A stretch of DNA of 64,000 nt from Manduca sexta (Eukaryota > Arthropoda > Insecta > Lepidoptera > Sphingidae). Below are positions 1 through 64,000 of this stretch, one piece after another. A program made the translations under genes and the position numbers. Position 1 is the stretch's first letter. Each line of letters starts with the position of its first letter. The notes beneath the pieces were generated by a model, which worked only from the letters and a program-made list of their open reading frames with translations, searched no databases and was not told where the DNA came from. The DNA lies in assembly GCF_014839805.1 (NCBI RefSeq), contig NC_051117.1:5146001-5210000 (forward strand), read 5' to 3'.

Positions 1-3000
1 TCAAAACATTTGTACAAGCAAAGGCTTCGTCTGAACTGAAAAAGAAAAATTGTGTATTTCAAAATGGAACTACGAAGGATTCATTACCGTATATTCTGAA
101 ATCTAATTCTTTATTTGGTGAGGCCATCGCACATTCAGCGTCCAATCCCATCACATATCGCGCCAGCTTCAAACTTCGTTAAACTGAATTCCGTTAAAAC
201 AGATTACGTTCTGCAGTTTGCAGAATTCTCTCGTTGATTTTTCATTTTTTGCAAGCATGTCTCTTTTACAAGCGCTTGTTAATCTCTCCCGCTTGACTGC
301 CACTTATCTTTTTCTTTTGTAGTTTAATTAGATTATGTAAATAGTAAGCTGTTTTAAGTGTTCTTTGCTACATAGTATATCTACAGTTTCCGCCCTAGCC
401 TGCCTATAGCAAGTTACGATAGCAATTGGAAGCATATATAAATATATTTATATTCGGAGTAACAATTGTTAATTTATGAGTAGGCAGGTAATTCATGATC
501 ATAACTTCTTCGAAAAGTAGAGTTCTGAACTTTTCCTCATACTTATGTTAAACATTTATAAACTTGAAATGTTACCTACTGTAAAACCACGTTATTTCTC
601 ACATATAAATTAGGAATTTTGTTCGAACTTTTAATCAAATATCCATAATTTTGCATTATTTTCGTATCATTAAAAGAAAAGAAGTTCGCAAGTGCTACGA
701 AACGGCGTTATTATTATTCTTTCCACCTTTTTTTTGTATTTTGCTTCTTGTTGATTTTCGACTGTTATTCTGCGTAATCGAATGATCAATCCGTTCCATT
801 CAATTGTCTTAGCACGTTCCAAGTAAAAGGAACTTTATGGCTTTAAATTACTCACCTACAAAAGCGTATGTTTCCTTTCCTCAATTACTTTTTTTTGCTC
901 AAGGTAAATAGGTCTGATATATAAAGCATTATGTGTATTAAAAATGGTATACTCTCCCAACGTCAATGGCCAATTTTCCAAAATACAGGGCTAGAAAATA
1001 AAGTAGCTCGGTCAAAACCTATTAGACTCTGATCAAACAAAGAAGAGAAAGGACTAAGTAATGGTCAACACGAAACTAACCACAGTTCGCAATAACGATT
1101 TATCATGTTCAGTGTTTATCTGATCTGAAGGCACGAAATTATCCTCGTTTAATGTAAGACCGAGTAAATTGAGAAAGTAAGTGACCTTTAGATAAATAGA
1201 TTTATTGTAGCTCATTCAGCGAAGGTGTCCGTAACTACTGCCGTTGATTTAATTGCAGTTATTAATTTTCATTATTAAGTTTCACTTACCTACTGTAAAC
1301 CATAGATGGTATGTACAAAATGCCATGGATAATTTGTTATAATACCTACTTAATTTTTCTATACATTACTATTTGAACCAAGAACTTAGTTATTTCCTTT
1401 TATGAAAACTACGGACGGAGAAGTATGATTTAGCAGAGTTAAAATTGTTATGGAGACACAGTGCAAAAAGCTAATATTTCGGTATAATATGAATTAGAAA
1501 TACATTAAATGAATAAAAAAAAACCATTACGTACACTACCCTGCGTTTGACACATGTATACTTTTGTTAATGGTAAAACGTGTGGTCAAATTGAGAAGAG
1601 ATTGATAATAATCGTCTTTAATGTCTATACTTAGTCTTACTGAATGTCAAACATAATCATAATATTAAACATTTATAAATCTACGTAGAGAAAAGATTAT
1701 ACTTCTTTTAATTAAACACATTGTCACACTGAGAAGTGTGAGATTTGGCGTAATTAAAGTTCATAAAGAGAGGTGCAAATAAAATATATATATGTAAGTA
1801 TAATACGTGTTACTCATATATTAAATTCGACCATTAGTTATTATAAACATAATATAAATATGACTGTATTTTTATATTGGTTATTCAATCACCCACAAAT
1901 ACAGAAAAACATAGAATATATAATTATAAATACATAATGGATGCTACATATCATACATACATCTGCTACATAATATGTTATTTTACTCCAAAATAATGCA
2001 CAGTTTAAATAGATCATTTAATAGATATATCTAGTTCGTGAAAAATAATTTTATGTAAATCTGTTTACGGCCAACGAACCTAAATGATGTATGAAGTCTA
2101 GTTACAGTAAATCGCTGGCGGCTAGTGACAAATGAACGTGATATAACCGAAGATTGAGGAGCAGTCTTGAAGACAAAACAGTTAAGAAACGACTGATTTA
2201 AACCTTAATTAATTACAGGGGCACTACGCCAAACAAGTTTGTTTTTACTTGTACCATGTCTTGTTCTTTATGTTCTAGTTATAAACCAATGTATGTTTTC
2301 CTTACTATTTAAACAGCACAATCTTGGAATTTTCCTCAATAAAACTGCAATTTTTAAACATAGGTAACGATCACACACGCACCAGAAGATGTAGAAACTA
2401 CTTACTACAACGTAGTCTGCATGTCAATTCAGCTACCCGCATTTACAATTTCACCACCGGGATTACCCGATGACGTAATAAGGTTTAACTGTTTATCAGA
2501 TGGTAATGTTATGGAAAGTTGATACAGGGAATACTAAAGTCTATAATATGGTAGTAGTATGACCGAACATAGCCCAGCTCAAAAATTCTAGTCCTTAAAT
2601 CTTTTATGATCTATTTCAAATTGCGTGTTTATGCGTCTACCACAGACGAATTGCATAAAATCTACGAATGTTCCCAAAAACATTGCCATTCTTTCTATAG
2701 AGCTTCGTGACAAGGGTCAAGTTAAACTATATAAGTAAATAATAGGAATTTAAATTATGCTGCGTTGTTTTACTTTTTACTATTGTTTTAATTTTTTAAA
2801 TTTGCACAGTAACCATGGGCCACATAACATGAGCCATAATATAGTACAGTCGCCTTGTCGTGCCAATACAAAAAAGAGTTTTCAACATACGCCTTTGTAA
2901 CTATCGGATGTTACATACCTATCTATCTGCTATCGACATTTCCAGACAGATTACAAACATTTAGGTAGGTACATAAAATTTTATACGCTTTCCAATCGAC

Positions 3001-4090
3001 GTGATAGTTCGTTAATGGTCCAAGTTAGGATGTTAGCGAGCTTTTTGTTTTCAACGACTACGTAACTAAAGTTCGAACATTAAATAAGATGTAAATCTAG
3101 CTGAAAATTTAATCAATTATTGTACTTTGTGTTAGTAAGTATTTCAGTATGTTGACACGGACTTATTATATAAAACGTTGTAACTAACGTAACATGATAA
3201 TTTCTTTTCTATTATTTTATTTATACTTTTATTGTACTACACTAAAAATTAAACATTTAATACAAATAAATTTGTTTTTGTAATACTACTAAAAGAATAA
3301 ATTTGTCTTTGTAATATGTACTGCTAACGCGCAATTTATAATCTTTAATTTAGTATTATCCCCAAATAGTGCACGTAGTTATAACAACAAGAGTTTAGGC
3401 TGATTTGACATCATGCCAACATTATAGAAAAGGTTAAGACTGAATCATAGGACGAAATTATAACATTACAAACATAAACATTCCTGTTTCTGCATTTAGA
3501 AACGTACTTCTACGGCCTTAACATTAAACATTAAAAGCATGACTGTCTTAGCCTACTTTCATATCTATGTGTGGTTATGGAACTTTATTTCATTCACGTA
3601 TGGCATGTTTAAAGTTGGTTATTTTGCCATGATGATAGATTTTTGAAGTAAATATTTCTTCATCTTCACTCTTCAGCCAATAAACACTTCCTTCATTCAT
3701 ATAAAAACATATAGGTATGAACTTATTCAAGATTCCATTGTTTTTAAACTTGTAAATATAACACCATGATATGACACAAAATTTTAACAGATGCCATTTC
3801 CTCTATGGAACCGCAACATTGCGTACGCGCATCAACCTACATTACTGCTGCTACTGCCATTCTACGTACTTTAACAGCAAGACATGACCATAAACGGTTC
3901 ACCGAGTAAGGCGTAAGTGAAAATGTTCCATACCATTAATATACTTATTCGGCTAATGGAGTGTAGTAGACCAGTTATTAACACGTGAAGCTGTTAATGC
4001 GGCCTAATTGGTGGGATATTACTTTTTTATACTATTTCAGTTCATGTTTTTAGTGAGGTAGCATAGGTTAGAGTAATATGGTTCCTACCT
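1..4090. other. AT-rich noncoding stretch, no gene seen
   Basis: I see no splice-bounded coding segment, RNA gene or recognisable repeat here. Open frames are short and biased to AT-rich codons, as expected by chance. It may be part of a long intron of the minus-strand gene that starts near 23.48 kb, but nothing in the stretch itself shows this. Confidence 0.5.
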
Positions 4091-4116
4091 GCTAAACATC
4101 TTCCTAGATGTTTAGC
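4091..4116. repeat. perfect 11-bp inverted repeat (hairpin)
   Basis: The arms GCTAAACATCT and AGATGTTTAGC are exact reverse complements separated by TCCT, followed by AATAAAT. The stem is short and no transcript context is visible, so the function is unknown. Confidence 0.6.
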
Positions 4117-4922
4117 AATAAATGAAACCTCATATTGCATAAACAAAAGGTTTGTACCAGATTACGTTTAATAATAAATAATATATTATTTCTTTCCTAT
4201 ATCAAAGAAAATGATGATTTTTCTAACAAATTAATAAGTAACCGATTACGTAAGTTGCATATTTACATAATATTATTTATAGTGAAATATATTTACTACG
4301 ATGACTTCATTAGACCTCTGCATCAATTAATTTATAGGTACAATTTATATAGAAATACCTCTTAAAGTAACTTCCTTCTATTTATACTCCAAGTACCAAC
4401 GAATGTCATATTGTTTCATGATGACACTAACACATGTCACCGACACAAATGTTTCGAACTTGACGTGTGGGAAACATCTCGAAATAAAACCCATTCATGT
4501 GTCATTCTATAACTTTAATTATACATATCTCTATACCCTATAGACAAGTCCATTCACGTAGTAAGCTTATATGTATTCTATAGATTATATGGTGGATATT
4601 ATTTACGTAGGAAAATGTAAGTTTTTAGAGTTAAGTAAGTATGACATAATTATTATCTACGGGTTTATAATTTCCAATAAGTACTTACGTAAGTATGTAA
4701 AGCATGACACGTATTACAAGTAAATACGATATATTTATCTATACATGTATGTGTAGGCACTTACTCAAAGTTATAAGCCAAGTTAGGTATAAAACGAAAT
4801 GTGTTAATATCCTCCTTGAAAATAAAAAATAATGTTTAACCACAAATTAATAATAGTCGTGTCATTGATACGTTTAGGTACTAAATAGTTTTCGATCTTC
4901 CTAGACAGACTGTCGTACCTAG
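4117..4922. other. noncoding, nothing recognised
   Basis: The only open frame of note (4135-4365, plus) is built of AT-rich codons with no recognisable protein features, and I treat it as chance. No repeat or RNA gene is seen. Confidence 0.45.
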
Positions 4923-5165
4923 CCATGACGTAAGCAGCTTTATTGTGTGCGCAGTACATCACTCTAACGAGTCGGGTTCACACCTGGATCGGGCAGTAAT
5001 ATAAGGTTTTTTCTGCTTAGTATCAGCCCGGTGTCTAGAACTTATACCCATAAGGGTTTGTCCTCTATTACATCACAGGGCAAAGCATACGTCAAAGCGA
5101 AAAGTGGGTGTTCTGGTTGAACTTCCGCCTACCCTTCAGAAGTAAAGGCGTGTTTGTTTGTTTTG
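4923..5165 (+). mobile_element. degenerate tRNA-derived SINE copy
   Basis: The head aligns by eye with the better preserved copies at 25.8 kb and 54.7 kb. It has an A-box-like segment near the start, a B-box-like GGTTCACACC, then a GATCGGGCAGT segment. The tail (GCGAAAAGTGGGTG followed by CCGCCTACCCTTC) matches the tail of the 54.7-kb copy. I infer an old lepidopteran SINE transcribed by Pol III through the internal boxes and moved by LINE machinery. Sequence drift is substantial, so it is unlikely to be active. Confidence 0.55.
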
Positions 5166-5847
5166 ATCTACCTAGCCCCAGATGATATCTATAACTACAA
5201 TTAGTTATTAACTATAAAATGTGTTTTGGTTTAATTTAAATACATAAGCAAAATATTGGGCTTATACAAACCATCATACTTCTTCCATTAGATTGCAGAA
5301 ATACCAACAATTACTGGGCTCCATCAGTACACAAAATAGAGTATTCATGAATGTTTTAAAAATTCATATCCTGCTTCTATTTATAAGCAACCAAAGCACA
5401 AAACAGAGCTCAAGAAATACTGGATTTTTACAATTCCTTATAAGAAAACAAATTAAAGCCATACGAATTATATTTAATCAGGGCGTGGGCGGTGAAACGA
5501 CAGGCGCCAAAATCTAAGAACATGATAGTATAAAAGGTACAAAGACCTTTATATTAAATTCCGAACGTAACTTCATTTCTCCATTGTATTAGGTGAGTTG
5601 CCAAGTTTACTGTATTTCTTAGTAAATGGTACCTATTACACAATACTATCTCGTTCAATACAGGCCTGTTTTATTGAAAACCGCCTGCCATTTTTATATA
5701 AAAACATTCATTTACGACGATAATTATAAACCTAACAATAATTAAAGTAATAAAATCGTAGATATGCAGATAATTATTAAGGAAAAAAGGAAAAAAATCT
5801 ATGTCAAGGCAAAATAGTATAAACTCTGATAGATCTGGCACCCCTAG
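5166..5847. other. noncoding, nothing recognised
   Basis: A 74-codon open frame at 5293-5517 has no recognisable motif and no splice context that would support an exon. No repeat is identified. Confidence 0.4.
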
Positions 5848-6174
5848 TTATTCCATTGACACCGATACCCAAATCAAATCAAAACCCATCTTGTATTGAT
5901 TGGTGCTGGCGCGTTCAATACAGATCTTACCATTGGGTCGAGTGCAGCTGGCATCTTGCAAGTCCGAGATGAAATGTAGGTTAAAAGTGTCTTTTGTGGA
6001 GCTATCTCTATACGAGTATCTAGGATATAACGTCCGGCGCACGATATCACGCAGCCAACGTACAAATGCCGTAGTTGAAGAATGGTACAATAACTGTGAT
6101 CTTCCCACGACCGCTTCCGCTGCTCCGCTGCAATATGTAATTAAATTTGATATGTGAGCGTTCTGTATGAACAA
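5848..6174 (-). pseudogene. GC-richer open frame, probable transposon remnant
   Basis: A 108-codon frame on the minus strand has clearly higher GC and more protein-like composition than its surroundings. It includes segments such as AFVRWLRDIV and DLQDASCTRPNGKICIERAS. It has no clear splice sites and sits in an otherwise featureless region. I cannot name the family. The composition suggests a piece of a dispersed transposable element or a retroposed fragment, not a host gene. A short overlapping frame on the plus strand is taken as its shadow. Confidence 0.3.
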
Positions 6175-8157
6175 GATTGAATCGTCATTCGTTAATTAAA
6201 TTATAAATGGTGAATAGATATGAATTGATATTAGTGGATAGATAGTACCATCGTATACGCATTTTGCGTAACACGAATTTCATAATCCACACATTTGTCG
6301 ATATATTATTGTACATAAAAACAGCCTTGTGTTATACCGTGCCACTGCTGTACACGGGCGCCAACTACTAATGACTTGCCGATAGGTACTGTTTGAAAAT
6401 TGATTTTCGATATATAACGAAAATTGAGTTATAATAACACCAACGCGTGTTTGTTTACGCCTGAATCCTTGAGACAAGCCATCTGCCTCGTGCGTAGATA
6501 AAGCCGATACCTTTCCGACTAGAAAGTGAAGATAATGCGTTACACATTGCGAAACTAATCAATATCATATCGAGAAGTGCACGCGAATAGAATTGTAAAT
6601 AATGCGAAGAGCAGTTGGATTGCAATTCAAACACATACGTATTTTTTTTTAATTATAGTTGAAGCAGCAAATGGGTCATTTAATAATTATTAATTAACAT
6701 CAACGTACATGATGAACAGATGGACATTGTAGTGCGGTGTGTGGTCGACTTTAATAAAACAGAATAACAATTGAAAGGCGACAAAGAGTTTTGAGACTCT
6801 AGCATCTTAGTGAACAACGAAAGACAGCAGCTATTACGTTGGTTTTTTGAGATCGTGCTAGTATTAGAACACACCTACATTTACCAAACTGATTTGGTTC
6901 GATCCTTAAAAAGTTCCAGTTTTAGGTCACGTTGTTCGCTTTGGGCTTAGATACTTATTCGTTGCCTTTACTATCAGGAGTGCACTGTAAAGCATCCCAC
7001 AATAAAATTAAAACTGGGGAAGTGCTTTCTCTAAGCTGTCATAATAGTTCACAATAGGCGATATACCTTACATTATGTATTATAAGACACGTTAATGATT
7101 CGATGTATCATGTTCCTTTCGACTCATCCATTTATAGAGGTCTTTGGCAAGTCGCCGTTCTAATGGAACTGGCTATAATGATCTCATTTCTATAAGGGTT
7201 ATATTTGTCACTGCTGTGAAATCATCACCAGTTAAAGTCTGTAAACATACATTTAATGTATTTTGTACATCGATATCTGCCAAGAAACATAAATATTTTA
7301 TAATGTAAAATCGGCTACTGGTCACCTATTAAATTATACAAACGAAGCATGCAGAAAATTGATGAAGAGAAATGCGTTGTTTTTGTCTCATATAAATTTA
7401 TTTGCGTATAAAAATACAACATAATATACCTGATATTATTCATTTACACACAAATAAATCCAACGTGGATAGTCGGGATCAGACGATTTTTATAGGGTAA
7501 CAGACCAAGCGATTAATCAACGTCTAATATGTTATAGCTCGCCGCCATAATTTTTCGAAATTACTACCAGCAAGCGTAGGAATTTTATAAACATAACTTG
7601 TGGGCATTATGAATTCCTTATTATTGAATAAGTTCGGCTTCGAGCTCACACCCCAGCTCAAAAAAATAGGAAACCATTGAGTAAACAAGGATTAACAAGC
7701 CCCATTGTGTACACCGGTCTCCGCTGCGTCACCTCACACGTTCCATGACCCTATAAATCCTGTGACAAATGATCAATAACACCGTTTAATGAAGCATGTA
7801 TATATATTCAATATTCTTGTGTACGGAACAATGAAGATTGCAATGTCGCAGCTGTCATGCTTAGCTGCACGCAGCACGGTGCACGTAAATTGAAATTATG
7901 ACCATATATTGTGCAAATTGATGTTACATAGCGTATAATTTTGTAAAAACGTCGTGCTGCTAGACATTTATAATATCCTTATACTAAAAACGTACTGTTC
8001 CATTTTTTTTGTAGACTGAGAATTCTTATATAAAGTGTAATAGAAACAGGAATATTATATTTTATTCTTTTTCTTTTAAAATATATTATTTAGATCTTTT
8101 TAAGATTCACAATTTCGTCATACATGTTTGCTACGTAACTTAACTGTTTACGCAGCG
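6175..8157. other. noncoding, nothing recognised
   Basis: Short chance open frames only (6280-6477 and 6680-6874, minus). I see no repeat ends, RNA genes or convincing exons. Confidence 0.45.
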
Positions 8158-8358
8158 CAGCAACGAAAGCTCTCAAAAGAAAAAAAACCGTTTTTGCAAC
8201 ATTTTTTATTGATCCTCAGCTCCTATTATTCATAGCGTGATATTACATAGTCTATAGCCTTTCTCAATAAATGGGCTATCCAGCACTAAAAGAATTTTCC
8301 AATTGGAACGAGTAGTTCCTGAGATAAGCGCGTTCATACAAATAAATAAACAAACTCT
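8158..8358 (-). mobile_element. Helitron-like (Lep1-type) non-autonomous fragment
   Basis: Read on the minus strand, this begins AAGAGTTTGTTTATTTATTT and continues through GAACGCGCTTATCTCAGG, a 'pairs with a plus-strand copy' head also present at 56.84 kb (AAGAGTTTGTTTGTTTGAAC, CGCGCTAATCTCAGG). The middle part (GGATAGCCCATTTATTGAG, then GGCTATAGAC) and the AGGAGCTGAGGA segment match a repeat I know as widespread in Lepidoptera. The typical CTAGT 3' end is not visible, so this copy is truncated or decayed. Confidence 0.6.
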
Positions 8359-9949
8359 TAAGATTTATTATTATATAATAGAAGTATAGATATAGATTTT
8401 TAAATTTCAAACACGCAAAATATAAGTAGAAATGTAACATACAATGCATACAATGTTTTTATATGAGTAAAATGTAACCTGTATTATCATGTTGCGGTTT
8501 ACTGCTGAATAGTAATTATTAATTAATCTCCGGATATCACCGCCTATAAAAACCCGTCTTTCCAAGGTGAGGGTGTTGCCAATCTTTGAAGAAAGAATAA
8601 AAAAGTGGGCGAATCGGCGGTGCACTTGTTCCTTCACAACATTAATTTTAGTGTTTACAACACGTGGATTTTCTGTAACAGTGGTTTATGGTATCATCCT
8701 TATCTAACCGGCTCTTTCAGCCTGTGTAGATAAAACAGTTTACAGTGTAGCTTTTCTAATTATAAAAATGTTGTAAAACCCACAACTCACGCCCAAGCAG
8801 TTTAAAAGGTATTTCGAACCTTTTAAACAAACTTTGAAAAAGGGAAAGTTCTCAATTTATTTTTCCAACTCGCTTAAATAACCAACATTTTGTCTGGTTT
8901 GCGAATTTCGGTCTGAAAGTAACATAAGAAACAACAAACAAAGTTAGCTCGAACACAGATTGTTGAGTTAAAAAAATATAAGGGGTAAAGGTCAAAAGTT
9001 CCTAGCCAACAACATGGATTGACAAATACTTAATCCGAATAAACGTGGTCATTCTCCAAACTGTAATTAAAATGTTAAATGTATTTAAGATACTTTCTCT
9101 CTAACGTTGACTTTGTTAATACGGGTTGTATTAAATGTTATTATCATAATTCATAATAAGATTTATGTCGGGAATAAATTATACACGGTGTACAATTTAT
9201 AGGTATTTATACTGCGTAGTTTTGTGTAAAATTCTTTTAGATAAGAAGTATTTTGGATAAATAGACTGTATTTGAAGAAGAAAGGCCTATATTTAAACTT
9301 TTTTATATTTTAATACACATTTCAAAATAGTCTGACTCTAATATAGAGAAAAATATGACTACATAATAATAATGTGTTAAATAATAAAAATGGATGAGTT
9401 TATGGTTCGTAACGAGCGTAACAAAAGCGTGCATTTATACTATTACTTTCCGCTGTACACAAAAACCGGTTAAATACGTTAAAATGCTTACATCATCTAT
9501 CTCCGCCACTATACATTGTTACATCTCAGTGGTTTGTGATCACGCCATGACGATACGTTTTGTGCACACAGCATTCAATCGCTCTCACATTATAGTATAG
9601 TTAGGCTGAACAGACCGAAAACACAAGTGGGCGACCTTGCTGACTTAATATATTCAAATCAACGTAGCCGTCTGCTTAGCTCACAAACGAAACGTAAAAC
9701 CACAAATTCTTATTATATATTTATTCGGTTATGTATAGAAAACTAAGATTAATAAAGGTCAAATACATGCACAGCGACTGCCAGCGTATATGACTTGAAC
9801 GCATATTGCATCACAAGTTTATTTGCGGACTTGACACGGCCGAAATGCTGTTATTCGAGCACGCACAGTAACGTCACTTGGTACGATATTAAAAAAAATC
9901 GCTATAAGTACAAAAGGGTACATAATTTTAAATTTAATTTATACATTTT
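8359..9949. other. noncoding, one short hairpin inside
   Basis: AT-rich sequence with no defensible gene. The 68- to 76-codon frames here (for example 8407-8637 minus and 9394-9600 plus) have no recognised features. Confidence 0.45.
8800..8828. repeat. perfect 11-bp inverted repeat
   Basis: GTTTAAAAGGT and ACCTTTTAAAC are exact reverse complements around a 7-nt loop (ATTTCGA). No function can be assigned. Confidence 0.55.
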
Positions 9950-10250
9950 ATCTAGATTAATAATGCATGCATAGTTCGCTGCGATGGCTCGCCGTTTTAA
10001 TTAAAAACGCCGTGAGTGATTAAAACATCAATTTATTGGTGCAGCTTTGCTTCGGGCGAGCTTTGCCTGCATCACGCCATGGTGGCATAATATCCGCTCG
10101 GTGATTAAACTAGCGACGGTGGTGACGGCGTTGTGGCGCCACAATCCCGTTGCAATCACTACATACCGCATCAAACCCACATAAGGTGCTCGCCACCGAC
10201 GGCCGAGACACTACCGACATTACCTACAATAGCTGTTTTTCTTCAATAGA
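9950..10250. promoter_or_regulatory. GC-richer block, candidate conserved noncoding/enhancer
   Basis: This block stands out from the AT-rich surroundings. It has CpG-containing stretches and a homeodomain-type TTTTAATTAAAA site inside GCCGTTTTAATTAAAAACGCC, and it has no coding frame. Such islands inside large insect introns are often enhancers. That is inference from composition only; I cannot align other species. Confidence 0.3.
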
Positions 10251-10810
10251 ATATTGATTGCGAAAAAACATGTAATAACTGCTTTACTGAGAAATTGACG
10301 GCACCTATAATGACTGCATTACTTCGATACCGGTTAGATATTATGACGTGTTAAACACATAATCGAAGACCTTTTATAAACATCCAACTAATGTCATAAT
10401 AACCGGATTTAGCTATATTATTACGGATCGACCAATAGCAGCTGTAGATTGTACAGTGTACACAAGTTTTTTTGGCGCAGTGGCATCGATTGAAATGGGT
10501 GTTTGCTTGGCCAATAATAACACACGAGTTTTGTTCAAACGTTACAAACCTGAGGAGCTTTTGCGAAACTCAAAAAAGTAGTTAATACATTTAGAACATA
10601 ATTTTCATAACGCGATTTTGAATGCTATTGCATAAACCCATATCATAATCATGTCAAAATGTGTATTTGTCATTATATTCACTGTTCGGCCAGACCTAAC
10701 ACTACCCAATACGTAAAATCACAAACTTGAAGTAAAATTTAAGCACTATTCTAGCTCATAAAAAATATTATGAAACGTTAGTAAATAAGATGACATAAGT
10801 AACTGTTTTT
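10251..10810. other. noncoding, nothing recognised
   Basis: AT-rich sequence between two GC-richer blocks. No gene, repeat or RNA is seen. Confidence 0.4.
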
Positions 10811-11165
10811 GTGGACAAGAGCCTGGGTCAACGACGCGACGCGCTAAACAGCACCGCAATAAAACAAATGACAAAATTGTGCAGTACACTGCTCCGGATG
10901 ACAGGATGGAATAATTTTTTCTTGTGACGCAGCACGCGATAGGGTCGATTTTATTGTCCTCCCACTCTGGTGCTTTTCATTAATTTCCGGCCAAATCCGA
11001 AGCAATTTATTGTGAATAATGTCGCACTCTCGGTTACCCCTTCTACATTTCAATGGGTGCATTGTTAATGGCGTATTCGAGGGCGAAGAAATATTAAATC
11101 AAAATGCATTCAGTTCTCGCGCAATGCAGATTAAATTAAGCGCTGCTCTGCAGGATTAAATAAGA
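10811..11165. promoter_or_regulatory. second GC-richer block, candidate regulatory element
   Basis: The sequence is compositionally distinct and contains homeodomain-like ATTAAATTAAG and paired GC-rich patches (GACGCGACGCGC at the left, GCGCTGCTCTGCAGG at the right). A 72-codon minus-strand frame (10,844-11,062) has no recognisable domain and I do not believe it is a gene. A conserved enhancer in a long intron is possible but unproven. Confidence 0.25.
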
Positions 11166-12690
11166 ATGGACTTTTGTGAAAATATTGAAATCATCCGTCG
11201 TCATGTCGGCGCACGTAGTTGAATTGTTAATGGCACTCAGTTGATTTGCGTCAAGCACTGAATGTTTAAAATCTACTTTGAATGCAATGTCACGAATCAG
11301 ACGAAAAGATGTTTACTAATAAATAATTTAATGCGTAACTTAAATATTTAAAGGGTTAAGCCCGATTATTACTTTCTAGGTAACTTTTAAAATGGCGACC
11401 GCTGTGCTTTCATACAGGTAAGGTAAATAATTAAAATGTTATTTTGGTTTTTGATAATATAATATAGGTACCTACTTACATATATAATATATTAAACGAA
11501 CTTGCCAAGATTACCTAAATAGTTAGTACGTCGAACATTACTTTAATAATAACTATAGCGTTTACAGGCCGTATTTGTATGGCATAATGATAAAAATGGT
11601 TTCCAAGGCCGTTGTTTGTAGCGCATCAAATAATAGTAACGACCGCACTAACTACATAAAGATTTTTTATTCACGGCTCATTTATCTCCATAAAAAGAGA
11701 GTGAGCAGCGAATAAATGCCTAGGGCAAAAAATATGAAAAAACAGGCGTGCCTATTCAACAAAATAAGGTCAACCCAAGCGACTTTTCACACAAGTCCCA
11801 ATATTACGTGTGCTTTTTGTTTTCATTAAAATCCTACGTTGAACATACGCTGATTTCCCAATGGGTACAATGGAAACTAATTTAATGTGGAACCGTGGTT
11901 AAGATATTTCTACCTTTTGTTACTTGTTTGTTACGAAATTATTCGTAATAATATTAATCGCTTGTTTATTTAGTTACACTGCTTATATCATTTTATTTAT
12001 TTTTCATTGTGAGTTCTTAAAAGGAATTATCCAAGTACAAAATTGTCACATAGACAGTATTTATGGAAATATTTGTTCTTCAGTTAAACATAGCTTTTGT
12101 GCTTCGACAAACTTAACATATTATTTAAGGTTCGAAGAACCAAGTTTAGGCCAAACATTTCCATTTCTCATTCTTAATTCAAACTCATGTTTTCTGCTTA
12201 CTAATCTTACTTATTGGACGTGACGCACTGAACGAACGAATAATATAATTAAATTGCGAGCAAATTTCAAGAAGACACGAAATTATGAGTAGTTATAAAT
12301 CTTTATTTGCACACGCTATAGGAGCGTCACCTATAATTTACTACGCAATTACCTAAATTAAATTAAAGCCAAAGTTCATGTGTATTACACATTTCAAATA
12401 TGGTGTTGTTACTTACTTGGCAATTAAATGGCTTTAGAGAAGCACTGTGTAGTACTTGTTTTATTTATCAGCTGTACGCAGTAAAAAAGTTATTTTGCAT
12501 TTGCTAGGTATAATTAAGAACACATGTTACTGTAATAAGTACATACAATACAGATACAATTGCGACACAAGTTCTTTTTTATTTGCAAACAAAACGTAAC
12601 AATTTAAAATAATGGAATTCTTCAGGATTTACCAAAACCGATCTCAATTATACTGCAATATCCAGTAGTTTTCATTAGCTTTGTCGTCTA
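11166..12690. other. noncoding, nothing recognised
   Basis: A 99-codon plus-strand frame at 11,924-12,223 is hydrophobic at its start, but its codons are AT-rich and no family is recognised. I treat it as chance. Confidence 0.4.
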
Positions 12691-12894
12691 TTGACCTACA
12701 TTAATCTTCTGTTGTTAATCACCCGCAATGCAGGTAGCACCGCACTGATCTGCACGCATTGGCACTTGGCAACCCAGACCGGAAGCCATTACGTGACCGG
12801 TGCCACCGGGCTCTCACTGCACTTGGAGATGACTTCACAACGCCATATTAGCTTACCGCCCTGCCGCTTCCGTGATGAATGGGATATGAAGTGA
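12691..12894 (+). other. GC-rich island with a 67-codon open frame, unidentified
   Basis: A sharp rise in GC over about 200 bp (roughly 12,725-12,890) stands inside AT-rich DNA. The open frame reads ...CTHWHLATQTGSHYVTGATG... and has no motif I recognise. There is no clear splice acceptor or donor framing it. It could be a fragment of an unrecognised repeat, a regulatory island or an isolated exon; I cannot choose. Confidence 0.2.
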
Positions 12895-15800
12895 TATCTC
12901 TAAGGTATAAGAATACGTGTCGTTTGTGGTTGCCGAGTGGCAACAGGTATTCTGGAGAAAATAATTGTTAATTTAAATTATAGGCCTCTATCTAGAATAC
13001 GTTACAATTATTACTAAGGATTAATCATGCTACAGTCATTAGAACTACACAGATACGGCGATGTTATAAATACTAGGACTGGTGTCTGGTCACCATTAAT
13101 TATAGGTTTGCGCCCAATGTGTTCGACATATATTATTATATTTATACAAAATATATAACATATTATATTCGGTAATGTATTATCAACCAAGGCGAAACTT
13201 AAAATTAATAAAATTTGGACACTCAGTAAATGTTTTAAATGTATGTCATACCCGGTGAGCTAAAACAGTTATAATAACTTATTAACATAGATAATATTAA
13301 CATAAATATTTACACTCACCAGGTGCAAATAAAATTCCATTAAAACGTATGACTTTCATAGAAATTCCTGTGTATCATCAATTGAAACTTTATTTTTCAA
13401 CTATGACGTATAAAACAATTCATTGATGGATTATAATCCAACAGTAAAAGACCTAGTATGCAATATCCATAGTATATTCTATTACTAACATAACAATCAG
13501 TTTTTAGAAGATTTAATGTCATAACCTGACCCGAAAAAATAATATTCACTATACCACAAACATAATATGTGACGACGGGAGAATACAGTCCCTGACCTCT
13601 TATTTCATAGCCAGCTTGTAGACCAGCGCCATGAATGTCTCCATGATTCACCTCTAAAATATTGGATATTATTAATTTTAAACGCATTCTTAAAGTACAT
13701 ATAAAATAATGACCAAACCGTTAAAACGAAACGTTCAAAATAACCGCTGAAGTTTGAATCCCGTACACCAATACTCTTTCTTGCTATAAAATCCCGTACA
13801 AGTAGTTACCGAAGTTAAAACAATAAATAAGAAATTCTACAGCTATGGGGCCTGCGGGAGCCGAGGCCATTGTTTTTTTCCACTTGGCTGCCTGGCTGAT
13901 GACGTCACGCACCGCCACCTTCCCGTGGAGCAAGAGGAGATTGCAAATATAGTTGCTCAGAAAAATAACTTTGATTTCGGGATTGGCGATCCAATAACAT
14001 TTGTTATGTTTCGTTCTCGCTATACCCATAATATTGTATTCGTAGAAGTTTAATAATTTCATTCCGTATAGAATTTACATAGTTTTTCAACAAAGTTCAA
14101 GTTTATGTGCTATTGGAAAAATATTCTTAATAGGTACATTGTCCCTGACATTTAAGGTTTAAGTTAAAAAAGTACAAAGTACATTTCATTTCAAACAGGT
14201 ATAGCGTTCATTGAGCATTATCGATTTAATCTTATAACAGGATATTTCTAAATAGTCACTCATGTAATCATTTACAGATGCGACGGAAACAATACGCCAC
14301 TTACACAATCAATTCGTAAAGCAGAAGTCTTTATTCACGGTCGGTCAGTGCTAACGCCCTCATTTAGCATTGCATGTAGACCGGTACGGTTCGATCTTCG
14401 CAAAGGACATTTTAGAAACTTTAAAATATTCAGCGATAAAATTTTAAAACAGCCATAATTTTGTCATTAGCATTATAATAACAAAAGTCGAGACAATTTG
14501 AAAGTTGACTGCGAAAGTTGGGAAATTATTTATTTTCAACATAAGACTACCCACCATTATGGTGAAACACTATATTTTCCCTGGATATCCTACTTGACAA
14601 CTACAATGGTTCAAATATATAACAAACACGATTTATACTGTAAAGCGTCAGACGCACTAAGCGAATAACCACGTGCCGGATGACCGCCTCTTTCAATCCA
14701 TTCAACAACTGCGCTACGCAGTTTCATAATAAAAGTGTCCACCATGTAACACGCCGAGCGGCTGTTAGCAGATTGAAAAGGCAGCCAAGCTTCAAACTAT
14801 TGCCCGCCTGGTGCGTACAAGGCTTTAGGTAGGTATTTATTGAATCTCTATATTTTAATTTACCGTCTAGCAATTTTAAAAATGTGTCCTTGTAAGAAAT
14901 CTTTGATTGGACAGCTATTTACAGCAATCACGTGAATTCATTAGAGCAATAGTAGAAAAATTAAAGTGATTACGACGAATAACCATGTAGGGATTGAATT
15001 GAGAATGTTCTTTAAATTTTTGACCTTTATGGATGTCTATTTAATACGAATACGTGCTCTATAGATAGTATTTCATTGTTAAATGAATACGATTGTAATC
15101 AGTAAAATATTTCATTACAGACTCACTTGTACTACTATGGTACTAGGTAATAAAAATAACATAAAAAGCTATGTGGCTCGTATTCAACTTTCAGTGCACA
15201 ATTTCACTCCAACTTTGTATGTGCCCAGTCACACTTTTTTAAATTCCACCATGTAAGAAACACTCAATAATAAGGCACTATGGATGCAAAAATGTAAGAG
15301 ACGTCTTGTCAAAGCTTTTATGTATGGTAGTAAATCTGCAACTAGTTGCTACACTGTGGATAATATATTGGTGTTCAGTGAAACTCGTAAAATCCACAGT
15401 AGGTCAGAACGTAAGCTATTTTGATGCGTAAAAAAATAAACAAATTGTGGAAAATGTAACGAAATTAGCCAGAAACACCTTTGTGATCGCGCGCTGACTG
15501 GCGAATTAGAGCAATGAAAATATTTTGAAGCATATTTTTTGGCCAGCTGTATACAGTCCAGAAATTGAACCAACCAATTATTATTGTAGTAAATTTAGAA
15601 TATTAAGAATTAAACATTTTAATTACTATTTATTGTAAAACTGAAAACGATTTAAGAAAAGTTCGTCATATTAAAAAAAAAACGTAACCGACATGCCTTA
15701 TTAGTGTATAGTGCTACCTAGTGGTAAATATATACCCCGGCGATAAAAATCTACAATATCCGAGCATTCTCTATGCGTTGCGGCTTTTGTAATAGGAAAA

Positions 15801-18800
15801 AGCTCTATTGCATCCCAAAATTGCAACGGACTTGAAATACGGCAAGCGAATACTGGCTCTACAGTAAACACTTTTTGTTGTAACGTCTCTCAGTTCTTTA
15901 TTGTATCAACTAAGTACCAATTACCATACGCATAGAGATGTATCAACAACAAATTCAAATCATCTCGTTTCAATATCAGACGCCTTATGTCAAATCTTAA
16001 GTTTTCATCAACAATATCTAGCTGTTTAAAAAACAATGACGGAGCAACAATTGATTAAAATCAGCTTGCGTTAAACGTATGCGTGTTTAGACAAATGGAC
16101 CGAAATAACCCCATATTTATGCGTACCTCTGCCGGTTACCGATCGATTTTGGCCGTTCGTCATGGAATTTTTCGCTTAGACTTCGTTCGTGTAAGGAAAA
16201 TCTTTGACGATTTTCCTCGTCAATTCTGCTACTTGGAATTCGTGTTACCTTGTACGATAAACGTGTTACTGTTAGCCTTTCATATCGTACTAACGTGTTA
16301 TAAATATAAAATTGTGGATAATGGCTTACAATGTCTGGATTTAAAGCTATCGTTTCTGTTATGGTATTCCTAATGTTTGACAGCATTTATATCAGAATAG
16401 TATAAAGTTACGGAACAATTAATATTTCTTTGTAAGCCTGTGCAGATCCAGTTGTACGAAAAAAACTCAACCTTCAAATTGAATGGGGTACAATCTACGG
16501 AAATTCTGCGGTTTCGTCGAAACAGGATCTTTTTATCTATTTTAAGCATATTCAACTCTTTTTGCATAGGGCGTCTAATTTAGAACTCGACATTACAAAG
16601 TGGCATTTAATAAACCCGCAATCATACCTTCAGCACCATAAATAAAACACAACGTGCAAATGTCAGAACTGACAGCGCTTTCACTCGGAACTAAATAAAG
16701 CATGTTTTAATATAATAATAGATGAAAATAAAAATATAAGTGCACAAACAAAGGTTCTATTGAATCGGTGCGGTACTGGGGCTATTATAATAACCAGGCT
16801 TTATTCGATGCAATAGGTGAAAGTTAATTAATGGAACAATACCGAAATTGACAGTCGGCATTCTTTGTGTACACCGAGATTAACAATAATTATACCAGTG
16901 GACTCTTTGTAGTATTTAAATTTACTTTTACTTTGATATAAAAAATATTATATTCTGTTATTAAAAGCACATTTATGCGCATGTAAGTATATGAAATTCT
17001 GGCGCTCCAATTCTTAATACTAACTTGTAGAGATAACACAGACCTTATACAAACTAAAACTAACTTTGCAACTCTATAGTTTTAGATACGTGTCAGTTAG
17101 CTTTCAAAGATTAAAGACACTTTCCCACAATGTATAGTTTCAGTCCACTATTGTTGTAACGATGAATTTTGCGAGATATTATGGGCACATCCAGCCTTCG
17201 TACACCTTTGTTCAACTATTACCTCTAGACTGCAATTATAATTACCATTGATGAAATTCGAACTTACCATAAACAATTGTCGTAAATCTTGTTTAGTTTT
17301 AACAGGTGAAATTCTTAGATCAATCAATTCTAACGTCATAAAAATATTATACAAGTTCAATATCGACACAAATGATCACCAAAAGAGAAAACTTGTATAA
17401 TACATTATTTTATGTTACCAAACAGTTCAATGAATCTTATCATAGAAAATAGAAAGTAACATATCGAATGCAATTCGTTGATAACAGCGACAAGTACGCA
17501 TGTCCGTTGTAATGTCAACAACGTCCCTACTATTGATTAGTGTCGAGCGATCTCGTTACAGCTTCAATAGATCAATTGTGCGTAGTCTTCATGACGACAG
17601 AACGCTCGTTATTTCCTCCACGACATTTGCATACTCGTGTTATGTGACATGTGAATGACATATCACATGGAGTTATGAAATAATAATAATCTACACTAGC
17701 ATCCCAAATCTAGGTAGGTACTTGAAATTTTTTACTTTGGGAGTATGTTCTATGAGAATATTGCATGCTGTTATTTTTAATTTATAAAAGATGTCAATAT
17801 AACTAACGAAAAACAAGTCTGCATGCACTGCATAAAAACAGCATTTAATATGGTAATGAGTAAACAAGTTAGTCGAAACATGGCTCTTCTTTCCAGTTGC
17901 ACAGTTTTAATGTAGGTAATAAAGGTTTTCAACTATGGCAAAGACAGGCTTCGGATTAAAGATAAGAATTTTAATATTATGACTGGTTCATAGTAGGAAA
18001 GAAAATAAAGATTATAATCACGACTAGATAAAAAAAATAGTACAAGTGCAGTTATAATTTTCACAATAATTCGCAATTTGAAAATATACTATAGAATGGT
18101 GACAAATCCAATCAATCTTTCACTGATTGTGAAGACTTTCACAGTTGATTACTATCCTCGTGTAAATCGATTCTAAAACTGTCTCTATCCGGACGCTGGT
18201 AATCTAACACAGATAACATGACTGATAAGAAAGCCGTCTACCGGCTACAAGATAAACTACCTTACATTACAAATTGGTTTAATGTTGCAACCGAACCAAA
18301 ACACTTTTATTTCATCTTCTATAAAAAAATGTTTACCACATGTATCCGTCCACAAAAAGGTAACTTACACCAACATTTAGTACAAACAAAGGCACATTAA
18401 CCAAATTGGTCGTGTTTGCTGTCTATCGTTACACCACGTTGAACTTTGTAATCCAACAGTTTTAAGGTTTCGGTTGCACTCGCCGGATGTGAACTTAATT
18501 TCCTTCGCCACAGCATTTTCAAAGAAAGGAACTTTCGGATCGTTTAGATAAGCATGTGGGTGCATATTACCGTAATTCCTTTTATATTCTTCCTGAACGA
18601 AACGTGTGCATCTTTTATTTGCACAAAGAACACATTTTTGACCAAATGGGGATATGCAAATATACCTACATGTATTTTACGATTCTTATATCTAATACCA
18701 TAAAAAAACGGCCGCAATGTGACGTCAATCGACTGACTAATCGAGCAACCGAAACGATAAGCGTAAATTATATTACTACATATAGTAGTGACTCATGATA

Positions 18801-19080
18801 ATATGATCACGATTACAATAACTTAAATACTACTGTATACTACTGAATTTTATATACCGACGGTATTTAGAGAAAGCACCAAATAGATATTTATGGTAAT
18901 ATAGTCTGACAATGTAATAACTTCGGTATACCACAACAAAGTAAAATATTAATACATAGCTAAAATATAAATAATTATTAGACTCAATGCTAAATCTAAT
19001 ACAATTTAAATTGTAGAATATATGTAACCTTTAACATAATATACTTCAAGCGATTAAGGCTGTTCTAAAGGTCTTATATA
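12895..19080. other. long noncoding stretch, no gene seen
   Basis: No splice-bounded exon is recognised. A GC-richer patch at about 13,850-13,930 holds the palindrome TGACGTCA (13,900-13,907). A CTCF-like sequence occurs at 15,709-15,728. The frames at 16,083-16,373 (plus) and 16,117-16,386 (minus) overlap on opposite strands and have no recognisable features. Confidence 0.4.
13900..13907. promoter_or_regulatory. CRE palindrome TGACGTCA
   Basis: An exact 8-bp CREB/ATF-type palindrome lies in a locally GC-rich patch (about 13,850-13,930). The motif match is direct; activity is not shown. Confidence 0.35.
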
Positions 19081-19260
19081 AAAATAGCTGAATGTGATGT
19101 GAACTTGATTTCACCGTACCATACTCGGAGTATTCTCTCGGGGCTCGAAGGATTATTGGGCATAATGGCGGTAAGGGTTTGCTCCCTCTTCCCGTGACGT
19201 CATTTTAGAAGCCGCACAAGGTCGCCCGAACTGTTTTCATCCGTTTATTAATGTATAAAA
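19081..19260. promoter_or_regulatory. GC-richer patch with CRE palindrome
   Basis: A compositional island contains TGACGTCA at 19,195-19,202. There is no coding frame. It is a second candidate regulatory block in the left third of the window. Confidence 0.3.
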
Positions 19261-22200
19261 TTCAAATTTCGCAGAATCGTAAAGCTGACGATATTTTATT
19301 TATGACTGGGGTTTTTTTTATACATAGATGTGATATTTCTGGTTCACATGGCATTCTTACGATTTATTTCTGGGTGCTAAACGACTTGCTTTATACTGTA
19401 TAGTATTTATAAATTAATAGGCGTCTAAGCAAAACTTTAGCTTTTTCTATTAAAATTAGGTTAGGGTAAATCCGTTGGAGGTTGGAACTATTAAATTGGA
19501 AAAAAAAATGTTACGATGTTTTGCTTTCGGTGTCGATAAATATTATTAATCTAGAATCTAGATAAAACATAATAGTTTTGCGTCATTAAAACCAAAAAAA
19601 TATTGCCAGACACGTATCAAATTCGTTTGCGATAAACTATACTAACAAATCATAACCACATTCTCCACCCTAATCTGTTTGCGACGTTTCTATTGTACTC
19701 CTCCATATTACTAACGCAATCGAAACTGAAGGGGTCTTTCAATAACATTTCCCAAAGCCTGACATGACAGTGAACGACGGTGCTCACGCGATTACTTGTC
19801 AAACAGAATTTGACAACATTCGGCGTCGGATAGTGTGATTTATTTGGACGTTTGGTTTGCGATTTGTTTATAGCTGAATTTAGAATATGGTAGAGTCACA
19901 AGTAATTTAGTATTTAACGTCATCCTAGGCAGAATAGTCGCATTGTATTGACAGGCTAGTGACGGTTGTAATAGGTATAAGTTATAGTTATTTTACAAGA
20001 ATAATAATCTTGGTACTCGCCGTTTGAGCAGAATTCCGAATATTCCTCGAAAGCTAGTTCAATTAATAAATGAGCCACAGGCCGCACAAAGCCATTTGAA
20101 CCGAACATTAATCGACTACAAGCTACTATTCGTAGAGCTCCTAGCCTCCTACCACTGATGACAGAACCCCTTCTAACAAAAGGACGTCTTCTATTACACC
20201 GAATTGCTTTGTTTGTTTTGATACATAACTTTGAAATTCGTTGTTAGATGCGCTGTGTGGTGCAGTATAGTTTTCAAAGGAAATATTCTCTAACGAAAAC
20301 AAAAAGAAATGTTGACATGAAAGCGGTCTCTAGCTATTGAGGCCTTCAAAAATAATCCACTATAATCGACATTACATTCGGCACCAACTGTATTTACCGG
20401 GTTTGCGGTTCAGTAATGACTAGAATAACGATTTTTCCACTGAATAAGCCGCAAGGTGGGTCGGGCACGCCCTGCGAATGCCCACAGTACTCCGTGCCTA
20501 TTATACCATCTGCAATGCGACCTTGACCGAGGATCCTGTATCGAGTCTGAATACAATTTATATTAATAAGGAAAAACGTGTAACCATCTCTTTTATAATG
20601 ATACATTTTGGCTTCAAATTTTCATCGCTGCCATGGACGAAATATAGGGAATCTTTCGGTCGATTCCGCTTGACTTATCTGCCAAATCCCAAATGATCAT
20701 AGTTGTAAATTCATTCATTCTTCCAACTAAAGCATTAGGAACCAACTAATCTGTATATCAGGCGTAATTTACCCTTGTTAGTACGAGCAATTTTTAAATA
20801 AAATAATGAATCATAAGTTATAAACAGCGGCCGCCCAAATAACGTTACAGGATGAGTACAAGGTTCAACTCTACCCACCGTGCAATTTTATATGGAGCGA
20901 ACGGACTGTGAATTAGGGCGGCGCATCGCAGATTGCGACATTGTTCAAATTGTGTAATAATGCAGCAGATGTTACTACAAAAAAGTAACACAACAGGACA
21001 ATTTGGTAACGCGCTTTAGTTTTTTTTTGAGGACAATGAGCGTATAATATTTAGACATGGTTAAAAATAATTCTGACTAACTCTTGAATTTGCAAAAAAC
21101 TAGCGACCGTGTTTAGCCTAGGTTATTTTTGTATGGCGTGTATATTTTGTGTAAACAACGTCTTTGCAATGCTCTAATATGGTTGTCAAAATCGTGGGTT
21201 CGCAATATTATTATTAAAGATTCAAAAATACTATATTTTATAAGTACTATCATTTACTAAGAATCCTTAGAAGTTATCATAGAATATACTTACTCAATAA
21301 AACCTATCTATCCACCCTGTCTTATAATCAATTCGTAATTCGGAAATGTAGGCACCCAAATGTTGAAAACACCTGTTACACACACATACAGCTGTTCGTA
21401 ACAAATTTCCTATTGTACATAAGAATTACTCATGGACATTACGTAATTTTGTGACAGACAAGGTCCACCATGAATGCTGGCAAACCTCGCAAGTGATGTC
21501 ATGCAGCTATAAAACTCGCTCATTTGTATTTGTTGATTAACTAATTGCTTACTTGTTATAGCTTTAGTTTATTACTTATTGGTTATCTTGTAGATTTTAT
21601 TTGGCGTTTTCCTGACCTAGATTAGAGTAAAGTTTTGTTCGATTTAGGCGATAAAGCGTATGATCGGCAAAATTTTACGCCAGGATTCGATGCGAAACCT
21701 AAAATCCATTTGATTTTTAATGTTGATAAAAGGATTTTTAATATGAATAGGATCCAAAATATACATATATATTTTGTATTGAATTAAGTATTTTATTATA
21801 CTGCAATAAAATTGTTACTGTATTTTAATCTACATATGTATATTTTCGGCTTTATTTCAATTCTTAAGTAATAATTATGAACAACTTTGGTAGAGTGGAA
21901 AAAAAAATCACATTAATTAAATCTGATCAAGTTCAAAATGTATATTTATCTTTTTAAAAATCTTTTACATTATGAATTTAAATGTACTGACCATCACTAG
22001 ACACTCTCATAAATGATTACTGCCCAGTATATTCTAGAATCCAGGTAACATTACCACATTCCGGTGGTCTTGTGTTGACAAGTGCCAATTTGACAGTCCA
22101 TTACAAGAGACCATGTCTTTAATTGGGCCACTAGACTAGGTCAATTGGTGTGGCCTTTTAACGCATGCTCAATGGATAATTAAAATTTTTTGTGTATCAT

Positions 22201-23381
22201 CAAATGTGGTAAATAGAACAATTAAACTCAGATTTGAGGAGACAAATAAAATGATAGCGCTATTTTTCAAATCATAAAGATTTTTATGTTGCTTACATTT
22301 TTTTATTAAGATACATCTTTTTATGTAATATTAAAAAAATATATAATGCTATGTTGGCATGAAATCAAATTGCATTTTGTAGATACCTTAAATACTACAG
22401 TATGATGTGCATATTTTTTCTTTGAATTCAAGAACTTTAATTTTTGTCCCATTTCATGTACATACTATGTAGGTACTAAAATGATGTAGATATACTATTG
22501 TTCCAGGTAAATTGAAGCCTTTCTGACGGGTTTCTTCTTATTAAAACTAAATTTATGAATCAAATAGTGTCTAACACTGTATAATAACATTGAAATTTAA
22601 TAATCAAGAAATAAATCAATAAAGCATAGGTAGCAAAATTCCTATCAATTATACTTATCTGCTTATATACTAAGTATGGCTAATATTTAGGTATAATCAC
22701 CTTTGATAAATATCCTGATATTATCTAAGAAGACAGTACAGACAATTATTATAATTAATAATGCAATACATAAAAGACTAATAAAGACAAACATAAATGA
22801 ATATATGTTTTAGACCTCATTTGAAAAAAACATATTTTTTTTTATCTATTTGAAATCGGAACCTTGAAGGCAATTGACAGATTTGCTACTGATAACACCT
22901 GAGATAACTTTTGATATGAAAATCTCTCTGAACAAACTTGAAACATTACGCAAATATAACTACCAGACAATAGTTCTTTATTTGCAGATAAAATTTGAAT
23001 AAATGTATAAATCTGGCAATTAGTAAATAGCTCGGTATGTTAAATGTTACGTACGTCTGTATTAATTACTCTGACAAAGAATTTCAGCGGAATTCGTCAG
23101 TAACACAAAAAAAATACGCCGCATACGCTCGAAATAGGTCATATCCCTGTTTAGAGATCACCTAGCCCAGAGTATCCCGGTTCGGCACATGACGTAAATC
23201 TGCGCGAAAACATCTCCGGCCGACACAATAAATCGTTCAAATAAAATAACAACCATGAAAATCTTACGTGAGATTATTGTGATAAATAGTTAAAGATTTT
23301 TCCACATCGGTAAGTAAAATTCCAACCGGCAAGTATGTGTTAAACGGCAGAAAAAAATAAAATAGCAACTCATATCTGTAC
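19261..23381. other. noncoding, one unidentified open frame at 20.4-20.6 kb
   Basis: Mostly AT-rich. A 70-codon minus-strand frame at 20,394-20,606 contains GTEYCGHSQGVPDPPCGLFS in GC-richer DNA and several AG dinucleotides that could act as acceptors, but I recognise no family. If the exon at 23.4 kb is real, this stretch is its first intron. Confidence 0.4.
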
Positions 23382-23477
23382 CTGTTTACTTTTGTTGTCG
23401 ATCCCGTTCGCCTTGCCGTCTGGTACGTTGCCGTTGTTTTCTTCACTTTTTTCACTTTTTACACCCTCCAACGCCAT
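23382..23477 (-). CDS. probable first coding exon of an unidentified minus-strand gene
   Basis: On the minus strand an ATG sits in a strong context (TTTAAACATGGCG). It opens 32 codons, MALEGVKSEKSEENN at the start and GIDNKSKQ at the end, and then meets a splice donor CAG/GTACAG in phase 0. The frame would hit a stop two codons after the donor, so splicing is required. The peptide is hydrophilic and acidic/basic, as many disordered N-termini are, and has no named domain. The region upstream of the ATG is GC-rich and promoter-like. A second possible donor (AAAA/GTAAAC) lies 9 bases earlier in the transcript. I see no second exon at lower coordinates, so the gene would run past the left edge or have exons I missed. 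I cannot name it. Confidence 0.5.
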
Positions 23478-23745
23478 GTTTAAACTATTTTTTTATTCAC
23501 TGTCATGCGAGATATGTAATAATAACGCCTATATCACTGGACATGAAATAATTTCTCACAAATTCGATACGAGCGAACACTCCCATAGACAAACGACCGT
23601 CACAACTCACGACGCGTCGCAGTGGCCGACGCATTGAGCGCGAATGAAAAATGAAACGAATTCACCGCAGGAGGGAGAGAGCGAGCCAATCCGGGAATGA
23701 ACTAACCGACACCCGGTAACCGCCTTTGCCGACTCCCCTTATCCC
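23478..23745 (-). promoter_or_regulatory. GC-richer promoter/5' UTR candidate for the minus-strand gene
   Basis: Upstream of the candidate start codon there is a CpG-containing stretch (for example GACGCGTCGCAGTGGCCGACGC at 23,610-23,631). It changes back to AT-rich DNA after about 23,745. On the minus strand it contains several upstream ATGs before the chosen start. The transcription start is not located. Confidence 0.35.
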
Positions 23746-23825
23746 GTTTATTCCCATATTCTATAATGTATACATGTGTAATAATTTAAAGCAGATACGT
23801 ATAGGGTCTATGGTAAAAATAATAG

Positions 23826-23872
23826 GAATTAAGATTATGATAATAATATTATTATTATGATAATCTTAATTC
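23826..23872. repeat. near-perfect 47-bp palindrome
   Basis: GAATTAAGATTAT at the left end is the exact reverse complement of ATAATCTTAATTC at the right end. The AT-rich centre (TAATAATATTATTA type) is also nearly self-complementary, leaving only a G:G position on each side unpaired. It could extrude a cruciform or be a collapsed MITE. Confidence 0.65.
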
Positions 23873-24392
23873 AGTTATATTGATCCATATATTTAAGTAC
23901 ATATGTAGTTACAAACACTATATTAATTAAGTGTACAAATCATACGAGTTTCTACTTTTCAATCATAAAACAAAGTCAATCTCAAATGGTTATAGAACTT
24001 AGTACTTACTAACCTCCTAAAACAAAAATCACTTTGGAGTAATTTTGTATATTACTTGAAGGTACAATAGTTCGCTAACAGTTTAATGTATTTTATTTAT
24101 TTTTCCTTATAGAGTAGATATAAAACGAAAGTATAAAATAAAAAGAAAAATATAATACTAAAAATGCAAATACAAACTTTCGCGCCATATCGTTTGTCTA
24201 TGAATCTGCTGACGTTATTCTGATTGAACCATAGCTAAATTAAACCTTAGAAATATTTTAAAAATCTTATTAAAATGTTTATGTAAAAATATTACTTGAT
24301 AAATTATACAATGTGAAGTATACAACTACATATTATTTATACTTTTTTTCTATATATTATAATATTTACAAATTATTATAAAAGATACTAAG

Positions 24393-24480
24393 TAGCGCCA
24401 TCTGCAGATTGTGTGTACAATATCAAAAGTATACAATGCATTCGATGAACTATTTTATCTAATTTAAAATAGAGGGCGCT
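24393..24480. promoter_or_regulatory. two opposed CTCF-like motifs
   Basis: TAGCGCCATCTGCAG (24,393-24,407) reads CTGCAGATGGCGCTA on the minus strand. AGAGGGCGCT (24,471-24,480) lies on the plus strand. Both resemble the CTCF core AG(A/G)(T/G)GGCGC. They lie about 310 bp from the tRNA-Asp gene. The match is by eye; binding is inferred. Confidence 0.35.
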
Positions 24481-24781
24481 ATGTTCCAAACATTGTTCAA
24501 CGTATAAAAATTTTAATTTATTGAGATTTCTGAAATCTAGATAGGTATGTATTGATCAAATGCGTTATTATTTCATGGTAAAATTGTCTTTTTTAGTCAT
24601 ATGTGACATACAACTAACACATTCGCAGTAGATAAGTGGTGATATAAAAAAAATACGTATCACCTAAATAGTTTTGACATAGTGCTAAAAAATTATCTAA
24701 AGTCTTGAATATATGTCTCCGTACAACATAAAATCTTAAACAAAACATTGCGTATTAAAAATAATGCTTTTAAATAAATCC

Positions 24782-24786
24782 AAAAA
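24782..24786 (-). terminator. Pol III T-run terminator of tRNA-Asp
   Basis: The minus strand has a run of five T residues starting four bases after the 3' end of the tRNA (AAAAA on the plus strand), the normal RNA polymerase III stop signal. Confidence 0.75.
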
Positions 24787-24790
24787 GGGA

Positions 24791-24862
24791 CTCTCCGGCG
24801 GGGAATCGAACCCCGGTCTCCCGCGTGACAGGCGGGGATACTGACCACTATACTACCGAAGA
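24791..24862 (-). tRNA. tRNA-Asp (GUC)
   Basis: A 72-nt cloverleaf reads on the minus strand. The acceptor arms TCTTCGG and CCGGAGA pair over seven positions with one G-U, and the discriminator is G. The anticodon stem CCCGC/GCGGG encloses CTGTCAC, with anticodon GTC. The T arm is GGGG/CCCC around TTCGATT. The A box lies in the D arm (TAGTATAGTGG) and the B box is GGTTCGATTCC. There is no intron. A T-run terminator follows at once. All arms pair properly, so I judge it a functional gene that delivers aspartate to GAU/GAC codons and not a SINE head. It stands alone, with no other tRNA nearby. Confidence 0.95.
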
Positions 24863-25831
24863 CTTAACAAATATTACGAAATTACGTATTAGATGTCTTT
24901 TACTTGGATATCCTAATACAATATACAAAATTTGATACTTTGACACCACCCAAATATAATGACTTTTTACAATAAAATCGATATAAGCTTATCAATCTGC
25001 AATCTCCCTACTTAGATAGCTATATTGCATTGCACTACCTTCAAAGTCAATTATAAAATCTACTTGTACTTTATATAAAACGGTAATCAGATGAACAAAT
25101 ACAATCTTAATAAATGGAAGAAATAATTGCAAGTACTATATTTACTCATGGAATGCACAGTAGTTAATGCATTTTATCTCGACAACATAATATACTGTAC
25201 TAAGTGTACATATATGTTGTTGAAAGTGTAGGTGTAATGTAAGTATATACTTACTTATTATAATCAATGTTGACCTGAGACCAACAGCAGAAACTATGCA
25301 CGTAAGTACAGGATTGTAATTTATATCATTTCCTAACAAATTGAGAGGATGGGCGATTGGAGGAGGAGTCTAAACTGTTAAGCTGATTGTCATGAATATT
25401 ACTATACTTACATATTACACAAGCAAGGCATTGTATCCCAGATATGAAAACATACTTAACACAATTAAAAATACTGTTTTACATCATAGGTACTGACACT
25501 TCCATTTCTGTCAAGATTTTCTTTTGTCATCTTCTGGTTCTGCTTCCGTTATATCATTTCCATTGCATTACTAATGTAGTCATATGCAAGCAAGCATTGT
25601 AAACAAACTTTATTCCGAACGATAAATTGCTTTGACGTGATCGATAGCGATTGTAAGTATTAATTGATTTTAGCATTACCTAACTGGATAATGACATAAT
25701 TCAGTAAATCTAATAAATGATATACCTGTAATTTTCCTATAACTTTTTCCTGTAAATCAATTTATTTCTTCCCGATTTCCTACTTATAATTTTCAGCATA
25801 CCCACAATAAAACTCATAAGTAAAACATTAT
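24863..25831. other. intergenic, nothing recognised
   Basis: AT-rich spacer between the tRNA-Asp gene and a SINE. A 65-codon minus-strand frame (25,142-25,339) has no features. Confidence 0.45.
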
Positions 25832-26035
25832 GACAGCCTCGGTGGCGTAGTTGTATTGCATGTCCGGTGCAATAGCGCTCTGAGGTCCTGGGTTCGAATC
25901 CCGGGTCGGGCATTTTTCAAGACTTTCCTCTGAGCAAATTGCCTTCAGCATCTGTTCCATACGTTTATGACTGAAGAGATACGGACGGGATTATGTAAAT
26001 ATCTTCGAATAATTGCTTTAAAAAAAATCAGATCT
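25832..26035 (+). mobile_element. tRNA-derived SINE with well kept Pol III boxes
   Basis: The head reads GCCTCGGTGGCGTAGTTG (A box) and GGTTCGAATCCC (B box at 25,891), then CGGGTCGGGCA. The tail ends around an A-rich run near 26,022. It does not fold into a full tRNA, since the acceptor and anticodon arms are lost, so it is a SINE and not a tRNA gene. The tail segment TACGGACGGGATTATGTAAA is shared with the decayed copy at 30.8 kb. The clean boxes suggest this is the youngest of the four copies in the window. Confidence 0.75.
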
Positions 26036-28335
26036 TTTTAAAAATTTTAATCTACCAAAATGTTCCTTTTAAATTGTCTATGTTATTGTGTCGGTTGCAA
26101 ATGAATATAATATGTGCTGGAGGAGGGTATGCATGGATTTAACGGTATAAGTGACATTTTCATTATGAAATAAATGAAACAATCCAGATTATAAAAATTT
26201 TAAATAACCAAAGTAAAAGTAACACTGTAAATTCTCTTTATTTTAAAGGTATTTTTTTTTACATTTTTACATATTCATTAAAAAAAACATACATATAAAA
26301 TTAAAATTAATTATGTTTAATTATTAATATGTACGTTAATAATAATTTTAATTGATTTTATACAAATACATTGCTTAAAACAAAATATAGTTAGCGCGCC
26401 ATTTTGTAGGGGCAAGCACAACCTATATAGTTATGATGTCGTTTTTTCAAAGAATGCATTCGTTATTGATTAACAAGGAATGGTTCAAGAATACAACCAT
26501 AGGGCACAATCGCACTCTATATTCCATGGGCTCGTTAAATTCGGTTCAATATAATTTAATAGAGTTATGATTTGAACCCGTAGTAGACCGATAAGGATGC
26601 TTATCGGCAGTCAATTTGTATCAGTTTTCTGTCTGGTAACGGCTCTCGGTAAATGAGTTACTTACCGATTTATTAAAACATACATTTTGTATTAATTATT
26701 TAAATAACCTGCAACAGTAATGCGTTTATCAATTTATCTCTAGAACCTACATCATTTCCATTATAGGTCGGCGTCCAGGTACAGTTTGCAGGGTCGGTAT
26801 TGGCCACAAAAATTCGGGTACAAGAGCGGTCACTTTGATGTGCACATATAAAAAAAACAATTAATTAGGGTTACTATATTGATGTGTTTTTGTTATGAAT
26901 ATTTTTCTCATAAACGCGTTAAATAAATTAAGAGTTATTAAATTTATTTCTATTTTTCAAACCTTCACACTGATCATTTAAAAAGTTCATTTATGTCTGA
27001 CTACTACATTGAGTACCTATTTATTACTGTATCTTATATATAGTTTCTTCTTACTCTTACTAAGACACTTACATCTGCTGTATTTATTCTATATCCAACG
27101 AAGAATTCATCACAACACTGCGAAATGGTTTCCTAATAATAAGTATGTACCTAAGTGGTACAATAAACTCATTTAACATTAATTACAAAAGCATAACGTA
27201 GGTATTCCGGCGAGCACAAACTTTAAAATTGTTAACCATTTTTTATTGTACAGTTACATATTCCGCCTAATTTAATTAAAAAAAAGGTATATTTTAATAC
27301 ATTTAGGTAAAGGTGTGATATATAATAATGTAAATATGTCATACATTATCATTGTTAAAACAATATTTTCCCTATCAGTACCTACTACAGCACAGGGTAA
27401 AGCATTAGGACCCATCGCTTTGTTAGTTATTGACGTGCACTCCAAGTGATTAACACGTTCACTGTTTTATTAAATAATTTTAGTTTTATATTACCTATAT
27501 AGGATTAATATAGTACATTTATATGTGATACATTTTTATGAAGAGAGGTGCAAAGTTCAAGTGGTTTATTGAAAAAATTGTGTTAACGATAAAAGTTATA
27601 AGCAAAAATGATTAAATGTAAGTATATTTATTTTGCGATATTTAGCAAAATATGTAATTATTTTAGAATGGGTTCCAAATGTTGCAAAAAATTTAAATAA
27701 TTACTTAAAATTTCATATAAATCTAATACAAAGAAAGCTATTATAAAAAATCCTAATGACATTGTGATATATTTTTTCCCATTATTATTGTCTTGTTTAT
27801 TTATTTCCATACGAATATTTGATATTATTTCCATTGTTCTTTAGCATAGGATCGGTAAGTAATTTTACTGTCTTGTGCAGTACGCTCTACCCTCTGAAAT
27901 CTGAATGACATGACCTTAGTATGAATGTAATGTACGAAACGTTTATATGAATTATAATTTCGGTACACAAATTAAACACAATAGTTTGTGTATAATAAAT
28001 GACATTCCTTTGTTTGTTTTGTTACATATGATTCGAACGGAAACCTGTAATCTATTCATTAGTAACCAGATAATATAAGGCTATTGATAAGTGGTTGTAA
28101 TTAAATATACCATTACTGTAATGCGCCTACTATTTACATTTTAATTCATATAAACAAATAAAGACATATATAGCCCAGAATAATAAATCGAAACACAGTT
28201 ATTTGATTCTGGATACGCGCGTACGCCTTTGAATTTTTGTCTATTTTCTTCGACTGGGATCGAAATATGAACGGAATAAATATAGGAACATAATATGTAA
28301 TCTGTCGTTAATTATTTTTCCATGATGTAGACTGC
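26036..28335. other. intergenic, short hairpins only
   Basis: AT-rich. It includes CCGATAAG-GATG-CTTATCGG (26,588-26,607), a perfect 8-bp stem. No gene or clear repeat is seen. Confidence 0.4.
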
Positions 28336-28539
28336 GTGTATGTAAATGAATACTTTATGCATCACACCGCATGCCTAGCCAACGTCGAGTCAATAGATGT
28401 CAAGTCAGATCAAGGTCCGGTAATAAGTGGACTAATAACTTTGTTATTTGAGCCACTTGATGCTATTGACGCGTGGAACTCGGTTGATGGCACCCTGGTC
28501 GTACAGAGCTCGAGAGAAAAATTGATAGTGAATTCCTGA
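28336..28539 (+). other. isolated protein-like open frame, unidentified
   Basis: A 67-codon frame with balanced composition (segments SIDVKSDQGPVISGL and EPLDAIDAWNSVDGTLVV) ends in a stop. A possible acceptor (CCATGATGTAG/ACTGCG) lies just upstream and would extend it slightly as a last exon. I recognise no family. It may be a fragment of a retroposed gene or transposon, or a terminal exon of a gene I cannot see. Confidence 0.25.
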
Positions 28540-28855
28540 GGCAAGTTTGATTGTTTCTTTGTCAACAACAATAAACAAGACTGATATTCTGTTAGGTCCT
28601 AGAAGGGATCGTACAGACTCCTAACGTTAATTTTAAAATTACTGAAAATATAAAGGTCAATCCTATATATTGTAGGTATAGGTGATGCCAGTGAATAAGG
28701 ACTTGTTACTTTTACAGGTGACGTGTTGGTAATTAATATTATAAGATAATGTTACGATGAACCATAATATTAGGTGTAGTATTTCTTTAATATCAAAGAC
28801 ATAAATCATGATATCCCTACAGTAAGCACTATGTCACAGTAAATTTCGTTGATTG

Positions 28856-28863
28856 TACTACAA
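28856..28863 (+). repeat. target-site duplication, left (hAT element)
   Basis: TACTACAA directly abuts the left end of the element and is repeated exactly at 29,421-29,428. Eight bases is the hallmark length of hAT insertion. Confidence 0.85.
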
Positions 28864-29420
28864 CAGCTATACTCTAAGTGTGTTCCGCGGAACCCTAGGG
28901 TTCCGTGATACCTCTGTCGGGGTTCCGCAAGAATTTAGAAAAAAAAAACAAAACACCTCTCTCTGGTCGCTCCGCGGCCGCGCGGAGGCAAAACGCTATG
29001 AACGTTATTTATTTATTTATTTGTATTTGTAGAAACATGTGTTATAATAGCTGGTACAATATCTCATAAGTTTGGTATCAACAATTTTATACTTGTACAA
29101 CCCGTTCGCTCTAAGTTTACCGGTCTGTGAAATGCGCGTACCCTCCCCCACGTGACAACAAAACTTATAATGTGTCATAGTTTTACCCAAATATGTACGT
29201 ACACAATTTTTATTGTTACAATTAAATAAAAAATATTTTTATATTATGTTTTGCTGACGCTACTTTTCGAACATCATACCTATCGCCAGCGGCAAACTTA
29301 AAACGAGCGGGTAGTATACTTGTGAGCGCGCGTATAAAATAAATTGTTTTATTGTAGAGTTCCATCAAGTATTTTGCTTCCCAAAAGGGTTCCGTCATTT
29401 AAAAAGTTTGAGAACCACTG
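28864..29420. mobile_element. non-autonomous hAT-type element, 557 bp
   Basis: The element is bounded by an exact 8-bp duplication TACTACAA. The right terminus read inward is CAGTGGTTCTCAAACTTTTT, a classic hAT inverted terminus. The left terminus begins CAGCTATACTCTAAG and matches it only partly. GGAACCC-type segments follow at both ends. The interior has no transposase frame. It holds a GC-rich patch (CGCTCCGCGGCCGCGCGGAG) and an ATTT-rich run. It would have depended on a transposase supplied elsewhere. The preserved duplication shows a real insertion, and the drifted left end shows it is not recent. Confidence 0.8.
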
Positions 29421-30559
29421 TACTACAATATTCAGCGAGATAAGAGCTTGTTTCATAATCTGTCACATAAATGTATAAGCAGACTAAATACAAAAGTCAA
29501 ACTCTCATCTATGCTCCCAAATAAATGGTAATAAAATTGAGATAAAATGAGTACTATATATACATTATAAATTGGAGATTTAATACGATAACTGAAAGAT
29601 AAAATTTATTTGGATCTTATCAAACAGGCTTCATAATTCCATTTTGTATATTTCATGTAGCAGTTAGTACTAAATTCGTAGTTGGTACAAATGTAACGCC
29701 TACCGTAAGTAAAATAGCAACAATTATCTAAGAAATAACTAAGGCGTAAAAAATACTAAGTATTAAAATTAAGATCATACCTAAATTAATTTTTTTATTC
29801 ATTCGTAATCCATATATCTACACATTCACACCTTTCATTCTAGAGAGGGCAGGCAGGAACGGCACGGTTAACTAGAGATACCACACTTCGCCAATATTCG
29901 TTAAATCCCTTTGTGATGTAGATTGTAGAGTCGCCTTTGGTATAGTAGAAGATATGAGTTACAGAGCGGGAGGTCTTGGGTTTAGGTTTTTGTATGTATT
30001 GTCTAACACGATTTTATCAAGACCAGATTCTGCAGATAGTGTTTACATCGTGCAGGCGCGCGGTCGTAAAAGCTAAGGCAATTGTTTTCTGCAACACGTT
30101 AGAAAACTCATACCCAAACAATTCCGTCGTGTTATTAATATCGAAAATCGCAGTCGTTTCAGTTGCTCCATCCAAGAATCGATCACTATTCGCTGTAAAT
30201 AATGTTAAAACAATTTTCTATCAAACCATTCCCATGATAACAGTCCTGAGTCAGTCAAATACTTAGCGTCTATCCCTCTAAGTAAACTACTTTATTATTC
30301 ATGTCATTTCCTCACTAAACAAACACTCTAATTTTGCGTAGAATATACAATAGCCTTTATTCACATCGACGATTGCCTTTTAGTTGTTTTTATTAGCTCA
30401 GCAAACTGCCCAAGGTTGACTGTGAGTAGCCAATTGTGACAAATTACTGAACAAACACGACTATACTATGAATATCTATGAAGGTTTATTAATATCGTTG
30501 TGAGCGTTATATCATAACGTTTGTTGATTACAACCATATTGCTTACATAATATAATAAT
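29421..30559. other. intergenic, nothing secure
   Basis: Begins with the right copy of the hAT target duplication (29,421-29,428). A 96-codon plus-strand frame at 29,976-30,266 has no recognised domain and lies next to SINE-like text (GGGAGGTCTTGGGTTTAGG), so it is probably chance or part of an old SINE. Confidence 0.4.
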
Positions 30560-30830
30560 CAGAATACTATGTACCTCGTACCTAGTAGTTCTAGGGGCAA
30601 TCACCACGCAGTATTAGTAAGTATTCTTGGCAGTCCGGTGAGAAGGACTGTAGGTTCAATTATGGTCAATCATTACAACTTTTTTATCCCTAATTTATGT
30701 TTAGTGATGATTTTTGTTAGGCATCTTTTTATTTATGGCCCATCCCGAACAAAGGGTCTTGAGCATACATTCCATACTTTCACGGCGCACGAGTTACGGA
30801 CGGGAATATAAACTACGAATAACTTCTTGA
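30560..30830 (+). mobile_element. decayed tRNA-derived SINE
   Basis: A degenerate B box (GTAGGTTCAATTATGG) is followed by CCCATCCCGAACAAAGG and a tail ending GAGTTACGGACGGGAATATA, which matches the tail of the copy at 25.8-26.0 kb. The A box is poorly kept. It is an old relative of that family. Confidence 0.5.
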
Positions 30831-30887
30831 GAAAATCGATTTTCGGCCTTTTGTAAATTTCCACTTAAAATATAATAATATATAATA

Positions 30888-31150
30888 ATATCAGCCCTGT
30901 ATTATATGCTTGCCCACTGTTGAGCACGGGCCTCCTCTACTACTGAGAGGGATTAGGCCTTAGTCCACCACGCTGGCCTAGTGCGGGTTGGTAGACTTCA
31001 CACACCTTCGAAATTCCTATAGAGAACTTCTCAGATGTGCAGGTTTCCTCACGATGTTTTCCTTCACCGTTAAAGCGAACGGTAAATTCACAAAAATATA
31101 CCTTATTAAATTGTGAGATTTAAGTGTATGGGTTCGAAATTTAAATGAAA
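30888..31150 (-). mobile_element. Metulj-like SINE copy, minus strand
   Basis: The plus strand carries the familiar lepidopteran body in reverse: TCAGCCCTGTATTATATGC, GGCCTTAGTCCACCACGC, GGTAGACTTCACACACC, GCAGGTTTCCTCACGATG, TTTTCCTTCACCG. It is the reverse complement of the copy at 49.8-50.0 kb. On the minus strand a degenerate B-box remnant (TTTCGAACCCATAC) lies at its 5' side near 31,130, so the head is partly kept. The family name rests on remembered Metulj-type consensus text, not on a search. Confidence 0.75.
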
Positions 31151-32060
31151 TGTACTAAGTTTAGGAAGAGATGCGTGGAATCAACAATTTTAGAGACATT
31201 TTCATTCTGTAATTAATGAAACAATACCCGCATTGTTAAAATTTGACACTACAAAAGTAGATACATTTTTCATAAACAAGTTGCTATATTTTTTTTGTAT
31301 CTGTGTTATTAATTTTAAATAGATAGTTTCTAAAAATACGCTTAGCACATTGTTTTCTAGCGTTAGGGCTTAAGTAAAGTTTATGTTCTGATCGGTATTT
31401 AAATTTTTATATAATATAAATGCAATCCATAACTTATATGTATAAAATTTTCTATAGTTAACATTCCAAATATCATGAATATAATAACATAATGGCATTA
31501 AGAAAATATTAAGATTTATTCGTTTCATCTCTACATCCAATTATGCGTAACAAAAAGAACCTAAGTAGAGACTGTTAATGTGCTCGCGCATTCATATAAC
31601 GACTGAGCGGACGCGACATATACATACTACATTAAGAATATATTAAGAATTATTCCTTTGGTCTCTACTCTCTACATCAAATTATGCGTAACAAAAAACA
31701 CGTAAGTAAAGTCTGCTAATGTGCTGAAGCATTCCATACAACGACTGAGCCGATTTATATTTTAATATTTATTCCGAAACATTAATAAACATATTATGGG
31801 ATAGATCCAAACAATATTATAGAGAAGGGGTACATAAATTAAATTTACACGGAACCTAAGCGAGCGCACATGAAGTATTGCTCAATTTATCTATCTAATC
31901 TAATTATTTCAATCAAAGCTTTAATACTAACTCATCAATTGTGATTTATAATAAATTATACATACATTAAAACAAAGTATAACATATCGATCGTAACTAT
32001 TGCTTGTTATTACAACGATAATGCGATAATGGAGATAAGGCTTCTCACGAAAAAACTATC
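31151..32060. other. intergenic, contains a two-copy tandem duplication
   Basis: AT-rich region upstream of the inferred P5CR transcription start. The only structure I see is the duplicated segment at 31,499-31,760. Confidence 0.4.
31499..31760. repeat. two-copy tandem duplication, ~141-bp period
   Basis: The block with AATTATGCGTAACAAAAA (31,539) recurs 141 bp later (31,680). Matching flanks precede it (AATATTAAGA, then CTCTACATC) and follow it (AATGTGCT, then ATTC, then ACGACTGAGC). The copies differ at several positions, so it is an old local duplication. Confidence 0.65.
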
Positions 32061-32062
32061 TC

Positions 32063-32121
32063 AGTCATTGTGGAAGCTCTGAGGCGAGCGCACGTCGATC
32101 CATACATTTATCACAGTTAAC
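32063..32121 (+). promoter_or_regulatory. candidate P5CR transcription start and 5' UTR exon
   Basis: An arthropod initiator-like TCAGTC (A at 32,063) is followed 58 bases later by a good splice donor AAC/GTAAGT (32,122). GCACGTCG about 28-30 bases downstream of the initiator resembles a DPE-type core, and no TATA box is seen. This would give a 59-nt noncoding exon joined to the acceptor at 33,103. This is inference; cDNA ends would decide. Confidence 0.35.
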
Positions 32122-33120
32122 GTAAGTCTCTATTTTTAGATACCACATCTACTTACATCCACATGGCACAGATTACTCACGCTTTCGACGCCAAAAACCT
32201 AGAGCTGTAATTTCAATATTTATCAACTTCCTTTGTAGATCTTTGCTGGTTAGAAATGTCCTGTTTTTTTTTTAATATTGAGAGTTAATCAAGTCTTATA
32301 TTATGTAGGTAAGTACTCATATTGAGTACCTTCCTGCGTCATATAAGTCACTTCCTATTCATTCCATTTAATATATATTTCATTGTAAACATCAAATGGT
32401 TTTGCGAATTCAAGTGCTAAATGTTTGTACATAATATTTTGTACAATTACATCATGTCCTTGAATTTTATTATTGACAACAGGCAGCAGCACAGCGTTAT
32501 TACTGGTTCTTATTCTACCTCTTACCGGTATACTTATATAATATGGTAGATTATCATTATTTAATAATTTTACAAGTAATGTTAACTTATTTTTTCCTTA
32601 ACTGGCAAATATCAATGTCACATGTTTTACACAATAATCTTTATCTAAATATGACCGCTACGGTCATATTAGTATTTTAATTTTTGTTTGTTATTATTCA
32701 TCATTTTCGTTTTCAATATTATTTGGCCGTGGTAACCATAATTTACAAAATATACACTTTAAACACATGTGTATTATTAAATCTTGTTGGTAGATATTAG
32801 ATACGTGTTCTTCTTGTATATTTTCATCTATATCAATATTTAATAATATGTAAGGAGTTTCCTTTAAAAATTGTCAGTTATATTTCAAAATTTCGACAAA
32901 CGTAGTGTTTACATTCTCTTTGTATTTCAGATTTATTATAAATATACGGATAATTGCATCGGTAATTGACTGAACGTCCCATGTATATAATAGCCACTTG
33001 ATTTTATTCATTCCGAACTATTGAAGCACTTAGATAATGAAAGTATTATTCCGTTCAAGCAGCATTCTTTATAATTTAACATGACGTTGTGTTCTCCTTC
33101 CAGTATCTTTAACCGAAGCA

Positions 33121-36100
33121 ATGAAAATCGGATTCATCGGCGGCGGCAGACTGGCCTTCGCCTTGGCCAATGGATTTATCTCAGCTGGTAAACCACTATT
33201 ATAGTTTAATTTTGAATTATCACTATCCACACTCTTCGCAACACAGAAACAATATTATCAACCGATCCTTAGATCAAGAAATTGTTGTTCTGAGGACCGA
33301 TTATTCCTTGCCGTCTATAAATCAATAATGAAACCTTATTGGCTTGCTATTTATAAATGCTTGATACCTATGTCAAACAATTTGGAAAAATGCTGGTACC
33401 TAAGTATTCTAATTCTTAACGAGCATGAGACATTTTGATTTAAATCTCTTTGGTCCATTAATTGTATGATTCCTCTTCCCAATTCTAATTGAAATGGTAG
33501 TTTTATGATTTTATTCGCCACAGAAGAACCTTCGTTATTAGTGGAGCCATAGAATACCTATAGGCGATTACCCATCTGGCATCGTATCTTGAGTATCGAC
33601 GACCCCCTAAAAATGGTGTATGTATTTTCGGATTAGTAATTTGTTGTTTATATTTTGTGTATGACTTACAGGTTTGGCAAAACCCGATGAAATCACAGCC
33701 AGTTGTCATCCATCGGACACAGTAAGCGCGGAGGCCTTTAAGGTAAAATAAGAACCACAAAATCATTATCGTGGCTTTATATTTTAAAAAAAGTTAACCA
33801 AAAAAATAGTTGGTCATGTGAGTAAATAAACAAGTTAGTGTACCGGCGAATCAGAAACTGTAATTATGACCTAAGTTTATATTTTCCTTAAATCGAAAAG
33901 TTTTGGTTGGCAGGTAAATGGTTATAACAACACACAACACAAATAGTAGTCCGAATCAATTATAAACAAAAAATAAAATTCATAAAATATATTGTCTGCA
34001 ACCTGTTGTCATAAAGTCAAATCTCCTTAACAAACTCATTAGCTGGTTGCTAACCTCAGTATTTCTGAAACAGCCATCGTGGCCAAAGTTACCAAACGTT
34101 TATGTTACTTATCTCGACAAATATTTACAACATATTAAGTATTTTATAACTATAAATATAGTTTAGTTTGCAAACATTGTCTCCGTCTTAATGTTAAGTC
34201 ACTCCTATCTCTTATCATTATGATAACATATTACGTCTTTTACTGAATTATGTACAAAATTAAATAAATAGAAATTTTATATGTATTTACCAAATACCAA
34301 TGCAACATTATATTATAACATATTGGCTACTTTAATAGAGCCAGTTTTATATGAATAATTACATTATTATATTAAAATGTAACAAATAACTACCCAATTT
34401 GACAAAATAATATGGAATGTAAACTATAACGAGGCTCTATATTCCAAGATTTTAATGCGTTCGCTTTTAACATATTACGCGAATCGAACTTCCAACATAC
34501 TAACAAACAGAAAGACAAATAAATTTTGGTTATTATTTTTAATAATACTATTACCGAATATTATCAATTATATTTATGTAGGTGCTTAATTGCTTATAAC
34601 TTTAAAATTAATTTCGCTTTTATACTTCTAAATTATAAAGCAACACTACACATTTATTGTAATTGTATTTCAGAAATTAGGAGCAACGGCGCTATTTGAA
34701 AACAAGCCAGTGGTGGAGCGATCAGAAGTCGTGATAGTTTCCGTGAAGCCTGACGTGGTGGTGCCAGCGTTGAAGGAAATTAAAGATCTACCCGAGGCCA
34801 AGAACAAACTGTTCATATCTGTCGCTATGGGCATCTCGATAGCGTCTATTGAGAAGGTAAAAATAAAAATATCGTTTTCTTTTCAATGTGTTCAATAGTA
34901 TTCTCACGAGTTTCGGTATGTGTTTCAAGTATCATCTTCACGCTAAGTCAAAAATTGAAAGGATCCGTCTAATTTACATTTTAAGTTTCATAAAGTCTTT
35001 CCCAAACTATTTAGAACTTATTCCTTGCTTACTTTATATTGCGACTGTGATTACCTTTCCAAATAAAAGCTACTACACGTGGCCTATTTTTATTTGATAT
35101 TCACGAGTGGTACACCCTTTGATTAAATTTATAATATTGGTCTGGGAGAGTTTGTTTAGAAATATAGAAATGAACCGTCCTAACTCATTCTCAGCAGATT
35201 GTAAGCAACTGACTACCTAAAGAATTTAGAGTGTTTCCTTAATTTGTATTTAGATAAGTACCATATTATTATATCGGTATTACCGTATTATACTTGAAGC
35301 ATCAGTAAATCAAATCTTTAATCCCCAGGTACTTCCTCCCGAGGCTAGAGTCATACGCGTGATGCCAAACACACCAGCTCTTGTCAAAGAAGGCGCTGCT
35401 GCTCTGAGCCGAGGGTCCAAGGCGACTGCTGAAGACGCGAAGCTCACAAACCAACTGTTCAGTGCGGTGGGCACGTGTGACGAAGTGCCCGAGTATCAGA
35501 TGGATGCTGTTACAGCGTTGAGTGGAAGTGGTCCTGCTTATGTGAGTTACTGTTGTATGGAGCGAAAGTTTATTGCATACGAATGCTGTCATGGATTTGG
35601 GTCGGCCATTGATAGATAAAATGTCATTTTATACTTAGAAAAAAAAAGATATTATTATTATAGTGTGACCAACATACGTTTAAGGGATTATGTAAATAAT
35701 TAACAATAATCGCCATTTATTGTTGATCGCTGTATTTGTACTGTAATGCACAAATTCCCGACTGCTACATTATTTATATCAAGTACTAAAATTCACGAAA
35801 CATTTTTTTTAACCAAAGTATCCTTTTTTAGATATAAAACCAAGTTACACACTGAAGTCTTATTTAATTTACTTGTTTTTCGTTTATTTCAGGTCTACAT
35901 GCTAATAGAATCTCTGGCTGAGGGTGGGGTCCGGTGCGGTCTTCCTCGGGACCTGGCTTTAAAACTGGCGGGGCAGACCACCCTGGGAGCAGCTGCGATG
36001 CTGCGGACGGGAGGCCACCCGGCAGTCCTGAAGGATAATGTCACCAGCCCCGCTGGGTCGACTGCAGAGGGAACTTATCACTTAGAACAACATGGTATTC

Positions 36101-36532
36101 ATCTTATCTATGAAATTTTAACTACCTATATCCCTCATTAGCTGTTTGAATATTCTGGACACCGCGTATTCCTTATTGCGATTTTTGGGTCACTGCAACG
36201 GCTGGCGAGTTAACATTTTCGATGTGTAATGAAAATAACTTTTTTATGTGCATTTTTGATATTCCAATAACGATCTGATTTATTTACTTAGTTTACTGTC
36301 TAAGGACACCCTTAGAATTTACACTTCAGACAAGGCAAACGACGCTATCATTAATTTTCGTGATGCTATGCATGTCTAGCATGAATTAGGTACAAGGTAG
36401 AATTTGAAATAAGGCATATCGAAATAAGCTTATTTACACAATTAAATTTCAGGATTCCGGTCAGCAGTCATCGGTGCAGTGATGGCCGCTAAAGAAAGAT
36501 GTACAGTAGTAAACAAACAACTGAATAACTAG
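33121..36532 (+). CDS. P5cr: pyrroline-5-carboxylate reductase, complete, six coding exons
   Basis: Catalyses the NAD(P)H-dependent reduction of 1-pyrroline-5-carboxylate to proline, the last step of proline synthesis. Coding exons: 33,121-33,187; 33,672-33,742; 34,674-34,856; 35,329-35,541; 35,893-36,094; 36,453-36,532. All introns are GT-AG and all phases close, giving 271 residues, the usual family length. The N-terminal Rossmann loop is GFIGGGRLA (residues 4-12). The middle holds VIVSVKPDVV, ISVAMGISI and RVMPNTPALVKEGAA. The signature helices hold TALSGSGPAY, LAGQTTLGAAAML and LKDNVTSPAGSTAEG, with conserved SP-G-ST near the substrate site. Arg replaces the Asn usual after GxG, as in PYCR3-type proteins. 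A pyrimidine-rich acceptor (33,101-33,103) lies 17 nt before the ATG, so the 5' UTR is spliced. No transit peptide is obvious. CDC14 follows downstream on the same strand. Confidence 0.96.
33188..36452 (+). other. P5CR introns, no further genes seen
   Basis: The five introns span 33,188-33,671; 33,743-34,673; 34,857-35,328; 35,542-35,892; and 36,095-36,452. They are AT-rich and contain only chance open frames, such as 34,888-35,097 plus and 33,503-33,766 minus. The donors are GTAAAC, GTAAAA, GTAAAA, GTGAGT and GTATTC. Confidence 0.8.
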
Positions 36533-36830
36533 CAACACACAATACAATAATTTTCTGCAAGATGCAATATTGTGATACGTAGTCTTGCATATGTTGATGT
36601 TATTAGTGTACCTACCTACTATATTCAAAGTGCCATTTGCATCCAATCTCAATTTGTTAAAAAATAACGTCTTAATTTTAAGCTATAAAGTAAATTTATT
36701 TTTTTATCTTTTATTTTATTGTAGATACCTCTTTGCAAACAAGGCAGCGTCAAACTACTGCTCTACATATTATGGTGTCGAGAACTTGTTTCATACAAGT
36801 ATTTATTTGGTTTTACCTCACTTACGTGCA

Positions 36831-36836
36831 AATAAA
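36831..36836 (+). terminator. probable poly(A) signal of P5CR
   Basis: AATAAA lies about 300 nt after the P5CR stop codon and is the first canonical hexamer on this strand downstream of it. The resulting 3' UTR length is ordinary. Confidence 0.55.
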
Positions 36837-36956
36837 AGTACTAAGTAGATACCACATTCACAGTTATAATTTTTAAGGTACCACAAAACAAACGTTATAT
36901 GTGGACAAGTCAAATATTATGAGAGGTAGATTACGTATTAGTATAAATATTGCAAA

Positions 36957-37170
36957 CACGCCGTCTATTATAATTACAAGAAAACTACATATAATATAGC
37001 GCCATCTATTGAAATTATATAAAACTACATTTTATGTAGTGCCATCTATTATGATTTTGTGAAAACTACTTTTGATATAGCGCCATCTGTTAATAGTATA
37101 CCCAAACTATACAGAAAAGCGCCATCTATTGAATAATATAAAATCTAGGTTTCAAATAGTGCCATCTATA
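36957..37170. repeat. ~40-bp tandem array carrying GCCATCTA cores
   Basis: Six units begin near 36,957, 36,998, 37,038, 37,079, 37,118 and 37,158, so the spacing is 39-41 bp. Each carries AG(C/T)GCCATCT(A/G)TT or a one-base variant (the first has GCCGTCTATT). The DNA between the cores is AT-rich and has diverged much more than the cores (an AAAACTAC segment recurs in three units), which suggests the core is what is kept. On the minus strand the core reads AATAGATGGCGCTA. The array lies between the P5CR poly(A) signal and the CDC14 promoter region. It could be a boundary element, a regulatory repeat or a decayed minisatellite. Confidence 0.85.
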
Positions 37171-37220
37171 TTTAATAACGTAATAGTAAATACCACTTAA
37201 CTATTTTGTAGTAAGAAAAA

Positions 37221-37323
37221 CAGATGTCGCTAATGACGGTTCTTCAAGTAGCGTCATCTATATTTAAATCATTTTAAAGCTTTTACCATTTTTCTTTATG
37301 TCAAGACTTATAGATGTCACTAC
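37221..37323. repeat. three further single motifs, both orientations
   Basis: CAGATGTCGCTA (37,221-37,232) and TAGATGTCACTA (37,311-37,322) lie in the opposite orientation to the array; TAGCGTCATCTA (37,249-37,260) lies in the same orientation. They share the ATCTA/AGATG core with one changed base and are not in register with the 40-bp spacing. Confidence 0.55.
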
Positions 37324-37379
37324 AAAACAATCGTTGACAGATAATTCTAAGCATAATCTGTGAGCAGTCGGATTGGAAA

Positions 37380-37999
37380 CGAGTTTTTTGTCTTCCGTTT
37401 TCAACGGCTCAAGTATAAAATAAAATGAAACGTCACTTCTCTAAATGGAGAGGACTGAATTGAATTAAATCAATTAAATTGCATTCAGGCTGAACGTGGA
37501 TCCGCGACCTTGCTGCGGCGCAACCATTCGTATTGTTATTTGTCACGCCCGGTGCTTTTCAGTGGTTCTGTTTACATGTTATTGGTGTAGTTAAGCCGCC
37601 GCGGTTCGCCGTCCCTATTAGAAACAAATAGAATGCAAGTCTTATTCAGTGGCGCGAAGGCTCCGCAGATTCGGTGCGAGCAGACTTGACCTTATATTTC
37701 GAGTAAAGGAATCGACCCACGCTGATTAATAAAGAGACTCCTACGCGCCTTTGACGACGAAGTCTGCTTCGTCTTAACACTACAATGAACGAAATTACGC
37801 GACATGCTAGCGTTACCGTCATCTACTTATAAGAACAAAGTGTTTTTTTGCCTATAAGTCTATATTTTTGTGTGGTTAACTTCCTGTGATCGCTAGTGTT
37901 ATAATGTTCCAATAGTTGTTGCAAGTTTTGTTCAGATTCGGAAACGTTATCTGCTAATATTAATTGGAAATTTGCCATATTTCCAGTTGCTATTTACTG
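37380..37999 (+). promoter_or_regulatory. CDC14 promoter region and inferred noncoding first exon
   Basis: A GC-richer, CpG-containing block (for example AAGCCGCCGCGGTTCGCCGTC near 37,593) lies immediately upstream of a strong donor ACTG/GTAAGT at 38,000. Two initiator-like TCAGTGG sites lie at about 37,558 and 37,646. I infer that the noncoding first exon of CDC14 ends at 37,999 and splices to 41,838. The exact start is not determined. Confidence 0.5.
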
Positions 38000-40900
38000 G
38001 TAAGTATTCACTATTTTTTTCTTATTCTGGTTCCTTTGACATTTCCTTGCATGCAGTTTCGCCAGATGATGTGGTGGCAAAAGTTTTTATCATTCATGCA
38101 ATAACTATTTATGATAACTACTGAACATGTACCAATCAATTACCAATATCAGGATTGTGTTTCCTCATAGGGCATTATCTTTGTAAATAATCAATAACTA
38201 TAAAACATAGAGCTTCTTGTACAACACAAGATGATTCATACATTACAAATAAGCTAATAAACATACTGAATCTATTTACTATTTTATAAGGACACACTTG
38301 AAAGAACTGCTATATTTTTTTCACTTATTAGAAACCTGATCTCTAAAGGATATTGGATTCCATTAATACAAAATATTTAATCTGCATAAAGATAAAATCA
38401 CAAACTATATTCAGATATGACTAAGTAAGTACCAATAATACCAATAATAAACATACAAACATATCATCTTTCAGAACTAGTGACAAGGTTAAATTATTGT
38501 GCTAATATTTTGAAAGATATTGAAGCAAGTTGTGTGTGCTTACAATTCTTCACTTGGAACAACTTAAATCTTTTGGAGGACTGTGTCTAAAAATATGTGG
38601 GCACCTATTACTATTATTTTGATTTGTTTAAAAAAAATTAACCTACAGACTGTTTGTTAACACTTAATAATGGATACTTAATAATTTAACAAGTATTATA
38701 TACTCCGTATTGAATTTTTGGGATATACTTATACTACATTGTTAATTTGGCACAATTGAGCCTTTTCCTAGATCGTCATTTCTATTTTAAATTGTGGATG
38801 ATATAAACATACAGATATACTTAGCTCTCAAGTCAATTATAATAAATTACATTTTTATTTTAATTTAGTGATTTTATTAAGTTTAGCTAGATTTTATGAC
38901 TGTCATTATATTATAAGTCATAGACTCATATTGAACAGTTTCCATTGATGAATAGAGTAGATTTACAAATTAACATTCCTCATAGTTGGATGAGACAATC
39001 ATCTTCATAAATGCAAACCATCTGCAAAGAATGCATCCAGATGTAAGCATATGAGTGATAAAAGCTAGTTTCCTACTAATTATAAAAGTTGAAGTATTCT
39101 GTTTTCACATTGATTAGGCCACTGGCATATAGGCTACAATATCTTTACAATAATATCAGTTTTAATTATGTTTTATTTTTATTCAGAGTTTTGTTACATT
39201 ATTCTTGTTTTTAATAAATACAATGGTTTATATGTCTATTGTTGTCAATAATATATTATAGTTTATCAAATGTGATAACTTCATATACATTCCTTATGTT
39301 TTTACTGTAATGTAATATAGAACATTATCAGTTTACTATATTGTAATATTTACTTATAGATAAGGTTCACATTGGTATTGTCAAATGTATTATTTTATTA
39401 TAATTTCATAAAAACTTAAATGGTTAGATTTTTACAATTCAAATTGAATGAGAATTCAGATGGTATTATTGTAATTCCTAATATATAGAATTAAGGCCAT
39501 TTAAACTATGTTATCTCTTGTGTTTAATTAACATATATATATTTATAGATCAATGTTATCAAATTTATCTTAATCATATTCTATAGTTATTGTCTCCTTA
39601 AAAATATGCTATATTTAGTATCAATCAAAATGTATGATAGTTGACTGCAATTTGACCTTGGCATTGTAAAATCCAAGGTAACTTACGTAGTTACTGTAGT
39701 TAGCTATCTGCTTTATAACAATTTAGTAGTGTGTCCAGATTTATAATCCAATTTGTGTATTTTGCTATCAAACAGTAGGGTTAAACCATATTACATATGA
39801 GGTTATGGTTACTATCAGAAAAGCAACCTGTTTCTTAGCATACAATTTAATAATAAATAATAATGTTTAAAATCTGTTAATGATAATTTTAACTTTACCC
39901 TTAGAAAAGCACAAAACATATGACAATGAGAATGCAGGTGTGCGATCGGCTAATCTACCTATGAAAATGAAAAAAATGACTCATTAAAACTTGTAGTACT
40001 TGTAAAAAAAAATACTGGATGTTATACAGATTTCATTGCATGTCACCTACTTAAAATTATTTTGTTTTGATTGCATGCTAATTTATGTTCTATAAAAACG
40101 GTTCGGGTTATTTACATTACCTGCTAGTCTATTGAAAATTCACTGTGCATAAATGAAATCTAATATTATTTATTCAGTCTGTAATTCTATGAAGGCTTGG
40201 TCAAGTAACAGTGAATTTAGCAAATCTCTTGTGGACAATTAGTCCTTAGGTTAAATTATCAAGCCCTACAACAATTGGCGTTGTCAAATATATATGTTTT
40301 TAACTTTGGGCTTATTGATATGTCCATGTCTCACAACAAAAACTACAAAACAATAAGAATATGGCTCAATCTAGATTCAATGAAAATTACTTTTAAGTAG
40401 ATATTAGAGGGCCAGTTAGCATAAAAGTCTGTAATTTAGCTTAGTTGACATACATAAGGAGTGTCATTTGTATACTGACTATTGGAAGTATTGTGAAAAT
40501 GCATTCAGCCTTTTTGCAGATTAGCTCTGATAAACTAATAAAGGAAAATAATCAAAATGTGTCTTTAGAATAAGACACTTAGCACACTTTTTTTTTATAT
40601 AAGCAAGACAATGGTTATTGATACGCGTGCTCGCCGCGTTTTCAGTGCCCTTATATTTTGAATGTAACAACAAGTTTACTGCAACATTTGAGTTTCTAAT
40701 TTACTATTGAATTGTATCCTTCAGCTTATAGTGCAAATAATCAGATACTTTAATAAGACAACAAAAAGTTTATTAATGTAATAACAGTCTTAATCAACTG
40801 CATTTACTTATTTATTCATTTAAATAAGGTTCTCCCACAGTACACATATTTCTTGTTTATAATATAAAAGTAGTAGTCACATTCTGTGACTAAACTGACG

Positions 40901-41837
40901 CTAAACTGTTTAAACAAAACTTAGTATACAGCAAGAAACGGATTTGCTTCAAATGACTAAACATTGCAAAACATATCCATAGGATATAAACCACTTTCTA
41001 TATGTCGGTATTAGGAAACCTGCCTGCCCACATCACCGTCTGTCGCTGTTCTAAACGTCTGTGTAAACACTAGAAGTAATTAGTGTTAGAAAATTTCAGT
41101 TTTAGAGTGGTGTTACTTTCTAACTACAAATTGTTTTGATTCCATTAATTATGAATAAATTCCAAAAGCAAAAGTTTAAATTCCAATGTAATAAACTTTG
41201 TTTTATAAATCTCAAGCCAATGACTACGTTTAATAACTTAAAAGAATAATAAAATTGTGGTAATGCCGTAAGACAATACCTAGAAATATGCACAAATCCT
41301 TCGGTAAAAATATTTACCTACAGCAGTCACTTGTACAGCATTACACACATTTTTCACACCTTGACCACCTAATGACCTATTGGTGTTCAATAACCTAGTT
41401 TGTTAATGCACGTGACGTAGCGGGCCATGAAGCGGCTTCGATACCAAGAACTCGCGGATTCGATTCCCGCGCTGAGACAGTGCTATCCGCAAATATTTGT
41501 TTAGGATATGGGTGGAATCGAACCTCACAAAAACAGTTAACACAATAGGTATAACTCATAACAGAAGTATTGCACCAAAGTGTCAGAATGCGTGAGAATA
41601 TTTGAATTACTAATTACACGGATTTTTTCACACTCTATCCGTGAGAATGTTGCTTTTTCGGAGAATAAGCTGCACTCTGCACTTTTCTAGGAATAAATGC
41701 TGGACCCAGGAAGAGTTTGTATGCTTGCCAATTTCATTTAAATCCATTAATCGGTTTATGCGTCAATTATTACAAACATTCAAATATCATCAACCATATA
41801 TAGTAGACTTTTAATTACTATATTATTTCTTTTACAG
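38000..41837 (+). other. inferred first intron of CDC14
   Basis: AT-rich noncoding DNA from the donor at 38,000 to the acceptor TTTCTTTTACAG ending at 41,837. I see no other gene. A tRNA-derived SINE sits near its 3' end (41,403-41,530). Confidence 0.5.
41403..41530 (+). mobile_element. tRNA-derived SINE fragment
   Basis: CACGTGACGTAGCGGGCC (A-box region) and CGCGGATTCGATTCCCGCG (B box, about 41,452-41,470) are followed by CTGAGACAGTGCTATCC and GCAAATATTTGTTTAGGAT. That text is common behind tRNA-type heads in Lepidoptera. It does not fold as a full tRNA. The tail motif GCAAATATTT is shared with the copy at 51.7 kb. Confidence 0.6.
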
Positions 41838-41924
41838 ATGCAAAAACACGTTCACCCAGATGGATACAAGATAGAAACAATCAAGATATGCTTGTGTGGT
41901 GTTAGCAAAAATCATTCAAAATAA
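41838..41924 (+). CDS. upstream open reading frame in CDC14 5' UTR
   Basis: A 28-codon frame starts with an ATG that is the first codon after the acceptor at 41,837 and stops 35 nt before the CDC14 start codon. It lies in a different frame and does not overlap the main frame. The start context is weak (ACAG-ATGC after splicing depends on the upstream exon). The peptide has no known homologue that I recognise. If translated, it could reduce CDC14 translation. This rests on the exon model being right. Confidence 0.4.
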   Translation: MQKHVHPDGYKIETIKICLCGVSKNHSK

Positions 41925-41959
41925 AGAAAACATCGACGTTACTGTGTTACAAAGCGAGA

Positions 41960-42005
41960 ATGGATGAAAACGATGTCATTATATCATCTACAGAAATAAT
42001 AAAAG
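41960..42005 (+). CDS. cdc14: CDC14 phosphatase, first coding exon
   Basis: The ATG in GAGAATGGATG opens MDENDVIISSTEIIK and one further base, then donor GTAAGT at 42,006. Joined to the exon at 63,042 it gives EIIK-DRLYFATLK, which matches the known N-terminus of animal CDC14 proteins, where a short acidic leader precedes KDRLYFAT. The whole exon starts at the acceptor 41,837/41,838 and carries about 122 nt of 5' UTR. CDC14 is a dual-specificity phosphatase that removes phosphate from CDK sites and acts in late mitosis, cytokinesis and cilium function in animals. Confidence 0.85.
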
Positions 42006-43800
42006 GTAAGTGATTCATACAACAGGTTGTAGTGTGTTCCACATAATACTAATGTGTATTGTCCAGCCCACGTAACCTTTGTTGACTGTCACTCGTAGCT
42101 CTGACGATTAATGCAAGTGAACCGTTAATATTGAAGTACTGTTGTGTGCTAATTAAAAGGGGCTGAATGGTATTTATGAATGAATGGATAGACAAATTTT
42201 ATGACCTAAAAAAATATGTGTGTAAACGAGTAATGGAAATTCCAACGCAGAATACATTAAAACATAAGTTCATAATGGAAGGCAGCCACCAAACTTTTCG
42301 TACACCCATTCAAACAACGTCAGCGGGAAGCCTAAGAAAACAAACTTTGCATTCCCAACCGGAATAAATTTTCCGCGAACAGGTACAACTATAATGGCAC
42401 ACGGAACATTTTTATACGAGTACAAAGAGGATGTTCTAAATATAGACAGTCAGGCCAGTGGGTAGGTTTCAGTTTACGCGTTCGATATTATCCAGTTAAA
42501 CAACCATCTAGTATGGTTAAATCTACATTTAGAACTAATCGGACTGAGAAACGTTCTCGGAATTGCATTGCGATGTAACATAATGTTATTCACGTGAAAG
42601 ATCTAGAATCGCTGAAGTTTTTGTAACGTAAATATAACAGAGAGAGCGCAACAAAGGAAAAAAAGAGGGTAGAGATCTGCTGAGACGACGGAGGAATATG
42701 CTGGCTTCGATTCAAGGACACATGTTTGATACTAACTCGTAATACATCAGTTGGGGATAAAAGATCTTACGTTGACCTGACCTAATCATTTATTGTTTCA
42801 AGAGCCCCGTTTCCAACAATAAATATTTTTTTACAAGTGCCATATTGCAATATTAAAGAAACTCAGCCAATGTTACCTCTACGCCACGGCCTATTCAGCC
42901 CACATTCAATATCACAAATCAAATTTGCTTCCTTACGCTGCGTGTTAGCGAACTCGCACGATAGTTTGTAGAGCGTAATTAAATTTGTGATGAGATGTAA
43001 GACTCGGTATGTTTAGTATGTTTATGTTGGATAGCGATCACTATATTTTAGATGAATTTAAGCTGATATTATATTTAACAAGAATCTTTGTTGTCTTACT
43101 GGCTACATCATTCAATCTTCTAATGTAACGAAACGGTCAATTTTGCCCCATGATGTTAAACAATCTTCAATAGACAACCAAGCGACTATCCTGTATATTT
43201 TATTTCTGTAGCTTATTATATTCTATAAAAAAAAAAATACAAGAAAAAAATACATTACAAATCGACACGATCGACTACAAACAATCCACCTTCATAATAG
43301 TCAAGAAAGCTTATATAAATACACAATAGCAAAGTAAACTGAAGTTAACCTGTCAGTTCTCGGGAAATATCCAACCGTGGCAATAAAAATTGACAGCTCA
43401 CGGAAACGGTATACATTAAATTAGACAGTTTACGACTGACAGATTGACTGACGTGCCGGAGTAATGGCGATTGTTATCGATTGGCGATACTAAAGTAACC
43501 CTTAGGGGATTTACTGCATTATCTATGAATATAACTCTATTTCGATCTATTAGCTCAATTAGTTAGAGAGTATTTTAAGCTCAATGTTTGATTATTTCTC
43601 TGCAATTACGTCTTGGAAGTGTTCTTCTTTTGTCCTTTACATTTCTCCTATTTTCTATGTAATTAATCTATGTCTCCAAAAGACAAAAAGGTAATCTTCG
43701 CTTGTTCGGTTTCTTACAGTAAACCAGACCCGCCTTTATATCAACACTCCTTATTTCCATGAAGTCTGGAAAAAGTATAACCACGTTGAAGTCTGATTTA
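42006..43800. other. CDC14 intron 2, 5' part: nothing secure
   Basis: Start of the roughly 21-kb intron (42,006-63,041). A 66-codon frame at 42,167-42,367 has no recognised motif. No repeats are identified. Confidence 0.5.
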
Positions 43801-43841
43801 AATAGGAATTTCTCGCACGGCATCTGAGCCGCGAATTTTTC

Positions 43842-44180
43842 ATGTGCAAACCGGGCTTACCGACGCTTTTGGATGTTCTTCGTGACGTCTGGAATCTTAC
43901 AGCTCTATTTCAAATTAATCACGATTCTTTTGCACTTTGTCTACGTTCATATATTTCTCTCCTTTTGGTGCAATGTAACGTCGGCATATGGCATAAAATT
44001 CGTTTACTCTTTATACGTATTTTGAGTGCCGCAAGTCGTGTGTTGTTTTCCTTGACTTGGGATAATCAAACCATTAATAGAGACGTAATGACAATTAAGA
44101 ATCTTAATATTTGTGTTGCCTTTTATGTCGATGTATACTTGTATCATTCATCGATTAAAAACAAGCGGGCATTGCGTTGA
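43842..44180 (+). other. unidentified 112-codon open frame in intron
   Basis: This is the longest plus-strand frame in the intron outside known exons. It is hydrophobic in the middle (segments LLLVQCNVGIWHKI and LLFIRILSAASRVLF). No family, splice sites or neighbouring frames support it. It may be chance or a remnant of an element. Confidence 0.15.
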
Positions 44181-44320
44181 AAAATGGTTCTTCTTTAGTT
44201 TTTGTACACTTATTAGACAATAATATAATTTTTGCTTTCATTTTTCTTTCTACAAATTCATATAAAAAATCATTCGAGAAACATTCGTAACTCTTGTCAG
44301 TCCTAAGATATGTGACAACT

Positions 44321-44595
44321 AGTAGCTGAAACCAACCTTTTCTATATTTACACTATCTTAGCCTTTCTTGCCTATCCATTGGGAGATACATTCCCATTCT
44401 CTTGCCGAAGACGACTTAAAACCAAAACAAGAAATAATGTCCGAAACATTTTAGCTTTAGCTGACACCAACCTTTTCAATCTATACACTATCTTAACCTT
44501 TTCTGCCTATCCTGTGATAGAATCAAAACCGCCCCATTTCGTTGCCGGCGATAACAAAAAACCGAAACAAGAAATAATGTACGAAATATTTTAGC
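44321..44595. repeat. two-copy tandem duplication, ~135-bp period
   Basis: GCTGAAACCAACCTTTTC (from 44,325) and GCTGACACCAACCTTTTC (from 44,460) begin two copies. Both then carry CACTATCTTA, GCCTATCC, AAACAAGAAATAATGT and GAAA-ATTTTAGC in the same order. The copies have diverged. An apparent open frame across the junction (44,379-44,594) is a by-product. Confidence 0.75.
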
Positions 44596-44599
44596 CTTT

Positions 44600-47193
44600 A
44601 TGCCTTTACGCGGTCCATAAAAGTTTAACAACATCCGACTGAGCTTAACAACTTCATTTTGCAATACAAAAATTTGTTATTTTGCACATGCTCGGCGATT
44701 TTGAACAGAATGCATAAATTGTTGATCCAACTAAAGTTACGGAAACACGATACAGTGTTGGTACTAAACGTGGGTGTACAAGTGACCAGAATGACATAAG
44801 TGCTGCTGGTTTACGAGCCGTTACATGTCACGACCAGTGTGAGGAATACGGCGATTTGTGAAAATACCTGCTCGTATTGTTGGAATCTCGTTGTGCGAAG
44901 GACTAAGCGCGTAAGATATATTTCACTTGGGTATGAATTTTAAAGAATCCTTTTTTAATACTTACATATTATGTTAGAGAAAATTTCATGACTTAAACCA
45001 CCAAATTAAGGTTTCTGTTGTCAGTATTAACAATTTTATGTCAGAACACTTTAATTTTATGAGTCGTGTTATATAGTTATTACTTTTGTGTAAATATATT
45101 ATGTATTATTACATTGTGAATAAGATATAAATACGATACCATTTTTATGGTAGTCACTTTGGTTAAACAAATAGCCGTGTAATTAATTTAGTTTGGATAA
45201 TCACTACATTACACAAGCATTAAATAAACATCACAACGGATATCCGCACAACAGAGTTAATGTGGATGCTAAATATTAAATATTTAACCGCATGAATTAT
45301 TCATTTTCCCTGTACAAAACTATTTGCATTTGCGAAAATGCTTTTATCTTACCCCAGTCTCCTCAAACATAGTCAAGTGTACTTATTGGGGACGACAGTT
45401 TATTCTTCGCAAACACAAACTTGACACAAAGAACTAAAAATAAGCAAATATTTGTACTTTATATTTGTTTATCATTCTCAGCTATGTAGACATGTCTGAA
45501 GTAAGTTACTTGCGTCACTGGTGGCGCCCTGAATTTACCTTTGTGTATACTCTTTGTATAAAAATAGCCAGGTATAGAATACGTTATACTTGACGGCAGC
45601 GTATGCTGACCATAATGTTAATCGATAAGAAGCACTCTTATGTAATACGTAAGCACTATTTTTAAATAACGTTCAATTGCTTCATATTCCTTTCTTCATA
45701 TAGTATATTGCAAAGTATTTAGCGGTAAACTTAAAAGAACAACAGGCCCACTTGTTTCAAAGTTATTTAGTTTCGCTAACCTTTTCTATTACTAAGAAAA
45801 ACCAATGCAAACTCGATCGTCTGATTGTAAAGCGTCATTGGCTATAAACAGCAGCTAGGGTTCTCAGAACTTAAGATTTACAAAGTACTGAATAGAATTA
45901 CACTGCGCTCGTTTCCATAAGACATTAGGTCGTAATATCCTGTAATTACTTTGATTTTCATGTTATTCAACCCGGAACATACTGATACTTGCACTGTGCT
46001 ATTTCGAAACAGAAGTAAACAAAGATTTGGATTCTACCCAGGCTTTCTTATGAGACTTGGGCCCTATTTCGTAACGTTAAAGTAATATTATATCCACAAT
46101 TAATTGACGTGTTAGACGTCATATACAGGGTCATTTTGACATTGCGTTACTAAATAAAACCACATAGTCGTCTTCACCTTTGCTGACATTGTGCCAAAAA
46201 TCATCTGTTAATAATTAATATTTTCGCGAAAAATTCTGGTTTTAGTTTTCTGATTTTTTGATAATTTTGTAATTTAATGCGTATATAGCGTGTGCGTGGG
46301 TGTATTTCTGACTGAAAGTATGATGTTGCCGCTGCAACGAATTCTCTTAGAGTAATAGTAGTGGCTTTTGGACGCGTAAAATTAAAATTACTTTTTATTA
46401 ATATTTATTTTGTTCGAATCTTTTTTATTTTACATCTACTGCTCATGTAACTTATTGTAAAGTGTTTCCGATGTTTTTTTGTAAATTAGTCGTTATTTAA
46501 AATGCAATATTGACCATTATTCCCGCTACTGTGGTCACATATTGCGGCGGCGCCTTGCGGTCTGACCTTCACACTACGATGATTGATCTGTGAAATTACC
46601 TACCGCGACATTACCTAACCATTGTCTTGTTTTGATGAGGGATCCTATTACGCGTAATGTTTATTTACTGCGGTCTATGTTGTGTAAGTTTCGTGTTTAT
46701 TTTTTGGTGATAAAGATGGCTAGTTAAATAGAAAATTGTGTTTATGCTACTAATAATACAGGAAAGCAGAAAAACTATGGTATTGGTACACTGTTTGTAA
46801 GCGGCAAGTCTTTTTATTTTGGCTCTCCACCTATGAATATTTTTCCTACATATCAACAAATATTCCAAAACTAGACATAATTTATCAGCCCTTACACGAT
46901 AAAAAAGACTACTGTAGAAGAAAATATTTACCATCATAAATATGCGACGCATCAATTTAAGCTTCAAAGTGGTGTAAAATTGAAGAATATTTTCAAGCGA
47001 AATATCTACACGGGCAATATCCACTCGTGGAAATCAATTTGTAACTACGTTTCGTCGGCACGATTTGCGCCAAACTTTTCGCTTTAACGGACGTGGCACG
47101 TTAGAAATATCACTTCAATGATAGCTCGTTTCCTCAGGCGGCTACCTTCACCTTTAAAACGTTATGCTTCAATATTTATGTCTTATACCGAGA
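44600..47193. other. CDC14 intron: noncoding, nothing secure
   Basis: AT-rich. A minus-strand 119-codon frame at 46,665-47,024 has AT-biased codons and no recognised family. One CTCF-like GGTGGCGCCCT occurs at 45,520-45,530. Confidence 0.4.
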
Positions 47194-47201
47194 ATCTATA
47201 C

Positions 47202-47810
47202 CAAGGGCTTCCCAATCTTTTCTAACCCGCGGCGGAGTTACAAGTTTAGTATTTTTTCACGGCGCCCTGTCCTAGCTAACTATTTGAAGACAGTCGAAAG
47301 AAATAGGTACCTACAATAATAGTAGTTAGGTAGGTAACTCGAAACTATAATTAAAACACCACAATGTAAAATTGACACCAATATTTGTGGTGTCCAATAA
47401 TGAGAGGATTGACTAACGGCCAGGGATGTTATGGATATTATGGAAATTATGTTATGGATATAATGGGATGTTATGGAAATTTCGGATATGTATACTGATA
47501 TGGATATAGGAATAAAATTATATCTGTTTTGGATAAGGTTACGGATATGTAATTATTTCGGATTATGCGTTAGTTTCGGAAAAATATTTAATACAGTAGG
47601 GTGACGATTACTATCGTTCGTCGTCATCGTCGATTATTAATTATCGATGAACTAATATAACGGATAAGGTTACGGTTACGGATATATTTTTATTTCGGAT
47701 ATCCGAGAGTTTCGGTTACGGAGCTCCATAATATCCCTGCTCACGGCGCCCCCCCTCTTTACTTCCTACGGCCCACCAGGACACCGCGACGCACACTTAG
47801 GGAACCTCTG
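47202..47810. mobile_element. outer hAT-type element, 609 bp, interrupted
   Basis: The ends are CAAGGGCTTCCCAATC on the left and, read inward from the right, CAGAGGTTCCCTAAG. They are flanked by ATCTATAC (47,194-47,201) and ATTTATAC (47,811-47,818), an 8-bp duplication with one mismatch. The GGTTCCC-type termini are characteristic of some hAT MITEs. It has no transposase frame. Its interior is split by a second element at 47,421-47,739, so the original length was about 280 bp. Confidence 0.7.
47421..47739. mobile_element. inner hAT-type element nested in the outer one, 319 bp
   Basis: Inverted termini are CAGGGATGTTATGGA on the left and CAGGGATATTATGGA read inward from the right (14 of 15 match). 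The flanks are CTAACGGC (47,413-47,420) and CTCACGGC (47,740-47,747), an 8-bp duplication with one mismatch. Subterminal GGATAT/GGTTACGG words repeat many times on both sides, as expected of transposase binding sites. It lacks a transposase. Insertion must postdate the outer element. Confidence 0.75.
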
Positions 47811-47818
47811 ATTTATAC

Positions 47819-48141
47819 GATACATTTACGATATATTTACTTGGTTGACCTTTATAAATGCGTACATATGAGTAATTGGTATGTGTAAGGTGCGGGGCGA
47901 AAGGAATACAGATTTCTTATCCTTACATATTATCCTTGGCGTGGGCGGGTCGAAGGGCTGATTGGTATGAAATAGAGTTACGAATTGCGAATGTTTATTG
48001 ATTGGAGTTTGATGGCTCCAAAAAAAATGTTTTATGCTTAGAAAGTCTATTTTCAGAGAGATATGTCGTAGAAACTCGCAATTTTTATTTGGCTATAATA
48101 AACAGTGTTATAGTACAGTGTCGAGTTATTGATCACCAATC
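47819..48141. other. CDC14 intron: nothing secure
   Basis: Short spacer between the nested hAT elements and the first inverted repeat arm. A 70-codon frame (48,002-48,214) partly overlaps the repeat arm and has no features. Confidence 0.4.
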
Positions 48142-48410
48142 AGCCAATCACCCCCCTATTGCTACGCACTGCGAAGGCTGTAAATCCGTATGCATCGAGA
48201 AACAGACATATTAAAATATAATAGCATTGCTTCGTGATAGAAGAACTTCGTAAATAATAATTGGATGCTTCTGTTTATAAACAATCACTTGCACGTCATT
48301 CGAGCTTTGGTTCTTATAGTTCACAGTCGCCTAGCCCACAGAACAAGGACTTAAACTGGCAGTAAATTCCGCGCAAAAACACCGATTAACATAAGGGTGA
48401 CTTATAGCTT
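48142..48410 (+). repeat. inverted repeat, left copy (~265 bp)
   Basis: From AGCCAATC through AAGGCTGTAA, CACTTGCAC, TTGGTTCTTATAGTTCACAG and CACCGATTAACATAAGGGTG, this is matched by the reverse complement of 50,168-50,427. Divergence is moderate. It is either two independent copies of one dispersed repeat in opposite orientation or the two ends of one larger element. Confidence 0.75.
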
Positions 48411-48487
48411 TGCCTTACAGAACCCTAAAAAATAATGAATTGGTGTTACAACGCCATAATGTTAGTTACGACGTTAAAACATTCATA

Positions 48488-48900
48488 CTAGGGTAAGTCG
48501 AGGTTTCTCACTAAGATTTTTTTTGGGTTATCGAACCCCGCAGTTAACCCCGGGGGAAACCTTAGCGACTGCAGGGTTCTGGAGGCAAGTTGAGAGGGGA
48601 TAGCTGGGAAGGAAGTGGGGGGGGGGTAAGGATATGGAAACCTCTTAGGATGGGAGCAGGGGAGAAGGTTAGGAACTGTGCCCGACCCCTTATAGGCGTC
48701 AGTGTGAAATTGTAACCATGAGGTATACACACTTAACTGTATACCTAGGGCCGCGACAAAATGTCCCCCGTGCATGGGCGTGTTCTCACCAAGATTGCCG
48801 TCTTGCTTCTCTGGTTGTGTGGTGTACACTAAAACCCTTTGAGTGCCTACTGAATGTGGCTGGTGCAAATCACTGGGGCAATTTTTTACCATGTCTTATG
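48488..48900 (-). other. GC-rich, unclassified probable repeat with a 134-codon open frame
   Basis: This is an abrupt GC-rich block. The plus strand has a G run (48,617-48,626) and AACCCCGGGGGAAACC. The minus-strand frame of 134 codons contains QLSVYTSWLQFHTDAYKGSG, is proline-rich in the middle and ends before the G-rich side. The composition and its position inside the span bounded by the inverted repeats suggest transposon-derived DNA. I do not recognise a catalytic motif and cannot name a family. Confidence 0.35.
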
Positions 48901-49707
48901 GATCTATTTCCTGTTCATTAATGGTTTTATAAAAAAAGGAATAAACATTGATTATCAATATTTGAATTATAAGGATACATCCGCTAACATGACTTCATTT
49001 TGTCCACAAAAAGTTATTCAAACGTATTGAATAAGATAAATACATCGCACAACAAAATAAACTTGATTATTCATTTTGATATACTGGTTTTCCGTTGTTT
49101 ACAAACATTCGCTGTTTGTATACTCTCGGGGCCTAGTGATGACGTCTCAAGTTAACTAATTCATATATATTTTAAAAGAATATGTTACTATTGTTTACGT
49201 CAAATGGAATGTGGACTGCAACAATTTTGTAGCTGGAAGGTCGCTCGTTATCGAATGCTTATTGCGTTGATATTCTACTTTTATGTGAAGCGGGATTGTG
49301 GAAATGTTTGTTTTGAAAATGTGACTATCGATGGGCGGGTATAACTGTACTTGTCATGGTTATAAGGTAAATAGCTAGTTACGTCATTAAATAAAAAAAT
49401 CGTCACGAAGAAATACACTGAACTAATAATTAAAATAATAGATGACTAGTATTACTTTTTTACAAATCTGTTCTCCATGATAATTTTGCCAAACAACCCT
49501 GGTGGCGAAAGGTGAAATTTTCCGAAATGGAATTCGACACATATACTAATAGACATGAATGTGGTCTGCAAATCGTTCTAAGTATAATTAGATTCTACAT
49601 AAAGGAAAGCCGACAGAAATCGGTTAATACAGATCCTTCGCCACTGCCGTCTATTTATCGTTTACTTAAGGCAGTGAAAATTATCTCGAAGCTTATAACG
49701 TTGAAAG
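48901..49707. other. CDC14 intron: nothing secure
   Basis: AT-rich. A 69-codon frame at 49,512-49,721 runs into the SINE head and has no known features. Confidence 0.4.
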
Positions 49708-50012
49708 TGGCGATAGCCTAGTTGGGTGTGGAACGGACTGCCAAGACGAATGTCCGCAGGTTCAAACCCCAAGGGCACACACTTTTCTAAAATCATGTGT
49801 GTATTCTTTGTGAATTATCGTTCGTTTTAACGGTGAAGGAAAACATCGTGAGGAAACCTGCATACCTGAGAAGTTCTCTATAGGAATTTCGAGGGTGTGT
49901 GAAGTCTACCAATCCGCACTAGGCCAGTGTGATGGACTAAGGCCTAATCATTCTCAGTAGTGGAGGAGGCCCGTGCCCAGCAGCGGGACAATATATCATA
50001 CAGGGCTGATTT
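49708..50012 (+). mobile_element. Metulj-like SINE, nearly full length
   Basis: The tRNA-like head has an A box (TGGCGATAGCCTAGTTGGG, 49,708) and a B box (GGTTCAAACCCC, 49,759). The body is GGTGAAGGAAAACATCGTGA, GGAAACCTGCATACCTGAGA, GTGTGTGAAGTCTACCAATC and GGAGGAGGCCCGTGCCCAGC. It ends near CATACAGGGCTGAT. It is the same family as the minus-strand copy at 30.9 kb and the scrap at 52.93 kb. It lies between the two inverted repeat arms. Confidence 0.8.
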
Positions 50013-50167
50013 ATATATTGAGTAAACTTATTAGAGCTGCTATACCAAACTTATCTTTGGGTTAAACCCAGTCTTGATGACTCATGCGTGTGTCGCATTT
50101 CGCAGACCGGTCGGTGCCCATACCAGGCAAGTGTGATTAAATCTGATTACATTCACCCTTTGATTGC

Positions 50168-50427
50168 AAGCGATAAGTCACCCTTATGTTAATCGGTGTT
50201 TTTGCGATGAATTTACTACCAGTTTAAATCCTTGTTCTGGGAGCTAGGCGACTGTGAACTATAAGAACCAAAGCTTGGATGATGTGCAAGTGATTGTCTA
50301 TAAACAGAATCATCCAATCATTATAATTTACGAAGTTCTGTTAAGCCTGTATTCTGAAATGTTTGTGTCTCGGTGCATACGGCCTTACAGCCTTTGTAGT
50401 GGGTAGCCATAGAAGGGGGATTGGCTA
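50168..50427 (-). repeat. inverted repeat, right copy (~260 bp)
   Basis: Reverse complement partner of 48,142-48,410: AAGCGATAAGTCACCCTTAT, CTGTGAACTATAAGAACCAA, GTGCAAGTGATTGT, TTACAGCC and GATTGGCT appear in mirrored order. The inner edges diverge sharply after GACTTAT-GCTT, and the outer edges after AGCCAATC. Confidence 0.75.
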
Positions 50428-51684
50428 ATATTGACATACAACTTTACTTCAGTTAGCTGTCAGGTAAACAAAGCTTAACAAAGCCTAGGGAAACTATGAT
50501 ATTGCGATACTTAAGGAACGGGCACATTGTGCGTTCTCATATCTAAATAATACGTAACATTATACAGGTTTTTTTTTTAATTAACAAATTTGGCATAGTA
50601 CAGAACACAATCATTATAAACAATACTTAAGCACTAAATAACATTAAGACTAGATTGTCTTCCTTAAACCTATGCCTTAATATTATAAACATCTGCTTAT
50701 ACTTAAGTGAGTTGTATAAACACAAATTGTACGGAAACTAAATTGTACTACCTATAAACTGCTTAAATAAATAAAGTATTTCATTTCTTTACATAGTATT
50801 ATTTGTGTGTAATGTTTATGTACTGTGATTGTTACTTGAGATTTTGGATGTTTAATCGCAATGCCCAGTAATTCTTATGTAAGTATGTAATATTAAATCG
50901 GTCGGACGTGTGATTTTTTTTTTATAAAATCTATATGATCAAGATCTCCTACCAAAATCCAGGGCTGTCAGTTCCTTTTAAAAATAATAATAAGATTTTG
51001 AATAGCGTTAGAATGAATCGTCGTAGTAAATGTTTTTATTAACATAGCAGCGATGCTCCCGGCGCGAATCGCGGTGCAGTTCTATTAATGGACATTACAC
51101 ATTGCGCTGAAATGGTCTTTTTCTTAAAACGCTGTCGGCTGTTACTCGTTGACTGGTGCGCGAGTTAATCGCATTTCTTGTACGCGTAATGGAATAAGTG
51201 TTTTCTCTTAGTCGAACTGGTGTTAGGGTTGCCAAGTTAATGACAAAAAGATGCAGTAAAACTAAATGTTTCTAATTAAAATTAATTGTACCTTTTTAGA
51301 TGTTTACATATACATTATAAACATATTTTATACTTTGAAGACTTTTATTGGTGTACCATCAAAATATACGTGATATTTTATACATTATTCTCGCGCGTTA
51401 CATTTTCATAGTGGCGTATCGATGTGTTACATGTGTAAGGGTCAATACGATTTAATCCTGTTTCGCTTCCAATAAAGATCATTTTGTGAAAGCTTCAAAA
51501 ATTACTTTATTATTTTATACTTCGCTTCATGTTAGATGATAAAAAATAGCACTTATGTACTTTTGTATTGCACAATGTATATGTGAAGGATGTACAAATA
51601 TATTTCTTTAAGAGCATTATGTTTAAACGCGTACCATTTCGATACATTAACAAAATATAAACTTTCCTTTATAAACTTCGAAGA
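50428..51684. other. CDC14 intron: noncoding, GC-richer block at 51.05-51.2 kb
   Basis: No gene is seen. About 51,050-51,190 (GCTCCCGGCGCGAATCGCGG, TGACTGGTGCGCGAGTTAAT) stands out from the AT-rich surroundings and could be a conserved intronic element. This is inferred from composition only. Confidence 0.35.
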
Positions 51685-51800
51685 GATTCGGCAGCCTCCA
51701 TAACGCAGCTTTGTTATAGCTGTGGAATGAAAGGCCTCAGGATCCATAGCCGATTCCCGTATTCGATACAAATGTGTGTGTGACCCGCAAATATTTACTT
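51685..51800 (+). mobile_element. tRNA-derived SINE fragment
   Basis: GGCAGCCTCCATAACGCAGC resembles the common lepidopteran SINE head GGCAGCCTCCATGGCGCAG. It is followed by a degenerate B-box region (CCGATTCCCG) and a GTGTGTGACCCGCAAATATT tail shared in part with the 41.4-kb copy. It is strongly decayed. Confidence 0.5.
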
Positions 51801-53420
51801 CAGGTCTCCGCGTCGTGGGACCGAACGCTCCTCGTGATATCTATTTCAATTGAAATTACATAAAAAGCTGAAGTTAATTTCATAATTTATGTAGGTTAGT
51901 TCTATGGTTTTAAAAGGATTTAAATACATTTTATGGATCATACCGGTTTTCATGTGCTATACAAACTGCTTGTGAAAAATTGAGAAAAAATATTGTTTAC
52001 AATTTTATAAATTTTAGTCACTAAAATATGTTCCAAACACCTCAATTCCGATACCTCCCTCTATCTCAATGTATATATTTTGAGTATACTTCAAACTGAA
52101 GCAGCTCGGTTAAATCTTGTAGGTTTAACTGTGTAAGTAAAACGATTGAATCCAAGTAAAAGCTGACGTGTGCTATTAAGTTCGTATTTCTCTAATCCGT
52201 GTGCAAAGGATTCGTTTTTATTCAGATATAAAATTCGTTTCAATTTAGCAATTTCATTGGGATATTTTTCTCATCTATTTCTTATCCTTACTAGCAAAAT
52301 ATTTAGCCATGTGTAGATATAGTGAGTACAATGATGTATCATACAATGCGTTAATTCAATATTCGGATGTTGGCAGCGTTTTTGGACGGTAGTGTCAGCC
52401 CGCTTGTGTTGTAATTCCATAAAAAAATAAAAGCATATTGCCCAAAATGGTGTTTCCGATTCAAATTGCGCGACCGAGAATACGGTTGCCTAATTTCCCA
52501 TCGTTACCAATTAAGTTTACCTTAACCGCTTCAGAGATAGTCCAATAAGGCTTTAAAGCACGTAGAAGTGTCTCAGCCCCTGCTAATAGCCTTCAGAACT
52601 TTCAATTAAGCATCCACCGAAGCTCGGTGAAGCTGTTATGTTTAACGTTAATTGAATATTCAGATATTCTATAATGTCGACGTGCCGGATTATTTCTGAA
52701 TTATATAATCAGCAGTAAGCCTGAAATTTAATGTCTGAAGATATAAATAACATTTTTTTGGACAGATCAAGGCGTTTGTCGGTTATAAAGAAAGACACGA
52801 TAATAGGCAACTAATTGAGTCAATTTTATGAATTTATAAAATACAATTTACAACAACAGAAATGACAATATATATTGTACTGGCCATCGATCCCTATCAA
52901 GAACTTGGATACTAAACCAATTCTATACTAACCTACTGCTGGGCATGGACCTCCTTGACTACTGAGTTTCACTCCACTTGTCTACAGACATACTGCCAAA
53001 GTACCAACATTCAGATCATTAACGTATTTACGAGTATAAAACTTAACATTCTACTTTGTAAAACGCAGTACAAGGACGCAACTGTACACCCTCTTTACAT
53101 CTACTATGTTGTTAACAACCCGCTACTTTGTAACAAAGCATTTTGATATTTAAAAAGAATTACGCCGCGCTCGTCAGCATTCCGACAAATAATGAACCAT
53201 TTATTCGCTTGTAAGTAAATCACTGTTTTTAAACCCGTCTTAAATTAACTCTAATTACGTTAAGCACGCAAAAACACTCGTTAATATAATGAGTTGTGGA
53301 TTTATTTACCGATTCGAAAAGAAAAATTTACAATTGGAAACTCAAACAATTTAAAAAATACTTTGTTGTCTCAGATTTTGATTCAATTTAAGGGAAATCC
53401 ATACCAAAATAAAGAGGCAA
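51801..53420. other. CDC14 intron: GC-richer block and a SINE scrap
   Basis: The block at about 52,370-52,630 is compositionally distinct and may be a conserved noncoding element. At 52,929-52,966 CTACTGCTGGGCATGGACCT matches, in reverse, the 3' part of the Metulj-like SINE. No gene is seen. Confidence 0.4.
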
Positions 53421-53571
53421 TGTTTGTAAGGGCTAATCTCTACTGAACAGATTTTGAAAATTCTTTTACTAATAAGAAGTTACATTTCTCCTGAGCACTA
53501 TAGGCTACTCCCGGAAAATATACATCTCGGAAAAACTTATACGCGGGCGGCGCTGCGAGCAATAGCCTAGT
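53421..53571 (+). mobile_element. Helitron-like 3' fragment
   Basis: It carries GGCTAATCTCTACTGAACAG, CTATAGGCTACTCCCGG, ATCTCGGAAAAACTTATACG and a 3' end GGCGGCGCTGCGAGCAATAG followed by CCTAGT. This parallels the end of the copy at 57.0 kb (GCGGAGCCGCAGGCAATAG, CTAGT). The GC-rich hairpin-like 3' segment ending CTAGT is typical of Helitrons of this lepidopteran group. Confidence 0.6.
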
Positions 53572-54704
53572 AACAGGTATAAATTCAGGACACTATAAGG
53601 TTTATTAACTATTGTGTAAGAATGACAAGGGCAGTACGGTAATATGAAGAACTTTGTGTTTCAAAGTTCCGCATGATACTGATTGTTGATGATGCCGCCA
53701 TACACCTAGTCAGACAAGCAATCGCTTCATTTTGGTATAAAGAATAGTCATAACAACTTTAGTTGATGGTGAAAGAAATAAAATAAAAACTAATTTAAAC
53801 CTAAAAACTATTTATGTTTTTAAATTTGAAAACAGGAATGAACATAATACTTATCGCAATGAGGGCGAGGCAGTACATACTCTTGCCAAGTTCGCAAGTA
53901 TGGACATTGTACTAGAGGTGAAATGTTTTGGACGGAATCGCGGTGGCTCATAGTGTGCTGTGCGAAACTAAGTTTTAACGGTGTTTGGTTAGGGATTATT
54001 TTGTGTATTACTGGGTACAGTGACGAAGTTATATACAGGGTGAATGATGGATAAGGGACGAAACTATTTCCCATTGCCAGTTTGATCGCACCACATGATA
54101 ATGGATTTCCATAATTGATAGGTGTTTACGATGCTACGCAAATAGGCAATATTTTAATGATAGAGGATTAAGAATTGATAAAGTGAAGGATTTAGACCGG
54201 GAGGACGTTGTTTGGGCCTTACAAACCACACGAAATCTAATGGCAGTTACGTAACCTTGGTTTTTCTGTCAGTGATATGACAATGATACTTCACTTTGTA
54301 TACAAGACGTCTCTACAAGTGGTTCTGGCACTTTTACCACCATCTGTTTCTGATAACCCTATGCAATATTAAAGTCCTGATATGTAAGTAAACTAAAACT
54401 TGTTTTCGTTATGTATGTGTAAGTTATATGAAAACGTGAATAAACTTAGGTAGGATAGGCTTAAGTGCAAACTCGTGCCAAGTTCAAAGTTTTACCGCAC
54501 GTGAAATTTGTTTTGAGCCAACTATCAGTTCACGTCTGTGGTAACGATAACTTTGAAGGCAAATATATCTTTATTTTCACGTAAATGGTGTCTGTATATT
54601 TTATAAACTTGTTGGAGTTATAGAGAACACCAAGTCTCTACATTTGCAAATATAAAATCTTGGGAAGCAAATCTATCTCCATATTTACTTATCACTAAAG
54701 TTAT
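53572..54704. other. CDC14 intron: unidentified minus-strand open frame
   Basis: An 84-codon minus-strand frame at 53,820-54,074 (containing CPYLRTWQEYVLPRPHCDKY) is protein-like in composition. ATACAGGGTGAATGATGG at about 54,033 is the kind of text seen at ends of insect transposons. I cannot name an element. The rest is AT-rich and empty. Confidence 0.3.
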
Positions 54705-54940
54705 CTACTTCGGTGGCGTGGTTGTATTACGGTACGGCTGCAGTACTGGTCTTGGGTTCGATCCCTGACTCGGGCAGTGATATTGGGATATTCTAGTTTC
54801 TACTCAATATCAGCTCGGAAATTGCGCCCGATATGGCGATGGGCTCGTCACCTATCAAATCAAGGGACGGAATATACACGGCGAAAAGAGGGTGCACCAA
54901 TTACGCCTCTGCTTACCCCTTCGGACATACATACAAGTAG
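54705..54940 (+). mobile_element. tRNA-derived SINE, same head family as 25.8 kb
   Basis: CTTCGGTGGCGTGGTTGTAT (A box) and GGGTTCGATCCC (B box) are followed by GACTCGGGCAGTGATATTGG. The body has GAAATTGCGCCCGATATGGC and the tail has GCGAAAAGAGGGTGCACC and CTCTGCTTACCCCTTCGG. The head is shared with the copy at 25.83 kb, and the tail with that at 4.92-5.16 kb. Confidence 0.7.
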
Positions 54941-56124
54941 AGTTTAAGCAAATCCACTCTAAGTTCTAAGCATTACCGCACGCGAATAGCTTTGCTGTCT
55001 TGCTCACGTGTGCAAGCAGCGAGACAACTCAAGAGCAAACCGATTTATCTACATGTTGCCGCCGAAAGCAATCAACGTGTTGATTGAATGATGTCATGCT
55101 GTTTTAGTCTTATGGAGCTCAGGTTTCTGATTTTAACTTTGATTTACATTCAATTAGAAGAGCAAATAAGATCCAACTGTTTTAAGAAATAGTGAACGTA
55201 ATCTGGTTTCCTGAAACTAATATTTTAAAATATTATGTCCGGGTTCAAGACTTTACAGCACCTAAATTCTAACGAAAGTTTTTAGTACCATGACGTAGGA
55301 AATCCTGGTGTGCGATCAGCACTGTTTTAATTGATGTATTTGTTGATTTGATTATTGTTGAAATAGAGCTTGGTATACCTACTGTATTTTAACTTTAAAA
55401 ACATTTAAACATACAAAATATCAACCTACAGTAATGCGGAAAGTAAGTTTACGACATTTTAATGTGTCTCCCGAGACGATAGGGCGCGGTTTGCTTCTAA
55501 CAGTGTTGTACTATGAATAGCAATGTTAGTTTTGGCACTGAAATGGCTATTAAATCTAGCCCTCCCCCAACCGCTATTATTCTAACAATGTTAATACTGT
55601 TGAAACTGGTGCTTAAATGAGGCATTAATGTTATTTTCAAGACAATTTTGTTTTGGTCCTTCTAGCCGGATTTTGGACATCATGATTTCACGTTGCTTTC
55701 GTTAAATTAAATACAACGATCTTGACCTAAAACTAGCAATCATATTGAATATGACACAATAGGAATACAATGAAAATAAAATTAAACCATAAAACAGACC
55801 TCAAAACGAAATCATACCTAAATAAAATATGAAATCTGTTGTCAAGCAAACCCACGTAATATACCATATTCCATTAAGTTTTGTAGGAGCGTGTGGGCCT
55901 CGTTAAACTTGATACGTAGCTGTTAAAACTCAACGATCGGATAAATTACTTTTAAGGTTCCCACTCCATATACAATTTACAATTTCCGATTGAGTTTCAG
56001 TGGGCGGCTGTTAAATTTTAAATATGATTATGGTGTGACAATTCTTTTCAACTTTGTAGCATGATTATATTGGAAAGATACAAGTGTTTTGTCAATACAT
56101 GAACTCTTTTCTTTTGTTGTTTAT
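54941..56124. other. CDC14 intron: nothing secure
   Basis: AT-rich DNA without a defensible gene or repeat. Confidence 0.4.
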
Positions 56125-56135
56125 ATTCCTATAGA

Positions 56136-56282
56136 GATCCCCCACGAGACGGACCGACGATCTGGTGAAGGTCGCCGGAGTCCGATGGATGTGGGCGGCC
56201 CAGACCCGGTCCCTGTGGCGCTCAATGGGGGAGGCCTATGTCCAGCAGTGGACGATTCCCGGTTGAAATTCTAATGATGATG
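56136..56282 (+). mobile_element. 5'-truncated RTE-clade LINE insertion, 147 bp
   Basis: The insertion is flanked by an 11-bp direct duplication ATTCCTATAGA (56,125-56,135 and 56,283-56,293). It encodes the last 42 residues of the reverse transcriptase polyprotein without a break, 56,138-56,266, including RRTDDLVKVAGVRWM, RSLWRSMGEAYVQQW and a stop. This C-terminus is characteristic of RTE-type LINEs in insects. It ends in a short ATGATG repeat, the usual 3' tail of this clade, in place of poly(A). The complete duplication and unbroken frame indicate a fairly young insertion. Confidence 0.88.
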
Positions 56283-56449
56283 ATTCCTATAGATCAAAAA
56301 AACAATTTTTGACTCAAAAGTAATTTTAGTGAAAATCATGTGATCCATGGCCTGAGGAAGAAGACTAAGCACCATCTGGTATTATTGCTATTAGTTTCCG
56401 TCGAGCTCAATGTAGAAAATAATATGTTTCGAGTAGAACGATGTTTCCA

Positions 56450-56640
56450 ATTTTTTTTATTGCTGCCGAAATCAGACTAGCTAACGGGTCACCTGATGGT
56501 ACATAGACGTCGGTAGTGCCAGCGGCATAGACAAACCGCTGCCTACCTTGAATGGCAAATAGTATTTATTGCGGCATACAGGTGGTATTGCGGTGTTAGA
56601 TTATCATAGTTACAATGCAGCTATGCCCGCCATGATGGCA
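56450..56640. repeat. unclassified dispersed repeat fragment
   Basis: Following a T-run, AACGGGTCACCTGATGGTAC and GCCAGCGGCATAGACAAACC with CTACCTTGAATGGC are text I know from many lepidopteran dispersed repeats (the CACCTGATGGTAAGTGG type). The end points and class are unclear. Confidence 0.4.
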
Positions 56641-56828
56641 TAAAATAATTTAAAATAATAGAAACAATTAAATACATTTTACATTTTAACATCATTAAGG
56701 TGATCATAATTTTAGTTTACCATACCACCATAATTTTTGTTTTAGTTTTGCATTTATAATGGAAAAATTTAAATAATTTACCTTTAAAATCGACAATGTT
56801 TAAATCTCTAATAGCTTTTAGTGATCTA

Positions 56829-57018
56829 TGCTAATATTGTAAAGCTGAAGAGTTTGTTTGTTTGAACGCGCTAATCTCAGGAACTACTCAATAAATCAAT
56901 TTTTTTACTATTAGGAAGCTACATTACCCTTGATTGCCATAGGCTACTTTTTATCCTGGGTAAATATTTATCTCGGAAAAGCTTTTTCACGCGAGCGGAG
57001 CCGCAGGCAATAGCTAGT
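56829..57018 (+). mobile_element. Helitron-like (Lep1-type) element with 3' terminus
   Basis: The head is AAAGCTGAAGAGTTTGTTTG, followed by AACGCGCTAATCTCAGGAAC. The body has CATAGGCTACTTTTTATCC. The 3' end is CACGCGAGCGGAGCCGCAGG, then CAATAGCTAGT. A Helitron normally ends CTRRT after a short GC hairpin and makes no target duplication; CTAGT with the GCGGAGCCGC segment fits. It is non-autonomous, with no Rep/helicase frame. Confidence 0.75.
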
Positions 57019-59453
57019 TTATTATATATGTCAGGAATTTAGTAAAATACACTTTTAAGAAATACTGTAATTTTGTGGAGTATAAATTTCATTTCCCCGT
57101 TATGTTTTATACGGTTGTTTAATTTAAAAAGAAGGGTATTTATTTAAGAAAGTTAGATGGGGAAGAAGTATATGTATTCCGATCTTCGTATAACTGAGAT
57201 TATCTTCTTTACCGCCGCTTCAAGTACATGCTTTATTGCCGATTTCAGCCAAAATGCAAAGGTAACAGACATTTTGGCACTCGTTATTTTTTACTCCGAT
57301 GATAACATATATTTGGTGTATTTGCCACACGCGTAATATCATAATACAACTTTATGACCGAAAAGATATGGTGGTACATTTGAATATTTGGCAGATAAAT
57401 TACTTTTTTATATAATGTCCCTATTGGAACTTGGAAGCGGGGTAAAGAAAGTAGGAGTACGACATAAATCAGTTTTCAGACATTGTGTGATTTCCTAGAA
57501 GCCCCTAACTAGGTGAATTATTGATATAACTTAGGATACGGATGTTGTTTTGCTTGTAAAGAGAAATAAAATAACATTTGTTAGGAAAGAAAAAGAATGA
57601 TTTATCAAATATCTTTAATATTTAATTTCATGTTCAAGTTTATCAATTGGAAAACGTATTATTTTTTTTCTATATACGTGAACAGCAAAGTGACCCCACT
57701 GATCCTAATGGTAAGTGGATTGTGGTCCAATAGAATGTCGACTGGCGAGAAATGATTACCCCTGGACAGTCGACACAATTATGCCGGCCTGGTTTTGAAT
57801 CTTTAATAAGATAAATATGAATAATCATTTATTATTTAGTTATAAATTAGTTTTGGTACATCGTTTCGGTTGTAGTTGTCATCCTTAAGGTTGTAATGAT
57901 TTATTTTGCTACCCGTAAATAGCAAATACTGATTGCAAAGCATAAAATATTTAACGAAAACTGTATCAAGTGAAATTTGTTTTAAAAATGATAAACCATT
58001 AATATTATTTTTATAAATTACTGATGTGATCCAACACATCTGCTGACCGTACGTGAACAATAGAGATAATAAAAAAGCGAGATAAAATATAACTCTTTTA
58101 GAGCCGTACTTATTAATATAATACCTGATTCTATTGTAAGAATATTGTAGCCATTGTATAATGTGGTCATTTGCTCATAACGCACGAGATGTTTCGCCCA
58201 CGGCGTCCAATCGACAAATCAGCTTTAGCATGAACTTGTGAGGATTCAGTGCGCAATAGATTTTATTCGTTCAGACTTGTTTTTACTGGAAATTTACCTG
58301 TATAACTAGATGTTAATGTCAGCTTATTTTCTTACGGAACTATTATAAAGTGTAGAGTTTATAGGGGACTAATATTTCTCATAGAAATATGGAATTGTCT
58401 TGCTGATTAGATGAGCGAATGAGAATACAAGTTTCAGAAAAAAAAGGAAATTTATGAATTAAAAGACTATCTTCCTTCAAGGATAACGTAAAATAAAAGG
58501 GACTGACACAGTCCTTTTTTAATTTAAGGTTTTTGCACTTTGTTGTAATTGCTTCTATTTAACCCCGTCAAATTTAGAGAGATAGTTTTAATATATTCTA
58601 TCAAAAAAACATACTTATGCCAAACCGCGCCAAACCCTATAATTTTCATTAACAACGGCGATTAACTATCCGACATTCTTGTCAAACAACTTACAACTTT
58701 CGACCCCTGTTTTTGTTAGACTTATCATATCCTCGAAACAAAAGATAACCTCAAAGTTTGAAACTCCAAACAACCTTAAGTTAACCCCTCCGTTCGTTCT
58801 AGACAATATAACCCTTAAAGCGGTTGTGAGTTGCGACTGAAATAGCTGTAATTTTCTATTCAACCCGTACACATGCAATAAAGGTGTGGTACAGGTGTCA
58901 GCGTGACCTTGGCGTTACGTAAGTGTATGCAAACGTGGCGTGGCCCAAGGACGCGCGTATAGCGATTTTATAATTCATTTGTAAACATTGGCTATAGTTT
59001 TACGAACGTCATGCGTCGAAAATAAATTGCGTCGTTAGTTACTTAAGTATGTTTGGACAATGCAAATGAAACTGTTACTAAAAGGTAAAGTATTTTTAAG
59101 TTATGACATTCTTATGTCGTAAACAGCATTAGTGTAAAGAATGCTTAATGGTATATTTGTGTGATGTAACAAATATAAGTTCGGCTGAATCCAATAATAG
59201 ACTGTTTTTAAGACCTCGTGAAAATGTCAAGCGTTAAACGCGTGTGCGCATGCTAACGTATGTAGTAGATACGTTAAGACATGTAGTAAACGTGCTTGTA
59301 ACGTTTGACATCTAAACGGAACTAAAGGATTGTGAGTAGAAAACGCAAAAAATTGACACACTACTACAATCAATGTTGAGCTTATTCGTATATAATCAGA
59401 CTACAAAATTGATAGTAATAGATACTATACTATAGATATAGAGAGTACTATAG
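57019..59453. other. CDC14 intron: possible repeat scrap, otherwise empty
   Basis: Around 57,650-57,790, after a T-run, CCTAATGGTAAGTGGATTGT and ATTATGCCGGCCTGG resemble the same lepidopteran repeat class as 56.45 kb. The remainder is AT-rich. Short frames at 57,836-58,060 and 58,666-58,878 (minus) have no features. Confidence 0.35.
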
Positions 59454-59508
59454 AATAGATTTTCCTTATACATTTAAGTAATAATAAAATGTATAAGGAA
59501 AATCTATT
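59454..59508. repeat. perfect 22-bp inverted repeat, 11-nt loop
   Basis: The left arm 59,454-59,475 begins AATAGATTTTCCTTATACAT. The right arm 59,487-59,508 is its exact reverse complement over all 22 positions, with loop AAGTAATAATA. It could be a small foldback element, a cruciform or a hairpin RNA; no internal duplex mismatches are present. Confidence 0.85.
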
Positions 59509-62276
59509 TTTTTCCTCATGTGAAGAAATCATTCAGAGCAAGAAATCGCAAAAACAATTAATCCTCCTATTTCTCTTCCTATCCTCATCTTAGATTTTTG
59601 CACTTGTATGAAAATCGCTGTCTCTCTCATTCCATTCCTTCTAACGTAAAGCGCTATAAAGGTCATTATTGTTTACGTCAAGCCTCGTCACTGGCACCAC
59701 ACAAAATCCGTTGCACCTAAAACAAGTAAAAAGCAATTATATTCGCACGAAGAAAACGCTCGTGTTGTGTTCGGCTAATGAAGTGGCGGTCTTGACGCTG
59801 GCATTTTGTTTCATGACTGGGCTTTTCTTGCTTGCATAATTTAGTACTCGTTCGCTGCACCGTCTACAGGCTTTTAAAGCCCATGTCAAACATACGTTAT
59901 GTATTTTTTATGGCTTAGTCAAACGTCATTTTCTATAGAGGTTCGACGAAATTAACGGCTTTTGGGGTTAAAACTAACTGCTGTATGTGTTTTTTAAAGT
60001 CGCTTATTTATTATTGTTTGCAGTCAGTTGTTTGAAACTTACATTAATCATCAAATTGTTTGTTAATGTGTTTTAATATTGACGTTGTACTAATTAGTGA
60101 TATAAATTATGTAAATTTGTACACAGATACTTCTTCGATTATTGTAATCCGAAGTTGTGTAGCGTGAAGGAATCCACACCTAACCGTTCCTTACCGACCA
60201 CTTTAGATTCATGTATATCGATTTATTAAAAGCCTCGACCTAAAGTTTAAGGCTTTAACACGAATTGAATTTGATGGAATTGGAAAAAAATCGTCTCACA
60301 AGCGGAGCAATTTAAAAATAAACTTTTGACTGAACGAGCACTTGTCATGCAAACCTGAGGACGTGCACCTTCGTCCCATCATTTCAACTACAAAACTATC
60401 GACATTGATATTTGACAATGTGAAATTAGATTTTGCGAGTATCGAACGACAACTGTCTGGAGAATTGTCTGGCGGTACGGGTTTGACCTACTCAATGATA
60501 TTTAAAATACGCCATGTAGTTATAAATCACAGTTGATTTATGGCGTTTAATTTTGTAGCACGAAACATTTGTCTATATGTCTAGTTTCTTGAATAATATT
60601 TAGAAAGTATAAAATAAGCTAGTTATTTTAAGATTCACACAATTGGTTGGATGTATTACAAGTTTGACATTGCATATTATATGGCCGTTTAATTTTAATT
60701 GGTTAAGATATACTGTATCGCCTGCACGTATCATTAAGTAGTGGATACCATTAAATTCACAGTTAGTGAACTGAATGTATCGAGTTGATTTGTAAACACT
60801 TAATAATAGATCTAGATAAAAGTAGTGTTTATGTACTATGCTAACTCGAAAAATATTTTTAAAACGATTTAATTTTACTCATCGAAAGTTTTATGGAACA
60901 CCACGATAATCAATTCTCATCGATTTTCGTTATGACGCCATTTAGCCCAACCCTATCTGGTGTGGATGTCAAAGATGGCTTCCTTTGCCGCGCTTCATTT
61001 ACCATCTGCGTCTTCAATGGTTAGGCTCAAAGTTATTATCTAGTTTATTAATGTTTGTAATGAAATTCCGCCCTTGCCTAACTACATTAACGCTTTCATT
61101 TATAAAAGGAAAATATAGTTCAGTTATTCTTACGGAGTTCAGGCATCGAGGAGAGTGATGGAAATCTGAACTCGACAAATTAAATAACTAAGTTAACGCT
61201 TTTTTGCTTACTGGCAAGAGAATGGTATTAGTTTATAATTTTACTATATTTAGATTTCTTTTTGCCCATAGTTGCAGCAGGCTAGTGTAATATTTTGCTC
61301 TTCTATTTAAAAGAAAATGAACCTTATTTACGAATTGGAAACGTACAACCCACAAGTAACTAGAAAGTTATTTTTAATAAATTACAATATTGTTATTGTA
61401 AAAGAATCCGTATGTACTCGAAATATATATATTTTTTCAATGTCATGCTTGTACCTAAACATTACCTTAACCCTGGAAATGTGCGTTTACGTGTAACATT
61501 TATAAAATTCAATTGTTACAAGTCACGCTTTTGACCTCCGACCTTGCACCTGATGGCTAATGATTTATATCGATGGTCTACTTTAGTCGGTATTACAATA
61601 TAATACCTAATTTCCGTTCTAAATTGTAAGTTTACGTAGCAATGAGTGGCGTATTGATGTGACTTTACGGCAAGGTATATTTTGTATGTCGCCTCATCGT
61701 TCTAATTGTAGAATAGATTTTTTGGAACAGACGTATCCAGATAGAAAAATAAATTATTGTTTTGTTTATATTAGAAATAAACACTGGTATTATCCCCGAG
61801 ATTAGAAATATGCCCTATACTGCAACAGGCTCTCCTAGAAAAGAATTTGTGAAATTGGAAAGCAAAATTGCGCCTTTGTTTACTCCTTCGGGGATTTAAC
61901 TGAACATCTATGTAATTCTATGAAATATATTTTACGAAACTGAGAAATGAGCACGTACGGGTCCCAATGGTCGCATTGTTACACATCAGCACGAATCCAA
62001 TATCCTTTCAGCTCTGGTGGTTTTATGCTTTTGAAAATATATGACCTAAAATATTGAACATTTGCACACATTTTTATTATTCCATCTTGTTTTAGTGCAC
62101 ACGTATAAAGTTTCTATAGTTTTACTCATAGTTGTTGGAAATTTTTCCACTGGATTAACTTTTTTAATTTTGCTGGATTTTTACGACCATGGTACGTCTG
62201 ATGTTCGCGTTTGTGCAGAAAATAGTTTCTTTATAAAATCTATTGCGTCGAATACCGATTCACAGCTTCGATGAGA
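59509..62276. other. CDC14 intron: nothing secure
   Basis: AT-rich. A 64-codon frame at 60,342-60,536 (CKPEDVHLRPIISTTKLSTL) is protein-like and sits in a slightly GC-richer patch, but it has no recognised family and no supporting splice pair. Confidence 0.4.
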
Positions 62277-62725
62277 TTCTTTATATTTGATATTTTATAA
62301 TGGAAAACAATAGCTCCCTTAATACCACAGTGTTTCGTATTATTTTTCAATATCTCTCGTACATTTTCCTTTATTTGCTATTTTATAATGGAAAACAATA
62401 GCTCTCTTAATACCACAGTGTTTCGTATTATTTTTCAATATCTCTCGTACATTTCCTTTATTTGCTATTTTATAATGGAAAACAATAGCTCTCTTAATAC
62501 CACAGTGTTTCGTATTATTTTTCAATATCTCTCGTACATTTTCCTTTATTTGCTATTTTATAATGGAAAACAATAGCTCTCTTAATACCACAGTGTTTCG
62601 TATTATTTTTCAATATCTCTCGTACATTTTCCTTTATTTGCTATTTTATAATAGAAAACAATAGCTCTCTTAATACTACAGTGTTTCGTATTATTTTTCA
62701 ATATCTCTCGTACATTTTTCCTTTT
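62277..62725. repeat. 88-bp tandem repeat, five copies
   Basis: ATTTTATAATGGAAAACAAT recurs at 62,292, 62,380, 62,467, 62,555 and 62,643, a spacing of 87-88 bp. The central copies are almost identical and the first and last have more changes, as expected from unequal exchange or slippage. Each unit has AATACCACAGTGTTTCGTAT and CAATATCTCTCGTACATT. Frames reading through it on both strands (62,388-62,576 plus; 62,340-62,525 minus) are by-products. It lies about 320 bp before CDC14 coding exon 2. Confidence 0.95.
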
Positions 62726-63041
62726 TTATATTGTTTTGAGAAATTTTTAAATTTGTCTTGTTACGTGTGTTAATTCTATTGGTTTTTATAATCATAAAAA
62801 ATTCATCAATCGCGCATTATGTTTCTCTTAGCAGCATTGAAACGTAGCAATGCTGGGCAATAGTTTCCACTAGATCCACTAGATTCCAACTGGTTGGTTC
62901 CTAGTGTTTTGTCCGTAAGCCGATAGAGTGCACACGATGCAGGCGAATCTAGCTTCGCACCAGAAAACATGTTTTAATTCCTCTCACATCGTGGAATATT
63001 GTAATCTTTTCCCTACCTACTTATGAAATTTTCTTTTCCAG
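62726..63041. other. end of CDC14 intron 2
   Basis: Noncoding DNA leading to the acceptor TTTTCTTTTCCAG, whose AG is at 63,040-63,041. No other feature is seen. Confidence 0.6.
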
Positions 63042-63301
63042 ACAGGCTCTACTTCGCAACACTGAAGACCGGCTACAAACCTAAGCCGACTCGCAACAGC
63101 AAATACTTTCACATAGAAGATGAGATCGTCTATGAGAATTTCTACTTCGACTTCGGTCCGTACCATCTCTGCCATCTGTACCAGTTTTGCAACAAACTCA
63201 ATGAGGAACTGGAGAAGAATCCGAAGAAGAAGATCGTTTACTACACGAGCAACAATGAGACCCTTCGGCTTAACGCAGCGTATCTTATTGGGAGCTATCA
63301 G
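63042..63301 (+). CDS. cdc14: CDC14 phosphatase, second coding exon (partial gene)
   Basis: With one base from the previous exon, this 260-nt exon encodes 87 residues. They include DRLYFATLKTGYKPKP, YFHIEDEIVYENFYFDFGP, HLYQFCNKLNEELEK, KKKIVYYTSNNETLRLN and AAYLIGSYQ, the N-terminal half of the non-catalytic DSPn domain of CDC14. That domain shares the substrate groove with the catalytic domain. It is entered through acceptor TTTTCCAG at 63,041 and left through donor CAG/GTTGGT at 63,302 in phase 0. The catalytic exon with the HCxxGxGR-type signature is not in the window, so the gene continues to the right. Overlapping frames on the other strand and in frame +1 are shadows of this exon. Confidence 0.93.
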
Positions 63302-64000
63302 GTTGGTTCGTGCTATGATTTTTAATGTTTCTTTCATGAGTCCACGAGGTTCTTGCTCAAATCAACCAACAATCTATTGGGGCCTTGAAGAGTTTTCAGA
63401 TATTGGACTAATATAATTGCAGGTGCAAGTAGACTGCGTGTGGAAAAGAACTGATTTTTGTTAATTACTGATGGACCCGGCAGACGTTTTCTTGCCACAG
63501 TCTCCATTTTATGTAAATTACCTTTCATTTTTTTAGGTCTCGATAACTAGCGGGTCCAAAATTATCCTATGATTCAAGGTGAAACTAATTCAACTTGCGT
63601 GATTTCGGTGATAAGCGCATATGAAAAAATATTTTTATACAAAAATATCACCCAAATTTATTCCCGTTGATTTTTCAAAATTATTATTTAACACAAGCCT
63701 TGTCCTGACAATTATCCTGATAATCCGGTAGAACCATTCTCAACTGATGCTTATACATACATGTGACAATTGACTTTATTTATATAAGTTAATTCATTTA
63801 TTAATATTCATTTATAAGTATTCATTTTGATTATGGTGGTTCCAACAGAACTCTTGTTTCAATACAAGCGTAGTAGAGATATTTTGTGACACCTAATTGT
63901 TTCACGTGAATGTATTTAGGTTACATTTCTATAGTTCCTAATGAGTTCATACAAAATCTGATGTTATTTTAAGCCTAAATACCATAAAACTGATGACCTT
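63302..64000. other. CDC14 intron 3, open at the window edge
   Basis: After the donor at 63,302 I find no segment continuing the DSPn domain (expected next: a VIYL-type strand and a proline-rich loop), so this is intron to the end of the window. Confidence 0.6.

What the first reader, a model, noticed from the sequence alone, without database searches (positions are those of the whole stretch)
36957..37323. Regularly spaced GCCATCTA array between P5CR and CDC14, a possible insulator
Six units with 39-41 bp spacing share AG(C/T)GCCATCTAT, while the sequence between them has diverged. Three more single motifs follow in both orientations. On the minus strand the core is TAGATGGCGCTA, which resembles the arthropod CTCF core (AG-(A/G)-(T/G)-GGCGC); the shorter GCCAT also suits YY1/Pho. 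The array lies between the poly(A) signal of one gene and the promoter of the next on the same strand, where a boundary element would make sense. Regular spacing of about four helical turns would place all cores on the same face of the DNA. Conserved cores within decayed spacers argue against simple minisatellite decay.
Basis: partly seen in the sequence, partly recalled or inferred. Interest (0 to 1): 0.75.

Follow-up and report, generated by a model that had tools for sequence, protein, structure and literature searches.

The report
CTCF-like site cluster, probable boundary
Behind a proline-synthesis gene of an insect lies a row of DNA words that look like landing sites of the genome-folding protein CTCF, and in the same genome close pairs of these words on opposite strands nearly always point away from each other, as reported at domain borders in human DNA.

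Summary
The array is real: six cores 39-41 bp apart (36957-37169), then three looser ones to 37321, two of them reversed. It is a partly decayed tandem array whose cores changed less than its spacers (6/72 v 51/174). Its minus-strand core, TAGATGGCGCT, gives the two best matches in 64 kb to the fly CTCF matrix (recalled from memory); three of six units and one reversed site pass, three units fail. The word occurs 1993 times genome-wide against 91 for its control. Of 90 sampled sites, 43 lie in one interspersed family and 36 have unrelated flanks. Spacers at 20 other paired-site loci do not significantly resemble the array's. Strongest result: opposite-strand pairs with gaps of 20-50 bp point outward at 21 places (18 without near-copies) and inward at 1, the arrangement reported at human domain boundaries; the inward count for wider gaps did not complete. 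Best reading: a tandem-amplified cluster of CTCF-like sites acting as an insulator; protein, binding and boundary function are inferred. The same-face argument fails (3.8 turns), and the CDC14 promoter is not located: its recognised exon lies 26 kb away.

The parts
36957..37323 (.). whole cluster of CTCF-like sites (six tandem units plus three looser sites)
36957..36968 (-). edge unit core, degenerate (3 mismatches to AGYGCCATCTAT); 3.3 bits on the fly CTCF matrix
36998..37009 (-). unit core; joint best fly-CTCF match of the 64 kb (18.9 bits, p 2.5e-7)
37038..37049 (-). unit core with GGCAC variant; 4.9 bits, fails the fly matrix
37079..37090 (-). unit core, CAGATGGCGCT; 16.3 bits
37118..37129 (-). 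unit core; joint best fly-CTCF match (18.9 bits)
37158..37169 (-). unit core with GGCAC variant; 4.4 bits, fails the fly matrix
37220..37231 (+). opposite-orientation site CAGATGTCGCT, outward-pointing partner of the array; 13.0 bits
37250..37261 (-). displaced array copy (88% over 25 b to the 37158 unit); TGACGC core, 5.1 bits
37310..37321 (+). weak opposite-orientation site (AGATGTCAC), 2.7 bits
35893..36102 (+). P5CR dimerisation domain; the last exon reads by eye to a stop near 36530, AATAAA at 36831
63038..63304 (+). CDC14 N-terminal (DSPn) exon; coding appears to run in from an upstream exon that was not found
24394..24480 (.). second outward-pointing pair of CTCF-like sites in the window: 24394 (-, 18.7 bits) and 24466 (+, 14.6 bits)

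Best explanation
The cluster is a CTCF-binding insulator or boundary element made by tandem amplification. A single TAGATGGCGCT site was duplicated in 40-bp steps to give a row of left-pointing sites, with one opposite, outward-pointing partner at 37220. CTCF (with CP190, cohesin or other partners) would bind several sites, redundantly because they are many and some have decayed, and would separate the P5CR transcription unit from what lies downstream. Shown here: the array, better conservation of core than spacer, the match to the CTCF matrix, genome-wide over-representation of the word, and the outward-pointing pair bias. Inferred: that CTCF is the protein, that it binds here, and that binding makes a boundary.
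For: Fly CTCF matrix (recalled): 13 hits at p<3e-5 in 64 kb against 3.8 expected; 4 of the 13 lie in this cluster, including the two best of the window. Core 6/72 changed against spacer 51/174 (Fisher p 2e-4; without the last unit 5/60 v 36/145, p 0.007). AGYGCCATCTAT: 1993 places against 91 for the reversed control. Outward pairs GCGCCATCT N20-50 AGATGGCGC: 21 places (18 after dropping 3 near-copies), control 2; inward pairs: 1, control 2; 18 v 1, two-sided p 8e-5. The outward hypothesis was written down before these counts; one of the 18 (C1:4481603) had helped suggest it. Outward with gap 51-81: 20 places (15 after dropping 5 near-copies), control 0. Spacers of the 18 outward pairs: 0 of 153 comparisons at p<=0.005. 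Bases just inside the searched core, left free by the pattern, lean as in the fly matrix: over both arms of 18 pairs, +1 is A/G in 29 of 36, and +2 is T in 24 and A in 4 of 36. Human work finds outward (<>) CTCF clusters enriched at domain boundaries and inward ones depleted at short range (PMC7422557, passages including its abstract). The fly Fab-8 insulator has two close CTCF sites (stated in PMC4562119, passages). A butterfly Hox boundary holds clustered predicted CTCF motifs, two of them conserved across Lepidoptera and Trichoptera (PMC10945631, passages).
Against: Three of six units fail the fly matrix: two carry GGCAC, which it nearly forbids, and one is an edge unit; 37250 and 37310 fail too. 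With the human matrix only two units pass and they are not the window's best hits. Units arose by duplication, so their number is not independent evidence, and the core-versus-spacer test treats them as independent. At +2 the fly matrix (recalled) favours G about as much as T, the pairs favour T. At 71-120 bp around sampled sites there were 1 outward and 2 inward hits. 54 of 90 sampled sites share flanks with other sites or look repeat-borne, 43 of them in one family, so the word can be abundant without function. No occupancy, contact or cross-species data. The inward control for gaps 51-81 did not complete.
Confidence: 0.6

Rival explanations
1. Ordinary, partly decayed minisatellite in which the CTCF-like core is incidental.
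For: Tandem Repeats Finder calls a plain 40-41 bp array and the spacers inside it are homologous. Core conservation could partly reflect chance and the small number of units.
Against: Core changed less than spacer. The same core stands in other pairs and arrays whose spacers do not significantly resemble the array's (20 loci, best L057 at p 0.008 before correction). The word is 22-fold over control genome-wide.
Confidence: 0.2
2. Remnant of a mobile element, the motif being a transposase-binding or terminal repeat; outward pairs would be inverted ends.
For: 43 of 90 sampled sites lie in one interspersed family and 11 more share flanks with another sampled site or were set aside by eye. One other locus (L057, C10) shares 81% over 53 b with a unit.
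Against: The array's surroundings (36300-37900) matched nothing in the loci fetched by then except that unit. Outward-pair spacers are mutually unrelated and pair distances range over 37-88 bp.
Confidence: 0.1
3. YY1/Pho sites, i.e. a Polycomb response element.
For: GCCAT is present in five of six units; the YY1 core (recalled) shares ATGGCG.
Against: 37220 and 37310 have GACAT, 37250 GTCAT, and 9 of 13 cores in the C1 array lack GCCAT. Bases outside the core lean as in the CTCF matrix. No Pho matrix was scanned.
Confidence: 0.07
4. Sites of another, undescribed insect zinc-finger architectural protein with a CTCF-like motif.
For: The GGCAC, GTC and GGCGT variants recur in clusters, which a fly CTCF matrix covers only in part.
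Against: The fly CTCF matrix (recalled) allows GTC and GGCGT at 13-16%. CTCF transcripts were found in almost all arthropod assemblies examined (PMC5094011, passages).
Confidence: 0.13

Closest known systems
Clustered / divergent CTCF boundaries of vertebrates (PMC7422557, passages; PMC9279147 and PMC10703910, listing with start of abstract only)
   Same: Rows of same-facing sites with an outward-facing partner; outward pattern enriched, inward depleted.
   Different: Here the pairs counted are 37-88 bp apart (the searches covered 29-90), not kilobases; insect genome; the array is made by 40-bp tandem duplication; no occupancy data.
2xCTS, close double CTCF sites (PMC4562119, passages)
   Same: Two or more CTCF motifs close together, tandem or opposite.
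   Different: Those are defined by CTCF/BORIS occupancy in mammals, with variable orientation; here opposite pairs at gaps 20-50 are nearly only outward.
Fly Fab-8 and the butterfly Antp-Ubx boundary (PMC4562119; PMC10945631; passages)
   Same: Insect boundaries with clustered CTCF motifs.
   Different: Hox boundaries, the butterfly one with Hi-C and mutagenesis behind it; this locus lies behind a metabolic gene and has no such evidence.
Mobile-element-spread CTCF sites (mouse SINE B2; recalled)
   Same: A repeat family here also carries CTCF-like words, in some copies two about 20 bp apart.
   Different: The array itself showed no kinship to that family in the comparison made.

Membership tests
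CTCF-site insulator / boundary element | Matches the CTCF binding matrix above chance | tested here: met
   13 hits at p<3e-5 in the window (3.8 expected), 4 of them in the cluster incl. the two best; 3 of 6 units pass (fly matrix recalled). Human matrix: 2 of 6 units, not among its best hits.
CTCF-site insulator / boundary element | Bases outside the searched core follow CTCF preferences | tested here: met
   +1 A/G 29 of 36; +2 T 24 v A 4 of 36 (G, also favoured by the fly matrix, only 6), both arms of 18 outward pairs
CTCF-site insulator / boundary element | Outward (<>) orientation typical of boundaries | tested here: met
   Genome-wide 18 v 1 at gaps 20-50; at this locus <<<> among passing sites, resting on one partner; inward control at gaps 51-81 unanswered
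CTCF-site insulator / boundary element | CTCF occupancy in vivo | not testable with these tools
   no ChIP data
CTCF-site insulator / boundary element | Hi-C boundary or enhancer blocking | not testable with these tools
   no Hi-C or reporter data
CTCF-site insulator / boundary element | A CTCF gene in this genome | not tested
   no search made; literature only (PMC5094011, passages)
CTCF-site insulator / boundary element | Conserved in relatives | not testable with these tools
   The genome search states that this genome has no relatives there
Minisatellite | Tandem, mutually homologous units | tested here: met
   5.2 copies, 67-68% matches
Minisatellite | Same whole unit repeated elsewhere as a satellite family | tested here: inconclusive
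   20 other pair loci: none significant after correction; L057 81% over 53 b; whole-genome search with the array unanswered
Mobile-element remnant | Flanks shared with other copies | tested here: inconclusive
   none among the loci fetched beyond one unit; not genome-wide
YY1/Pho element | GCCAT core in every site | tested here: not met
   first unit GCCGT; 37220 and 37310 GACAT, 37250 GTCAT

The most novel reading that the evidence does not exclude
This insect genome carries a sequence-readable boundary code: close pairs and rows of CTCF-like sites, here seen 37-88 bp apart, that nearly always face outward, have unrelated spacers and so arose many times, and are kept by selection. The array behind P5CR would be a case where one arm was amplified by tandem duplication. 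Boundaries could then be predicted from sequence alone in insects without contact maps.
Probability: 0.4. Interest if true: 0.75.

Novelty: new member of a known kind. Interest (0 to 1): 0.6.

Why it matters
How insects other than flies insulate their genes is little known; a silkmoth Hi-C preprint raises CTCF, CP190 and Mod(mdg4) as possible extrusion barriers (PMC11326380, passages). A strong, strand-aware pair bias visible in bare sequence gives a direct test: map CTCF and contacts, and ask whether outward pairs mark barriers. It also suggests a route by which boundary strength can evolve quickly, by tandem duplication of a single site.

Tried and rejected
Same-face helical phasing: rejected, 40.2 bp is 3.8 turns. 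A fixed 40-bp spacing as a rule: rejected; other tandem pairs lie 32-59 bp apart (which allowed 29-59) and outward pairs 37-59. Independence of all nine motifs: rejected, units are duplicates. Simple satellite: no relative significant after correction in the loci sampled. Viral and prokaryote collections: 3 hits that look like coding or chance matches, and 0 hits. A literature search for the word itself found 1,583 papers; the 40 listed looked unrelated. Searches showed no report of an outward CTCF pair bias in Lepidoptera, but three lists were capped (20 of 824, 12 of 74, 8 of 11); I read passages of five papers (PMC10945631, PMC11326380, PMC5094011, PMC7422557, PMC4562119) and titles or starts of abstracts of the rest. 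The CDC14 upstream coding exon was looked for by a loose peptide pattern and not found. Asked for and never answered: inward pairs at gap 51-81, tandem GCGCCATCT pairs, the ATAGAGGGCGCT count, and a whole-genome search with the array itself. Not run: AGYGACATCTAT count, search for the CTCF gene. An earlier neighbour tally with a hand-made repeat list (28 non-repeat sites; within 120 bp 5 outward, 3 tandem, 0 inward) was replaced, where repeat status came chiefly from flank similarity.

Full report
What is there. The window contains a tandem array at 36957-37169 with core starts 41, 40, 41, 39 and 40 bp apart. Four units hold AGYGCCATCTAT exactly, one has one mismatch, and the first is a degenerate edge unit. 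Looser matches follow at 37220 (-), 37250 (+) and 37310 (-). At up to 2 mismatches the window has 16 matches, 8 of them in this cluster; 0 of 100 shuffles reach 16 (mean 7.5). The 37250 site shares 25 flanking and core bases at 88% with the 37158 unit, so it is a displaced copy. Aligning the six units, the 12 core columns show 6 departures in 72 cells against 51 in 174 for the rest (Fisher p 2e-4); dropping the last unit, whose trailing spacer may not be homologous, gives 5/60 against 36/145 (p 0.007). This treats related units as independent and is therefore generous.

Surroundings. P5CR lies upstream on the same strand (PF14748 at 35893-36102; its last exon reads by eye to a stop near 36530; AATAAA at 36831). 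At E<=0.01 no Pfam domain was found between 37 and 52 kb in any frame of either strand; the minus strand of 52-64 kb was not scanned. Whether the 37.5-38 kb region is a CDC14 promoter is therefore open.

What the word is. Read on the minus strand the core is TAGATGGCGCT. With the fly CTCF matrix (MA0531.1, recalled; all columns sum to 1902), the window gives 13 hits at p<3e-5 against 3.8 expected. The joint best are the array units at 36998 and 37118 (18.9 bits, p 2.5e-7); 37079 (16.3) and the opposite-strand 37217 (13.0) also pass. The units at 37038 and 37158 (GGCAC) score 4.9 and 4.4, the edge unit 3.3, 37250 5.1 and 37307 2.7. With the human matrix (recalled) only two units pass, and they are not among its best hits. 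The third best fly hit of the window, 24394 (-, 18.7), has an outward partner at 24466 (+, 14.6, sixth); the fourth, 45514 (17.1), stands alone.

Genome-wide. The window's genome (470 Mb, 4056 contigs) holds AGYGCCATCTAT at 1993 places against 91 for the reversed pattern. I compared 90 of these with their flanks, leaving out further copies of the same locus (L005-L007, L012, L019, L126) and the C1 array (L004). 43 fall in one interspersed family, 9 more in four small groups with shared flanks, and 2 were added by eye, 54 in all; 36 have unrelated flanks (67 of the sites first compared). Some copies of the family carry two words about 20 bp apart. Around the 36, further matrix hits at 20-70 bp were 7 tandem, 4 outward and 0 inward against about 0.7, 0.4 and 0.4 expected under an independent-base model; several are weak. 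At 71-120 bp there were 1 outward and 2 inward. Real sequence holds more hits than that model (0.51 per kb at 9 bits or more in outer flanks, 0.34 in the window), so the enrichment is somewhat overstated. 26 of the 36 were the discovery set; the 10 fetched later gave 3 tandem, 1 outward and 0 inward at 20-70 bp.

Pairs. GCCATCTAT in tandem with gaps 20-50 occurs at 34 places against 0 in the control; 9 of these are one coding-looking 45-bp repeat on C10, two are a 52-bp array on C1 with a different spacer, and two are this array. The spacers of 20 pair loci (leaving out this array, the C10 repeat, one repeat-borne locus and near-copies) were compared with the array's; none was significant after correction, the best being L057 at p 0.008. 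L057 shares 81% over 53 bases with one unit, two cores included. In these 20 loci I counted 5 outward and 0 inward transitions at 9 bits and up to 130 bp; L063 on C18 reads <<<<<>>> within about 460 bp.

The decisive count. From such loci I wrote down the outward hypothesis and then counted. Outward pairs (GCGCCATCT N20-50 AGATGGCGC) occur at 21 places, 18 after dropping 3 near-copies, control 2. The same words facing inward occur at 1 place, control 2. 18 against 1 gives a two-sided p of 8e-5; one of the 18, C1:4481603, had helped suggest the idea. With gaps 51-81 there are 20 outward places, 15 after dropping 5 near-copies (judged on the first 80 letters shown), control 0; the inward count for that range was asked for repeatedly and never answered. 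The 18 spacers are mutually unrelated (0 of 153 comparisons at p<=0.005), and the bases just inside the searched words, which the pattern left free, lean as in the fly matrix: +1 A/G 29 of 36, +2 T 24 and A 4 of 36, though the matrix favours G at +2 as much as T and the pairs do not. A shared inverted element would have given related spacers unless very old.

Reading. In human DNA outward CTCF clusters are enriched at domain boundaries and inward ones depleted at short range (PMC7422557, passages including its abstract). Close double CTCF sites are known in mammals and in the fly Fab-8 insulator (PMC4562119, passages), and clustered predicted CTCF motifs mark a butterfly Hox boundary (PMC10945631, passages). 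The simplest account of the above is that the word is a CTCF site and that this array is a tandem-amplified insulator. Shown: array, conservation contrast, matrix match, over-representation, orientation bias. Inferred: the protein, binding at this locus, and boundary function. At this locus the outward partner is a single GTC-variant site, so the local pattern alone is weak.

Limits. No occupancy, contact or comparative data; the matrices are from memory; the interspersed family shows that the word can spread without function; half of the units fail the fly matrix. On recheck one fact was mended (43 rather than 54 sampled sites in the one family); the odds did not need changing.

Noticed in passing
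own genome, e.g. L017, L025, L027, L028, L031, L032 near position 1500: An old interspersed family holds 43 of 90 sampled AGYGCCATCTAT sites; some copies carry two same-facing words about 20 bp apart, a possible spreader of CTCF-like sites.
   Followed up: partly
window 24394-24480: A second outward-pointing pair of CTCF-like sites (18.7 and 14.6 bits, about 72 bp apart) with no array.
   Followed up: partly
L063 (C18:13952237 region), about 1169-1631: Eight CTCF-like sites in about 460 bp, five left-facing then three right-facing: the clearest boundary-like cluster seen.
   Followed up: partly
L034 (C1, about 34700-35300): A tandem array of the same core with a 52-bp period and a different spacer; 9 of 13 matched cores there carry GACAT or GACGT instead of GCCAT.
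   Followed up: partly
window 62284-62724: Five copies of an 88-bp minisatellite, 98% matches, about 300 bp before the CDC14 DSPn exon.
   Followed up: no
L047-L055 (C10:606932-607345): A coding-looking 45-bp repeat that contains GAGCCATCTAT, probably by chance; left aside when the paired-site spacers were compared.
   Followed up: no
PMC10945631, methods passage: The paper gives JASPAR MA0205.1 as its CTCF matrix; I recall that number as GAGA factor and MA0531.1 as fly CTCF. Unverified.
   Followed up: no
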